Assembly (NCBI GenBank): GCA_021324545.1
Contig: JAJPIX010000022.1
Span: 1 to 52,121, forward strand
Length of the DNA: 52,121 bases
Source: Alphaproteobacteria bacterium
GTDB taxonomy: Bacteria; Pseudomonadota; Alphaproteobacteria; Micropepsales; Micropepsaceae
Direction: 5' to 3'
The position numbers and the translations under genes were made by a program. The stretch's first letter is position 1. Each line of letters begins with the position of its first letter. Positions 1-52,121 of this stretch are shown in pieces. The notes under the pieces are model-generated. The model saw only the letters and a list, made by a program, of their open reading frames with translations. It had not been told where the DNA came from and ran no database searches.

Positions 1-2280
1 CAGGCTTTGGCCCAATCCACCCAGCAGGCGGGGCTGGAAACGGTGGTGGTGACAGCCGAAAAGCGCGAGGAAAACCTTCAGCGCGTCCCGATGAATGTTC
101 AGGCGCTCACCACGCAAAAGCTCCAGGACCTTCACCTCACCAATTTCACCGATTTTGAAAAATACATGCCGAGCGTGACCTATGCCGAAAGCGGCCAGGG
201 CAGCAACGGCGGTCCCGGATCGGTGAACGTCACAATGCGCGGCGTCGCCAGCGACCAGAACGGGAATCACTCCGGTCCGCTGCCGACGGTGGGCGTCTAT
301 ATTGACGAAGTTCCCATAACGACCATCAACGGAACGCTTGATATTCCGACGTATGATGTCGAACGTGTGGAGGCGCTCTCAGGTCCGCAAGGCACGCTCT
401 ATGGCGCCAGCGCCGAATCCGGCGTCATCCGCATCATCACCAACAAGCCCGATCCGTCGCAGTTCGAGGCCGGTTACACCGTTGAAGGCAATTCCGTCGC
501 GCATGGCGGAATGGGCTACAATCTCAACGGTTACGTGAATGTGCCGATCTCCGACAATATGGCGATCCGCATTGTCGCGTGGGATGAACACGACGCCGGT
601 TACATCGACAACGTCCACGGGACGCGCACCTATCCCACGTCGGGCGTGACCATCGACAACGCCAATGTCGCGAAGAAAAATTACAACACGGTTGACAAGC
701 TCGGCGCCCGCGCGGCCCTCGCCATCGATCTCAACGCAGACTGGACAATCACCCCGTCGATCATGGCGGAAACGGAAAAGACCGACGGCGTATTCGCCTA
801 TGATCCGACCGTCGGCACGCTGCAGGTGACGCATTTCTATCCGGAATACCAGAAAGACAAATGGTACCAGGCCGCGCTCACCGTGCAGGGCAAGATCGGC
901 AACCTCGATCTCGTCTATGCAACCGGCTACATGGGCCGGACAATCAATGCGCAGGCCGATTATACCGATTATTCCTTCTGGTATGATTCGCTCTTCGGAT
1001 CCGGCGCCTACATCACCGACAACGCGGGAAATCCGGTCGACCCGTCGCAATATATCGACGGCCACGATTATTTCACGAAGTGGAGCAACGAACTGCGGAT
1101 TTCCTCGCCGAAAGACGGCCGCTTCCGCTGGGTCGCCGGCCTGTTTCAGGAGCGTCAGACACATCTCATCGTGCAGGACTACAAGATCAACGCCCTGGGA
1201 TCGGATTTCTGGGTGACAGGCTGGCCAAATACGCTGTGGCTCACCGACCAGATGCGCATCGACCGCGATTATGCCGCGTTTGGCGAAGCTTCATTCGACA
1301 TTCTGCCCAATCTCACGCTGACGGGCGGCATCCGCTTCTTCAAGGCCGACAATTCGCTGCAGGGCTTCTTCGGGTTCAGCGCGGTCTGGAATCCGGGCGG
1401 CACGGGCGAATCCCTGTGCTTTGGGCCGCCCTCCGTCTATCACGGGCCGTGCACCAATCTTGACGCGCGCGTGAAGGAAACCGGCGAAACGCACAAGGTC
1501 AATCTGACCTGGCAGATCAACGACAACGACATGGTCTACGCGACCTACTCCACCGGTTTCCGTCCGGGCGGCGTGAACCGCCGCACGGATATCCCGGGCG
1601 TCGGGCCCTATGCGTCAGACACGCTCGACAACTACGAAATCGGATGGAAGACAAGCTGGGATGACAATCGCCTGCGCTGGAACGGCGACATCTACCTTGA
1701 AGACTGGAACAAGTTCCAGTTCCCGTTCCTTGGGCCGAACTCGGTTACCATCATTGCCAACGCGGGCCAGGCGCGCATCAAGGGCGTGGAATCCGACATT
1801 TCCTGGCTTCCTGTTGACAATCTCACGCTCACCGCGGCCATGGCCTACAACGACGGCCAGCTGACATCGCCCTATTGCGGCGGGCCCTGTTCGTCGAACC
1901 CGGTGCAATCGCCTGTGGGAACGCAACTGCCGATCACGCCGAAGTGGAAGCTGAACGGCATCGCGCGGTACGATTTCAACGTCGATGACTTCGATGCCCA
2001 TGTCCAGGGATCCGTCGTTCATCAGAGCCAGGTGTGGCCCGATCTGCGGCTCTTCCAGCGCTCGCTGCTGGGGGCTTCCAAGGCCTTCACGATGTTCGAC
2101 TTCACGACCGGCTTCGGGCGGGACAACTGGGCCGTGGAGTTCTTCGTCAAGAACGTTTTCGACGAACGGGCCCAACTCGGCCGCTATGCGGAGTGCACGC
2201 CGGAAACCTGCGGGTTCGAGACCTATATCCTCGTCGCCCAGCCGCGCACCGTCGGCCTCAGCTTCAGCCAGAAGTTCTGA
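1..2280 (+). CDS. TonB-dependent receptor (5' end outside window)
   Basis: Outer-membrane TonB-dependent receptor for active uptake of a siderophore, glycan or other ligand; the substrate cannot be told from sequence. The reading frame is open from base 1, so the start and most of the signal peptide lie upstream; 759 residues are visible. Near the N-terminus is a TonB-box-like stretch (ETVVVTAEKREEN), followed by a plug domain with VYIDEVPI, VERVEALSGPQGTLYGASA and VIRIITNKP. The rest is a beta-barrel rich in aromatic residues, ending in LSFSQKF with the C-terminal Phe typical of outer-membrane proteins. It precedes an RND efflux permease on the same strand after a 154-base gap, so co-transcription is possible but unproven. 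The family call is secure. Confidence 0.95.
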   Translation, partial: QALAQSTQQAGLETVVVTAEKREENLQRVPMNVQALTTQKLQDLHLTNFTDFEKYMPSVTYAESGQGSNGGPGSVNVTMRGVASDQNGNHSGPLPTVGVYIDEVPITTINGTLDIPTYDVERVEALSGPQGTLYGASAESGVIRIITNKPDPSQFEAGYTVEGNSVAHGGMGYNLNGYVNVPISDNMAIRIVAWDEHDAGYIDNVHGTRTYPTSGVTIDNANVAKKNYNTVDKLGARAALAIDLNADWTITPSIMAETEKTDGVFAYDPTVGTLQVTHFYPEYQKDKWYQAALTVQGKIGNLDLVYATGYMGRTINAQADYTDYSFWYDSLFGSGAYITDNAGNPVDPSQYIDGHDYFTKWSNELRISSPKDGRFRWVAGLFQERQTHLIVQDYKINALGSDFWVTGWPNTLWLTDQMRIDRDYAAFGEASFDILPNLTLTGGIRFFKADNSLQGFFGFSAVWNPGGTGESLCFGPPSVYHGPCTNLDARVKETGETHKVNLTWQINDNDMVYATYSTGFRPGGVNRRTDIPGVGPYASDTLDNYEIGWKTSWDDNRLRWNGDIYLEDWNKFQFPFLGPNSVTIIANAGQARIKGVESDISWLPVDNLTLTAAMAYNDGQLTSPYCGGPCSSNPVQSPVGTQLPITPKWKLNGIARYDFNVDDFDAHVQGSVVHQSQVWPDLRLFQRSLLGASKAFTMFDFTTGFGRDNWAVEFFVKNVFDERAQLGRYAECTPETCGFETYILVAQPRTVGLSFSQKF

Positions 2281-2366
2281 TGAAGCACCGGGCGTCCCGC
2301 GCGTCTGGCGGCGAGATCTGAACTGAGGCCGAACCGGCCCCTGCGCCTATTTGGCCCCGAAAGGGC

Positions 2367-2389
2367 CCGATATCCGTTTGGAATATCGG
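2367..2389. other. Imperfect hairpin between receptor and RND genes
   Basis: An inverted repeat (CCGATATCC, loop GTTT, GGAATATCGG, with one bulged base) lies in the 154-base gap between the receptor gene and the RND permease gene. No T-tract follows, so it is not a clear intrinsic terminator. It could be a regulator operator for the efflux genes or a transcript-stabilising hairpin. Only the symmetry is seen; the role is a guess. Confidence 0.3.
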
Positions 2390-2434
2390 CCGGAAATTGG
2401 TTGAATATGACCGCGCCTGATGGGGCGAGGGGCC

Positions 2435-5400
2435 ATGCGTGCGCTGACAAAGCACAGCATCAACAGCCCGGCGGCGATCGCTGCCGGCGTGGCAATCACA
2501 ATCCTGTTCGGGCTTTTCGCACTGCATTCCCTGCCCGTTCAGCTCTTCCCCGATATCGAACGGCCCCAAATCGGCATTGAGACCGACTGGCGCGCCCAAA
2601 CCCCGCGCGAGGTGGAAAGCCAGCTCATCGAACCGGAAGAAGAGGTGTTGCAGGGAATTCCGGGCCTGCAACAGATGGAGGGCCACGCCAATTTCGGCGG
2701 CGCCTACATCACGCTCACATTTGCGATCGGCACCGACATGAATCGCGCGCTTGCTGACGTGGTGGGCCGCCTTGACCGTGTACAAACCCTGCCGGAAGAC
2801 GCGCAAAAACCGCTGGCTGAACTTGCCAACACGCAGGATCCAAACGCCACGCTTCTTTCGATATTTCTGATCGCAAGGCCGGGCAACAAGGACAGCATAC
2901 AGTCATACCAGCACTTCGTCCGCGACGTGATTGCACCCAAGCTGCAAGCCATCGCCGGCGTCGGATCGGTGGAATTCACGGGTTCCAACACCACCGACGA
3001 ATTGCAGATTGTGTTCGACCCCATGCGGGCCGCCGAGCTTGGCATCCAGATTCCGAAGGCTGCGGGCGACGTTGGAGACGCCGATGACATCTCCGGCGGC
3101 ACCATCGATGTTGGCCGGCGCAAATACGGCCTGTCCTTCCGCGGCCGCTATTCGATGGATGATCTCAGTTCCACGATACTGGACTGGCGGTCAGGCAATC
3201 CGGTGACGCTCGGCGACATAGCGACCGTGGACATCGGCCAGGCCAAGCGGACGGGCTTTGCCTATTACAACGGAAAGCCCGCGCTCGAGATCGACATCTA
3301 TCGTGCGGCCGGCGCCAACGTGCTCGATACGGTCAAGGCCGTGAAGGCCGAAATCAGGGAGATCAACGCAGGTGTCGCCAAGGACAAGAACGTGGTGCTG
3401 CGGTTTACGTCCGACCCTTCGCCCATGGTGCATCATGCCATCTGGTTGATCGTCTTCGATCTCCTTTTGGGCATTGCGCTCGCGGTCGGCGCGCTCTGGT
3501 ATTTCATGCGCGACTGGCATGCCACGCTGATCGTTTCCTCCGCCATCCCGATCTGCGCGTGCGCGGTTATCATCCTGCTCGATGTCGCGGGCCGGAGCCT
3601 GAATGTCGTTTCGCTGGCGGGGCTCGCCGTGGCCACCGGAATGGTGCTGGATGCCGCAATCGTCGTGATCGAAAACATCCTGCGGCTGCGCGAGGCCGGA
3701 AATTCCGCGGAGGCGAGCGCCCATGACGGAACGCATCAGGTTTATCGGGCGCTTTTCGCATCCACCGCGACCAATGTGGCGATCTTCCTGCCCGTCATCT
3801 TCCTCAAAGACGTCGAAGGCCAGCTCTTTGCGGATCTTGCGATCACGATCGCCTTCGCCGTGCTGGTCTCGCTTGTCGTTGCGATCGTTGTCGTGCCGGT
3901 AGCGTCGACGCTTTTCATGCGCACGCGGTTCAAACAGCACGAATTGAGCGACGTCTGGCAGAAAATATGCGATCAGGTGATGACGCTGACCGACACCCCG
4001 CAGGAGCGGCGCGTCTGGATTGCCACGCTGATCGGCGCATCTGCCGTCGGCACATGGCTTCTGCTGCCCAGCATCCATTACCTTCCCGATGTGAAGCGCG
4101 ATGTCATCGAGGGAACGTTCCAGTTTTCTCCCGGCGCCACCGTCGCCTTCGCCGACCGGGAAATTGCGCAGCCGCTGATCAACAGGATTTCCCCCTATGT
4201 CACGGGCGCAAAGGCGCCGGAAATCGGCACCTGGTATCTGAAGCTCGACACGCCCGGCCTGATGCATATGGCGATCCGCATGAAGAATTCAGGCGATGTG
4301 CCGGCAATGGAGGCCATTCTGCGCAACGAGGTTTTCAAAGACCTCCCCGACACGGTCAGTTTTGCCAAGCAAGGCAGCCTGTTTGGCGGTTTCGACGAAG
4401 GCGGCGGCATCTCGATCAACATCCAGTCCGATGACAACGATGCCATGCGCAAGGCGGCGCGCACGGGCTTTGCGCTGCTGACGTCAGGATTTCCGGGCTC
4501 GTCGGTCACGACCGAACCGACGCTTGATTATGATGAGCCGCAGCTCGAACTCGTGCCGAACGACCGTGCCATAGCCGAAGCGGGCTGGACGCGGCCGGAG
4601 GTGGCCGACCTTGTTCAGGCCCTGGGCGAAGGCCTGTATGTCGGACAGCGGTTTGAAGACGGGCAGCAGCTTTACGTCATCCTGAAGTCGCGCCCGCTCG
4701 ACTCCTCGGAAGCGCTTGCAAATGTGCCCGTTGAAACGCCCAACAGCACGCTTGTGCCGTTCGGAAGCCTTGTCACGATCCGCCGCACATTGGCGCCGAG
4801 CGGAATTTATACGCTCGACGGCCTTGAAACCTACGCCCTCAAATTCCAGCCGCCGGAGGGCCTTGCGCTCGGCGATGCCCTTTCGGTCATCCGCGCGTCC
4901 ATCGATCCGAAAATCCACTCGGCCGTCGGCAACGGCGGCACCGTCAGCTATGGCGCCGCCGCCGATCATCTGGACAATGCGCTCTGGGAAATGGGCAGCA
5001 ATTTTGCGTTTGCCGTGCTCATTCTCTTCGTGATCATGGCGGCGCTCTTCCGCTCTTTGATCGACGCGGCGATCGCCCTGATCGGCCTTCCCCTTGGCAC
5101 CGTGGGCGGAGTCCTGGCATTGCGCCTTCTCGGGTTGTTCGTTTTCCAGCCCCTCGATCTTCTCACCATGATCGGCTTTGTCGTGGTTCTGGGACTGGTC
5201 GTGAACAACACCATTCTGCTCGTGGCCCGCACGCGTGAAGCCGAAAACGAAGGCCTGCCCCGCACGGCCGCGGTGCGCTCGGCGCTCGAAACGAGATTGC
5301 GGCCCATCTTCTCAACCACGATTACCGCTGTCTGTGCGATGATTCCGCTCGTGCTGATCCCCGGCGAAGGGTCGGAAATCTACCGGGGCCTTGCCGCGGT

Positions 5401-5548
5401 CATAATCGGCGGGGTGATCGTCAGCCACCTGTTTACGGTTGTCTTGATGCCGGCCTTGTTGCGCCTGGGCGAAAATCCTGTCACGGCTCGGCAAGACGAA
5501 CCCGCCAAGCCGGGCGGCGCGGAAGCGGCGGCAGGGGCCAAGGCATGA
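2435..5548 (+). CDS. RND family efflux transporter permease subunit
   Basis: Inner-membrane proton-driven resistance-nodulation-division pump, 1037 aa, with the two-fold repeat of the family: one TM helix, a large periplasmic porter loop, a TM bundle, then the same again. The first TM segment is near residues 12-32 (SPAAIAAGVAITILFGL), and LPVQLFPDIERP is the usual sequence after it. In TM4 the proton-relay region reads GMVLDAAIVVIENI: the first Asp is kept but the second of the usual DD pair is Ala. An upstream in-frame ATG exists at 2420, but the ATG at 2435 is preferred because GGCGAGG lies just before it. The next gene, the membrane fusion protein, overlaps by 4 bases, so the two are translationally coupled. 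Substrate unknown. Confidence 0.93.
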   Translation: MRALTKHSINSPAAIAAGVAITILFGLFALHSLPVQLFPDIERPQIGIETDWRAQTPREVESQLIEPEEEVLQGIPGLQQMEGHANFGGAYITLTFAIGTDMNRALADVVGRLDRVQTLPEDAQKPLAELANTQDPNATLLSIFLIARPGNKDSIQSYQHFVRDVIAPKLQAIAGVGSVEFTGSNTTDELQIVFDPMRAAELGIQIPKAAGDVGDADDISGGTIDVGRRKYGLSFRGRYSMDDLSSTILDWRSGNPVTLGDIATVDIGQAKRTGFAYYNGKPALEIDIYRAAGANVLDTVKAVKAEIREINAGVAKDKNVVLRFTSDPSPMVHHAIWLIVFDLLLGIALAVGALWYFMRDWHATLIVSSAIPICACAVIILLDVAGRSLNVVSLAGLAVATGMVLDAAIVVIENILRLREAGNSAEASAHDGTHQVYRALFASTATNVAIFLPVIFLKDVEGQLFADLAITIAFAVLVSLVVAIVVVPVASTLFMRTRFKQHELSDVWQKICDQVMTLTDTPQERRVWIATLIGASAVGTWLLLPSIHYLPDVKRDVIEGTFQFSPGATVAFADREIAQPLINRISPYVTGAKAPEIGTWYLKLDTPGLMHMAIRMKNSGDVPAMEAILRNEVFKDLPDTVSFAKQGSLFGGFDEGGGISINIQSDDNDAMRKAARTGFALLTSGFPGSSVTTEPTLDYDEPQLELVPNDRAIAEAGWTRPEVADLVQALGEGLYVGQRFEDGQQLYVILKSRPLDSSEALANVPVETPNSTLVPFGSLVTIRRTLAPSGIYTLDGLETYALKFQPPEGLALGDALSVIRASIDPKIHSAVGNGGTVSYGAAADHLDNALWEMGSNFAFAVLILFVIMAALFRSLIDAAIALIGLPLGTVGGVLALRLLGLFVFQPLDLLTMIGFVVVLGLVVNNTILLVARTREAENEGLPRTAAVRSALETRLRPIFSTTITAVCAMIPLVLIPGEGSEIYRGLAAVIIGGVIVSHLFTVVLMPALLRLGENPVTARQDEPAKPGGAEAAAGAKA

Positions 5549-6603
5549 GGATGCGTAGGATTCGACATCTGCGGTGGTTTCTTCTGGCGATGCTTTTTGC
5601 GATCGGGCCTGCGTCTTTTGCCCAGGATAACGGGCCGGTTGCGGTCAGTGTCGTGGTCGTGAAAAAGGTCAAGATGGCGCCCAAACTTGCCGTGCCGGGC
5701 ACGGTGGTTTCGCGCTACGATTCCCACATTGCGGCGGAGGTGGATGGCAACGTCGAATGGGTTGCTGATGTCGGCGACCAGATCAAGCAGGGCGACGTCG
5801 TCGCGCGCCTCGATCAGCATCTGATGCAGATGCAATATGATTCGGACTCCGCCGAGGTCGCGCGCCTGCGCGCAACCCTTCATTACGATCAGTTGCAGGC
5901 CACGCGCATGGAAAGGCTTGCGCGGGCCAACGCTGTCGCTGCGTCAGACCGCGATTCCGCCATCTCCACGCGCGACGTGGACAAGGCCCAACTGGCCGAA
6001 GCGGAAGCTGCACTGGCAAAAAGCAAATACGATCTGGAGCATAGCCAGATCCGCGCTCCATTTCCCGGCCGCGTGGCGCAGCGTCTTATCAACCCGGGCG
6101 AGTATGCAAGCACAGGCACGGCCGTCGTCCGGCTCGTGGACATTGACGACATCGAAGTCAGCGCGCCGGCGCCGATTTCGGTGGCGCGGTTCCTCCAGCC
6201 CGGTACTCCGGTCACCGTGCTGGTCGAGGGAAAGCCTGTGGTAACCAAGGTACGCACGGCCGTTCCCGTCGGCGATGTCAACAGCCGCACGGTCGAAATC
6301 CGGCTCACGATTTCACGGGCCGACGCGCTGGTGGGCGAGGCGGTACGTGTGTTGCTGCCATCGGCCCAGCCGAAAGACGTGCTCGCGGTGCCGCGCGATG
6401 CGCTGGTTCTTCGCGAAGACAACACATATGTCTTCCGTGTTTCCAAGGCCGGGCTGGCCGAACGCATCGCTGTTGAAACAGGCAGCGAAGACGGCAATCT
6501 CGTCGCGGTCGACGGCGATCTGGCTGCCGGCGATCGCGTGGTGATAAAGGGTGCAGAGCGCCTGGAGGCCGGGCAGAAAGTTCACGCGGCGCAGGCCAGC
6601 TGA
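5545..6603 (+). CDS. RND efflux periplasmic adaptor (membrane fusion protein)
   Basis: Periplasmic adaptor (HlyD/AcrA-like, 352 aa) linking the upstream RND permease to an outer-membrane channel. An N-terminal signal sequence (basic MRMRRIRHLRW, then a hydrophobic run ending PASFAQ) is followed by a biotinyl-lipoyl-like half motif (VDGNVEWVADVGDQIKQGD) and a coiled-coil hairpin rich in Ala, Glu and Lys around residues 95-165. The second lipoyl half is APFPGRVAQRLINPGEY, and beta-barrel and membrane-proximal domains follow. Its ATG overlaps the stop of the permease gene in an ATGA. No TolC-type gene is present nearby, so an outer-membrane partner must be encoded elsewhere. It ends just before a strong bidirectional terminator. 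Confidence 0.93.
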   Translation: MRMRRIRHLRWFLLAMLFAIGPASFAQDNGPVAVSVVVVKKVKMAPKLAVPGTVVSRYDSHIAAEVDGNVEWVADVGDQIKQGDVVARLDQHLMQMQYDSDSAEVARLRATLHYDQLQATRMERLARANAVAASDRDSAISTRDVDKAQLAEAEAALAKSKYDLEHSQIRAPFPGRVAQRLINPGEYASTGTAVVRLVDIDDIEVSAPAPISVARFLQPGTPVTVLVEGKPVVTKVRTAVPVGDVNSRTVEIRLTISRADALVGEAVRVLLPSAQPKDVLAVPRDALVLREDNTYVFRVSKAGLAERIAVETGSEDGNLVAVDGDLAAGDRVVIKGAERLEAGQKVHAAQAS

Positions 6604-6617
6604 CCAGCCAAACAAAA

Positions 6618-6650
6618 GCCCCGCTCCACAGAGTGGAGCGGGGCCATTTT
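6618..6650. terminator. Bidirectional intrinsic terminator
   Basis: A perfect 12-bp stem (GCCCCGCTCCAC at 6618-6629 paired with 6633-6644) with a 3-nt loop sits between the efflux operon and the convergent small peptide gene. A CATTTTC run follows on the forward strand, and a CTTTTG run follows on the reverse strand. It can end transcription from both sides. A smaller GC hairpin (7-bp arms, 6658-6675) lies beside it, next to the stop of the peptide gene. Confidence 0.8.
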
Positions 6651-6685
6651 CAATTGGTCGGGGCCAAAGCCCCGAAATGAACGTC

Positions 6686-6847
6686 TTAGTTCTTCTTCGT
6701 GCCGTGGCCGTTCTTGCCGCCGTGTCCCTTGCCGTCAAAGTGAATTTGACCGTGCTGGTGGATGGCCGAGGCGGTTGCCGCAACGGCGGCGCCGGAAACA
6801 GCCGCTGTAAAGAGAAGCGCTGTCGCAACTGCAATGATGGAACGCAT
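6686..6847 (-). CDS. Small secreted His/Gly/Lys-rich peptide (53 aa)
   Basis: A 53-codon gene too short for ordinary gene finders. The start has a good ribosome site (GAGGGAGA about 7 nt before the ATG). The first 24 residues form a classic signal peptide (basic start MRS, a hydrophobic core, small residues VSGAAVAA). The mature part of about 29 residues carries five His, four Lys and seven Gly in an IHQHGQIHFDGKGHGG-type pattern, suggesting metal or polyanion binding in the periplasm; this is inference only. It matches no family I recognise. A perfect EcfG-type promoter lies 104 bases upstream on the same strand, so it is probably a general stress response output. Its end abuts hairpins that separate it from the efflux operon. 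Confidence 0.75.
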   Translation of the reverse strand: MRSIIAVATALLFTAAVSGAAVAATASAIHQHGQIHFDGKGHGGKNGHGTKKN

Positions 6848-6951
6848 TTCTGAAGTCTCCCTCGATTAGCCGGTTTGCGCCGGCACGCGATGCACGCCCA
6901 TATAGCGTCAATTCTAGCGGCGGCCTTCTGGATAAAATATGACAATTTTGT

Positions 6952-6976
6952 AACGATTCAGCCATATTAATGTTCC
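6952..6976 (-). promoter_or_regulatory. EcfG (GSR sigma) promoter for the 53-aa peptide
   Basis: On the reverse strand GGAAC (6976-6972) and CGTT (6955-6952) are separated by 16 nt, an exact match to the alphaproteobacterial EcfG consensus. The peptide gene begins 104 bases downstream with no other gene between. Confidence 0.72.
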
Positions 6977-7011
6977 AGAGCAGCTGCTGCCCGATACAGT
7001 TCGCCAGTTTT

Positions 7012-7314
7012 TCATTCGCGGCCGAATTGTTTTTTCAATTCCGTTTTGGCGCGCTGAAGCACCCGTTTCCGGGAAGCCGGGAGATTTTTTCCCGCCCGGT
7101 TGATGTAGAACGTCAACATCGAAAGGGCCGAACGATACGGCTCCGATTTTCGCGCTGTGCTCCGTTCGGCGGACCGTTTCAGGGATGCCGCGATCCTCTT
7201 GGGATCCTTCAGCGTAAAAACATTCTTCTCCAGGTCGAGCGAGTGACTTTCATGCGTGACGCGGGCCGACCATCGCCTTGTATGCGCGGATTTTCGCTTG
7301 CGTCTGGCAGCCAC
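7012..7314 (-). CDS. DUF3175 family small basic protein
   Basis: A 100-aa, very basic, apparently cytoplasmic protein. The conserved DUF3175 core is visible: RRWSARVTHESHSLDLEKN, then VFTLKDPKRIAASLKRSAE and SALSMLTFYINRAGKNL. The molecular function of the family is not known to me. The GTG start at 7314 was chosen because AAGGA lies 7 nt upstream and the domain begins about 14 residues later; the frame is open further upstream but has no comparable signal. A perfect EcfG-type promoter is 25 bases upstream, so the gene is very likely induced in the general stress response. It is transcribed divergently from egtB. Confidence 0.85.
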   Translation of the reverse strand: MAARRKRKSAHTRRWSARVTHESHSLDLEKNVFTLKDPKRIAASLKRSAERSTARKSEPYRSALSMLTFYINRAGKNLPASRKRVLQRAKTELKKQFGRE

Positions 7315-7339
7315 AGGACATTCCTTTTCAGTCTGAAAA

Positions 7340-7365
7340 AACGATTGCAGTCTGCGCGGTGTTCC
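7340..7365 (-). promoter_or_regulatory. EcfG (GSR sigma) promoter for the DUF3175 gene
   Basis: GGAAC (7365-7361) and CGTT (7343-7340) on the reverse strand are separated by 17 nt, within the accepted EcfG spacing. The GTG start of the DUF3175 gene is 25 bases downstream, leaving a leader of roughly 20 nt with its ribosome site. Confidence 0.78.
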
Positions 7366-7589
7366 ATTGTGTGGCCGCGCCGCTGCGGTGTGTGTCCTTG
7401 TGACGGCCCAAGGGCCCCCCGAATCATGCCGGCTCCGTGGAGAATGCTGGGGAAGGCCGGATTGTGAATGGTGAACGCGCGTGACTGGTGGGCGATAATG
7501 CCCAAGCCGAATCGCAACCGGACATTGCTGCAACATTCTTTCGTTCCGCGCGTTTTGCCTGTTGAAGGGCCCAATCCCAGAGGATCGCC

Positions 7590-8855
7590 ATGCCGAGATC
7601 TGTGTCTTGGCCCAAATACCGGCCGCTGGCCGCACGCTTTCTGGCTGTCCGGGCGCTGACAGAACGTCTGGCCGCAAACCTGTCGCCGGAAGATCAGTGT
7701 GTGCAATCCATGACGGAGGCGAGCCCCGTCAAGTGGCACCTTGCGCACACAACGTGGTTTTTCGAAAAATTCGTTCTGCGGCGTGTTCCGACCTACGTGC
7801 CATTCGACGAACGTTTCGACGAACTTTTCAATTCCTATTACGAATCGCTTGGCCCGCGGCAGCCGCGGGCGAACCGCGGATTGCTGACCCGGCCTTCGGC
7901 CGCCGAAGTGCGCGCCTGGCGCTGCCATGTGGACCACGCGCTCGGCGAGCTTCTGGAAAACGGCGGCGATGCCGACGAGGACATCTCATTCCTCGTCCAG
8001 TTGGGCCTGCATCATGAACAGCAGCATCAGGAGCTGATCCTCACCGACATCAAGCACGCGTTTTTCTTCAACCCGTTGCGGCCCGCTTATGCGCGCGCCC
8101 GCCCGAACATTCTCAAGCGCGCGCCGAAGATGGAATGGCTGTATCACCCGGGCGGCAAGATCGGCATCGGTCACGGCGGAGAGCATTTCGCGTTCGACAA
8201 CGAACGCCCGCGCCACGATGTGCTGCTCTATCCGTTCCGCATCGCCACCCGTCCGGTAACCTGCGGCGAATATCTCGCATTCATGGACGACGGCGGTTAT
8301 TCGCGGCCCGAGTTCTGGCTTTCGGACGGCTGGGCGCTTGTGCAATCCGAAGGCTGGCGGGCGCCGCTCTACTGGCTGCCCCAGGAGAACGGCCGCTTCC
8401 GCATCTTCACGCTCAATGGCGTGCGGCCGCTTTCGCCCGATGAACCTGTTGCCCATGTCAGTTTCTACGAAGCCGCCGCCTACGCCGCCTGGGCAGGCAA
8501 GCGGCTGGCAACGGAATTCGAATGGGAAGCCGTTGCGCAAACCGTTCCCGTGAAGGGCAATTTCCTCGTCGATCCATCCGACGTCCACCCCGATGTCGCA
8601 GAGGGTGACGGCATCGTCCAGCTGTTCGGCGATGTGTGGGCGTGGACGCGCTCTTCCTACGATCCCTATCCGGGTTTCCGGCCGTTTGAAGGCGAGCTCG
8701 GCGAATACAACGGCAAGTTCATGGTGGGGCAGATGGTCTTGCGCGGCGGATCCTGCGCCACTCCGGAAGGCCATATGCGCGCCACTTACCGCAATTTCTT
8801 CCCGCCCTCCGCGCGCTGGCAGTTCAGCGGAATCAGACTGGCGGAAGATGCATGA
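7590..8855 (+). CDS. egtB: Ergothioneine biosynthesis protein EgtB (sulfoxide synthase)
   Basis: Non-haem iron enzyme joining hercynine to a thiol donor (gamma-Glu-Cys or Cys) with oxygen to make the sulfoxide precursor of the antioxidant ergothioneine. At 421 aa it is the usual length. The N-terminal DinB-like domain gives the three-His iron site: His50 in WHLAHTTW, and His142 and His146 in HHEQQHQELI. The C-terminal half is a formylglycine-generating-enzyme-like domain (PVAHVSFYEAAAYAAWAGKR; LRGGSCATPEGHMRATYRN). AGAGGA sits 5 nt before the ATG. It overlaps egtD by 4 bases. No egtA, egtC or egtE is nearby, so the other steps depend on genes elsewhere. EgtD next door strongly supports this call over a generic SUMF1-family protein. 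Confidence 0.93.
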   Translation: MPRSVSWPKYRPLAARFLAVRALTERLAANLSPEDQCVQSMTEASPVKWHLAHTTWFFEKFVLRRVPTYVPFDERFDELFNSYYESLGPRQPRANRGLLTRPSAAEVRAWRCHVDHALGELLENGGDADEDISFLVQLGLHHEQQHQELILTDIKHAFFFNPLRPAYARARPNILKRAPKMEWLYHPGGKIGIGHGGEHFAFDNERPRHDVLLYPFRIATRPVTCGEYLAFMDDGGYSRPEFWLSDGWALVQSEGWRAPLYWLPQENGRFRIFTLNGVRPLSPDEPVAHVSFYEAAAYAAWAGKRLATEFEWEAVAQTVPVKGNFLVDPSDVHPDVAEGDGIVQLFGDVWAWTRSSYDPYPGFRPFEGELGEYNGKFMVGQMVLRGGSCATPEGHMRATYRNFFPPSARWQFSGIRLAEDA

Positions 8856-9802
8856 ACATCGCGCTCGTCCCCCAAGCGGCGGGGAAGGGGGCGACCGGTT
8901 TTGCGTGCGATTTTCTGCACGGCATGGGCTGCAGCCCGAAGCGCGTTCCCAGCAAGCATCTCTATGATGCGGCCGGGGCAAAGCTGTTCGAGCGCATCTG
9001 CGAATTGCCGGAATATTACCAAACGCGCGCCGAGCTTTCGATCCTCCGGGCGCACGCGCCTGAAATCGCGGCGCTGATGGGGCGTGGCATCGCATTGATC
9101 GAATTCGGGGCCGGAAATCCCCGCAAGGCACGCCTCCTGCTGTCCGCCTTGAGGCAGCCTCAAGCGTATATTCCGGTGGACCTGTGCCCGCCGTCCCAAG
9201 CGGTGTTTTCCCTGGAAACGGAATTCGGCGTGGCGGTGCGCCCCATAGTCGCCGACTTCACCGCGGATTTCGCCCTGCCGCGCGTGCCCGGCAAAGGCCT
9301 GCGTCTTGCGGGATTTTTTCCGGGTTCGACAATCGGCAATTTCACGCCCGAGGAGGCGCTTTCATTCCTCCGGTCTGTCAGGGCTCGCCTTGCGGGCGGA
9401 GGTCTTCTTGTCGGCCTCGATCTCGAAAAGGACCCGCGCGTTTTGCACGCCGCCTACAATGATTCCCTGGGCGTGACGGCCGCCTTCAACCGCAACCTGC
9501 TGGTGCGGGCCAATCGCGAACTTGGGGCCGATTTCGATATCGCGGCTTTCGATCACTACGCGCCTTACAATGTGCAGGCGCGGCGTATTGAGATGTATCT
9601 CGTCTCGCGCAGGCGCCAGCACGTCACGATCGCCGGCCGGGACATCCGGTTTGCCGAAGGCGAAGCCGTCAACACCGAAATTTCCTGCAAATACACGCTC
9701 GAAAGCTTTCGCGCCATCGCCGGAAAGGCGGGCTTCGCTCCCGCCGCGATCTGGACGGATGCGCGCAAATTCTTCGCTGTCGCGTGGTTGGAGGCGGCCT
9801 GA
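8852..9802 (+). CDS. egtD: L-histidine N-alpha-methyltransferase EgtD
   Basis: SAM-dependent enzyme that trimethylates histidine to hercynine, the first step of ergothioneine synthesis. At 316 aa it is near the usual 320. Visible features are the N-terminal SPKRVPSKHLYDAAGAKLFE (substrate-binding region), YYQTRAELSIL, the SAM-site IEFGAGNPRKARLLL, FFPGSTIGNFTPEEA and LVGLDLEKDP, and a C-terminal EISCKYTLESF. The ATG overlaps the egtB stop (ATGA), so the two enzymes are coupled. A gap of 189 bases containing an EcfG promoter separates it from tal, so it is not part of the next operon. Confidence 0.94.
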   Translation: MNIALVPQAAGKGATGFACDFLHGMGCSPKRVPSKHLYDAAGAKLFERICELPEYYQTRAELSILRAHAPEIAALMGRGIALIEFGAGNPRKARLLLSALRQPQAYIPVDLCPPSQAVFSLETEFGVAVRPIVADFTADFALPRVPGKGLRLAGFFPGSTIGNFTPEEALSFLRSVRARLAGGGLLVGLDLEKDPRVLHAAYNDSLGVTAAFNRNLLVRANRELGADFDIAAFDHYAPYNVQARRIEMYLVSRRRQHVTIAGRDIRFAEGEAVNTEISCKYTLESFRAIAGKAGFAPAAIWTDARKFFAVAWLEAA

Positions 9803-9934
9803 GCCAGCACGACTTTCCCATGACGGCATGCCGCGATGACAAAAATATCAGGAATTTCCGTCGGTTTCGGGTTGCGCGGAAATTGCGGCTGGTCCATGGA
9901 ACGATGAGCCGTATCCGGAAGGGCGGGGCCTTGA

Positions 9935-9960
9935 GGAACGGGGCGTGAGGTCGAGGCGTT
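9935..9960 (+). promoter_or_regulatory. EcfG (GSR sigma) promoter for the tal...otsA operon
   Basis: GGAAC (9935-9939) and CGTT (9957-9960) are separated by 17 nt. The preferred tal start is 31 bases further on. The in-frame TTG at 9959 would lie inside the -10 element, which argues against it as the start codon. As the only promoter-like element found before an eight-gene tightly packed run, it probably puts the whole operon under the general stress response. Confidence 0.75.
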
Positions 9961-9991
9961 GTCAAATGAGCGCCGTGGCTGGAGCCTGCCC

Positions 9992-11140
9992 ATGAATCGT
10001 CTGAGAACACTTGAAAGCTTTGGTCAATCCGCCTGGCTCGATTTTCTGAGCCGCAGCTTCATCCATGACGGTGGATTGGCGCGCCTGATCAGGGACGATG
10101 GCATAAGCGGCATCACATCGAATCCGTCCATCTTCGAAAAGGCCATTGATCGTTCCGACGAGTACGACGAGCAGATTCGCGAGCTTTTGGGCGGTGGCAT
10201 GCGGGAGCCGCGTGAGGTGTTCCGCGCGCTGGCCGTGCGCGATATCCAAAATGGGGCGGACCTGCTTGCGCCCGTCTATCGCGCAACAAAGGGCGCCGAC
10301 GGCTTTGTCAGCCATGAAGTATCTCCCGATCTGGCGAACGATACCGAAGGCACCATCCGGGAAGCGCGCCAGCTGTGGAAACTCATCGGCCGGCCGAACG
10401 CGATGATCAAGGTGCCGGCGACGGCGGCCGGCCTTCCGGCGATCCGGCAGCTCACCAGCGAAGGCCTCAATATCAACATCACGCTCCTGTTTTCGCGCGA
10501 AATGTATCAGCAGGTCGCCGATGCGTTTCTCGCCGGTCTTGAACGCTGCACGACCGACATCGCATCAATTGCAAGCGTGGCCAGTTTTTTCGTCAGCCGT
10601 ATCGACACAAAGGCGGACAAAGCCATCGGAGAAAAGCTCCCGGGCGCGGACGGCGGCATGCGCGAGACACTGGAAAACCTGCGCGGCAAGATCGCGATCG
10701 CCAACGCGAAGCTCGCCTATTCGATGTACAAGGACATTTTCTCCGGCCCGCGCTGGGCGCGCCTCAAGGCGCGCGGCGCCAGACCGCAACGGCTTCTGTG
10801 GGCCTCAACCAGCACAAAAAACAAGGCCTATTCCGACGTGCTCTATGTCGATTCGCTCATCGGCCCGGACACGGTGAACACGTTGCCGCGCGAAACCATC
10901 GAGGCCTATCTGGATCACGGCTCGCCCGCGGCGCGGCTCGAGCAGGGCGTCGAAGATGCACGCGCCCAACTCGCGGCCCTGGAAAATTGCGGCATCTCGC
11001 TCCAGCATATAACCGACGCCCTGACGGTCGAAGGCGTGGATGCCTTTGCTGAATCGGCAAACAAGCTCTATTCCGCGCTGAAGGGGAAAATTGCGGCCTT
11101 TTCAGCGTCCCCCCGCAAACAGATGTCCCCGGGTTCTTGA
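9992..11140 (+). CDS. tal: Transaldolase
   Basis: Pentose phosphate enzyme moving a dihydroxyacetone unit between sugar phosphates. It is 382 aa, matching the longer transaldolase subfamily found in Actinobacteria and many Proteobacteria. Diagnostic stretches are ISGITSNPSIFEKAI near the N-terminus, NAMIKVPATAAGLPAIRQL with the Schiff-base Lys, and LLWASTSTKNKAYSDVLYV. The ATG at 9992 was chosen over an upstream TTG because TGGAG lies about 7 nt before it and because the upstream candidate falls in the EcfG promoter. It opens a run tal-gnd-zwf-pgl-GH15-otsB-GH15-otsA with gaps of 57 bases or less. Confidence 0.94.
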   Translation: MNRLRTLESFGQSAWLDFLSRSFIHDGGLARLIRDDGISGITSNPSIFEKAIDRSDEYDEQIRELLGGGMREPREVFRALAVRDIQNGADLLAPVYRATKGADGFVSHEVSPDLANDTEGTIREARQLWKLIGRPNAMIKVPATAAGLPAIRQLTSEGLNINITLLFSREMYQQVADAFLAGLERCTTDIASIASVASFFVSRIDTKADKAIGEKLPGADGGMRETLENLRGKIAIANAKLAYSMYKDIFSGPRWARLKARGARPQRLLWASTSTKNKAYSDVLYVDSLIGPDTVNTLPRETIEAYLDHGSPAARLEQGVEDARAQLAALENCGISLQHITDALTVEGVDAFAESANKLYSALKGKIAAFSASPRKQMSPGS

Positions 11141-11197
11141 CGCGACATTGCGCAACATTCGAACGTCATCTCTGCGAACGCGCAAACGGAGTTCGAC

Positions 11198-12196
11198 ATG
11201 CAGATCGGAATCGTCGGCCTTGGACGGATGGGCGGCAACATCGCGCGCCGCCTCATCGCACATGGACATGATGTGGTAGCCTTCGATCGCAATCCTGCGG
11301 CCGTCGGGAAATTCGCGGCCGGCGGCGGAACCGGCGCCGGCGAACTGGACGATCTCGTCAGGCGCCTGGCGCCGCCGCGCGCAGTCTGGGTGATGCTGCC
11401 GGCGGGATCGCCGACCGAAGAAACGGTCGGGCGGCTATCGGGCCTCCTTCAGGAAGGCGATATCGTTATCGACGGCGGCAACAGCTTCTACAAAGACGAT
11501 ATTCGCCGCGCCAGGATGCTGCAGTCCAGCGGAATCCACTATCTGGATGTCGGTACCTCAGGTGGAATCTGGGGTTATGAGCGCGGCTATTGCATGATGA
11601 TCGGCGGCGAGAAGGAAATCGTCGCCCGCCTTGATCCTGTCTTCGCCGCGCTCGCGCCGGGCCTTGGCCAGATTGCACGCACGCCGCATCGTGAAGGCCG
11701 TGATCCGCGCGTGGAACACGGCTACATGCATGTCGGCCCCGCGGGCTCCGGCCATTTCGTCAAAATGGTGCATAATGGAATCGAATACGGCCTCATGCAG
11801 GCCTATGCCGAAGGGTTCGACATCCTGAAGAACAGGAATACGGAGATGGTCGCCGCCGACGAGCGTTTCGACATTGATCTTGCCGATGTGGCGGAGGTCT
11901 GGCGGCGCGGCAGCGTAATATCGTCATGGCTTCTGGACCTCACCTCCATGGCGCTCGCCGAAAACCCGCAGCTCTCCGAATTTGAAGGCGAGGTTGCCGA
12001 TTCCGGCGAAGGCCGCTGGACGGTGCACGCGGCAATCGAGGAGGCCGTCGCCGCCCCGGTCATCACATCTGCGCTCTACGCGCGCTTCCGCTCGCGGAAG
12101 GAACACACCTTCGGCGACAGGCTCCTGTCGGCGATGCGCAACAAGTTCGGCGGCCACATCGAGCAGCATCCGGCCCAGGGAAAAGCGAAAGCATGA
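11198..12196 (+). CDS. gnd: 6-phosphogluconate dehydrogenase, decarboxylating (short form)
   Basis: Oxidises 6-phosphogluconate to ribulose 5-phosphate and CO2. At 332 aa it belongs to the short GndA/YqeC-like class, shorter than the classical 470-aa enzyme. The Rossmann start is [19 protein letters not shown]; then come [14 protein letters not shown], the substrate motif [19 protein letters not shown], and [20 protein letters not shown] with the catalytic Lys and Asn. Short forms are often NAD-preferring, but cofactor use is not decided here. It lies 57 bases after tal and overlaps zwf by 4 bases (ATGA). Confidence 0.94.
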
Positions 12197-13707
12197 CAGA
12201 CAGGAAAGCCAGGCCCGCGCCGCCTTTCGCGATGGTCATTTTCGGCGCGGGCGGCGATCTTACCAAGCGTCTTGTCGTGCCGGCGCTCTACAACCTCGAA
12301 CGCAACGGCATGTTGCCGGAAAAATTCGCGATTGTCGGCGTCGATCACAACGCCAGGTCGGTCGCGGACTGGAGCGCTGGCTTGCGCGATTTCATGGATC
12401 AGATGACGCAAGCCAAGGGCAGCGAATTCGAAGACAGGCGAGTCGACGACAGCCTCTGGCGCAGGATTGCCGGCTCCATGTCGTATATTCAGGGAGATTT
12501 TACGCGCGGCGAAACCTTCGCGCGCCTTGCCGATCATCTGAAAGCGCGCGCGAAGGACACGCCTTATGGCGGCAATGTTCTTTTCTATCTTGCAGCCGCC
12601 GACCGATTCTTCGGTGAAATCGTGGACCGTCTGGGGGAAGCAAACCTGCTGCACGACGGCGACGGCTGGCGGCGCGTCATCATCGAAAAGCCATTCGGTC
12701 ACGACCTGGCCTCGGCGAAGGCCCTGAATGCGCGCATCGCCAGGGTGCTGAAGGAGGATCAAACCTACCGGATCGATCATTTTCTCGGGAAGGAGACCGT
12801 CCAGAACATCATGGCGCTCCGCTTCGCCAACGGCTTCTTTGAGCCGTTGTGGAACCGCGACCGCATCGATCACGTGCAGATCACCGTCGCCGAATCGATC
12901 GGCATCGCAAAGCGCGGCAAGTTCTACGAAGCAACAGGCGCCCTGCGCGACATGGTGCCCAATCATCTTTTTCAGCTTCTGGCCATGACGGCGATGGAAC
13001 CGCCCGTATCGTTCAATGCCAACGCGATCCGCGGAAAAAAGACGGATGTGTTCTGCGCCATGCATCCGGTAAGGCCTGGCGATGCGGTGCGCGGCCAATA
13101 TGGCGAAGGTTTGGTCGGCGGCGAGAAGGTGAAGGGCTATCGCGAAGAGCAATTCGTTGCACCCGATTCGACCGTGGAAACTTTTGTGGCCATGCGCCTG
13201 CACATCGACAACTGGCGCTGGGCCGGCGTTCCGTTCTATCTGCGGACCGGCAAGCGCATGCCCAAGCGGTCGACGGAAATCGCGATCCGTTTCAAGAACG
13301 CGCCTTATGCGCTGTTTCGCGATACGCCGGTCGATATGATGCATGCCGACTGGATGATCCTGCAGATACAGCCGGATGAAGGCATTCGCTTGCGCTTCAA
13401 TGCCAAGCGTCCGGGGCAGACGGTGGCGCTCGACGGCGTGGCGATGGATTTCCGCTATGCCGACTGGTTCAAGCAGGCCCCGTCCGTCGGTTACGAGACG
13501 CTGATCTACGACTGCCTGATCGGCGATGCCACGCTGTTCCAGCGCGCCGACCAGGTGGAAGCTGCGTGGGCCGTCGTTCAGCCTGTGCTGGATGCCTGGG
13601 CGGCTGAAAAGCCGCGCAATTTCCCGAACTATGCTGCCGGAAGCGCGGGGCCCGATGAGGCCAACGCGCTTCTCGCGCGGGATGGCCGTTCCTGGCGGCC
13701 GGTCTAG
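12193..13707 (+). CDS. zwf: Glucose-6-phosphate 1-dehydrogenase
   Basis: First enzyme of the oxidative pentose phosphate and Entner-Doudoroff routes, yielding NADPH and 6-phosphogluconolactone. It is 504 aa, a normal length. The nucleotide motif [19 protein letters not shown] is near the N-terminus. The catalytic segment is [13 protein letters not shown], preceded by [17 protein letters not shown], and [12 protein letters not shown]-like and [13 protein letters not shown] stretches follow. The start overlaps gnd by 4 bases. A ribosome site for pgl follows directly after its stop. Together gnd, zwf and pgl form the complete oxidative branch. Confidence 0.96.
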
Positions 13708-13717
13708 AGGAGAACAG

Positions 13718-14443
13718 ATGTCCGCGCTCGAGGGCGAAAAGATCGTTCGCGCCGATCCGCAGGAACTGGCGGCATGCGCTGCGGACTGGATTGCAGGGCG
13801 CATCGCGCAGAGCGACGACGAGGAATTCCGCATCGCCCTGAGCGGCGGAAATACGCCACGCGACCTTTACCGCCGCCTGGGCGGTGAACCCTTTGCAAGC
13901 CGCATCGACTGGGACAAGACGGTCTTGTTCTGGGGCGACGAGCGGTTCGTTCCCGCGACCGACCCGCGCAGCAATTTTGGCATGGTGCACCGGCTTCTGC
14001 TTTCGCATGTTCGCATCCCGGCGCAGAACATCAAGCCGATGCCGACCGACGGCGAACCGGGCGATGCCGCACGCAGCTACGAAGCCGACCTGAAGAACGA
14101 ATATGGCGCCGGCGTGTTCGATCCGGCGCGCCCGCTGTTCGATTTGATGCTTCTTGGTCTGGGCGAAGACGGGCACACCTGCTCGCTCTTCCCCAACTCT
14201 CCCGTACTGGCGGAACGCACTCTTTGGGTTGCGCCGGTCTTGTCCGGAGCGCCCGAGCCGCGGCTGACGCTGACCTACCCTGCGATCGAATCCAGCGCGC
14301 ATATCGCGTTCCTGGTGACGGGACGTGCAAAGGCCCCGGTCGTCGCGCGCGTGCGCGAGGGCGATCTTTCCCTGCCGGCTGCGCGCATCCGTCCGCAGGG
14401 GGAGGTGATCTGGCTGCTCGACTCCGCCGCTGCGGGAGGCTGA
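13718..14443 (+). CDS. pgl: 6-phosphogluconolactonase
   Basis: Hydrolyses 6-phosphogluconolactone made by Zwf. It is 241 aa, typical of the DevB/Pgl sugar-isomerase-like family. Visible motifs are IALSGGNTPRDLYRRLGG, VLFWGDERFVPATDPRSNFG and LLGLGEDGHTCSLFPNSP. The start at 13718 was chosen because AGAGGAGA lies just upstream and the zwf stop is 10 bases before; the frame is open further back into zwf but without a start signal. The next gene starts on the base after its stop, indicating tight coupling. Confidence 0.95.
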   Translation: MSALEGEKIVRADPQELAACAADWIAGRIAQSDDEEFRIALSGGNTPRDLYRRLGGEPFASRIDWDKTVLFWGDERFVPATDPRSNFGMVHRLLLSHVRIPAQNIKPMPTDGEPGDAARSYEADLKNEYGAGVFDPARPLFDLMLLGLGEDGHTCSLFPNSPVLAERTLWVAPVLSGAPEPRLTLTYPAIESSAHIAFLVTGRAKAPVVARVREGDLSLPAARIRPQGEVIWLLDSAAAGG

Positions 14444-16252
14444 ATGGCGGGCTTGATCGAAGACTATGCGATGATCGGCGATTGCCGCACGGCGGCGCTG
14501 ATCGGCCGCAATGGCTCGATCGACTGGTTCTGCTGCCCACGCTTCGATTCCTCTGCCTGTTTTGCGGGCCTGCTCGGAACCGCCGACAACGGCCGCTGGA
14601 TCATCTCCGCGCGCGGCCGCAAGGCGAAAGTTTCGCGCCGCTATCGCGGTCCCACCATGATTCTCGAAACGGAATTCAAAACAGAAACCGGCTCGGCGCG
14701 CCTCATCGATTTCATGCCCATGAACGGCGATTACCCGAGCATCGTGCGCATCGTGGAAGGCATGCGCGGCAAGGTCGCCATGCAGATGGAACTTGTCCTG
14801 CGGTTCGACACGGGCTTCACCATTCCCTGGGTGAACAAACTGAACGACATGACACACACAGCCACCGCAGGCCCCATGATGCTGGCCCTGCATACGCCGG
14901 TGGCCGTGAACGGAAAGGACATGCGCAGCTATGCCCATTTCACTGTGCATCAGGGTGAGCGCGTTCCATTCATTCTGGCTTATGGGCCATCCCATCTTGC
15001 AGTGCCCCAGCCTTTTGAAACCGAAGAGGCGCTTGCCGCCACCGAAAAATTCTGGCGCGAATGGGCCGCGGCCGCACAGGTGCGTGGCAAATGGGCCGAC
15101 ATCATCGTCCGCTCCCTGCTTACGCTGAAGGCGCTGACCTACCGCCAGACCGGTGGGATCGTTGCGGCGGTCACGACGTCGTTGCCCGAACTGATCGGCG
15201 GTACGCGCAACTGGGACTACCGTTATTGCTGGCTCCGCGATGCCACGCTCACGCTCCTGGCCTTTCTCAACGCCGGCTACCGGGACGAGGCGCGCCACTG
15301 GCAGAACTGGCTGCTGCGGGCCGTTGCGGGAAGTCCGCAGCAGATGCAGACGCTCTATGGTGTTGCCGGCGAGCGCCAGCTCGATGAGTGGGAACTGCCC
15401 TGGCTGAGCGGCTACGAGAATTCGCGTCCCGTTCGCATCGGCAACGCTGCGGCCAAGCAGCTGCAACTCGATGTCTATGGCGAGCTGGCCGATGTCCTGG
15501 CCCAGGCGGGAAAGGGCGGCTTGCCGCCCCCGCCCCGCCGCACCGAGATCCGCAACATCTTTCTTGCCCATCTGGAAAAAATCTGGAAATTGCCCGACGA
15601 AGGCATCTGGGAAATTCGCGGCACACCGCGGCATTTCGTGTATTCGAAAGCGATGGCGTGGGTTGCATTTGATCGCGCCAGCAAGAGCGAGGCCGATGCG
15701 CGCCGGCGCAAGCACTGGCGGCGCATTGCGAACAAAGTTCATGCCGACGTGTGCCGGAACGGGGTGGATCGCGAGCGCGGCTGTTTCGTGCAGTCCTATG
15801 GCTCAAAGGACCTGGATGCCAGCCTGTTGCAGCTTGCCCCGGTCGGTTTTCTTCCGCCCACCGACCGGCGAATTCGCAAGACGGTTGCCGAGATCGAAAA
15901 ACATCTCACATACAAGGGCCTCGTGCTTCGCTACCCGTCGAAATCCGGGGTTGACGGATTGCCCCCCGGCGAAGGCGCCTTCCTGGCCTGCAGCTTCTGG
16001 CTGGCCGACAATTACCTGCTGCTCGGGCGCCTGAAAGATGCGATCCGTCTGTTCCGGCGGCTTGTCCGTCTCTGCAACGATGTTGGCCTGCTGTCCGAGG
16101 AGTATGATCCGGCGGGCAGGCGGATGCTTGGCAATTTCCCGCAGGCGTTCTCGCACGTGGCCTTGGTCAACACGGCATTGAATATATTGCACCATGCAGC
16201 GCCACGGCGGCCGCAACCGGTCGTGCGCCGCGAAAAGAAACGAAAAAGCTGA
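14444..16252 (+). CDS. GH15 glucoamylase/trehalase-like protein (first copy)
   Basis: Glycoside hydrolase family 15 protein, 602 aa, probably cytoplasmic (no signal peptide). An N-terminal beta-sandwich begins with IEDYAMIGDCRTAALIGRN and SIDWFCCPRFDS. The (alpha/alpha)6 barrel has TRNWDYRYCWLRDA, the likely general acid Glu in LPDEGIWEIRGTPRHFVY, and the likely general base in LLSEEYDP, ending LGNFPQAFSH. Bacterial members of this clade include trehalases as well as glucoamylases, and flanking otsB/otsA makes trehalose or a related alpha-glucoside a reasonable substrate. That is inference. It starts immediately after the pgl stop. Confidence 0.9.
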   Translation: MAGLIEDYAMIGDCRTAALIGRNGSIDWFCCPRFDSSACFAGLLGTADNGRWIISARGRKAKVSRRYRGPTMILETEFKTETGSARLIDFMPMNGDYPSIVRIVEGMRGKVAMQMELVLRFDTGFTIPWVNKLNDMTHTATAGPMMLALHTPVAVNGKDMRSYAHFTVHQGERVPFILAYGPSHLAVPQPFETEEALAATEKFWREWAAAAQVRGKWADIIVRSLLTLKALTYRQTGGIVAAVTTSLPELIGGTRNWDYRYCWLRDATLTLLAFLNAGYRDEARHWQNWLLRAVAGSPQQMQTLYGVAGERQLDEWELPWLSGYENSRPVRIGNAAAKQLQLDVYGELADVLAQAGKGGLPPPPRRTEIRNIFLAHLEKIWKLPDEGIWEIRGTPRHFVYSKAMAWVAFDRASKSEADARRRKHWRRIANKVHADVCRNGVDRERGCFVQSYGSKDLDASLLQLAPVGFLPPTDRRIRKTVAEIEKHLTYKGLVLRYPSKSGVDGLPPGEGAFLACSFWLADNYLLLGRLKDAIRLFRRLVRLCNDVGLLSEEYDPAGRRMLGNFPQAFSHVALVNTALNILHHAAPRRPQPVVRREKKRKS

Positions 16253-16254
16253 GA

Positions 16255-17022
16255 ATGTGTTGTTCTGGCATGAAAACAGCTGTGAAATTCGATGAATTTC
16301 CCCCCGTGGACTTCGGGCACACCGCGTTCCTGTTCGATGTGGATGGCACCCTGCTCGATATCGCGCCGGTGCCCGGCGCGGTGGATGTGCCCTCGCAACT
16401 GCCGGATTGTCTTGTGGGCCTTGAAGGGCGCTGCGACGGCGCCCTGGCGTTTGTCAGCGGGCGCACATTGGCGGAGCTCGACACGCTTTTTGCGCCGCTC
16501 GTTCTGCCCGCGATCGGCTCGCATGGCGGCGAGATCCGGTTCGGCAGAAACGACGTATTCCGTGAACCGCCCTTGCCGGGCGAAGTGAAAGCCCGGTTTC
16601 GCGGCCTGGCCGATGCCGATCACAGGATCATTTTTGAAGACAAGGGATGCTCGATCGCCTTTCACTACAGGCTGGTGCCGCAGATCCAACCGGTTCTTCT
16701 TCAGGCGCTTCAGCAGAAGCAGGCCGACTTGCAGGAGGATGGGCTTGAGGTTTTGCGCGGGAAGGCGATTATTGAAATCAAGCCGAAGCGTTACAACAAG
16801 GCGACGGCCTTGCGCCGTCTGATGCAGGAGCGGCCCTTTCTGGGCCGCCGGCCGCTGTTTGCCGGCGACGACACAACGGATGAAGATGTGTTCGCCATCC
16901 TGCCGGAGATGCATGGCACCGGCATTTCGGTCGGCCGCAGGATGACAGGGGCCGCCTATTCGGTCGGGCGGCCGGAAGACATGCGCAGCTGGCTTTGCAG
17001 GCTTGAGTCGGGGACTGGATGA
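16255..17022 (+). CDS. otsB: Trehalose-6-phosphate phosphatase
   Basis: HAD-superfamily phosphatase removing phosphate from trehalose 6-phosphate. It is 255 aa, normal for OtsB. The nucleophile motif I is FLFDVDGTLLDIAP, motif II lies in ALAFVSGRTLAELD with the following SHGGEIRF, and motif IV is LFAGDDTTDEDVFAIL. It starts 3 bases after the first GH15 gene and overlaps the second GH15 gene by 4 bases. The synthase otsA is two genes downstream, so both steps of the OtsAB pathway are in this operon. Confidence 0.94.
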   Translation: MCCSGMKTAVKFDEFPPVDFGHTAFLFDVDGTLLDIAPVPGAVDVPSQLPDCLVGLEGRCDGALAFVSGRTLAELDTLFAPLVLPAIGSHGGEIRFGRNDVFREPPLPGEVKARFRGLADADHRIIFEDKGCSIAFHYRLVPQIQPVLLQALQQKQADLQEDGLEVLRGKAIIEIKPKRYNKATALRRLMQERPFLGRRPLFAGDDTTDEDVFAILPEMHGTGISVGRRMTGAAYSVGRPEDMRSWLCRLESGTG

Positions 17023-18815
17023 CGACACCGCAGGGGCTTGATCTCGCTGTAATCGGCAATTGCCGGACGGCCGCGCTCATTGATCATGCTGCGCGCATCG
17101 TGTGGTGGTGTTTTCCCCGCTTCGACGGCGAACCGGTGTTTTCGCGCCTTCTCGCGGGCACGGAGGAAAAGGGGTTCTCCGACGTTCTGCTTGATGGCGT
17201 GGTGGAAACCGATTCTGCCTATATGCGCAACACGCCGGTCCTTGTGACGGTTCTCAAGGCAAAAGATGGCGCGGCCATTCGCGTCACCGATTTCGCGCCG
17301 CGTTTCCGAAATCTGGACCGGATGTTCCGCCCGCCGCATCTGATGCGCGTGATCGAACCGCTGTCGGGCCTGCCGCGCATCACCGTGCGCTTTCGTCCCA
17401 CGCACAATTATGGCGAGCCGCTGGGGCCGCCCGTCTTCGGAAGCAGCCACATGCGGTATCAGGGGGCGGTCTCTGTCCGCCTCACGACCGACGCGCCGCT
17501 TGCCTATATTGAAAAGGAAACGCCCTTTGTGCTCACCCGGCCGGTGCATCTGGTTTTTGGCGGCGACGAACCGTTTCCCGGCGGGCTTGAAAGCACGGTG
17601 CGGGACTTCTGCGATCGCACGCGCGATTACTGGCACGAGTGGGTGCGCAGGCTTTCGATCGGCTACGAGTGGCAGGAAGCGGTCATCCGCGCGGCCATCA
17701 CGCTGAAGCTCAGCAATTTCGAGGAAACAGGCGGCATTGTTGCGGCCCTTACGACGTCGGTGCCGGAAGCGCCGGAGTCCGGTCGCAACTGGGACTATCG
17801 CTATTGCTGGCTGCGCGACGCCTATTTTGTCGTCAAGGCGCTCAACCGGATTGGCGCCACGCGCACGATGGAGGACTTCATCTCGTTCATTCTGGGCATC
17901 GCTTCCGAAGAGGCGGCCGATCTGCACCCCTGTTATGGCATCGTACCCACCGACAGGCTCGACGAAAGGATTGCGCCGCATCTCGAGGGCTATCAGGGCC
18001 ACGGGCCGGTGCGCGTCGGCAATGCCGCGGCCCTGCAAACCCAGCACGACAGTTACGGAAGCGTGATTCTTGCAGCTATGCCCGTATTTTTCGACCGGCG
18101 GCTTGCGCGGCAGGGCGACGAGCCGCTCTTTCGCCTGCTCGAAACGCTGGGCAACAAGGCGGCGGAACTGGCGCTCGAACCCGACGCCGGCATCTGGGAA
18201 TATCGCGGGCGCAAGCGCGTGCATACGCACTCGGCGGCCATGTGCTGGGCCGGCGTCAGCCGCGTGGCGGCGATTGCGAACCATCTGGGCCTTGCCGATC
18301 GCGCGGCGCACTGGAACAAGATTGCGGATATGGTGCAGCAGATCATCCTCGAGCGCGCATGGAATCCGAAGCGAAAGGCATTCTGCGCCGCGCTGGGAAG
18401 CGACGATCTCGATGCCAGCGTTCTTCTGCTTCCCGACCTGGGATTGATCGAACCCGGCGATCCGCGATTTGCCGAGACCGTAAAGGCGCTTGATGCGGAA
18501 CTTCGGCGCGAGCGCCACGTTATGCGATATGTGGCTGTGGACGACTTTGGGCTACCTGAAACAGCTTTCCTGATCTGCCGTTTCTGGCTCATCGATGCAT
18601 ATTGGCAATTGGGGCGTATCGAAGAGGCGCGCGAGATGTTTGCCGATGCCTTGAATCACCGGAACCGGTTCGGTCTTCTTTCCGAGGACGTTCATCCCAA
18701 AACGGGCGAGTTGTGGGGGAACTTTCCCCAAACCTATTCGATGGCCGGGCTCATCCTGAGCGCAATGCGCCTGTCCCGAAGCTGGGAGGATCGATATTGG
18801 CGCGTATCTTCATAG
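17019..18815 (+). CDS. GH15 glucoamylase/trehalase-like protein (second copy)
   Basis: A second family 15 glycoside hydrolase, 598 aa, clearly diverged from the copy at 14444. The shared plan is visible: DLAVIGNCRTAALIDHAAR at the N-terminus, GRNWDYRYCWLRDAYFVVKA in the barrel, DAGIWEYRGRKRVHTHS with the presumed general acid, and FGLLSEDVHP with the presumed general base, ending LWGNFPQTYSM. Catalytic positions look intact in both copies. It overlaps otsB by 4 bases at its start and otsA by 19 bases at its end. Having two such enzymes in a trehalose synthesis operon suggests either turnover control or distinct alpha-glucoside substrates; neither is shown. Confidence 0.9.
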   Translation: MTTPQGLDLAVIGNCRTAALIDHAARIVWWCFPRFDGEPVFSRLLAGTEEKGFSDVLLDGVVETDSAYMRNTPVLVTVLKAKDGAAIRVTDFAPRFRNLDRMFRPPHLMRVIEPLSGLPRITVRFRPTHNYGEPLGPPVFGSSHMRYQGAVSVRLTTDAPLAYIEKETPFVLTRPVHLVFGGDEPFPGGLESTVRDFCDRTRDYWHEWVRRLSIGYEWQEAVIRAAITLKLSNFEETGGIVAALTTSVPEAPESGRNWDYRYCWLRDAYFVVKALNRIGATRTMEDFISFILGIASEEAADLHPCYGIVPTDRLDERIAPHLEGYQGHGPVRVGNAAALQTQHDSYGSVILAAMPVFFDRRLARQGDEPLFRLLETLGNKAAELALEPDAGIWEYRGRKRVHTHSAAMCWAGVSRVAAIANHLGLADRAAHWNKIADMVQQIILERAWNPKRKAFCAALGSDDLDASVLLLPDLGLIEPGDPRFAETVKALDAELRRERHVMRYVAVDDFGLPETAFLICRFWLIDAYWQLGRIEEAREMFADALNHRNRFGLLSEDVHPKTGELWGNFPQTYSMAGLILSAMRLSRSWEDRYWRVSS

Positions 18816-20290
18816 TTTCCAATCGTGTGGCATTTCCGGATCCGGAGCGTAGCGCGCGCGCCGGGGGTCTGGAGGTCGCTCTCCGCGCGACGCTGAAACA
18901 TCACAACTGCGTCTGGCTCGGCTGGAGCGGCCATGTGGCCCCGCGCGGAACGAAGCCGCAGACCCGCACGATCGAACACGACGGCAACAGCTATATCGTC
19001 ACCGATCTGGCGCGCGCCGATTACGAAGAATACTACAACGGCTTCGCCAACCGCGTGCTCTGGCCCATCCTGCACTACCGGCTGGATCTGGCCGAATTCT
19101 CCCGGCGCGATCTCACGGGCTATCTGCGCGTCAACAACCACTTCGCCGAACAGCTTGAACAGGTTCTCAAGCCCGACGATGTGGTGTGGGTTCACGATTA
19201 CCATTTCATCCCGTTCGCCAAGGCGCTGCGCGACCGCGGGCATCGCAATCGCATCGGCTTTTTCCTGCACATCCCCATGCCGCCGCCCGAAATTCTGGCG
19301 GCCATGCCCAACCATGACCGGCTGATTCCCTCGCTCTGCCATTACGATCTCGTGGGGTTCCAGACCGATAACGACGCCTCGAATTTCGCGCGCTATCTCG
19401 CCAACGAGCTGCACATGTTGCCGCATTTCCCCCGTGGCCAAGGCCTCGACGACAGAAGCACCCGCGTGGGCACTTTTCCGGTCGGGATCGAAACGGAGCA
19501 GTTCAACCGCTTGGCGCGACGGTCGGCAGGCTCGGCCTTCGTCCGCAAGCTGAAGGACAGCGTGCCTGGGCTTCTGATGCTTGGCGTTGACAGGCTCGAT
19601 TATTCGAAGGGGCTGCCGCTCAGGCTCGATGCGTTCGAAAGTTTCCTGCAGGCACATCCCGAAAATCGCGGAAAAATCACCTATCTTCAGATAACGCCCA
19701 AGAGCCGGTCGGAAATTTCCGAATATGCGCAGATGGAGCGGATGATCGACAGCGCGGTGGGGCGCATCAACTCGACCTATGGCGATGTGTCCTGGACGCC
19801 CGTGCGCTATGTGAAACGCGCCTATGTGCGCACCGCGCTGAGCGGGCTTTATCGGGCGGCGCGGGTTGGCCTTGTCACGCCGCTGCGCGACGGCATGAAC
19901 CTCGTGGCCAAGGAATATGTCGCCGCGCAGGACGAGAACGATCCCGGCGTCCTCATCCTTTCGCGCTTTGCGGGCGCGGCCGCGGAGTTGACCGCCGCGC
20001 TCATCGTCAATCCCTACGACCATGAAGCCGTGGGCGCCGCCATCGGCAAGGCGCTCAACATGCCGCTTGCGGAGCGCAAGGAACGTCATGCCGCGCTATG
20101 GCGGGCGCTGCTGAAGAACGATGTTTCACATTGGGGCGACCGTTTCCTGTCCACACTCATGGGGCGGGCAAGCCCCAGACCGGCAGGCGGATTTCAGCCG
20201 GCGGCGGCAAGGCTGGGCGCGCAAACGCGCACGAAGCTCATTCCGCCGAACGCAGCGGTTTCCGGCCTGTTTTCCGTCGACAGCCCCTGA
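18797..20290 (+). CDS. otsA: Alpha,alpha-trehalose-phosphate synthase
   Basis: GT20 glycosyltransferase making trehalose 6-phosphate from a nucleotide-glucose and glucose 6-phosphate. It is 497 aa with a short C-terminal extension. Motifs are [79 protein letters not shown] and [16 protein letters not shown]. The TTG start at 18797 was chosen because GGAGGA lies 7 nt before it and the protein then begins exactly at the family N-terminus; the frame is open upstream inside the GH15 gene. It is the last gene of the stress-controlled operon and converges on DUF979 with 2 bases between and no obvious terminator. Confidence 0.94.
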
Positions 20291-20292
20291 TC

Positions 20293-21249
20293 TCAGAAGC
20301 GGAACACCAGCACATACATCAGGGCCGTGTTGACGATCAGAAGCGGAATGGCCGTCGGGATCTGAACCTTGATGACGCCGTTGCGGTCCGGCAATTCCAG
20401 AAGCGCTGCAGGCACGATGTTGAAATTTGCGGCCATCGGCGTGGCAAGCGTGCCGCAAAACCCCGAAAGCATTCCGACCGCACCCATGATGGCCGGATCG
20501 CCGCCGAATTTGTGCACGATCAGTGGCAGCCCAATGGCGGCCGTCATCACCGGAAAGGCCGCAAAGGCGTTGCCCATGATGGCGGTGAACATCGCCATGC
20601 CCACGCAATAGGCAATCACCGCAAACAGGGGCTGGCCGAGCGGCAGCCACGCGGTGGCAACCGTGCCGACGGCGCGACCCACGCCGGAAAGCGCAAACAC
20701 CGCTCCCAGCGCCGCCAGCATCTGCGGCAGGATCGCGGCCCAACCGATGGTGTCAACCAGGCGCCGTCCTTCCTGCAAAGGCGAGAGCACGGGCGGCCTT
20801 AGCCAGGGCATTGCAAAGGCCAGGGCAACCAGAACGCCCAATCCGAGCGAAATGAGCGTGATCTGTTTGGCATCGAGCAGGGGCACGCCGTGAATGGTCA
20901 TGTTTTTCAGAAACAGCGTGCCCAGAAGCGCGGTGATGGGAATGATGAGTGCGGGGAAGAACAGCCAGTTTCCATGCCGCTCCGCGCTGCGGCGCCGTTC
21001 GCTCTGGGGCCTGCTTTCGGGCGCGTCTTTGGCCAGAAGCCCAAGCCCGCCGATCAGGATCAGGGACAGCGCCAGAATGCCGTTCAGGAGATCGCTGAGA
21101 TGGCTGCCAAACAGGAAGCTGCCAGCCAGCAGGCCCCAGAACAATGCGCTCCCCGGATGCCTGGGGCGGCTGCGGTCCAGACATTCCAGAATTGCAAATG
21201 CCGCCAGAATGAGTCCGGCCAGGATATAGACATGTTCGAGCGTGATCAT
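20293..21249 (-). CDS. DUF979 family membrane protein
   Basis: A 318-aa polytopic inner-membrane protein with about nine to ten hydrophobic segments starting with VYILAGLILAAFAIL. It matches DUF979, a family nearly always found beside DUF969, as here (4-base overlap). In Firmicutes the pair often sits with pyroglutamate peptidase and 5-oxoprolinase genes, so a role in uptake of a pyroglutamate-like or peptide-derived solute has been suspected; that context is not present here. The upstream gene is an M13 metallopeptidase, consistent with a peptide theme. Function remains inference. Confidence 0.82.
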   Translation of the reverse strand: MITLEHVYILAGLILAAFAILECLDRSRPRHPGSALFWGLLAGSFLFGSHLSDLLNGILALSLILIGGLGLLAKDAPESRPQSERRRSAERHGNWLFFPALIIPITALLGTLFLKNMTIHGVPLLDAKQITLISLGLGVLVALAFAMPWLRPPVLSPLQEGRRLVDTIGWAAILPQMLAALGAVFALSGVGRAVGTVATAWLPLGQPLFAVIAYCVGMAMFTAIMGNAFAAFPVMTAAIGLPLIVHKFGGDPAIMGAVGMLSGFCGTLATPMAANFNIVPAALLELPDRNGVIKVQIPTAIPLLIVNTALMYVLVFRF

Positions 21250-21938
21250 TCGCCATCCGCCTTTTGCAGGACGCCGGCAAGCGTGCGCCTCAGCCTGCGG
21301 TTCAGCAGAAACAGGCGAATGGCGTGAATTGCGAACGCGGCAACGGCGGTGGGAATCGCCCAGACGGAAAGCTCCAGCGGCTGGACCGTCACGCCGTTCT
21401 GTTCCAGAAACCCCTTGATCAGAAGGATCGAGCCAACGGCGATGAAGATGTCTTCGCCGAAGAATGCCCCGACATTATCGACCGCCGCCGAATGGGCGCG
21501 GATCAGCCAGCGCGTCTTGTCCGGCAATTCGCCATAGCGCGACTCGGCGGCGCCTTCCGCCATGGGCGCCAGCAGCGGGCGCACCATCTGCGCATGGCCG
21601 CCGACCGAGGTCAGCCCGAAGGCCGCGAAAGTCTGGCGGAAGAAGAGATAGATGAGCAAAAGATGCGCCACCGTGGCGCCGCGCAGCTTTGCGATCAGCA
21701 TGCGCGCGCGCTCCTGCAGGCCATAGCGTTCCAGAAGCCCGATCACCGGCAGCACGATCAGGAAAACGCTGACATAGCGGCTGTCGTTGAACGCCTTGCC
21801 GAATGCTGAGAGAACCTCGACAGGCGAAAGCCCCCCGGCAAGTCCGGTCACCAGCGCCGCCGCCGCGATCACCAGAAGCGGGTTGAGGCGAATCAGAAAT
21901 CCGACAACAAGAACCGCAATGCCCGCGAGCGTGAGCAT
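21246..21938 (-). CDS. DUF969 family membrane protein
   Basis: A 230-aa membrane protein with about six hydrophobic segments. Family-typical stretches are LIRLNPLLVIAAAALVTGL, a GKAFNDSRYVSVFLIVLP loop and FRQTFAAFGLTSVGGHAQMV. It is the partner of DUF979, whose start overlaps its stop. It begins 8 bases after the stop of the M13 peptidase gene, so the three form one reverse-strand operon. Together the pair resembles a two-component permease; the substrate is not known. Confidence 0.82.
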   Translation of the reverse strand: MLTLAGIAVLVVGFLIRLNPLLVIAAAALVTGLAGGLSPVEVLSAFGKAFNDSRYVSVFLIVLPVIGLLERYGLQERARMLIAKLRGATVAHLLLIYLFFRQTFAAFGLTSVGGHAQMVRPLLAPMAEGAAESRYGELPDKTRWLIRAHSAAVDNVGAFFGEDIFIAVGSILLIKGFLEQNGVTVQPLELSVWAIPTAVAAFAIHAIRLFLLNRRLRRTLAGVLQKADGE

Positions 21939-21946
21939 TCCTGCGC

Positions 21947-24010
21947 TTACCAGATATGCACGCGGTTGGCCGGAGCGACGTAGAGCTTGTCATCCGGTGT
22001 CACGCCGAAGGCCGCATACCAGGCGTCGATGTTTCGCACCACGCCGTTGACGCGGAACTGGCGCGGGCTGTGCGGGTCGCTCACCACCTGCCGCTTGACG
22101 AAATCATCCGTCACCTTGCCGCGCCAGGCCTGCGCCCAGCCCAGGAAGACGCGCTGATCGCCGGTCAGCCCGTCCACGACAGGCGCCGGCTTGCCGCGCA
22201 GCGACGCATGATAGGCGTCGAGCGCGAGCGTGAGTCCGCCCAGGTCGGCAATGTTTTCACCCATGGTCAGGTCGCCGTTCACATGCACGCCGGGCAAAGG
22301 CTGGAACGATGAGTATTGCGCCTCCAGCATTTTGGCGCGGGCTTCGAATTTCCTGGCATCATCCCTGGTCCACCAGTCGCGCAGCGCGCCGGCCGCATCG
22401 ATCTTGCGGCCTTCGTCGTCAAAGCCATGCGTCAGCTCGTGCCCGATGATCCCCCCGACCGCGCCATAGTTGTAGGCGGGATCGGCGTCGGGATCGAACA
22501 CTGGCGCCTGCAAGATACCGGCCGGAAACACGATATCGCGCAGCGTGCCGTTATACGCGTCGTTGGTTTGCGGCGTCATGGTCCAGTCGCTCTTGTCCAC
22601 GGGGCCGAAGGAGCGGTTCACGTAAAACGCCCAATCGAAGGCGGCGGCGCGTTTCACATCGCCGGTGAGGTCGTCGTCGGCAATCGCAAGGCCGGAATAG
22701 TCGCGCGGATGATCGGGGTAGCCCACCTTGATCATGTAGGTGTCGAGCTTTTTCAGCGCTTCGGTTTTCGTTTGCGGACTCATCCAGTCAAGGTTCGCGA
22801 TGCGAAGGCGGTAAGCGGCCTTCAGGTTGGCGACCAGCGCCTCGATCTTGGCTTTCGCCTCGGGCCCGAAATATCTGGTGGTGTAAAGTTCGCCCGCGCC
22901 GAAGCCCATCGTGCCAAAGCTGCCGAAACGGTCGCCCACAAGAAAGTCGCTTCCGGCCACCGCCGTCACGGCCCGCTTCCACCGCGCCCGCTGCTGCTGC
23001 TGGCCGGCCAGCGTTTTCTCGTGCATGTCGAACCAGGCGTCGGCAAAGGGCTGCGCAAGATAGGGCGCGGCGTTATCAGCGATGTGAAAGGCGCTCCAGG
23101 CCCTGATCGTTTCGACAGGCGTCTGCGCATAGATGGCGGCCAGCTTCGGAAACGCTGTTTTCTCGGCAACGATCACGCGCTCCACCCGGCTCAGACCCGC
23201 ATCGGCCAGAAAACGGCTCCAGGAAAAGCCCGGCGCGAAACGTTCGAGCTTTGCGGCCGCCACAGGATTGTAAACGGCGTCAAGGTCGCGCTGCTGGGCT
23301 TTCGTCCAGCTTGCGGCGGCGATCCTTGTCTCGAATTCGACGACGTTCCCGGCTTGCGCCGCCGCATCCGGCCAGTTCGCGAGTTTCAGAAGCTGTGCGA
23401 CGTAGGCCTGGTATTTCGCTTTGGCCGCGGCGAATTCGGGATTGAGATAATAGTCGCGGTCGGGCAGGCCCAGGCCCGACTGGCTCAAATAGACGGCGTA
23501 GCGCTTCGGATTCTTGAGGTCGGCGTCGATGAAAATGTTGAACAGGCTGCCTTCGAAATCGGAATTGTTGCGGCCCATCAGGGCAGCAAGATCATCGCGC
23601 GTCTTTGCCGCGCGCACATCGTTCAGTTCCGGCTCGATCGGTTTTGCGCCGAGCGAATTGATGCGTTCTTCATCCATGAAGGCGCGATAAAAGGCGCCCA
23701 CCTTGCCTTCCAGATCCGATGGCCGGTGGCCGGCCTTCGCGGCGGCGGTCTCCATCATGTCGCGCAGCCGCATTTCGGTGCGGTCGGTCATTTCCAGCCG
23801 CAATGTCACCGCCGGCTTGTCGGCGGGAATGGTGTGGGTGTCGAGCCAATGGCCGTTGGCGAAGCGGAAAAAATCGTCGCCGGGACGGACGGCTCTGTCC
23901 ATGCCCGCGGAATCGAAGCCGTTGGCGCCATATTGCGGCGCCGCAGCGGCACCGGCCCACGCAACAATCGCCGCAAGCGCCGCTGCGCCATATGTCCAGT
24001 TGTTTCGCAT
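21947..24010 (-). CDS. M13 family metallopeptidase (neprilysin-like, secreted)
   Basis: Zinc endopeptidase of the neprilysin/PepO family, 687 aa. A signal peptide is visible at the N-terminus (MRNN followed by a hydrophobic Ala-rich run ending AGAAAA), so it acts in the periplasm or at the cell surface. The N-terminal domain starts GMDRAVRPGDDFFRFANGHW. The zinc site is HELTH in GGIIGHELTHGFDDEGRK, with the third ligand Glu in GENIADLGGL. The C-terminus NRVHIW ends in the Trp usual for the family. The ATG at 24010 was chosen for its signal peptide and a GGTGGG upstream. It heads an operon with DUF969 and DUF979 and is divergent from the UdgX gene. Confidence 0.94.
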   Translation of the reverse strand: MRNNWTYGAAALAAIVAWAGAAAAPQYGANGFDSAGMDRAVRPGDDFFRFANGHWLDTHTIPADKPAVTLRLEMTDRTEMRLRDMMETAAAKAGHRPSDLEGKVGAFYRAFMDEERINSLGAKPIEPELNDVRAAKTRDDLAALMGRNNSDFEGSLFNIFIDADLKNPKRYAVYLSQSGLGLPDRDYYLNPEFAAAKAKYQAYVAQLLKLANWPDAAAQAGNVVEFETRIAAASWTKAQQRDLDAVYNPVAAAKLERFAPGFSWSRFLADAGLSRVERVIVAEKTAFPKLAAIYAQTPVETIRAWSAFHIADNAAPYLAQPFADAWFDMHEKTLAGQQQQRARWKRAVTAVAGSDFLVGDRFGSFGTMGFGAGELYTTRYFGPEAKAKIEALVANLKAAYRLRIANLDWMSPQTKTEALKKLDTYMIKVGYPDHPRDYSGLAIADDDLTGDVKRAAAFDWAFYVNRSFGPVDKSDWTMTPQTNDAYNGTLRDIVFPAGILQAPVFDPDADPAYNYGAVGGIIGHELTHGFDDEGRKIDAAGALRDWWTRDDARKFEARAKMLEAQYSSFQPLPGVHVNGDLTMGENIADLGGLTLALDAYHASLRGKPAPVVDGLTGDQRVFLGWAQAWRGKVTDDFVKRQVVSDPHSPRQFRVNGVVRNIDAWYAAFGVTPDDKLYVAPANRVHIW

Positions 24011-24089
24011 ATTCCCACCCCGGCCGCATTTTCCCGTATTCTCTAGCACGGCGGCGCGGAACCCGTCACCGCCGCCCAACATTGACGCG

Positions 24090-24716
24090 ATGAACATGCC
24101 GGCCGGTGCCGCACAGAAAGAATGGGACAGGGTCAGAAAAGAGGCCGCGCATTGCCGCAACTGCCACCTCTACAGATATGCCACGCAAACTGTTTTCGGC
24201 GAAGGATCGGTGCGCTCGTCCGTCATCCTGGTGGGCGAGCAGCCGGGCAACCAGGAGGATTTGAAAGGCCTTCCGTTCGTGGGCCCGGCCGGCGGAATTC
24301 TGAATCGCGCGCTCGCCGAAGCCGGCATCGATCGCGGCAAAGCCTACGTCACCAATGCCGTGAAGCATTTCAAATTCGCCCGCCGCGGCAAGATAAGGCT
24401 CCACCAGAAGCCCAATGCGCAGGAGATCGGGGCCTGCAATCCGTGGCTCTCGCTGGAACGCAGCATTATCCGCCCGAAGCTGGTCGTGGCGATGGGCGCG
24501 ACAGCCGTTTACGCCGTGTTCGGCAAGACCATGCCCATTGGGCGCAACCGCGGCCGCATCCTCGATCTGGACGCGACAAGCAAGGGCCTCATCACCATCC
24601 ACCCATCGTATCTCCTGCGCATGGATGAAGAAGACAAGCCGCGCGAATATGCGAAGTTTGTCTCCGATCTGCGCCTGATTGCGCCCTTCGTCCGCGCGCG
24701 CCGCAAAGCGGCCTGA
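24090..24716 (+). CDS. UdgX-type uracil-DNA glycosylase
   Basis: A 208-aa uracil-DNA glycosylase superfamily protein. GEQPGNQEDLKGLPFVGPAG is the active-site motif of the UdgX branch. The loop region RGKIRLHQKP corresponds to the UdgX R-loop whose His forms a covalent bond to the uracil-derived abasic site in the mycobacterial enzyme. TIHPSYLLR is the C-terminal uracil-binding motif. Fe-S ligands are suggested by CRNC near the N-terminus and Cys in IGACNPW; the place of a family-4 Cys is His in VKHFKF. The role is DNA repair with tight binding to uracil. The start gives a compact domain; the frame is open upstream over the divergent peptidase gene but is not coding there. Confidence 0.88.
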   Translation: MNMPAGAAQKEWDRVRKEAAHCRNCHLYRYATQTVFGEGSVRSSVILVGEQPGNQEDLKGLPFVGPAGGILNRALAEAGIDRGKAYVTNAVKHFKFARRGKIRLHQKPNAQEIGACNPWLSLERSIIRPKLVVAMGATAVYAVFGKTMPIGRNRGRILDLDATSKGLITIHPSYLLRMDEEDKPREYAKFVSDLRLIAPFVRARRKAA

Positions 24717-26126
<1,410 letters not shown>

Positions 26127-26128
26127 TC

Positions 26129-27145
26129 ATGCCCGCGATGAACATGATCCAGGCGCTCAACTCCGCCCTAGACGTGATGATGGCGAAAGACCCCAATGTT
26201 CTGGCCTATGGCGAAGATGCGGGCTATTTCGGCGGCGTCTTCCGCGTGACCGACGGCCTGCAGAAAAAATACGGCCTGACGCGCGCCTTCGATTCCCCCA
26301 TCAGCGAAGGCGGCATCATCGCCACCGCCATCGGCATGGGCGTCTATGGGCTGCGGCCCGTGGTGGAGGTGCAATTCGCCGATTACATCTATCCCGGCTA
26401 CGACCAGATCGTGTCGGAAGCCTCCAAGATCCGCTATCGCTCGGCGGGCGAATTCTTCGTGCCGATCACCATCCGCACGCCCTATGGCGGCGGCATCTTC
26501 GGCGGGCAGACGCACAGTCAGAGCCCGGAGTCGCTTTTCACCCACATCGCCGGAATCAAGACGGTCATCCCGTCCAATCCCTATGATGCCAAGGGCCTGC
26601 TCATCAGCGCCATCGAAGACGACGATCCGGTTGTCTTCTTCGAGCCCAAGCGCATCTATAACGGGCCGTTCAGCGGCCATCACGATCAGCCGGTCCTGCC
26701 GTGGGCCAAACATCCGGCCAGCGATGTGCCCGAAGGCCATTACACCGTGCCGCTCGGCAAGGCGGCCGTTGTGCGGCCGGGCAACGATCTCACCGTGCTC
26801 GCCTACGGCACGATGGTGCATGTCTCGCTCGCGGCCGCTGCCGAGAGCGGAATTGATGCGGAAGTGATCGATCTGCGCACGCTGGTCCCGGTCGATATCG
26901 ACACGATCGTGGAGTCGGTGAAGAAGACGGGCCGCTGCGTGATCGTGCATGAAGCGCCGCGCACATCCGGCTATGGCGCAGAGCTTTGCGCGCTGGTCCA
27001 GGAAAACTGTTTCTGGCACCTGGAAGCGCCGATTGCCCGCGTGACGGGCTTTGACACGCCCTATCCGCACGCTTTCGAATGGCATTATTTTCCCGGGCCG
27101 AAACGTGTGGGCGAGGCGATGAAGCGCACGATGGAGACACGCTGA
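26129..27145 (+). CDS. bkdA2: Branched-chain 2-oxoacid dehydrogenase E1 beta
   Basis: Beta subunit that completes the E1 heterotetramer with BkdA1. It is 338 aa, normal length. Family features are MNMIQALNSALDVMMAKD, YGEDAGYFGGVFRVTDGLQ, FDSPISEGGIIATAIGMGVY, EVQFADYIYPGYDQIVSEA and HSQSPESLFTHIAG, with C-terminal RVTGFDTPYPHAFEWHYFP. The start ATG lies 2 bases after the bkdA1 stop, and the stop overlaps the E2 start by one base, so the four bkd genes are one operon. Confident assignment to the BCKDH subclass follows from the E1 alpha and LpdV neighbours. Confidence 0.95.
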   Translation: MPAMNMIQALNSALDVMMAKDPNVLAYGEDAGYFGGVFRVTDGLQKKYGLTRAFDSPISEGGIIATAIGMGVYGLRPVVEVQFADYIYPGYDQIVSEASKIRYRSAGEFFVPITIRTPYGGGIFGGQTHSQSPESLFTHIAGIKTVIPSNPYDAKGLLISAIEDDDPVVFFEPKRIYNGPFSGHHDQPVLPWAKHPASDVPEGHYTVPLGKAAVVRPGNDLTVLAYGTMVHVSLAAAAESGIDAEVIDLRTLVPVDIDTIVESVKKTGRCVIVHEAPRTSGYGAELCALVQENCFWHLEAPIARVTGFDTPYPHAFEWHYFPGPKRVGEAMKRTMETR

Positions 27146-28476
27146 TGGGCCGCTATGTGTTCAAGCTGCCGGATGTCGGCGAAGGCACGGCGGAGGCCGA
27201 AATCGTAGCCTGGCATGTAAAGCCGGGCGATGTGATCGCCGAAGACCAGCACCTGGTCGATGTGATGACCGACAAGGCGACGGTGGAAATGACGTCGCCG
27301 GTTTCCGGCAAGGTGGTGTCGGTGCATGGGGAGCCCGGCCAGATGGCGGCGGTCGGTTCGCCGCTGGTCGAGCTGGAAGTGGAAGGCACAGGCAACGTGG
27401 CCGGTAATGGCGCGTCCAAGTCCAAACCTCAAGCTTCCCTCGCCCCCGCAAGGGGAGAGGGCAGGGGTGAGGGGGTTGTTCCCTTCAAATCGCAAAAGGC
27501 CGAAACGAAAAAGTCCGAACCGCAAGCGCCCTCTCACCCCAACCCTGTCCCCCAAAGCGGGAGAGGGAATGACGTGGCTGTTCAACCGCGCACCTTCGGC
27601 GAAAAGCCGGTGGCCTCGCCTGCCGTGCGCAACCGCGCGCATGAACTGGGCATCGAGCTGCAATATGTGCAGGGCACCGGCGAAACCGGCCGCATCACGC
27701 ATGAAGATCTGGACAATTACATCGCCTCGGGCGGCCGTCATGCGCGTGCCGGCGGCGGCGCGGGCTATGCGAAACGCGAGGGCATCGACGAGATCAAGGT
27801 GATCGGCCTGCGCCGCAAGATCGCCGAGAAGATGCAGGAATCCAAGCGCCGCATCCCGCACTTCGCCTATGTCGAGGAAATCGACATGACGGCGCTGGAA
27901 GACTTGCGCGCGCATCTGAACGCGAACCGCCGCGAAGGCCAGCCCAAGCTCAACGTGCTGCCGTTCCTGATGCGCGCGCTGGTGAAGCTCCTGCCGCGCT
28001 ATCCGCAGATCAACGCGCGTTTCGACGACGAAGCCGGCATCGTGCATCGTTATGCGCCGGTGCATATCGGCATCGCCACGCAGACGGCCAACGGGCTCAT
28101 CGTGCCGGTTGTGCATCACGCGGAGGCGCTCGACATCTGGCAAAGCGCTGCCGAAGTCTTGCGCGTTTCCACCGCAGCGCGCGAGAACAAGGCGACGAAG
28201 GACGAACTGTCGGGCTCCACCATCACCATCACCAGCCTCGGCGCGCTGGGCGGCCTCGTCACGACGCCCGTGATCAACCACCCGGAAGTCGCCATCATCG
28301 GGCCGAACGCGATCATCGAGCGGCCGGTGGTGCGGGGCGGCCAGATCGTCATCCGCAAGATGATGAACCTGTCGTCTTCGTTCGATCACCGCGTGGTGGA
28401 TGGCTATGACGCGGCCGATTTCATCCAGAAGCTGAAAGGCCTGCTGGAGAACCCGGCGACCCTGTTTCTGGATTGA
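27145..28476 (+). CDS. bkdB: Branched-chain 2-oxoacid dehydrogenase E2 (dihydrolipoyl transacylase)
   Basis: Core of the complex, 443 aa. The lipoyl domain is at about 1-80 with the lipoylated Lys44 in VMTDKATVEM. The E3/E1-binding domain is at about 157-195 (SPAVRNRAHELGI; GETGRITHEDLDNYI). The catalytic domain runs from about 210 to the end with DHRVVDG. The linker between lipoyl and binding domains, roughly residues 98-142, is unusual: its DNA is a palindromic genomic repeat inserted in frame, and the protein there reads as Gly/Glu/Pro/Ser-rich low-complexity sequence. The domains on both sides are intact, so the enzyme is probably functional. The start overlaps bkdA2 by one base. Confidence 0.95.
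   Translation: MGRYVFKLPDVGEGTAEAEIVAWHVKPGDVIAEDQHLVDVMTDKATVEMTSPVSGKVVSVHGEPGQMAAVGSPLVELEVEGTGNVAGNGASKSKPQASLAPARGEGRGEGVVPFKSQKAETKKSEPQAPSHPNPVPQSGRGNDVAVQPRTFGEKPVASPAVRNRAHELGIELQYVQGTGETGRITHEDLDNYIASGGRHARAGGGAGYAKREGIDEIKVIGLRRKIAEKMQESKRRIPHFAYVEEIDMTALEDLRAHLNANRREGQPKLNVLPFLMRALVKLLPRYPQINARFDDEAGIVHRYAPVHIGIATQTANGLIVPVVHHAEALDIWQSAAEVLRVSTAARENKATKDELSGSTITITSLGALGGLVTTPVINHPEVAIIGPNAIIERPVVRGGQIVIRKMMNLSSSFDHRVVDGYDAADFIQKLKGLLENPATLFLD
27436..27568. repeat. Palindromic repeat inserted in frame in bkdB
   Basis: Arms 27436-27475 and 27529-27568 form an imperfect inverted repeat of the TCCCTCKCCC...GGGAGAGGG type that usually occurs between genes in proteobacterial genomes. 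Here it lies wholly within the E2 coding sequence, is read without stops and adds about 45 codons to the interdomain linker. Confidence 0.7.
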
Positions 28477-28497
28477 ACGCAAAAAGCGAAATGAAAA

Positions 28498-28615
28498 ATT
28501 CACGCGGAGGCGCGGAGCCGCGGAGTTTCAAAGTCCGAATTGTTGCAAAAAGCGCAGCAGAAGCGATAGCGGACCGGACGTGTTCAAGGATGTTCCTCCG
28601 CGCCTCCGCGTGAAT
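28498..28615. repeat. MITE-like palindromic element, CACGCGGAG family
   Basis: A 118-bp element between bkdB and lpdV with perfect 20-bp terminal inverted repeats (28498-28517 and 28596-28615; core CACGCGGAGGCGCGGAG). The same arm motif recurs at 51304-51437 and 51506-51645. It contains no gene and separates lpdV from the rest of the bkd operon. Confidence 0.75.
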
Positions 28616-28662
28616 CCCTGTTTTGCAAATCGCGATTGCGCGAAAACAAAGGCAGATGTGAC

Positions 28663-30066
28663 ATGGCTGAGATGATCAAGACCAAACTCCTCATCGTCGG
28701 CGGCGGGCCGGGCGGCTATGTTGCCGGTATCCGCGCGGGCCAGCTCGGTATCGAGACCGTTCTGGTGGAGGGCGGCCGCTTGGGCGGCACCTGCCTCATC
28801 CGCGGCTGCATCCCATCGAAGGCGTTCATCCATGCCGCGGGCCAATTCGAGGACATGCGCAAGGCGGCAGGCCCGGGCCTGCACGGCATCGCGCTCAAAT
28901 CGCAACCGGAGCTGAACTTCGCCGAACTGGTGAAATGGAAGGAAGGCATCGTGGACCGCCTGAACAACGGCGTGACCGGGCTGCTCAAGCGCGCCAGGGT
29001 GCGCGTGATTTCCGGATGGGCGAAATTCTCCGATGCGAAAACCTGCACGGTTGCGGGAAAAGATGGCGACATCACCGTTACGGCCGAGCATGTAATCCTG
29101 GCCAATGGTTCCAAGTCGGTTGAGCTGCCGTTCCTGAAATTCGGCGGCAATGTGATTTCTTCGACCGAAGCGCTGATGCTGCCGGAATTGCCGAAAAAGC
29201 TGGTTGTGGTGGGCGCGGGATATATCGGGCTCGAAATGGGCATTGCCTTCCGCAAATTCGGCAGCGAGGTCACGGTGGTGGAAGCGCTCGACCGCATCCT
29301 GCCGCTTTACGATGCGCAGCTCACCGCACCCGTCGGCCGCTGGCTCAAGGAACACGACGTCACCGTCATGCTCGGCGCGAAAGCAAAAGGCCTGGCCTCG
29401 AACGGCGGTCTCACGGTCGAAGACAGGGACGGCAAGACCACCGACATTCCCGCCGACAAAATTCTCGTCACCGTCGGCCGCAAGCCGAATACGGAAGGCT
29501 GGGGTCTGGAAAACATGGGCGTGGACATGGCCGGCCGCTTCGTGAAGGTGGACGACCAGTGCCGCACCTCCATGCGCGATGTGTGGGCCATCGGCGACCT
29601 CGTGGGCGAACCGATGCTGGAGCACAAGGCGGCCACACAGGGAGAAATGGTGGCGGAAATCATTGCCGGCCACAAACGCCGCTTCGATCCGGCGTCCATT
29701 CCGGCCGTCTGCTTCACCGAGCCGGAAATCGTCAGCGCCGGATTGCTGCCAACCGATGAAGCCGCCAAGGCACAGGAGATCGTGCAGTCCATCTTCCCCT
29801 TCGGGGCCAACGGGCGCGCGCTTTCCATGGATGCCGGCGACAATGGCGGATTCGTGCGCGTGATTGCGCGCAAGTCCGATCACCGCATCCTGGGCATCCA
29901 GGCCGTTGGCGCGCATGTGGCAGAGCTGTCGGGGGAATTCTCGCTGGCGCTCGAAATGGGCGCGACGCTGGAAGACATCGCGGGCACCATCCATGTGCAT
30001 CCCACGCTCAGCGAGGCGTTTCACGAATCGGCCCTGCGCGCATTGGGGCAGCCGATCCATATCTGA
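28663..30066 (+). CDS. lpdV: Dihydrolipoyl dehydrogenase (E3, LPD-Val type)
   Basis: FAD flavoprotein that reoxidises the lipoyl groups of the branched-chain complex, 467 aa. FAD motif LLIVGGGPGGYVAGIRAGQL; redox-active disulfide in GGTCLIRGCIPSKAFIHA (CX4C); NAD motif VVVGAGYIGLEMGIAFRKFG; and the C-terminal dimer-interface base in GTIHVHPTLSEAFHESAL. It resembles Pseudomonas LpdV more than the pyruvate/oxoglutarate enzyme. The start was chosen by family alignment. It is separated from bkdB by 186 bases holding a palindromic element, so it may rely on read-through or its own promoter. It converges on the histidine kinase gene. Confidence 0.95.
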   Translation: MAEMIKTKLLIVGGGPGGYVAGIRAGQLGIETVLVEGGRLGGTCLIRGCIPSKAFIHAAGQFEDMRKAAGPGLHGIALKSQPELNFAELVKWKEGIVDRLNNGVTGLLKRARVRVISGWAKFSDAKTCTVAGKDGDITVTAEHVILANGSKSVELPFLKFGGNVISSTEALMLPELPKKLVVVGAGYIGLEMGIAFRKFGSEVTVVEALDRILPLYDAQLTAPVGRWLKEHDVTVMLGAKAKGLASNGGLTVEDRDGKTTDIPADKILVTVGRKPNTEGWGLENMGVDMAGRFVKVDDQCRTSMRDVWAIGDLVGEPMLEHKAATQGEMVAEIIAGHKRRFDPASIPAVCFTEPEIVSAGLLPTDEAAKAQEIVQSIFPFGANGRALSMDAGDNGGFVRVIARKSDHRILGIQAVGAHVAELSGEFSLALEMGATLEDIAGTIHVHPTLSEAFHESALRALGQPIHI

Positions 30067-30072
30067 CGCGGG

Positions 30073-31509
30073 CTAACCTGAAGCGACGGCCGTCCACGAA
30101 ATGCGGCAATAGAATCCGGCCGGGCGATATTCGATCTGCACCTTGCCGTCCTTTTCGCGCGCCGGCACGAAACGGATGAGCCGCAGGCCAAAGCCTTCCC
30201 GGTCGGGCGGGGCAACCGGCGGTCCGTCCTGCTCGCGCCATTCGAAGGCGATGTCTTCGTCGCCGGCGCGCGGGGTGCGCGACCATTCGACGAAAATCTT
30301 GCCGTCCTTGGAGGCAAGCGCGCCGTATTTGAGGGCGTTGGTCGCCATCTCGTGTATGCCCAGCGCAAGGGACCCCGCGGTCTGTTCGGAAAGCATAAGT
30401 CTCGGGCCCGAAATCCTGATCCGCGCCGAATTCTCTTCCAGGAACGGCGCAAGCGCGTTGCGGACAACGGCGCCCGTTTCCAGCTCCTTCCATTCCGCGG
30501 CCACGATCTGGTCGCCCACGCCGCCCAGGGCGCGCAGGCGTCCCAGAAATTTCTTCAGATAGGCATCGACGGCGGGATCGTTGCGCGGGTTCGACCAGGT
30601 GGCCAGCGAGTCGATGACCGTGATGAGATTCTTCAGCCGATGGCGCTGCTCGCCCAGCATCATCTCCTGCCGCTCGCGCGCCATCCGGCGTTCGTGAACG
30701 TCGGAAAGGGCGCTCATCCATCCGGTGAGCTCGGCGCGCGCGTTCGTCAGCGGCACGGCGCGCATGTGGAACCAGCGCCAGTTGTTGTCATCTTTGCTCC
30801 AGATCCGCAGATCGGCCTGATGCGCGCGCGGCGGCCTTTCGCCTTTCAGGATTGCCTGATCGTCGCTGTGCACGGCCTTCAGCCAGCCAAGGCTGCCATA
30901 TTCCGGCCAGACCATGCCGGTCACCTCGCTCCATCCGTGTTGCGGCGTCGAAACATGGCCCGATGGCGATGTCAGAAACACGATGCCCGAAGTCGCTCCC
31001 AGCAACTCGCGATAGCGCGCTTCGCTGGCCTGCGCGCGGGCCAGCGCCGTGCGCAATGCTTCGGTGACTGCAACAAGGCAGAGGCCAACCCCCGCCATGG
31101 CCGCCAGCGAAATCCACTGGGCGGCGGTGGGCGCGGCGAAATCGAACGCCGCCGGCACGAACATGAACCACGAAAGAGCCAGCGCGAACAAAAGCGCCAG
31201 CGCGCCGAACTGCCATCCGCAGAGCAGCGCCACAGCGAGGATGGCGGGGTAGTAGAAGGCAAACGGCACGCCTGGCACCAGCGCGCCGAAGGCGGCGCGC
31301 AACGCGGTTGCCGTCGCCAGCGCCAGCACCAGAACCGAAACGCGGAATGCAAACACGCCGGGCGTCGGCGGCGCCTCTTTTGTTATCAGCAGCGGCCAGA
31401 TGGAAGGATTCGACGGAGCGGTCTGTACGGTTTCGCCAGCTTGGCCGGTTGTCGGCATGAATTCCGCGCTGTTTTCGTCCCGCAACGGACCGGCGTCCAA
31501 CTTCGCCAT
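30073..31509 (-). CDS. HWE-type sensor histidine kinase with membrane and PAS domains
   Basis: About 478 aa. Four hydrophobic helices near residues 40-145 resemble a DUF4118 membrane module (FYYPAILAVALLCGW; GALALLFALALSWFMFVPA). A PAS fold follows (YRELLGATSGIVFLTSPSG...), then the HWE kinase core: GEQRHRLKNLITVIDSLA with the phospho-His, HEMATNALKYGAL for the ATP site, and the WxE signature in FEWREQDG. Kinases of this class commonly feed PhyR in the general stress response, and this gene lies next to that locus. The start is uncertain: candidates are at 31566, 31509 and 31458, none with a strong ribosome site. Confidence 0.85.
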   Translation of the reverse strand: MAKLDAGPLRDENSAEFMPTTGQAGETVQTAPSNPSIWPLLITKEAPPTPGVFAFRVSVLVLALATATALRAAFGALVPGVPFAFYYPAILAVALLCGWQFGALALLFALALSWFMFVPAAFDFAAPTAAQWISLAAMAGVGLCLVAVTEALRTALARAQASEARYRELLGATSGIVFLTSPSGHVSTPQHGWSEVTGMVWPEYGSLGWLKAVHSDDQAILKGERPPRAHQADLRIWSKDDNNWRWFHMRAVPLTNARAELTGWMSALSDVHERRMARERQEMMLGEQRHRLKNLITVIDSLATWSNPRNDPAVDAYLKKFLGRLRALGGVGDQIVAAEWKELETGAVVRNALAPFLEENSARIRISGPRLMLSEQTAGSLALGIHEMATNALKYGALASKDGKIFVEWSRTPRAGDEDIAFEWREQDGPPVAPPDREGFGLRLIRFVPAREKDGKVQIEYRPAGFYCRISWTAVASG

Positions 31510-31673
31510 TGCGCAGGATCGGTTTGGTTCAACGACGCCGGCCCGCCCCATTCCCGGGCTTTGCAAAGGCTATTGAAGGCTCTAGGGGCGTGCAACCGGC
31601 TGAAGCCCGGAATTGGCGTTTTGCGTGCAAACCGCTCCCGGCATGTTCAACAAAAGATAACCATGGCGCTGTC

Positions 31674-32063
31674 TCAGCGGGCCATCGCGTTCGGGGTGCG
31701 GCGCACGAGGTCCCCGACAGCCGCTGCGAGCTCGCCGGCCGAAAATGGCTTTTCCAGGATCGGCCGGTCGCGAAAGCGCCGGGGAATGTCTCTCCGGCCG
31801 CAACCGGTCGCGAAAAGGAAGGGAATGTGCCGGGCAGCCAGAATGTCGGCAACGGGAAACACGAATTCTCCGGCGCCGAGATTCACGTCGAGCACGGCGA
31901 AATTGATCGTCTCGAACATCGCCGCCTTCCTGGCGTCCGCGAGCCGGGTCACCAGCTTTGCCCGCACATAGCCCAAGTCGGTCAGCATGTCCTCGGTCAG
32001 CATGCCCACCAGCGGCTCATCGTCCACCAGCAGGATTTCCGGAATGCCCGCTGCTCTTTTCAT
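31674..32063 (-). CDS. Single-domain response regulator, FATGUY type
   Basis: A 129-aa stand-alone receiver. Acidic pocket DD at residues 14-15, phospho-acceptor Asp59 in VLDVNLGAG, Thr86 in FLFATGCGRRDIP and Lys105 in ILEKPF. The FATG(x)G signature places it with the FATGUY single-domain regulators (SdrG/MrrA class) that relay phosphate among HWE/HisKA_2 kinases in the general stress response of Sphingomonas and Caulobacter. An exact EcfG promoter is 44 bases upstream, giving feedback from the sigma factor it may help activate. It lies between two kinase genes. The start was chosen at the ATG just before the receiver fold; the frame is open further upstream without similarity. Confidence 0.88.
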   Translation of the reverse strand: MKRAAGIPEILLVDDEPLVGMLTEDMLTDLGYVRAKLVTRLADARKAAMFETINFAVLDVNLGAGEFVFPVADILAARHIPFLFATGCGRRDIPRRFRDRPILEKPFSAGELAAAVGDLVRRTPNAMAR

Positions 32064-32107
32064 GTCGGTCCGGACCGCGCGGCGGCTCCTTCCATCCTTC
32101 AGAACAA

Positions 32108-32132
32108 AACGGAGAAGCCATCGCCATGTTCC
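32108..32132 (-). promoter_or_regulatory. EcfG (GSR sigma) promoter for the response regulator
   Basis: GGAAC (32132-32128) and CGTT (32111-32108) on the reverse strand with a 16-nt spacer, 44 bases before the chosen start of the single-domain response regulator and in the short gap after the upstream kinase gene. Confidence 0.78.
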
Positions 32133-32188
32133 CGCCGAAATTGCGGATTCGGGCAGGCACAATCGCTTCACAAATGCAATGTGCCGCA

Positions 32189-33946
32189 TCAGCCCGGCGG
32201 CAGCGGGTTGATTGAAAACTCAAGCTCCACGGTCGTGCCGCCTCCCTTGCTCGAACGGCGCCGGAACCTGCCGTCCACCTGATCGGCGAAAATCTTGATC
32301 AGCCGCGAGCCTACGCTCGGGGAAGAGGCTTCATCATATCCGATCCCGTCGTCGGCGATGGTTAGCTGCAGGTAACCCTGCTGCGTTTCGGCCAGCTCCA
32401 CGCGAATTGTCCCGGCACGTTCGGGATCGGGATAGGCATGTTTGAAGATGTTGGTCAGCACCTCCACGGTGAAGAGCGCAATCGGAACCGCCGCCTCGCC
32501 CGACACGCGCCGGTCCGCGATGTCAAGATCAAGTCTCAGGTTGTGGCGCTCGGCGCTCATGCCTTCGTGAACCTGCTCGGCCAGATCGCGCAAAAGGCGC
32601 TTGAGGCTCACCGAAGTCTGATCCTCGATCTCGTACAGGATGCGGTGCACAAGCGCCAGCGCGTTGATGCGGATTTGCGCCTGCTTGAGCGCATTTTGCG
32701 CGGTGGGATCGTAAAACTGCTGCGCCTGCAGGTTCAGAAGGCTGATGACGATCTGCAGGTTGTTCTTCACCCGATGGTGCACTTCGCGGATCAGCACGGT
32801 CTTTTGCGCTATGGCTTCCCGCAAATTCTTGTCGCGCTCCTGGATCGCCGCCGCCATGTCCGAAAGCGCGCCGCCCAGCGACTGGAATTCGCGCGGCGCA
32901 TTTTCCAGCATCGGCCGCACGGAATAATGGCCGCTCCGGTAGGCGGCCGAAACGCGGCGAAGATAGACGATCCAGCGCGTCACCTGCTGATCGGTGGTGA
33001 ACCAGATGGCCCCGCAGGCCAGAAGGATCATCAGGACCGGCAGAACGAAATCGGCGCTGACATTGATGTAGGTCGGCTGCAGGAGCGTGGCCTCCGGCAT
33101 GGCGAATCCGACAAAGGTTTCATTGCCCAGCAGGGTCGCCGTGGCATAGCTCCAGATTCGCCCGCCAACATTTGCGCTTTGCAGCTGTTCGGATTTTCCG
33201 GGCGCCGCGTGGGCAAAGATGGCCGCCGCGGTTTTGGGGAAATTGGCGGCAATGATCTGGCCGCGGCTGTCGAACACGGCCACAACCGCGCCCTGCGGCA
33301 GCTCCTTGGCCTTCAGCATGAAGTCCAGCCAGCGCGTGTCGATTCCGATCGACAGCGCGCCGGTGAAGCGCCCGTTTGCGTCGCGCAGGGGCAAAAGGCC
33401 CGTCAGCACGGGGCGGTTGGTGTTCCGGCTGATCAGCGCGCCGCTGACCACGAAATTCGTGGCGTTGCGGAACTTCTTCCAGTCCGCGACGGCGGGCAGG
33501 CGCTGCCCGGCCGTTCCGGGAACCGCCGCGCACAACGCAACGCCGTTCGCATCCAGCCGCGAAATGTTGGTGAAGAATGTCAGGCCGCGCAACGCATCTG
33601 ACAGGTCGTGATTGCATTCGGCCGTGGCGTCGCGAACGTCGCCGATGCTGGCCAGTGCGCGCAGAATCTGCTCCGCCGCCGCCAGCATGTTTTCTTCTTC
33701 CGTCGAAGCCGCGCGCGCGGTCTGCAGCAGATGCTGGTGAACTTCGGCGATGTCGTGCTCGGCCCAGCTTGTGCCCTGCAGGATGCTGACAACGACCACC
33801 GGCAAAAGCGCAATGACGACCGTAACAAGAAGGCGGAAACGGAGCGACCAGCCCCTATCCAGCGGGATCGCGCTTGCTTCGCTTTCGTCCGGCGGCCTGG
33901 GGAGAGTTTGGCGGGACGAGCCGGTCAAGTTGCGCCATGATCTCAT
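32189..33946 (-). CDS. phyK: HisKA_2 sensor histidine kinase of the GSR locus (PhyK-like)
   Basis: A 585-aa membrane kinase. TM1 is at about residues 37-58 (LLVTVVIALLPVVVVSIL), then comes a periplasmic dCache-like sensor region of about 240 residues, TM2 near FVLPVLMILLACGAIWF, a HAMP-like segment, and the kinase core: REVHHRVKNNLQIVISLL with the likely phospho-His391, EVLTNIFKHAY (N box) and IADDGIGYD (G box). Position directly after ecfG is typical of the kinase that phosphorylates PhyR; the symbol is assigned on that basis. The ATG at 33946 has AAGGAG 9 nt upstream, which makes the gene overlap the end of ecfG by 92 bases in another frame. Confidence 0.85.
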   Translation of the reverse strand: MRSWRNLTGSSRQTLPRPPDESEASAIPLDRGWSLRFRLLVTVVIALLPVVVVSILQGTSWAEHDIAEVHQHLLQTARAASTEEENMLAAAEQILRALASIGDVRDATAECNHDLSDALRGLTFFTNISRLDANGVALCAAVPGTAGQRLPAVADWKKFRNATNFVVSGALISRNTNRPVLTGLLPLRDANGRFTGALSIGIDTRWLDFMLKAKELPQGAVVAVFDSRGQIIAANFPKTAAAIFAHAAPGKSEQLQSANVGGRIWSYATATLLGNETFVGFAMPEATLLQPTYINVSADFVLPVLMILLACGAIWFTTDQQVTRWIVYLRRVSAAYRSGHYSVRPMLENAPREFQSLGGALSDMAAAIQERDKNLREAIAQKTVLIREVHHRVKNNLQIVISLLNLQAQQFYDPTAQNALKQAQIRINALALVHRILYEIEDQTSVSLKRLLRDLAEQVHEGMSAERHNLRLDLDIADRRVSGEAAVPIALFTVEVLTNIFKHAYPDPERAGTIRVELAETQQGYLQLTIADDGIGYDEASSPSVGSRLIKIFADQVDGRFRRRSSKGGGTTVELEFSINPLPPG

Positions 33947-34526
33947 GCGCCGCATCTCCTTGCGCCGAGCGCTCCATGCCGGGCAGGGGGGCAGAACCGT
34001 CCAACGCGGCCAGCAGCGACTTGCGGGCGCGCGCAACGCGGCTCTTCACGGTGCCTACGGCGCAATTGCAAATCGCCGCCGCCGCTTCATAGGAGAACCC
34101 GCCTGCGCCGACCAGAATGAGCGCTTCCCGCTGCTCGTCGGAGAGCGAACGCAGCGCCCGGGCGGTATCCGAAAGCTCGGCCGCCGCGGTCTGTTCGCTC
34201 GATGTCCCGGGAATCCGTTCTGCCGCATCCTGGTCCCAGGCGGCCTGCCGCCAGGCGCGCCGGCGGTCAGAATAGAACTGGTTGCGCAGGATCGTGAAGA
34301 GCCAGGCCTTCAGATTCGTGCCGGCTGCGAACATGCGCCGCGATTGCCAGGCCTTAACAAGCGTTTCCTGCGCCAGATCGTCGGCTGCGTCCGGATTTCC
34401 GCAGAGCGAACGCGCAAACGCGCGCAGGAATGGAATCAGCTCCAGCAGCCCCTGCTTGAACTGCGCATCGGGGTCGCTGGATCGCGGGGGACTGTGCGGC
34501 AGGGGATTGAGATCGCGCCCGGTCAC
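33855..34526 (-). CDS. ecfG: EcfG-family RNA polymerase sigma factor (general stress response)
   Basis: ECF sigma factor of 223 aa that directs the alphaproteobacterial general stress response. Region 2 is visible in PFLRAFARSLCGNPDAADDLAQETLVKAW with NLKAWLFTILRNQFYSDRRR, and region 4 in LRSLSDEQREALILVGAGGFSYEEA-like sequence followed by GTVKSRVARARKSL. A C-terminal extension of about 45 residues follows. The GTG start overlaps the nepR stop in a GTGA, so sigma and anti-sigma are translationally coupled. NepR holds it inactive until phosphorylated PhyR sequesters NepR. Its own promoter is of the EcfG type, giving positive autoregulation. Confidence 0.95.
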   Translation of the reverse strand: MTGRDLNPLPHSPPRSSDPDAQFKQGLLELIPFLRAFARSLCGNPDAADDLAQETLVKAWQSRRMFAAGTNLKAWLFTILRNQFYSDRRRAWRQAAWDQDAAERIPGTSSEQTAAAELSDTARALRSLSDEQREALILVGAGGFSYEAAAAICNCAVGTVKSRVARARKSLLAALDGSAPLPGMERSAQGDAAHEIMAQLDRLVPPNSPQAAGRKRSKRDPAG

Positions 34527-34750
34527 TTCTCGACTCCGGGGTCGCTCTCGTCGTCGATCTTGCGCAGAAGATCGAGAAACTCATCAGGCACAGGCTCGCG
34601 GGTGATTTCGTCATACATGCGCCGCAGTTCGCGGCCGATGGCGCGTTGCCTTGCCCGAATTGCGCGATTCTTCACCCTGTCCGGCCTCGTTTGCCTGATA
34701 GCGTCCTTTGCCACAACGTTTCCGCCCCGTGCTGATGCCGGCTGTCTCAT
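34523..34750 (-). CDS. nepR: Anti-sigma factor NepR
   Basis: A 75-aa anti-sigma factor that binds EcfG and is titrated by phosphorylated PhyR. The family core is clear: AIGRELRRMYDEITREPVP then DEFLDLLRKID. The N-terminal 35 residues are basic and probably disordered. The ATG at 34750 was chosen because GGTGAT precedes it and the distance to the core matches the family; the frame is open well upstream across the promoter region, which is not coding. It forms an operon with ecfG, with a 4-base overlap. Confidence 0.93.
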   Translation of the reverse strand: MRQPASARGGNVVAKDAIRQTRPDRVKNRAIRARQRAIGRELRRMYDEITREPVPDEFLDLLRKIDDESDPGVEK

Positions 34751-34825
34751 ATCACCAACACACTTGCTAGCAAGCGATCGCGCATGCCCCCTCGCGGATT
34801 CCGGCGCGAACCACACCGCCCCGAA

Positions 34826-34850
34826 AACGCCGGACCGCCGGGAAAGTTCC
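34826..34850 (-). promoter_or_regulatory. EcfG promoter for nepR-ecfG
   Basis: GGAAC (34850-34846) and CGTT (34829-34826) on the reverse strand with a 16-nt spacer, 75 bases before nepR. It is back to back with the phyR promoter, with only 9 bases between the two GGAAC elements. Confidence 0.85.
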
Positions 34851-34859
34851 CGTTCCGGA

Positions 34860-34884
34860 GGAACTTTTTTTTCTGGAAAACGTT
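34860..34884 (+). promoter_or_regulatory. EcfG promoter for phyR
   Basis: GGAAC (34860-34864) and CGTT (34881-34884) with a 16-nt T/A-rich spacer, 45 bases before the phyR start. With its divergent partner this makes all three core regulators members of their own regulon. Confidence 0.87.
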
Positions 34885-34929
34885 GGGATTTGGGCGTCCA
34901 ATTGTGCCGCAAGACGAAGGAGCTGGCCC

Positions 34930-35739
34930 ATGAGCATGACCCAGACATTGGCGCCGCACCTGCCCTATCTGCGCCGGTATGCGAGGCTTTTGAGCGGGTC
35001 CCAATCCAGCGGCGATGCTTACGTCAAGGCCTCGTTAACGGCATTGCTGAACGGCCAGCGGCTGGATACCGATCTGCCGCCGCGCGCGGCGCTCTACAAG
35101 CTCTTCCATGCGATCTGGAGCACCACGGGCGAGCACTATGACGACGTGGTGTCGTCGCTTGACGGCAAGAGTCGCGGCGATGCGAAGAAGAATCCCGAAG
35201 CGCGTCTTCGCGCGCTTGCCGCATCCAGCCGCGCGGCGTTGCTGCTCACGGCGGTGGAATCCTTCAGCGTGAACGAGGCCGCGACGATCCTGCAGATGAC
35301 GCCTGAGGAAGTCGAACGCGCGATGGCCGATGCGCAGCGCGCAATCGATGAGCAGCTGGCGTCGCGCGTGCTCATCATAGAAGACGAACCCATCATTGCG
35401 CTGGACCTCGAAAACCTTGTCACCGAGCTTGGCCACGAAGTGGTGGGCACCGCGGCCACGCGCGACGAAGCGGTGGCCAAGGCCCTGGCGGAAAGGCCCG
35501 GGCTCATCCTGGCCGACATCAACCTCGGGGACGGCGGATCGGGTATCGACGCCGTCAGCCGCATTCTCGACAGCTTCGACGTGCCGGTCATCTTCATCAC
35601 GGCCTATCCGGAAAAGCTGCTCACCGGCGAGCGGCCCGAGCCGACCTATCTCATCGCCAAGCCGTTCCTGCCGGAAACGGTCCAGGCCACGGTGGGCCAG
35701 GCGCTGTTCTTCCACCCCGTACGGCGCAAGGCGGCCTGA
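34930..35739 (+). CDS. phyR: PhyR, response regulator with sigma-like domain
   Basis: Anti-anti-sigma regulator of the general stress response, 269 aa. Residues 1 to about 135 are an ECF-sigma-like module (LAPHLPYLRRYARLLSGSQ; SFSVNEAATILQMTPEEVE) that mimics EcfG and captures NepR. Residues from about 138 form the receiver (VLIIEDEPIIALDLENLV), with the phosphorylated Asp196 in ILADINLGDGGSG, TAYPEKLL and LIAKPFLPE. AAGGAG sits 7 nt before the ATG. It is divergent from nepR-ecfG across two back-to-back EcfG promoters. Two small envelope genes follow on the same strand. Confidence 0.96.
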   Translation: MSMTQTLAPHLPYLRRYARLLSGSQSSGDAYVKASLTALLNGQRLDTDLPPRAALYKLFHAIWSTTGEHYDDVVSSLDGKSRGDAKKNPEARLRALAASSRAALLLTAVESFSVNEAATILQMTPEEVERAMADAQRAIDEQLASRVLIIEDEPIIALDLENLVTELGHEVVGTAATRDEAVAKALAERPGLILADINLGDGGSGIDAVSRILDSFDVPVIFITAYPEKLLTGERPEPTYLIAKPFLPETVQATVGQALFFHPVRRKAA

Positions 35740-35809
35740 CCGCGGCATTTTCTCTTTTGGCGCCAGAAGCGGCCTGTGTCTGCTATCATGGCGGGCAGTG
35801 GAGGGTTTT

Positions 35810-36133
35810 ATGAGCGATGTTCGATCCAATGGCGGACGGCGGACTGACCGGGATTTGCAGGCGCGGCTCGACGCGCTGCGCGCAGACCTGAGGGCGCTGC
35901 AGAACGACATGCGCGGCCTTGCCAACGGCGTCGGCGATGCCGCCAGCGATCGCGTGGCGGAGATGCTGCGCACGACCGAGGAAATGGCCAGTCAGGTGGC
36001 GGATGAGTTCGGGGACTGGACCAATGACAATCTTGCCAGTCTTCGCGGCGCCATCCGCGAGCAGCCGCTTCTGGCCTGCGGCCTGGCGATGAGCGCAGGC
36101 GCCATCCTGGGCGCCCTGCTTTTGCGGCGCTGA
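35810..36133 (+). CDS. DUF883/ElaB-like small membrane-anchored protein
   Basis: A 107-aa protein with a charged, coiled-coil-prone N-terminal part (LQARLDALRADLRALQNDMRG region) and a C-terminal membrane anchor (LACGLAMSAGAILGALLLRR). This is the plan of the DUF883/ElaB/YqjD family, stress-induced inner-membrane proteins some of which bind ribosomes. GGAGG lies 5 nt before the ATG, fixing the start at 35810. It follows phyR by 70 bases with no EcfG site of its own, so it may be read from the phyR promoter. The holin-like gene follows after 6 bases. Confidence 0.78.
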   Translation: MSDVRSNGGRRTDRDLQARLDALRADLRALQNDMRGLANGVGDAASDRVAEMLRTTEEMASQVADEFGDWTNDNLASLRGAIREQPLLACGLAMSAGAILGALLLRR

Positions 36134-36139
36134 CCTGTC

Positions 36140-36478
36140 GTGTTTGCGCGGACTGCGGCGGGCGTCGTCGCTCTTCTGATCCTTGGCGCGATTACGCTGG
36201 TGGGCGTCGCCTGCGCGGCGGCGGCCATTGACCTTGCGCTGGCTCCCGCTGTCGGCCCCGCATGGGCCGCGGCGATAGCGGCCTTCATCCTGCTCATCGT
36301 GCCCGTCACGCTATGGATCGTGCTGGCGATCAAGGGGGCCGGCCGCGCGCCGAAAGAGGGAGAAGAGGCCATCCTGCTGGCCTTCGCGTCCCTTGCCAAA
36401 AACAGTCCCTGGATGGCGCTCATCGGGGCGGCTTTGTATGGGGCGGCCGACGTGCTGATCCGGCGGCCAAAGCGCTAA
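36140..36478 (+). CDS. Small membrane protein, phage-holin-like/YqjE-like
   Basis: A 112-aa protein with two or three hydrophobic segments (TAAGVVALLILGAITLVGVAC; AAIAAFILLIVPVTLWIVLAI) and a basic C-terminus (ADVLIRRPKR). It starts with GTG 6 bases after the DUF883-like gene, a pairing like YqjD-YqjE in enterobacteria. The ribosome site is weak, so the start is less sure. Likely an envelope stress protein; no enzymatic motif is visible. Confidence 0.65.
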   Translation: MFARTAAGVVALLILGAITLVGVACAAAAIDLALAPAVGPAWAAAIAAFILLIVPVTLWIVLAIKGAGRAPKEGEEAILLAFASLAKNSPWMALIGAALYGAADVLIRRPKR

Positions 36479-36482
36479 GAGG

Positions 36483-36518
36483 CGAGATAATATCTGATTG
36501 ATATTGCTTGCGATTTTT
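36483..36518 (+). terminator. Possible intrinsic terminator after the holin-like gene
   Basis: An A/T-rich hairpin (AATATC, loop TGATT, GATATT, with flanking GCGAG/CTTGC partial pairing) is followed by GATTTTTG. The stem is weak, so this is only a plausible end of the phyR transcript. Confidence 0.4.
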
Positions 36519-36566
36519 GTCCGGCAACCGGTGCCGTCCGCACATGAAAAAATTGTAGAGCGGGGT

Positions 36567-36591
36567 GGAACCAACCTTAACCGGGCCCGTT
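36567..36591 (+). promoter_or_regulatory. EcfG (GSR sigma) promoter upstream of hpnM
   Basis: GGAAC (36567-36571) and CGTT (36588-36591) with a 16-nt spacer in the 327-base gap before hpnM. The likely transcript start is near 36598, over 200 bases before the hpnM start codon, so it drives either a long leader or a separate small RNA. Confidence 0.72.
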
Positions 36592-36597
36592 CTAACC

Positions 36598-36805
36598 CTC
36601 GAGCGGATGTCCGGTCCGGTACGCCCCAGCCCCTTCGACACCCCGCACTGGGTGTCCGCTCACTTTTCCCTCGAATTGGCGGTTCACAGGCCATCCTTGC
36701 AGATGGCCTGTGGCGTATTGGCGGGGGGTTGCAGCGGACGCCGGCCCGGGCCAAATCCCGGTTTGGTGCATTATGATGAAACCGCTCCATTTCAGGGAAT
36801 TGCGC
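36598..36805 (+). other. Structured leader of hpnM, or a stress-induced small RNA
   Basis: No convincing protein gene is seen in this stretch, which makes up most of the 327-base gap 36479-36805. Strong RNA structures are visible downstream of the EcfG promoter: GACACCC/GGGTGTC (36637-36643 with 36650-36656) nested in GAGCGG/CCGCTC (36601-36606 with 36656-36661, so the two stems compete for one base), and a perfect 11-bp stem CACAGGCCATC/GATGGCCTGTG (36685-36695 with 36702-36712, 6-nt loop). No T-tract follows the last stem. It could be a regulatory 5' leader or a processed small RNA. Confidence 0.5.
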
Positions 36806-37417
36806 ATGCGTGGTCTGCTTCTCCGGCTTGTCCTTTTGTTCGTGGCTGCGGCTGTTGTTCAGCCGCCGGCGGAGGCGGCGGGCGCATCCGCCGGCGCGAT
36901 CCAGAATTTCTATGATTCGCTTCTTGCGACCATGAAGCAGGGTCCGCAGCTCGGGATGCAGGGGCGCTTCGAAAAACTCGCCCCGGCGGTCGATGCGGCG
37001 TTCGATCTTCCGAAAATGACGGCGATTGCGGTGGGCCCAAGCTTCGCGGGCTATCCGCCCGCCGAGCAGAAGGCGCTGATCGACGGCTTCCGCCGCATGA
37101 CGATCGCCAGTTATGCCAGCAACTTCAAAAGTTTCGGCGGCGAGAAATTCATCGTCAATCCCGATGTGAAGCAGGTCGGCACCGATCAGCTTGTGCAGAC
37201 ACAGCTTGTGCCGGCAAACGGCCAGCCCGTCGCCCTCAATTACAGGATGCGTCAGGCCGCCGACGGCAGCTGGAAAATCATTGATGTCTATTCGGCCGGT
37301 TATGTGAGCGAGCTTGCCCGGCGCCGGTCGGATTTCTCGGGCATCGTGGCAAGCGGCGGCGCGCCGGCGCTGGTGAAGAAGCTGAACGAACTGGCCGACA
37401 ACATGCTCAAGGCATGA
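36806..37417 (+). CDS. hpnM: Hopanoid-associated protein HpnM (MlaC-like)
   Basis: A periplasmic lipid-carrier-like protein of the MlaC/Ttg2D family, 203 aa, in the HpnM subclass linked to hopanoid production. Signal peptide at residues 1 to about 26 (MRGLLLRLVLLFVAAAVV), then IQNFYDSLLATMKQGPQLG, FDLPKMTAIAVGPSFAGYP, RMTIASYASNFKSFGGEKF and PVALNYRMRQAADGSWKII. The ATG at 36806 has AGGGA 7 nt upstream and begins directly at the signal peptide; ATGs at 36773 and 36776 are alternatives. It converges with hpnN, overlapping by 11 bases. An EcfG promoter lies upstream, suggesting stress-linked hopanoid handling. Confidence 0.88.
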   Translation: MRGLLLRLVLLFVAAAVVQPPAEAAGASAGAIQNFYDSLLATMKQGPQLGMQGRFEKLAPAVDAAFDLPKMTAIAVGPSFAGYPPAEQKALIDGFRRMTIASYASNFKSFGGEKFIVNPDVKQVGTDQLVQTQLVPANGQPVALNYRMRQAADGSWKIIDVYSAGYVSELARRRSDFSGIVASGGAPALVKKLNELADNMLKA

Positions 37418-40004
37418 TGTCCCTGCGGCGCGGCAGTCCGATCAGAAGCGCCGGCGTGAAGAACAGCGCCACCGCCAGCGTCCAGCCAAGCGAAATGATC
37501 AGAAGCTCGCCCATGCTGGCCATGCCGCGGTGATCCGAGAGCCAGAGAATTCCGAAGCCGCAGGCGGTGGTCAGCGCGCTCGTGATCACCGCGCGCGCCA
37601 GGGCCGATTGCAGCAGATTGCCCTGTCCCCGGCGCCACGCCATGACGAAATAGATGTTGAACGCCACGCCCACGCCAAGAAGCAGCGGCAGGGCGATGAT
37701 GTTGGCGAAGTTGATCTCAAGTCCGATCGCAGCGCAGGTGCCCAGGGTCAGCACGCCGGTCAGAATGAGGGGCAGGAGCGTGGCCGTCACGCCCCAGAAG
37801 CGCCTGAGCGCGATGCAAAGCAGGATCGTGATCACGATAAGCGCAAGCACGGCGGCTTCCGCGAACGCATTGACGATCGTGCGGCCGGCTTCTTCGATGG
37901 AGATCGGCGCCCCGGTCGCATGCGGCGCAATCCTGAGCACGGCCGCGGTGAATCGCTTGAGATTGGCATCGTTGTTGGAATCGCCCGCAGGCGTCACATT
38001 CACGCGCGCACGCCCGTCCCTGGTGAGCCAGTCCCGTTTCAGATCGGCCGGCAACGACGCCAGCGTCACTGGCGCCGCCTGAAGCGATTCTTCCATCTGC
38101 TGAAGCGTGGTCTTGAGCGACGGCACAAAAGCCTGGCTTGCGCGCGCCCGCATCCGGGGTCCTGCTTGCGCAAGGCGGTCCAGAAGCCCGGCCAGCCTGA
38201 GCGCTGTCGCCGCCACCCTGTCCCGGCCGTTTCTGGCCACCGAGCGCAGCCCTGAGGCGGTGCTTTTCAGCGTCTGGACGGTCTGTGCATCGGTGGGGGG
38301 CGCGGCCGATCCCATGGTCAGGAAGGTCGGTTCGAGCAGCATGTCGGCATCGGAAATCAGCGCAAGCTTTTCGGTCTGGTGATCGGGCACGAAGCTTGCG
38401 GCCGTCACGGTGTGGTTCACCTCGGGAAGCCGGTCCAGTTTTCCGGCCAGCGCCTTTGCCGCCGCAAGCGACGGCGCAAGAATGTCGATGGTGTTCGGCG
38501 TCGTCTCGCGGTCCTTCATGAGATCCAGCAGCGTCGACATCGACTCCATGTTCGGGTCTTTCATGTCGAGCGGGTTGGAGTCGAAGCGCAGGAACGGCAG
38601 GAACACCACGCCGATGAGGCCAAGAATGCCCGCCGCCAACAGGACCGGCGTGCGCTCCTTCTCGATAAACCGGTCCGCCGGGGCCAGATAGCGGAAACCC
38701 ACCTCTTTCTGCTCCTCTCCCGGTTTCAGCACGCAGAGCAGCGAAGGAAGCAGCGTGAAGCTCAGCACATAAGCGACCACCATGCCGATTCCCGCGATCA
38801 GGCCCAGTTGCGCCACGCCGCGGTAATCGGTCGGAAGAAAGGCAAAGAAGCCCGCGGCAATGGCCGCCGCGGCCAGCGTGAGCGCCGCGCCGATGCCTTC
38901 GCCGCTCTTGATCATGCCCGCCGTCAGCGTTTCGTGCTCATGGCGTTCGGCGCGATAGCGCACCGCGAACTGGATGCCGAAATCCACGCCCAATCCCACG
39001 CACAGGGGAATGAAGGCGACCGAAATGAGATTGAGCGTGCCGATGATCGCCAGGCCCGCCGCCGTCGTGATGGCCAGGCCGATGATCAGCGAAATCAGGA
39101 TGGCGGCAATGATCCTGACCGAACGCACGGCCAGCCACAGCACCAGCAGCACGCCGATCATCATGATCGTGGTCATCGTGCGGATATGGTTGGCGAGCGC
39201 CGCAAACTCATCGTCGGAGAGCGGAATGTCGCCGGTCAGCCGCACGCGCACGCCGTTGTCGGGCGTCAGATGAAGTTCGCGCGCCGCATTCCGGATCGCG
39301 GTGCTGGCGGGCCGCCCGGGCGACAGCGCGTCGTACAGAAGCTTCGGCTTGACCATGATGAAATGGCGCAGCTCGCGAACGCCCGGCTTCTCGCCGCTGA
39401 CCAGCGTCTGCCAGGAAACGAAGGCGGGCTTGCCGGCCTCGACGCGGGAAAGCGCATCCGCAAATGTCTGCAGCGGGCGTTTGAGGTCGGAAAGCTTGGC
39501 CTGGCTTTTTTGCACGCCCAGAATCGCCGTCGACAATCCGGCGAACACGCCATGCAGCGTCGGATCGGCGGCAAGCGGCCCGAGAAAAGGCTGCGCCTTG
39601 ATGATCTCTTCGGTGGTCGATTTCACCTGCGCGGTGGAAAGAAAAAGCAGCCCGTTGCGGTGGAAGAACGCATCGTCCGAACGCCGCACGCTCTCGAAAT
39701 ACCTTTTCTCCGCCGAAAGCTTTGCCGCAAGCGCGGCGGTGGCTTCGTCGGCCCGTTCCGGCGTCACGCCGTCCACCACCACAAGGATCAGCTTGTCCAG
39801 CTGCGGAAAGGCGCGGTCATAGGCGGCCTGGCGCTTGCGCCAGGCAAGGTCGGGCGAAATCAGCGATGCGGTGTCGCTGTTCATGGAAAAATTTTCCGCG
39901 GCATAGAAGCTCGCGGCGAACCCGAGCGCGACACAGACAAGAACCAGCAGGGTCGAATGCCTGCAGCTCCATGCGACAACGCGGCCGATCCATCTCGCGT
40001 TCAT
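37407..40004 (-). CDS. hpnN: Hopanoid transporter HpnN (MMPL/RND family)
   Basis: An 865-aa inner-membrane RND-type lipid exporter. HpnN moves hopanoids to the outer membrane in Rhodopseudomonas and Burkholderia. Two repeats of one TM helix, a periplasmic domain and a five-helix bundle are seen: VVAWSCRHSTLLVLVCVALGF at the N-terminus, a first bundle with PLCVGLGVDFGIQFAVRYR (SSD-like), and a second with NIIALPLLLGVGVAFNIYF. Near the N-terminus SLISPDLAWRKRQAAYDRAF is typical of the subclass. The partner hpnM is encoded on the opposite strand with an 11-base 3' overlap. No hopanoid biosynthesis enzymes (shc, hpnC-H) are in the window. Confidence 0.88.
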   Translation of the reverse strand: MNARWIGRVVAWSCRHSTLLVLVCVALGFAASFYAAENFSMNSDTASLISPDLAWRKRQAAYDRAFPQLDKLILVVVDGVTPERADEATAALAAKLSAEKRYFESVRRSDDAFFHRNGLLFLSTAQVKSTTEEIIKAQPFLGPLAADPTLHGVFAGLSTAILGVQKSQAKLSDLKRPLQTFADALSRVEAGKPAFVSWQTLVSGEKPGVRELRHFIMVKPKLLYDALSPGRPASTAIRNAARELHLTPDNGVRVRLTGDIPLSDDEFAALANHIRTMTTIMMIGVLLVLWLAVRSVRIIAAILISLIIGLAITTAAGLAIIGTLNLISVAFIPLCVGLGVDFGIQFAVRYRAERHEHETLTAGMIKSGEGIGAALTLAAAAIAAGFFAFLPTDYRGVAQLGLIAGIGMVVAYVLSFTLLPSLLCVLKPGEEQKEVGFRYLAPADRFIEKERTPVLLAAGILGLIGVVFLPFLRFDSNPLDMKDPNMESMSTLLDLMKDRETTPNTIDILAPSLAAAKALAGKLDRLPEVNHTVTAASFVPDHQTEKLALISDADMLLEPTFLTMGSAAPPTDAQTVQTLKSTASGLRSVARNGRDRVAATALRLAGLLDRLAQAGPRMRARASQAFVPSLKTTLQQMEESLQAAPVTLASLPADLKRDWLTRDGRARVNVTPAGDSNNDANLKRFTAAVLRIAPHATGAPISIEEAGRTIVNAFAEAAVLALIVITILLCIALRRFWGVTATLLPLILTGVLTLGTCAAIGLEINFANIIALPLLLGVGVAFNIYFVMAWRRGQGNLLQSALARAVITSALTTACGFGILWLSDHRGMASMGELLIISLGWTLAVALFFTPALLIGLPRRRDIMP

Positions 40005-40096
40005 GGGCGGTCCTTCGTTCGCATAATCCTTGTAACGGGCACTGGCGCGATTCGGCCCTGGAGCGGTATTGGTTCTGTAAAGGAGAAATCGCCGCC

Positions 40097-40792
40097 ATGT
40101 CGAGAGCCGCAGAATTCGTTTTTCCGGCCCCTGCCGTTCCGGCGCTGCAGATCGCAGGCCGGAGCGCGCTTTTCCCCGTCCGCCGTGTCTATTGTGTCGG
40201 CCAGAATTATGCGGCCCATGCGCGCGAAATGGGGCATGACGGGCGGACCCCGCCGTTCTTCTTCGGCAAACCGGCCGATGCGGTGGTGCCGGGCGGCGGC
40301 CGGATCGCCTATCCCCCGGAAACAGGGAATTTCCATCACGAAGTGGAGCTTGTCGTGGCGCTTGGCAAGGCGGGCGCGAACATCATGCGCGAGAATGCGC
40401 TTGATCATGTGTTCGGCTATGCGGTGGGCATCGATCTTACGCGCCGCGATCTCCAGGCCGAAGCGCGCGAGAAGCGCCAGCCCTGGGATGTCGCCAAGGG
40501 CTTCGACTGCTCCGCGCCGGTGGGACAAATTCATCCCGCCGCAGATACCGGTCACGTGGCAAAGGGCGCAATCTGGTTCAAGGTGAACGGCGCAACGAAG
40601 CAGTCGGGCGACATTTCCGATCTGATCTGGCCGGTGCCCGATATTGTCAGCACGCTCTCACGGTTTTTCATGCTTCAGCCCGGCGATCTCGTTTTCACCG
40701 GAACCCCGTCGGGCGTGGGGCCGCTGCAGCGGGGCGATCGCGGCGAAGGCGGCATTGACGGTCTCGGCACGGTGGCCATCGAAATCGTCTGA
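40097..40792 (+). CDS. Fumarylacetoacetate hydrolase family protein
   Basis: A 231-aa cytosolic hydrolase of the FAH fold, most like fumarylpyruvate hydrolases of the gentisate route (LFPVRRVYCVGQNYAAHAREMG-type N-terminus). Metal-site residues are in FHHEVELVVALGK (Glu-x-Glu) and in AVGIDLTRRDLQ (Asp); PGDLVFTGTPSGVGPL is the family signature. No other aromatic-degradation genes are nearby, so the substrate is open: acylpyruvase or oxaloacetate decarboxylase activities also occur in this fold. AGGAG lies 11 nt before the ATG. It is divergent from hpnN, and an EcfG promoter begins 4 bases after its stop. Confidence 0.88.
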   Translation: MSRAAEFVFPAPAVPALQIAGRSALFPVRRVYCVGQNYAAHAREMGHDGRTPPFFFGKPADAVVPGGGRIAYPPETGNFHHEVELVVALGKAGANIMRENALDHVFGYAVGIDLTRRDLQAEAREKRQPWDVAKGFDCSAPVGQIHPAADTGHVAKGAIWFKVNGATKQSGDISDLIWPVPDIVSTLSRFFMLQPGDLVFTGTPSGVGPLQRGDRGEGGIDGLGTVAIEIV

Positions 40793-40795
40793 ACA

Positions 40796-40820
40796 GGAAC
40801 AGGCCGCCAGCCCGGACGTT
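40796..40820 (+). promoter_or_regulatory. EcfG (GSR sigma) promoter for the 64-aa membrane protein
   Basis: GGAAC (40796-40800) and CGTT (40817-40820) with a 16-nt spacer, starting 4 bases after the FAH gene stop. The next start codon is 17 bases away (or 29 for the alternative ATG at 40850). Confidence 0.75.
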
Positions 40821-40837
40821 TCCTGAACGGCGGAAGC

Positions 40838-41032
40838 ATGAGTCCGGCAATGGATGAAACGGAAACACGTCCGAATGAACGCGCCGGCGCACATCGCCAT
40901 GCAAAGGTGTTGCCGCCCGTGAAGGCGCGTCAGGGGGCCGTTTCGGGGCGCGTGCTCATGGTGCTGGCAATCAGCCTGATCGTGCTGGCTCTCGTGTACG
41001 CCGGGATCTGGCTGTTCAACGCGCGGCTTTAA
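40838..41032 (+). CDS. Small single-pass membrane protein (64 aa)
   Basis: A 64-aa protein with a polar N-terminal half (EThr/Arg-rich, HRHAK) followed by [18 protein letters not shown] and one strong TM helix at about 42-60. The ARQG...VL.VL pattern just before the helix recalls small stress-related membrane proteins common in Rhizobiales, whose function I do not know. GGCGG lies close before the ATG at 40838; the ATG at 40850 is an alternative start. A perfect EcfG promoter lies immediately upstream. It converges on efp with a 4-base overlap. Confidence 0.72.
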
Positions 41033-41598
41033 TCCTTGGCGCGCTCGATATAGGCGCCGTCGGCTGTCTGCACGACGATCCTCGTGCCCACGGTGATGTG
41101 CGTGGGCACCATCGTGCGCACGCCGTTCGACAGCACGGCCGGCTTGAATGAGCCCGACGCCGTCTGCCCCTTCACGACAGGCTCGGTTTCCACCACTTCA
41201 AACGTCGCGCGCGCGGGAATTTCAAGCGCGATGGGCAGGCCGTTGTGGCTGGAAAGGCGAACTTCCATGCTCTCCTGAAGATAGGGCGCGGCGTCGCCCA
41301 CGACATCCTTGCCGACATGGACCTGATCGAAGGTCTCCGGGTCCATGAACACCCAGTGATCGCCATCCTGATAGAGGTACTGATAGGTGCGCTCGTCGAT
41401 GAACGCCTTTTCCAGGCTGTCGGTGGTCTTGTAGCGCTCGTTCACCTTTACCCCGTCGCTGATGCGGCGCATTTCGAGCTGGGTCACCGGCGTGCCCTTG
41501 CCGGGGTGGATGTTTTCCGCCGTCAGGACGACATAAAGCTTGCCGTCCTTTTCGATGACATTGCCCTTGCGGATGGAGCTGGCGATAACCGAAACCAC
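41029..41598 (-). CDS. efp: Elongation factor P
   Basis: Translation factor that relieves ribosome stalling at polyproline, 189 aa, with the usual three beta-barrel domains: [18 protein letters not shown], then [19 protein letters not shown], and C-terminal [20 protein letters not shown]. The GTG start at 41598 has GAGGT 7 nt upstream and places the loop Lys at position 34 in HPGKGTP, exactly the residue modified by EpmA in E. coli. The ligase gene epmA is divergent next door. The frame is open 25 codons upstream without similarity. Converges with the 64-aa membrane protein gene. Confidence 0.95.
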
Positions 41599-41667
41599 GG
41601 GAAAGACCTCATTGCTGGCGGTTAGGCCGGGCGCGTATAGCAGGCGCGCTTTGATGCGCCAAGCCAC

Positions 41668-41740
41668 TCTCATCCTTCGACAAGCTCAGGATGAGGGGTT
41701 TTTCCCGATGTCCTCATGCTGAGCTTGTCGAAGCCTGAGG
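41668..41740. repeat. Palindromic element, CTTCGACAAGCTCAG family
   Basis: Two inverted copies of a CTTCGACAAGCTCAG core (41668-41695 and 41712-41740), separated by GGTTTTTCCCGATG-type spacer, fill most of the efp-epmA divergent gap. This core is a widespread intergenic repeat in alphaproteobacterial genomes. It must lie in or near both promoters. Confidence 0.75.
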
Positions 41741-41752
41741 TATAACGCGCGC

Positions 41753-42793
41753 ATGACCGAGACATCTCCCTGGTGGGCGCGCGGCCGGCATGCCGACCGG
41801 CGGCCCGCCCTTCTCGCCCGCGCCGCCATCAGGCGCGCCCTGCGCGGCTGGTTCGAAGGGCAGGGCTTCACCGAAGTGGAGTGCGGCGCGCTCGCCGCTT
41901 CTCCCGGCAACGAGGCGCATCTTTCGGCATTTGCCACCGAATTGATCGGGCCCGACGGGTCGCGGCGCACGCTTTATCTCCACACCTCGCCGGAATTTGC
42001 GGCCAAGAAGCTGCTGGCCGCCGGCGAGACGCGCATCTTCGATTTTGCGCGTGTGTTCCGCAATCGCGAGCAGAGCGCCACCCATGCGCCGGAATTCACC
42101 ATGCTGGAATGGTACCGCGCGAACGAAACCTACAACTCCGTTATCGCCGATTGCCTGAATGTGATCCGCATTGCGGCAGAGACGACCGGAATCGGCAGGT
42201 TTTCGTTCAGGGGTCGGGATTGCGATGCGCGCGCGGAGGCGGCGAAGATGACGGTGGCCGATGCTTTTGCCCGCTTCGCCGGCATCGACCTTCTGAAAAC
42301 GCTGGACAATGCGGGGCAGGGCGACCGCGACGCGCTCGCGACGGCGGCAAAGCGCGCCGGTTTCGACGTGGCGGCGAACGACAATTGGGCCGATATCTTC
42401 TCCAAGGTGCTGGTGGCGCGCGTCGAGCCGAACCTCGGCATCGGCGCGCCCACCGTGCTTTACGAATATCCGCGCTGCGAGGCGGCCCTTGCCCGCGCCA
42501 CGGCGCACGATCCGCGCGTGGCTGAACGGTTTGAGCTTTATGTCTGCGGGGTGGAGCTTGCCAACGGCTTCGGCGAACTCACCGATCCGGTGGAGCAGCG
42601 CCGCCGGTTTGAATCCGAAATGGACGAGAAGGAACGCATCTATGGCGAGCGCTATCCGATCGACGGGGATTTTCTTTCCGCGCTCGCGCACATGCCGCCG
42701 GCCTCCGGTGTGGCGCTGGGCTTCGACCGGCTTGTGATGCTTGCAACGCGCGCGCGCAACCTCAACGACGTGATCTGGACGCCGCTGCCCTGA
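41753..42793 (+). CDS. epmA: EF-P--(R)-beta-lysine ligase EpmA
   Basis: Class II lysyl-tRNA-synthetase-like enzyme (GenX/PoxA/YjeA) that attaches (R)-beta-lysine to EF-P Lys34. It is 346 aa, with no anticodon-binding domain, as expected. Motif 2 is FDFARVFRNREQSATHAPEF and MLEWYRANETY; motif 3 is SGVALGFDRLVMLATRA; FELYVCGVELANGFGEL is also typical. It is divergent from efp, a functional pairing. The lysine 2,3-aminomutase epmB is not in the window. A long perfect-arm palindrome directly follows its stop. Confidence 0.95.
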   Translation: MTETSPWWARGRHADRRPALLARAAIRRALRGWFEGQGFTEVECGALAASPGNEAHLSAFATELIGPDGSRRTLYLHTSPEFAAKKLLAAGETRIFDFARVFRNREQSATHAPEFTMLEWYRANETYNSVIADCLNVIRIAAETTGIGRFSFRGRDCDARAEAAKMTVADAFARFAGIDLLKTLDNAGQGDRDALATAAKRAGFDVAANDNWADIFSKVLVARVEPNLGIGAPTVLYEYPRCEAALARATAHDPRVAERFELYVCGVELANGFGELTDPVEQRRRFESEMDEKERIYGERYPIDGDFLSALAHMPPASGVALGFDRLVMLATRARNLNDVIWTPLP

Positions 42794-42844
42794 CTGTCAT
42801 CCCCGGCCGGCGCGAAGGAAGTTCGCGCCGGCCGGGAATGACAG
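42794..42844. repeat. Long palindrome between epmA and korB
   Basis: 23-nt arms (42794-42816 and 42822-42844; CTGTCATCCCCGGCCGGCGCGAA) with a single G-T mismatch and a 5-nt loop, between two convergent genes. There is no T-tract, so it is best read as a genomic palindromic repeat that may also act as a transcript end. Confidence 0.75.
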
Positions 42845-42850
42845 GTTGTG

Positions 42851-43903
42851 CTAGCGATAGCTTTCGTTGATCTCGGCGAGCTTGGCGGAACCCGGGCACA
42901 GATCCTTTTCCCCCAGCCTGTTCAGCGGCGTCGTCACCGTGTTCAGATGCGCGTGCAAATCTTCCGGCTCTTCGTCGATATAGAGAAGCCCGGTCACGAT
43001 TTCGCCCGCCGCGTGGCGCTCCTGCAGGTAAGCCATCGCTTTGGCGCGGTCGTGCGGATCGTAATCGGGCGCGAGCTTGGAAAGTCTCAGCACCGAGCCG
43101 TCATGCTGCGTCACGGTTTCCACCGTGCCCGGCGCGTAATCCGCCGTGATCTCCGCCCGCGGCGTGATGAAATCGATGCGGTTCACCGCTTCGTTGTGCT
43201 CGCGCACGAAATCGTAAGACTTGGTGGAATCGGGATTGTTGTTGAACTGCACGCAAGGGCTGATCACGTCGATGATCGCCGCCCCCTTGTGCGTGAACGC
43301 CGCCTTCAGAATCGGCACCAGCTGCTTCTTGTCGCCGGAAAACGAGCGCGCCACGAAGGTTGCGCCCAGCAGCAGCGCCAGCCCCACCAGATCGATGGGC
43401 GAATCCGAATTCACCGCCGTCTTGCTCTTGCTGCCCTTGTCGGCGGTGGCCGAAAACTGGCCCTTGGTCAGGCCGTACACGCCGTTGTTCTCGCAGATAT
43501 AGACCATGTTCACGCCGCGGCGCACGCAATGCACGAACTGGCCGATGCCGATGGAAGCGGAATCGCCGTCGCCGGAAACGCCCAGATAGATGAGGTCGCG
43601 GTTGGCAAGGTTGGCTCCCGTCAGCACGCTCGGCATGCGCCCGTGCACGGCGTTGAAGCCGTGGGATTGCCCCAGGAAATAGTCCGGCGTCTTCGACGAA
43701 CAGCCGATGCCCGAAAGCTTGGCCACGCGGTGCGGCTCGATGGCAAGCTCGTAGAACGTCTCGATCAGGGCGGCGCTGATGGAATCGTGGCCGCAGCCGG
43801 CGCACAGCGTCGAGATGCGGCCCTCGTAGTCGCGGTGCGTGAAGCCGATCGCGTTCTTCTGCAGCCCCGGATGGTGGAATTTCGGCTTGGCGATGTAGGT
43901 CAT
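42851..43903 (-). CDS. korB: 2-oxoacid:ferredoxin oxidoreductase, beta subunit
   Basis: Thiamine-binding subunit of a CoA-acylating 2-oxoacid:ferredoxin oxidoreductase, probably acting on 2-oxoglutarate. It is 350 aa. Fe-S and ThDP features are TLCAGCGHDSISAALIE, LSGIGCSSKTPDYF, and the ThDP/Mg motif VSGDGDSASIGIGQFVH with ENNGVYGLTKGQ; IDVISPCVQFNN is also typical. The alpha subunit is encoded 163 bases upstream, with a palindromic element in the gap. Substrate assignment is by similarity to KorB and is not certain. The assembled enzyme would pass electrons to ferredoxin or to the FAD/Fe-S protein encoded upstream. Confidence 0.9.
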   Translation of the reverse strand: MTYIAKPKFHHPGLQKNAIGFTHRDYEGRISTLCAGCGHDSISAALIETFYELAIEPHRVAKLSGIGCSSKTPDYFLGQSHGFNAVHGRMPSVLTGANLANRDLIYLGVSGDGDSASIGIGQFVHCVRRGVNMVYICENNGVYGLTKGQFSATADKGSKSKTAVNSDSPIDLVGLALLLGATFVARSFSGDKKQLVPILKAAFTHKGAAIIDVISPCVQFNNNPDSTKSYDFVREHNEAVNRIDFITPRAEITADYAPGTVETVTQHDGSVLRLSKLAPDYDPHDRAKAMAYLQERHAAGEIVTGLLYIDEEPEDLHAHLNTVTTPLNRLGEKDLCPGSAKLAEINESYR

Positions 43904-43928
43904 GTCTAGTTCTCGCTAAACCCAAAAT

Positions 43929-44058
43929 TTGTCATGGCCCGCGAATGCGGGCCACCCAGTTGGGTTCTGTTAATGCCGCAGAAGAAAGCGAACCCGCGAA
44001 CTTTCCGATTTCGGGGAGGTGTCGCCTGGATGGCCCGCACCAAGGCGGGCCATGACAA
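43929..44058. repeat. Composite palindromic element in the korA-korB gap
   Basis: Terminal arms TTGTCATGGCCCGC (43929-43942) and its complement (44045-44058). Each end also forms its own GGCCCGC/GCGGGCC hairpin. The 130-bp element fills most of the gap between korA and korB and contains no gene. Confidence 0.75.
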
Positions 44059-44066
44059 GTTGGGGA

Positions 44067-45923
44067 TCATTCCGCCGCCTCCTTGCGGACAACGCCCATG
44101 CGCTCGGCAATCGCGTTGGTGATGAACCGCGCGGTGATCGGGGTGCCGTCATAATGCAGAAGCGAGATGAATTTCGCGGGGTCGATGGCGCATTCGTTCA
44201 CGATCAGCTTCAGCATTTGCGCGTCGCGGTTCTGTTCGATCACGAACACCTGGTCGTGCGCGTTGATGAAATCCACGACATCCTCGCTGAAGGGGAACGC
44301 GCGTATGCGCAAGGTGTCCACATGGCGCCCCTCGGCTTCGAGCTTGGCAAACGCCTCATCCATCGCCACCGATGTGGAGCCGAAATAGATCGCGCCCCAG
44401 CGCGTCTTCTGCCTGGCATCGTGGCGGATGGGCGCGGGCACCATCGTTTTCGCCGTCTCGAACTTGCGCAGCAGCCGCTGCATGACATCGGTGTAGTCCT
44501 TGCCGCTTTCGCTGTAGACGGCATAGGCATTGTGGCTTGAGCCGCGCGTGAAATAGGCGCCCTTGGTCGGGTGCTCGCCGGGAATGGTGCGCCAGGGAAT
44601 GGCATCGCCGTCCACATCGAGGTAGCGGAAGAATTGCCGGCCCGCATCCAGCTCCTTGGCCGAAAGCACCTTGCCGCGGTCGTATTTGCGGCTGTCGTCC
44701 CATTTCAGCGGATCCACCAGCCAGTCGTTCATGCCGATGTCCAGGTCCATCATCACGAAGATGGGCGTCTGCAGCCGGTCGGCCAGATCGAAGGCGAGCG
44801 CGGCAAACTCGAAGGCTTCGTTCGGCCCCTTGGGAAAGATCAGCACATGCTTGGTGTCGCCGTGGCTCGCATAGGCGGCCAGCAGAAGGTCGGATTGCTG
44901 CGTGCGCGTGGGCATGCCGGTGGATGGCCCGCCGCGCTGGATATCGAAGATGACGGCGGGAATTTCGGCGTAATAGGCAAGGCCGAAGAATTCCTGCATC
45001 AGCGAAATGCCCGGGCCGCTTGTCGCGGTGAAGGCGCGCGCGCCGTTCCAGGCTGCGCCCAGCACCATGCCGATTGCGGCGATTTCGTCTTCCGCCTGCA
45101 CGATGGCGAACTTGTTCTGCCCGGTGACGGGATCGACGCGCAGGCGCCGGCAATGCCTGGTGAACGCTTCGGCAAGCGAGGTTGACGGCGTGATCGGATA
45201 CCACGCGCACACGGTTGCCCCGCCGTACACCGCGCCAAGCGCCGCCGCGTCGTTGCCCGCGATGAAGATGCGCTCACCCACCTTGTTGTCGCGGGCCACC
45301 TTCAGCCGGCATTTGCCGGCCAGATTTTTCGCCGCGTAATCGTGGCCGATTTCCACCGCGCGCATGTTCAGCCGGATCAGCTTGTCCTTGCCCTTGAACT
45401 GGTCGCCGATCAGGCCTTCCACCACGCTCGGCTCGAATCCCAGCAGCGCCGACAGCGCGCCCAGATAGATCACATTCTTGAGCAGCTGCCGCTCGCGCGG
45501 CAGCGTGCCTTCCAGCGTGTTGGACAGCCGCGTGAACGGCACGCCCAGAAGCGTGATGTCCTCGCGCAGTTTCTGGTTCGTCAGCGGCTTGGTGGAATCG
45601 TAAACCAGATATCCGCCCGGCTCGATCTCGGCGATGTCCTTGTCCCAGGTCTGCGGGTTCATCTGCACCATCAGGTCCACGCCGCCGCGCCGGCCCAGCC
45701 AGCCTTCGCCGGAGACGCGCACTTCGTACCATGTTGGCAGGCCCTGGATGTTCGACGGGAAGATGTTGCGCGAACATACCGGCACGCCCATGCGCAGGAT
45801 GGACCGCGCGAACAATTCGTTGGCGGAAGCGGAGCCGGAGCCGTTCACATTGGCGAACTTCACGACGAAGTCGTTGGTCGCGGAGATGGGTTGTTGAACC
45901 TTGGAAATAGCCGCCTCGCTCAT
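44067..45923 (-). CDS. korA: 2-oxoacid:acceptor oxidoreductase, fused gamma-alpha subunit
   Basis: A 618-aa subunit in which an N-terminal gamma domain (VNGSGSASANELFARSILRM; MNPQTWDKDI) is fused to the alpha, pyrimidine-binding domain with the YPITPSTSLAEAF signature and FAIVQAEDEIAAIGMVLGA. With KorB it forms the oxidative decarboxylase that makes acyl-CoA and reduced ferredoxin. The start at 45923 was chosen as the first ATG ahead of the gamma domain; the frame continues upstream into a repeat element. It lies in a reverse-strand cluster between the FAD/Fe-S oxidoreductase gene and korB, both gaps holding palindromic repeats. Confidence 0.92.
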   Translation of the reverse strand: MSEAAISKVQQPISATNDFVVKFANVNGSGSASANELFARSILRMGVPVCSRNIFPSNIQGLPTWYEVRVSGEGWLGRRGGVDLMVQMNPQTWDKDIAEIEPGGYLVYDSTKPLTNQKLREDITLLGVPFTRLSNTLEGTLPRERQLLKNVIYLGALSALLGFEPSVVEGLIGDQFKGKDKLIRLNMRAVEIGHDYAAKNLAGKCRLKVARDNKVGERIFIAGNDAAALGAVYGGATVCAWYPITPSTSLAEAFTRHCRRLRVDPVTGQNKFAIVQAEDEIAAIGMVLGAAWNGARAFTATSGPGISLMQEFFGLAYYAEIPAVIFDIQRGGPSTGMPTRTQQSDLLLAAYASHGDTKHVLIFPKGPNEAFEFAALAFDLADRLQTPIFVMMDLDIGMNDWLVDPLKWDDSRKYDRGKVLSAKELDAGRQFFRYLDVDGDAIPWRTIPGEHPTKGAYFTRGSSHNAYAVYSESGKDYTDVMQRLLRKFETAKTMVPAPIRHDARQKTRWGAIYFGSTSVAMDEAFAKLEAEGRHVDTLRIRAFPFSEDVVDFINAHDQVFVIEQNRDAQMLKLIVNECAIDPAKFISLLHYDGTPITARFITNAIAERMGVVRKEAAE

Positions 45924-45955
45924 GTTCCACCTCCGCCCTGCGGGGAGGCAGCCTC

Positions 45956-46078
45956 TTTTTCCCTCCCCTGAAAGGGGAGGGTCGAACCGGCTGCGCCGGT
46001 TCGGGGAGGGGTCACACCACGGCATTGACCCCCACCCGCGCGCTTCGCTCGCGACCTCCCCCTTTCAGGGGGAGGAAA
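45956..46078. repeat. Composite palindromic element before korA
   Basis: Outer arms TTTCCCTCCCCTGAAAGGGGAGG-like (45958-45981) and an imperfect complement (46055-46078) enclose smaller hairpins (GAACCGGC/GCCGGTTC at 45984-46002; CGCGCGCTTCGCTCGCG near 46037-46053). It occupies the gap between the FAD/Fe-S oxidoreductase gene and korA. Confidence 0.72.
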
Positions 46079-46083
46079 GTGGA

Positions 46084-47868
46084 TCATCGGTGGCATAGGT
46101 TCTCGGCGTGCGCCGGCTCCAGATAGAATTTCTTCATGTCCCAGGCGCCGGTAGGGCAGCGCTCCGCGCACAGCCCGCAATGCAGGCACACATCCTCGTC
46201 CTTCACCATCACGCGGCCGGTCTTCAGCGCGCCCGACACGTAGAGATCCTGCGTCGGATTCGGCGCAGGCGCGGTCAGATGCGTGCGCAGCGCGGGCTCG
46301 GGATCGTTTTGCGTAAAGGTGATGCAGTCCATCGGGCAGATGTCCACGCAGGCGTCGCATTCGATGCACAGATTGTCCTCGAACACCGTCTCGACATCGC
46401 AGTTCAGGCACCGCTGCGCTTCCTTGAAGGCCAACTCCTTGTCGAAGCCCAGCTCCACTTCCACCTTCACGTTGCGCAGCGTCACCTCTTTGGGCGCGTG
46501 CGGCACCTTGTAGCGAAGGTCGATCGAGACGTCGTTGTCATACGACCATTCGTGAATGCCCATCTTCTGGCTGGAAAGGTTGACGAGCGGCGAAGGCCTG
46601 TCCTTCACGTCCTTGCCGTTCAGCATCAGGTGGATGGACACGGCGGCCTCGTGCCCGTGCGCCACCGCCCAGATGATGTTCTTGGGGCCGAACGCGGCAT
46701 CGCCGCCGAAGAATACTTTCGGGTTGGTGGACTGCATGGTCACCGGGTCCACCTTCGGCATGTCCCACTTGTCGAATTCGATTCCGATATCGCGCTCGAT
46801 CCAGGGGAAGGCGTTTTCCTGCCCCACGGCCACCAGCACGTCGTCGCATTCCATCAGCACATCCGGCTCGCCCGTGGGCACTAGCCTGCGGCGGCCGCTT
46901 TCGTCCTTTTCCGCCTTCGTCTTCTCGAACAGAACCCCGGTCAGCCGGCCGTTCTTGTGCAGGAAGGCTTTCGGATTCAGCCAGTTGTGGATGGGGATGT
47001 CTTCGTGCATCGCGTCTTCCTTTTCCCAGGGAGACGCTTTCATCTCGTCGAAGCCCGAACGCACCACGACATCCACCTTCTCGCCGCCCAGCCTGCGCGA
47101 GGTGCGGCAGCAATCCATCGCGGTGTTGCCGCCGCCCAGCACGATCACGCGCTTGCCGATCCTGTCGATATGCCCGAACGACACGCTCGACAGCCAGTCG
47201 ATGCCGATATGGATGTTGGCGGCGGCTTCCTTGCGGCCGGGAATGGGCAGATCGCGCCCGCGCGGCGCCCCGCAGCCCACGAAGATGGCGTCATAGTTTT
47301 CCGCCAGCAGCGCCTTCAGGCTTTCGACGCGGCTTCCGAACTTCGTCACCGGCTTCAGGTCGAGGATGTAATTGCATTCCTCGTCCAGCACCGATTCGGG
47401 CAGGCGGAATTTCGGAATCTGCGTGCGCATCATGCCGCCCGCAAACGGATCGGCGTCGTAGATCACGCATTCATAGCCGAGCGGCAACAGATCGCGCGCC
47501 ACCGTCAGCGAGGCGGGCCCAGCGCCCACCAGCGCGATGCGCTTGCCGTTCTTTTTTGCGGCGGCCCTGGGCAGCCGCGCGCGAATGTCGTCCTTGTAGT
47601 CGGCGGCCACGCGCTTCAGCCGGCAGATGGCCACGGGCTCGGCCTCCACGCGGCCGCGCCGGCAGGCCGGCTCGCAGGGCCGGTCGCAGGTGCGCCCCAG
47701 CACGCCCGGAAAGACGTTGGAATGCCAGTTGATCATGTAGGCGTCGGAATAGCGCCCCTCCGCGATCAGGCGGATGTATTCGGGCACGGGCGTGTGCGAT
47801 GGGCACGCCCACTGGCAATCGACAACCTTGTGGAAGTAGTTGGGATTGCTGATGTCGGTGGGCTTCAT
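46084..47868 (-). CDS. FAD-dependent NAD(P) oxidoreductase with ferredoxin domains
   Basis: A GltD-like flavoprotein of about 594 aa fused to Fe-S modules. N-terminal cysteine cluster: CQWACPSHTPVPEYI and GRTCDRPCEPACRRG. FAD and NAD motifs: RIALVGAGPASLTVARDL and VIVLGGGNTAMDCCRTSRR. C-terminal ferredoxin with two [4Fe-4S] motifs: CIECDACVDICPMDCI and CLHCGLCAERCPTGA. Its place before korA and korB suggests it takes electrons from the oxoacid oxidoreductase and passes them to NAD(P), or the reverse. The ATG at 47868 is preferred (AGGG 7 nt upstream); an in-frame ATG at 47913 would add 15 residues. Confidence 0.88.
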   Translation of the reverse strand: MKPTDISNPNYFHKVVDCQWACPSHTPVPEYIRLIAEGRYSDAYMINWHSNVFPGVLGRTCDRPCEPACRRGRVEAEPVAICRLKRVAADYKDDIRARLPRAAAKKNGKRIALVGAGPASLTVARDLLPLGYECVIYDADPFAGGMMRTQIPKFRLPESVLDEECNYILDLKPVTKFGSRVESLKALLAENYDAIFVGCGAPRGRDLPIPGRKEAAANIHIGIDWLSSVSFGHIDRIGKRVIVLGGGNTAMDCCRTSRRLGGEKVDVVVRSGFDEMKASPWEKEDAMHEDIPIHNWLNPKAFLHKNGRLTGVLFEKTKAEKDESGRRRLVPTGEPDVLMECDDVLVAVGQENAFPWIERDIGIEFDKWDMPKVDPVTMQSTNPKVFFGGDAAFGPKNIIWAVAHGHEAAVSIHLMLNGKDVKDRPSPLVNLSSQKMGIHEWSYDNDVSIDLRYKVPHAPKEVTLRNVKVEVELGFDKELAFKEAQRCLNCDVETVFEDNLCIECDACVDICPMDCITFTQNDPEPALRTHLTAPAPNPTQDLYVSGALKTGRVMVKDEDVCLHCGLCAERCPTGAWDMKKFYLEPAHAENLCHR

Positions 47869-48087
47869 GCCCGCCCTGGATGCTGGCCTGTTTGCGGCCG
47901 TAACCGAACGCATATCGTCTTATGAACTCCTCGCCCCCGAGAACCCGCCCGAAGGCGATGTTGGCGCCCGTTCTAGCACCCACCCTTCCCTTGCGGGAGG
48001 GTCGAAATTTTCGCAGGGCAAGAGAAAGCTCAAAACCTTACAATTGCTGTGCCAATATGGGGGGCGAATAAACCTCGAGCACCGCCG

Positions 48088-49254
48088 TTGGACATCCTTC
48101 TTTCCCCCGAACAGCGCGCCATTGAAGAGGGCGTGGCCAAAGTCTGCGCCGCCTTCGGCGACGATTACTGGAGCGGGTGCGATCAGGCCGCCCGCTTTCC
48201 GGACGAATTCTATCGCGCGATGGCCCAGGGCGGCTGGCTCGGCATCGCCATGCCGCAGGCTTATGGCGGTGCTGGCCTTGGCGTCACGGAAGCGGCGCTG
48301 ATGATGCACACGGTGGCGAAATCCGGCGGCGGCTTTTCGGCGGCCTCGGCCATTCACATCAACCTGTTCGGGCTGTATCCCATCGTGGTGCACGGCAGTG
48401 CCGAACAGAAGCAACGCTGGCTGCCGCCGATCATCGCGGGGAAGGAAAAAGCCGCCTTCGGCGTGACGGAGCCGAATGCAGGGCTGGACACGACAAGCAT
48501 CGAAACTTTCGCGCGCCGCACCAACGACGGTTACGTCATCCGGGGCCGCAAGATCTGGACAACCACCGCCCAGGAGGCCGATCGCATCCTTCTGCTTGCG
48601 CGCACCACGCCGAAAGCCGAATGCAGTAAGCCCACCGACGGCATGACGCTGTTCTACACCGCGCTCGACCGCAAGAAGATCGAAGTCCGCCGCATTCCGA
48701 AGATGGGCCGCGCGGCGGTCGATTCCAACACCGTGTTCATTGACGATCTGGCGGTGCCCGACAGCGACCGCGTCGGCGAAGAAGGCAAAGGCTTCCGCTA
48801 TCTGCTGGATGGCCTGAACCCGGAGCGCATTCTCGTCGGCATCGAAGCCGTCGGCCTTGGCCGCAATGCGCTGGAGCGCGCCGGCCAATATGCGCGCGAG
48901 CGGCGCGTGTTTGGCCGCGCCATCGGCCAGAACCAGGGCATCCAGCATCCGCTCGCCGAACGCTGGGCCTATCTGGAAAGCGCCTACTGGATGTGCCTGC
49001 GCGCGGCGGCTTTATATGACGCGAAGCAGCCCTGCGGTGCGGAAGCCAATGCCGCGAAGTTTCTGGGCGCGCGCGCCGGCTTCGAGGCGGCCACGACGGC
49101 GGTGCTCACCCATGGCGGCATGGGTTATGCGAAGGAATATCATGTGGAGCGGCTGTTTCGCGAAAGCCTCTTTGCCCGCATCGCGCCCGTCACCGAACAG
49201 CTGATTCTCTCCTATATCGGCGAAAACATTTTCGATCTGCCGAAGTCGTATTGA
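48088..49254 (+). CDS. Acyl-CoA dehydrogenase family protein
   Basis: FAD-dependent alpha,beta-dehydrogenase of acyl-CoA thioesters, 388 aa. Features are LSPEQRAIEEGVAKVCAAFG, GWLGIAMPQAYGGAGLG, AAFGVTEPNAGLDTTSI, GRKIWTTTAQEADRILL, RRVFGRAIGQNQGIQHPLA and THGGMGYAKEYHVERLFRE. The usual catalytic Glu near the C-terminus (IYEGT in MCAD) is replaced: the aligned segment is RIAPVTEQLI. A Glu in GLNPERILV sits where isovaleryl-CoA dehydrogenase keeps its base. The TTG at 48088 is preferred because it starts at the family N-terminus; a GTG at 48049 is possible. Substrate unknown. Confidence 0.9.
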   Translation: MDILLSPEQRAIEEGVAKVCAAFGDDYWSGCDQAARFPDEFYRAMAQGGWLGIAMPQAYGGAGLGVTEAALMMHTVAKSGGGFSAASAIHINLFGLYPIVVHGSAEQKQRWLPPIIAGKEKAAFGVTEPNAGLDTTSIETFARRTNDGYVIRGRKIWTTTAQEADRILLLARTTPKAECSKPTDGMTLFYTALDRKKIEVRRIPKMGRAAVDSNTVFIDDLAVPDSDRVGEEGKGFRYLLDGLNPERILVGIEAVGLGRNALERAGQYARERRVFGRAIGQNQGIQHPLAERWAYLESAYWMCLRAAALYDAKQPCGAEANAAKFLGARAGFEAATTAVLTHGGMGYAKEYHVERLFRESLFARIAPVTEQLILSYIGENIFDLPKSY

Positions 49255-49256
49255 TT

Positions 49257-49386
49257 TTTCCTCCCCCGTTTACGGGGGAGGTGCTGAGCGAGCCCTTCGC
49301 GAGCGAAGCGGAGGGGGCGCGGCCTGCGTCCGCCCCCTCTGGCTCGCTTCGTGAACACGAAGCTCCCCCGTAAACGGGCGAGGAAA
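49257..49386. repeat. MITE-like element with 24-bp terminal inverted repeats
   Basis: Arms 49257-49280 and 49363-49386 (TTTCCTCCCCCGTTTACGGG core) match with one mismatch. The 130-bp element holds further inner hairpins and no gene. It begins 2 bases after the acyl-CoA dehydrogenase stop and ends 38 bases before the GNAT gene. Confidence 0.78.
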
Positions 49387-49424
49387 CGTAAACGCGGGAG
49401 AAAAACTGGGCTATCGTCTCCACC

Positions 49425-49943
49425 ATGCAGATTCCCACCCTCGAAACACCCCGCCTGATCCTGCGCGAACCGCGCCTTGAGGATTTTCCGTCCTATGCCG
49501 CCATGTGGGCCAACCCCGATGTGGTGCGCTTCATTTCGGGCAAGCCGCAGACGGAAGAGGAAGCCTGGGCGCGCTTTCTGCGCGTCACCGGCCAATGGCA
49601 TCTTCTGGGCTTCGGCTTCTGGACCATCGAGCGGAAGGATACGGGCCGGCGCATCGGCGAGGCGGGCTTCGTGGAGGGCCGCCGCGCGATCGAGCCTTCG
49701 CTCATCGGCATTCCGGAAATCGGCTGGGGCATCGAGCCCGCCGAGCATGGCAAGGGCTATGCGCATGAGGCCGCAAAAGCCGCGCTCGACTGGGGGATTG
49801 CCCATTTCGGGGGCCGGCCCATCCGCTGCATCATCGCGCCCGAAAACGCCCCCTCCATCCGGCTTGCGCAGAAACTGGGCTTCAGGGAACTGCTGCGCAC
49901 GACCTATCATGGCGAGCCGACGATCATGTTCGAGAGGCGCTGA
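49425..49943 (+). CDS. GNAT family N-acetyltransferase (RimJ/RimL-like)
   Basis: A 172-aa acetyl-CoA-dependent acetyltransferase. N-terminal [19 protein letters not shown] is the classic RimJ/RimL opening. The acetyl-CoA-binding region is [20 protein letters not shown], and the C-terminal [20 protein letters not shown] is typical. The substrate, whether a protein N-terminus or a small amine, cannot be told. Its stop overlaps the MaoC gene start by one base, so it is in the same transcript as the acyl-CoA metabolism genes. Confidence 0.9.
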
Positions 49944-50395
49944 TGCCCGGGCTGTATTTCGACGAATTTCACATTGGCCAGACCTTCGCCCATCCCATCC
50001 GTCGCACGGTGACGGAAGCCGACAACGTTCTCTTCACCGCCATGACCCACAACCCCGCGCAGCTGCACCTCGATGCGGAATATGCGAAGGGCACCGAATT
50101 CGGGCAGCGCATCGTCAATTCGCTGTTCACGCTGGGGCTGATGATCGGCATCTCGGTGGGCGACACCACGCTCGGCACAACCGTCGCCAATCTCGGCATG
50201 GATGAAGTGCGCTTCCCCAAGCCCGTCTTCCACGGCGATACGCTGCATGTGGAAACCGAGGTGCTGGAAATGCGCGAATCGAAGTCGCGGCCCAACCAGG
50301 GCATCGTCACCTTCCAGCACCGTGCCATCAACCAGCGCGGCGAAGTGGTGGCGCAATGCAGGCGCTCGGCGCTCATGCTGAAGAGGCCCGCATGA
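49943..50395 (+). CDS. MaoC family dehydratase/hydratase
   Basis: A single hot-dog domain hydratase of 150 aa acting on enoyl-CoA-type thioesters. The hydratase-2-like motif is [16 protein letters not shown]: the His is present, and the position five residues before it is Asn, whereas canonical R-hydratases have Asp. Similar Asn-containing forms occur in mesaconyl- or itaconyl-CoA hydratase relatives. The gene overlaps the preceding GNAT gene by 1 base and the following CoA-ester lyase by 4. This MaoC-CitE pairing is typical of C4-C5 branched dicarboxyl-CoA routes such as itaconate or citramalate degradation; the exact substrate is inference. Confidence 0.87.
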
Positions 50396-51276
50396 TCCTG
50401 CGCTCGCTTCTCTTCATGCCGGCCGACAGCGAAAAGAAGCTCGCGAAGGCGAAGGCCTCGGCGGCCGATGCGCTGATTCTCGATCTGGAGGATTCGGTGG
50501 CTGCGGCCAATCGCCCGAACGCGCGGGCATTGGCGAAAGAGTTTCTCGGCGAACATCATCCGCAAAGCGTCTGGGTGCGCATCAATCCGCTGGGCAGCGA
50601 CGATTTCATCCGCGACGTGGAGGCGATGGTTGCCGCAAGGCCGGCGGGCTTCGTCGTGCCCAAGGCGGACGGGCCGCAGATGCTGCGTGAGATCGGCCAT
50701 CACATCGCCACGCGCGAGGCAAAAGCCGGCCTGAAGCATGAATCGATCAGGCTTCTGCCGGTCGCCACCGAAACGCCGGCGGCGGTGCTCTCGCTCTTCG
50801 AATACCGCGATCCGCCGCCAAGGCTGGCCGCGATGACGTGGGGGGCCGAAGATCTTTCGGCCGCGCTTGGCGCCGCCGCCAACCGCGATGACAGCGGCGA
50901 ATTCCTGCTGACCTACAGGATCGTCCGCTCGCTCTGCCTGATCGCGGCGAAGGCCGCGGGCGTTGCCGCCATCGAAACGCTCCATGCGGATTTCCGCGAT
51001 GCCGCGGGGCTTGAACGCGCCGCCCGCGCGGCATGCCGCGAAGGTTTTTCCGGCATGCTCGCCATCCATCCCGATCAGGTGGGCATCATCAACGCGGCGT
51101 TCACGCCGTCGGCGGCCGATGTGGAGCATGCGAAGAAGGTGGTGGCCGCCTTCGCGAACGGCGCGGGCGTCGCCGCGCTCGACGGCAAGATGCTCGATCA
51201 GCCGCATCTCAAACAGGCGCAGCAGATTCTGGAACTGGCGGAAGCGGTCAGGGCACATTCCCCATCCTCCCCTTGA
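50392..51276 (+). CDS. HpcH/HpaI (CitE-like) CoA-ester lyase
   Basis: A 294-aa aldolase of the citrate lyase beta/malyl-CoA lyase family. [40 protein letters not shown] (metal and CoA site), [23 protein letters not shown] and [16 protein letters not shown] are all visible. It probably cleaves a 3-hydroxyacyl-CoA such as citramalyl-CoA or malyl-CoA. The ATG overlaps the MaoC stop by 4 bases. The last five codons (SPSSP) fall in a CCTCCCC-type half repeat, so the very C-terminus seems to have been reshaped by a repeat. Substrate not determined. Confidence 0.9.
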
Positions 51277-51314
51277 GGGCGGATCGAAATTGGCCGGAAA
51301 AAATCACGCGGAGC

Positions 51315-51692
51315 CGCGGAGCATTTTTTGCTTCGCCGGCTACGCCCGCACACGCAGGGCACGGCGCGCTTTGCGCGCCAAACAAGGCAAGAAACACGCG
51401 CCGCAAGGCGGCAGCGTTCTCCGCGTCTCCGCGTGAATCCTTCTAGGCCGCCTTGCGCGCGCGGCGCATCATCCAGCCGTAGCAAAATCGATTGGCAAAA
51501 AGCAGCACGCGGAGACGCGGAGTCGCGGAGCATTTTTTGCTTCGCCGGCTACGCCCGCACATGCAGGGCACGGCGCGCTTTGCGCGCCAAACAGCGGCCG
51601 AACACGCGCCGCAAGGCGGCAGCGTTCTCCGCGTCTCCGCGTGAATCCTTCTAGGCCGCCTTGCGCGCGCGGCGCATCATCCAGCCGTAGCA
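51315..51692. repeat. Tandem duplication of about 170 bp covering the OPT gene end
   Basis: Copy 1 (51315-51484) and copy 2 (51524-51692) are nearly identical over about 170 bp, differing by a few substitutions and one 1-base indel. Each holds a CACGCGGAG/CTCCGCG palindromic element like the one at 28498, plus the last 14 codons of the OPT gene. Copy 2 is the genuine gene end (51651-51692); the gene-end sequence in copy 1 (51443-51484) is an orphan. Confidence 0.85.
51443..51484 (-). pseudogene. Orphan duplicate of the OPT gene's last 14 codons
   Basis: These 42 bases repeat exactly the 3' end of the OPT transporter gene (encoding LCYGWMMRRARKAA-like end codons and stop) but have no reading frame upstream. 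They are a by-product of the local tandem duplication. Confidence 0.75.
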
Positions 51693-52121
51693 GAGCACGA
51701 TCAGCACAGCGAAGGCGCCTACGCTGACGGCGTTGGCCTGGGGGAAATTCGCCGGCACCAGCGCCAGCGGCGCATCCTTGGAAAACGCCACGATCAGCCC
51801 CGCCAGGATCACGCCGAACAGGCTTTCGCCCACGATCATGCCCGATGCCACCAGTGTCGCAAGGCGCCTGGAATATTCCGGGTTCTTCGTGCGCTTGGCC
51901 CACACATTGTAGAAATGGCCGATGATCGCCCCGATCACGACGGGCAAGGTCGCCGACATCGGCAGATAGATTCCGATCCCGATGGCCAGCGGCGGAAGCC
52001 TGAGCAGCTTCAGCCGCCCAAGCAACTCGTCCAGCAGCACCACGCCCACGCCCACGGCCGCGCCGATGCCGATCATCTTCCAGTCCAGATTGCCGCCGAT
52101 CACCCCTTGCGCCAGCGCCGA
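51651..52121 (-). CDS. OPT family oligopeptide transporter (C-terminal part)
   Basis: The last 156 residues of an OPT-superfamily membrane transporter; the start lies beyond the window. Hydrophobic helices include MIGIGAAVGVGVVLLDELLG, LAIGIGIYLPMSATLPVVIG and GMIVGESLFGVILAGLIVAF, the last two typical of bacterial OPT proteins. The C-terminus is basic (MMRRARKAA). The frame is open to the window edge. The substrate, peptide or metal chelate, is unknown. Its 3' end is duplicated just downstream. Confidence 0.88.
   Translation of the reverse strand, partial: SALAQGVIGGNLDWKMIGIGAAVGVGVVLLDELLGRLKLLRLPPLAIGIGIYLPMSATLPVVIGAIIGHFYNVWAKRTKNPEYSRRLATLVASGMIVGESLFGVILAGLIVAFSKDAPLALVPANFPQANAVSVGAFAVLIVLCYGWMMRRARKAA

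Follow-up and report, generated by a model that had tools for sequence, protein, structure and literature searches.

An inverted pair of putative triplex-motif repeats within the coding sequence of an alphaproteobacterial E2 linker

Palindromic repeats in the proteins of Rickettsia and repetitive extragenic palindromes (REPs) inside genes are precedents that are already known. The Rickettsia palindromic elements are multicopy sequences of about 150 bp, reported in frame in unrelated proteins (Ogata et al., 2000, 2002, as cited in PMC10969869 and PMC3733652). GTAG/CGTC REPs are described inside genes of several species, with more than half of them occurring as dimers or grouped, and include an intragenic copy in recB of two Xanthomonas at about the same site; the authors suggest that a flexible linker or loop may be a neutral site for such an insertion (Di Nocera et al., 2013; PMC3733652). 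In Coxiella, small palindromic MITEs termed QMITEs are reported to sometimes extend or enter proteins in frame (PMC5896051). The closest element by sequence is TM_ECO of Escherichia coli MG1655, a potential intrastrand triplex described as having 23 copies, always intergenic and including five inverted pairs (Holder et al., 2015; PMC4666352).

Here we describe a related inverted pair that is read in frame within a 2-oxoacid dehydrogenase E2 gene. It lies in a 52,121-nucleotide stretch of an alphaproteobacterial genome (the window; contig JAJPIX010000022.1, assembly GCA_021324545.1).

The E2 gene and its inverted pair

The relevant features of the window are as follows.
24744..26126, plus strand: E1-alpha open frame, start unsettled; matches NCBIfam TIGR03181 under its cut-off
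25937..27145, plus strand: E1-beta open frame; matches NCBIfam NF006667 under its cut-off
27145..28476, plus strand: 2-oxoacid dehydrogenase E2 gene, 443 aa; Pfam PF00364, PF02817 and PF00198
27435..27475, plus strand: unit 1, hairpin CCCTCGCCCC/GGGGAGAGGG followed by GGGGTGAGGGGG; its translation includes LAPARGEGRGEG
27476..27528, plus strand: coding stretch between the units, 53 nt
27529..27569, minus strand: unit 2, inverted and partly decayed; its translation includes PSHPNPVPQSGRG
28663..30066, plus strand: E3, dihydrolipoyl dehydrogenase; matches TIGR01350 over its cut-off

The E2 frame (27145-28476) runs without interruption over its full length, and Pfam places a single lipoyl domain at residues 6-77, an E3-binding domain at 155-189 and the catalytic domain at 215-442. 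None of the 11 NCBIfam models listed, including those for pyruvate dehydrogenase (PDH) and 2-oxoglutarate E2, reached its cut-off with this protein. It is probably of the branched-chain type (BCKDH) and lies in the gene order E1-alpha, E1-beta, E2, E3. The true E1-beta start probably lies near 26129, and the E1-beta stop overlaps the E2 start. Two further observations concern the surrounding DNA. A 472-aa open frame on the minus strand (27085-28503) spans the whole E2 gene and is probably a by-product of high G+C. The E2-E3 intergenic region holds a perfect 20-bp inverted repeat, ATTCACGCGGAGGCGCGGAG, at 28498-28517 and 28596-28615 with 78 nt between the arms, which looks like another palindromic element.

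The arms of the inverted pair in E2 (27435-27475 and 27529-27569) are 41 nt each, 76% complementary and 53 nt apart. A covariance model of the unit sets the edges at 27436-27475 (plus) and 27529-27568 (minus), reproducing the interval 27436-27568 that an earlier, sequence-only reading had assigned to an inverted repeat. The pair is in frame and corresponds to residues ~97-142 of E2. Given the Pfam positions, the ~45 inserted residues fall between the lipoyl and E3-binding domains; the same reading had proposed this in-frame translation, and the open frame and domain positions bear it out. Each unit comprises ~40 nt, a G/C hairpin followed by GGGGTGAGGG. Units 1 and 2 score 61.1 and 50.4 bits, respectively, against the unit model, whose training units include both.

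When at most two mismatches are allowed, the core pattern GGGAGAGGGNNNGGGTGAGGG is present at two places in the window, one in each arm, compared with a mean of 0.00 in 100 shuffles. With at most three mismatches it has 21 matches in the whole genome, eight of them with 0 or 1 mismatch, compared with 12 for the reversed pattern. The covariance model was therefore used in place of the three-mismatch pattern, which is only weakly specific genome-wide. As single-stranded RNA, positions 27430-27575 have a folding energy of -69.7 kcal/mol (z = -4.6); a search of the whole window against Rfam at the gathering threshold gave no match. In a structure predicted from a 16-sequence alignment, residues 86-145 all have pLDDT < 50, and the insert lies inside this segment.

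By sequence comparison, each unit appears to be the TM_ECO/PIT intrastrand triplex motif of E. coli. The CCCTC[G/T]CCC hairpin arm, the GGGAGAGGG arm and the third stretch GGGTGAGGG are all present, as seen in an alignment to three Table 1 sequences and in the 17-unit consensus. In the alignment of unit 1 to E. coli TM no. 3, 32 positions are identical, 4 are mismatched and 3 are gaps, and the two differ almost only in the hairpin loop. Inspection of the 17-unit consensus found no unpaired GTAG or CGTC end tag.

A dispersed family with coding copies

The unit model was built from 17 units, including both window units. In the window's own genome (G000; 2.7 Mb, 68 contigs) it gave 15 hits, representing 14 distinct units at nine sites; the eight sites other than E2 reach E-values down to 3.1e-11. 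According to a codon-score gene call, two of the nine sites fall within genes, those for E2 and for a hydantoinase A/B fusion, one lies over the 3' end of ribF and six are intergenic, one of the six overlapping a script-chosen start by ~13 nt. The suggestion that this repeat is normally found between genes thus agrees with its genomic distribution. At least one unit was found in 33 of the 69 genus genomes examined. For two of these (G013 and G034) 34 non-E2 loci were fetched and the unit was seen in 29, of which 21 are between genes, three over a gene end and five inside an open frame. Two of the latter five were left out of the coding tally: a copy at residues 14-27 of an M16 peptidase in G013, which probably precedes the true start, and one in PrmC of the same genome, a weak unit at about 30 bits.

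Coding copies occur in several other proteins. The PDH E2 of G013, which matches TIGR01349 over its cut-off, contains a pair at residues 115-148, between its lipoyl (4-77) and E3-binding (160-194) domains, and the near sisters G027 and G028 each have a single in-frame unit in a PDH-type E2 linker. G034 has an in-frame pair in RsmB and a single unit in an acyltransferase, while G011 has an in-frame single unit in CtaA. Among 21 PDH or other E2 loci (20 E2-type regions plus locus L208; 13 parsed by script), three have the unit by the model, one of them having been chosen because it carried the unit. Two PDH-type E2 linkers (L284 of G022 and L285 of G004) contain other inverted repeats of the CCCTCCCCTGAAAGGGG type, as good as which none of 60 shuffles scored.

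A hydantoinase orthologue is present in 31 of the 69 genus genomes, and 20 of these were inspected. One loop of this protein carries the triplex-motif pair in four species (G000, G076, G028 and G085) in three phase combinations, the phase in G076 being read codon by codon. These insertions are therefore probably separate, unless compensating indels shifted the phase. In G022 and G029 this loop has one unit or a decayed one; it holds a second palindromic family (B) in G061, G089 and G033, and a third (C) in G074 and G064. The three families were told apart by inspection and because the unit model did not hit the loops with family B or C. The loops of G069 and G027 look alike and are candidates for family B, and that of G070 was left out of the repeat classes. 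Loop length, parsed in 16 of the 20 genomes, is 37-61 aa in the nine that hold a repeat and 23-26 aa in the six repeat-free ones (G004, G078, G034, G005, G023 and G020); G022, with its single unit, has 29 aa.

Copies of families B and C are scattered over the genomes that have them. Family B was found in all seven genus genomes searched, with loop copies at loci L255, L256 and L259; it gave 86 hits in G061, 53 in G089, 95 in G033, 25 in the window's genome and 14 in G034 despite the empty hydantoinase loop of the last. Family C gave 16 hits in G074 and two in G064. All of these counts include both strands, since the queries are palindromic, and many hits cover only part of the query. The hydantoinase loop provides the cleanest evidence for separate insertions at one place.

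The mode of spread was considered through transposases and flanking sequences. The REP-associated transposase (Y1_Tnp, PF01797), which goes with GTAG families, was absent from G000, G013, G034 and G011. It occurs in 18 of 60 sampled genus genomes with no clear link, by eye, to unit number. A RAYT transposase was rejected as the mover because Y1_Tnp is lacking in the window's own genome and in the unit-rich G013 and G034. Examination of 25 pairs revealed no convincing target-site duplication: 18 have no flanking direct repeat of at least 3 nt, five have one of 3 nt and two have one of 4 nt. By eye, a T precedes the element in 24 of the 25 pairs and an A follows it in 22.

E2 linkers within and beyond the genus

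An orthologue of the E2 gene (E <= 1e-80) is present in 38 of the 69 genus genomes. Loci were obtained for 34, two of which (G061 and G033) break at the linker, leaving 32 readable. The broken contigs, L202 (G061) and L024 (G033), end in or near the E2 linker, as expected if a repeat sits there. Units occur in seven of the 32 readable linkers, complete in G000, G013, G034, G002, G011 and G076 and as a pair cut by the contig end in G069, so other species share the insert. The other 25 are without the unit by the model, although one of them (G004) has by eye an apparent single decayed unit. The expectation that the insertion would be missing from relatives is therefore borne out within the genus, and the same linker was not found conserved in distant relatives.

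Both arms stand in one common codon phase in all seven E2 copies; several rows of the phase table report the hairpin arm, which lies 12 nt before GGGTGAGGG and hence in equal phase. The stretch between the units is 53 nt here and, by eye, about 22-27 nt in the five other complete E2 copies. A 15-nt between-unit stretch, GTGTC(G/T)AAGTCTGCG, is common to G013, G034 and G076 and absent from the rest of 297 loci compared. On the E2 tree, presence of the pair requires five changes, at least three of which are forced by well-supported branches, and one gain by simple descent therefore needs several losses. In a first set of relatives, same-genus linkers measure about 34 to 81 aa without the pair and 78-85 aa in complete ones with it. 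Because these lengths overlap, presence of the insert cannot be equated with 45 added residues, and no clean empty site in the E2 linker was found among that set.

Beyond the genus, 80 named E2 loci, including some genus members, yielded 96 linker segments of usable length. A strong inverted repeat, better than all of 100 codon shuffles, was detected in 11 of them compared with one of 96 equally long catalytic-core controls; under a looser test, which let at most one of 40 shuffles do as well, the number had been 15. The 11 comprise G013 again (L061), six linkers of Brevundimonas (L083, L094, L097, L112, L113 and L114), two of Caulobacteraceae/Caulobacterales (L099 and L125), one of Hyphomonadaceae (L078) and one of an alphaproteobacterium (L082). 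The element in L113 has 9-64 hits in each of ten Brevundimonas/Caulobacterales genomes, counting both strands and many partial matches. In another family, a pair akin to the unit, its members scoring 44.0 and 31.3 bits, lies in the E2 of G047, whose genome has 39 hits. The same protein stretches are thus repeatedly hit by different palindromic families.

Origin of the coding copies and comparison with known systems

The best reading of these data is that dispersed palindromic elements insert widely and that in-frame insertions survive in disordered linkers. For the window, we consider it probable (about 0.88) that an inverted TM_ECO/PIT-type pair of a dispersed family entered the part of the E2 gene that encodes the linker. 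Its retention would be explained by a reading phase free of stops, together with a disordered linker that tolerates changes in length. E2 function is presumably unaffected, with tolerance that is neutral or nearly neutral. The tolerance at a flexible hinge put forward in the sequence-only reading is consistent with the low predicted confidence across the insert and with the other repeats held by the linkers of other lineages.

The history of the E2 copies is open to two accounts. The seven same-phase copies suggest that the pair was gained once or a few times and then lost several times, perhaps with homogenisation. A serious rival, which we regard as possible but doubtful, is that the E2 copies arose by separate recent insertions into the same linker and share their phase because selection favoured a tolerable Gly/Pro-rich peptide. 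The varied phases in the hydantoinase loop argue for it, as does the presence of the pair in G069 and its absence from the near sister G064. So does the mean identity of the E2 units, 83.5% over six species compared with 59.5% at fourfold sites of the same genes, a contrast inflated by the low complexity (G/C runs) of the units. Seven copies in one phase would, however, arise with a chance of only about 2 in 100,000 if phases were equally likely (plain arithmetic, with two stop-free phases for one arm and three for the other), and the between-unit stretch confined to G013, G034 and G076 likewise speaks against separate origins.

It is very unlikely that the repeat stretch is kept for a function at the RNA or DNA level, such as a hairpin that slows the ribosome between two domains. 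The hairpin is strong and the units are more conserved than fourfold sites; however, 25 relatives are without the pair, unit 2 is decaying in its own genome, and the identity that G/C-run composition inflates would be equally expected from homogenisation or recent insertion. A broader proposal, itself unlikely, would have E2 linkers and the hydantoinase loop as convergent landing sites of several families, with the hairpin kept in some lineages, where it would slow the ribosome between domains. That a Pro/Ala/Gly-rich linker in a G+C-rich genome looks palindromic by chance is close to negligible. Such linkers are of low complexity, one catalytic-core control scored too, and the three-mismatch pattern has its background of 12; against this, none of the 100 window shuffles yielded the pattern at two mismatches, and the unit model recovers the family at the eight other genome sites.

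Under the insertion reading, a class of repeat that was reported from E. coli only between genes writes protein sequence in alphaproteobacteria. Linkers reused by different repeat families form a natural experiment that can reveal where a protein takes up some 15-60 additional residues, and how palindromic repeats are spread with no evident transposase.

Among the titles and opening parts of abstracts in one open-access library, we found no report of such repeats in E2 linkers and none of TM/PIT elements in coding sequence. As far as these searches show, what is new is the triplex-type unit in coding form, together with linkers and a loop that different families have hit repeatedly. Compared with the systems described so far, the GTAG/CGTC REPs belong to another sequence class, and their account stresses genes of DNA replication and repair (PMC3733652). 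The Coxiella QMITEs are likewise palindromic and sometimes in frame with proteins; as described, they are MITEs and concern other proteins (PMC5896051). The parallel with Rickettsia palindromic elements drawn in the sequence-only reading is valid as an analogy, both being in frame, multicopy and present in several unrelated proteins (here E2, PDH E2, hydantoinase, RsmB and CtaA). Like TM_ECO/PIT, the units described here also occur as inverted pairs (PMC4666352). Unlike E. coli TM_ECO, reported there as always intergenic, the pair in this E2 gene is protein-coding.
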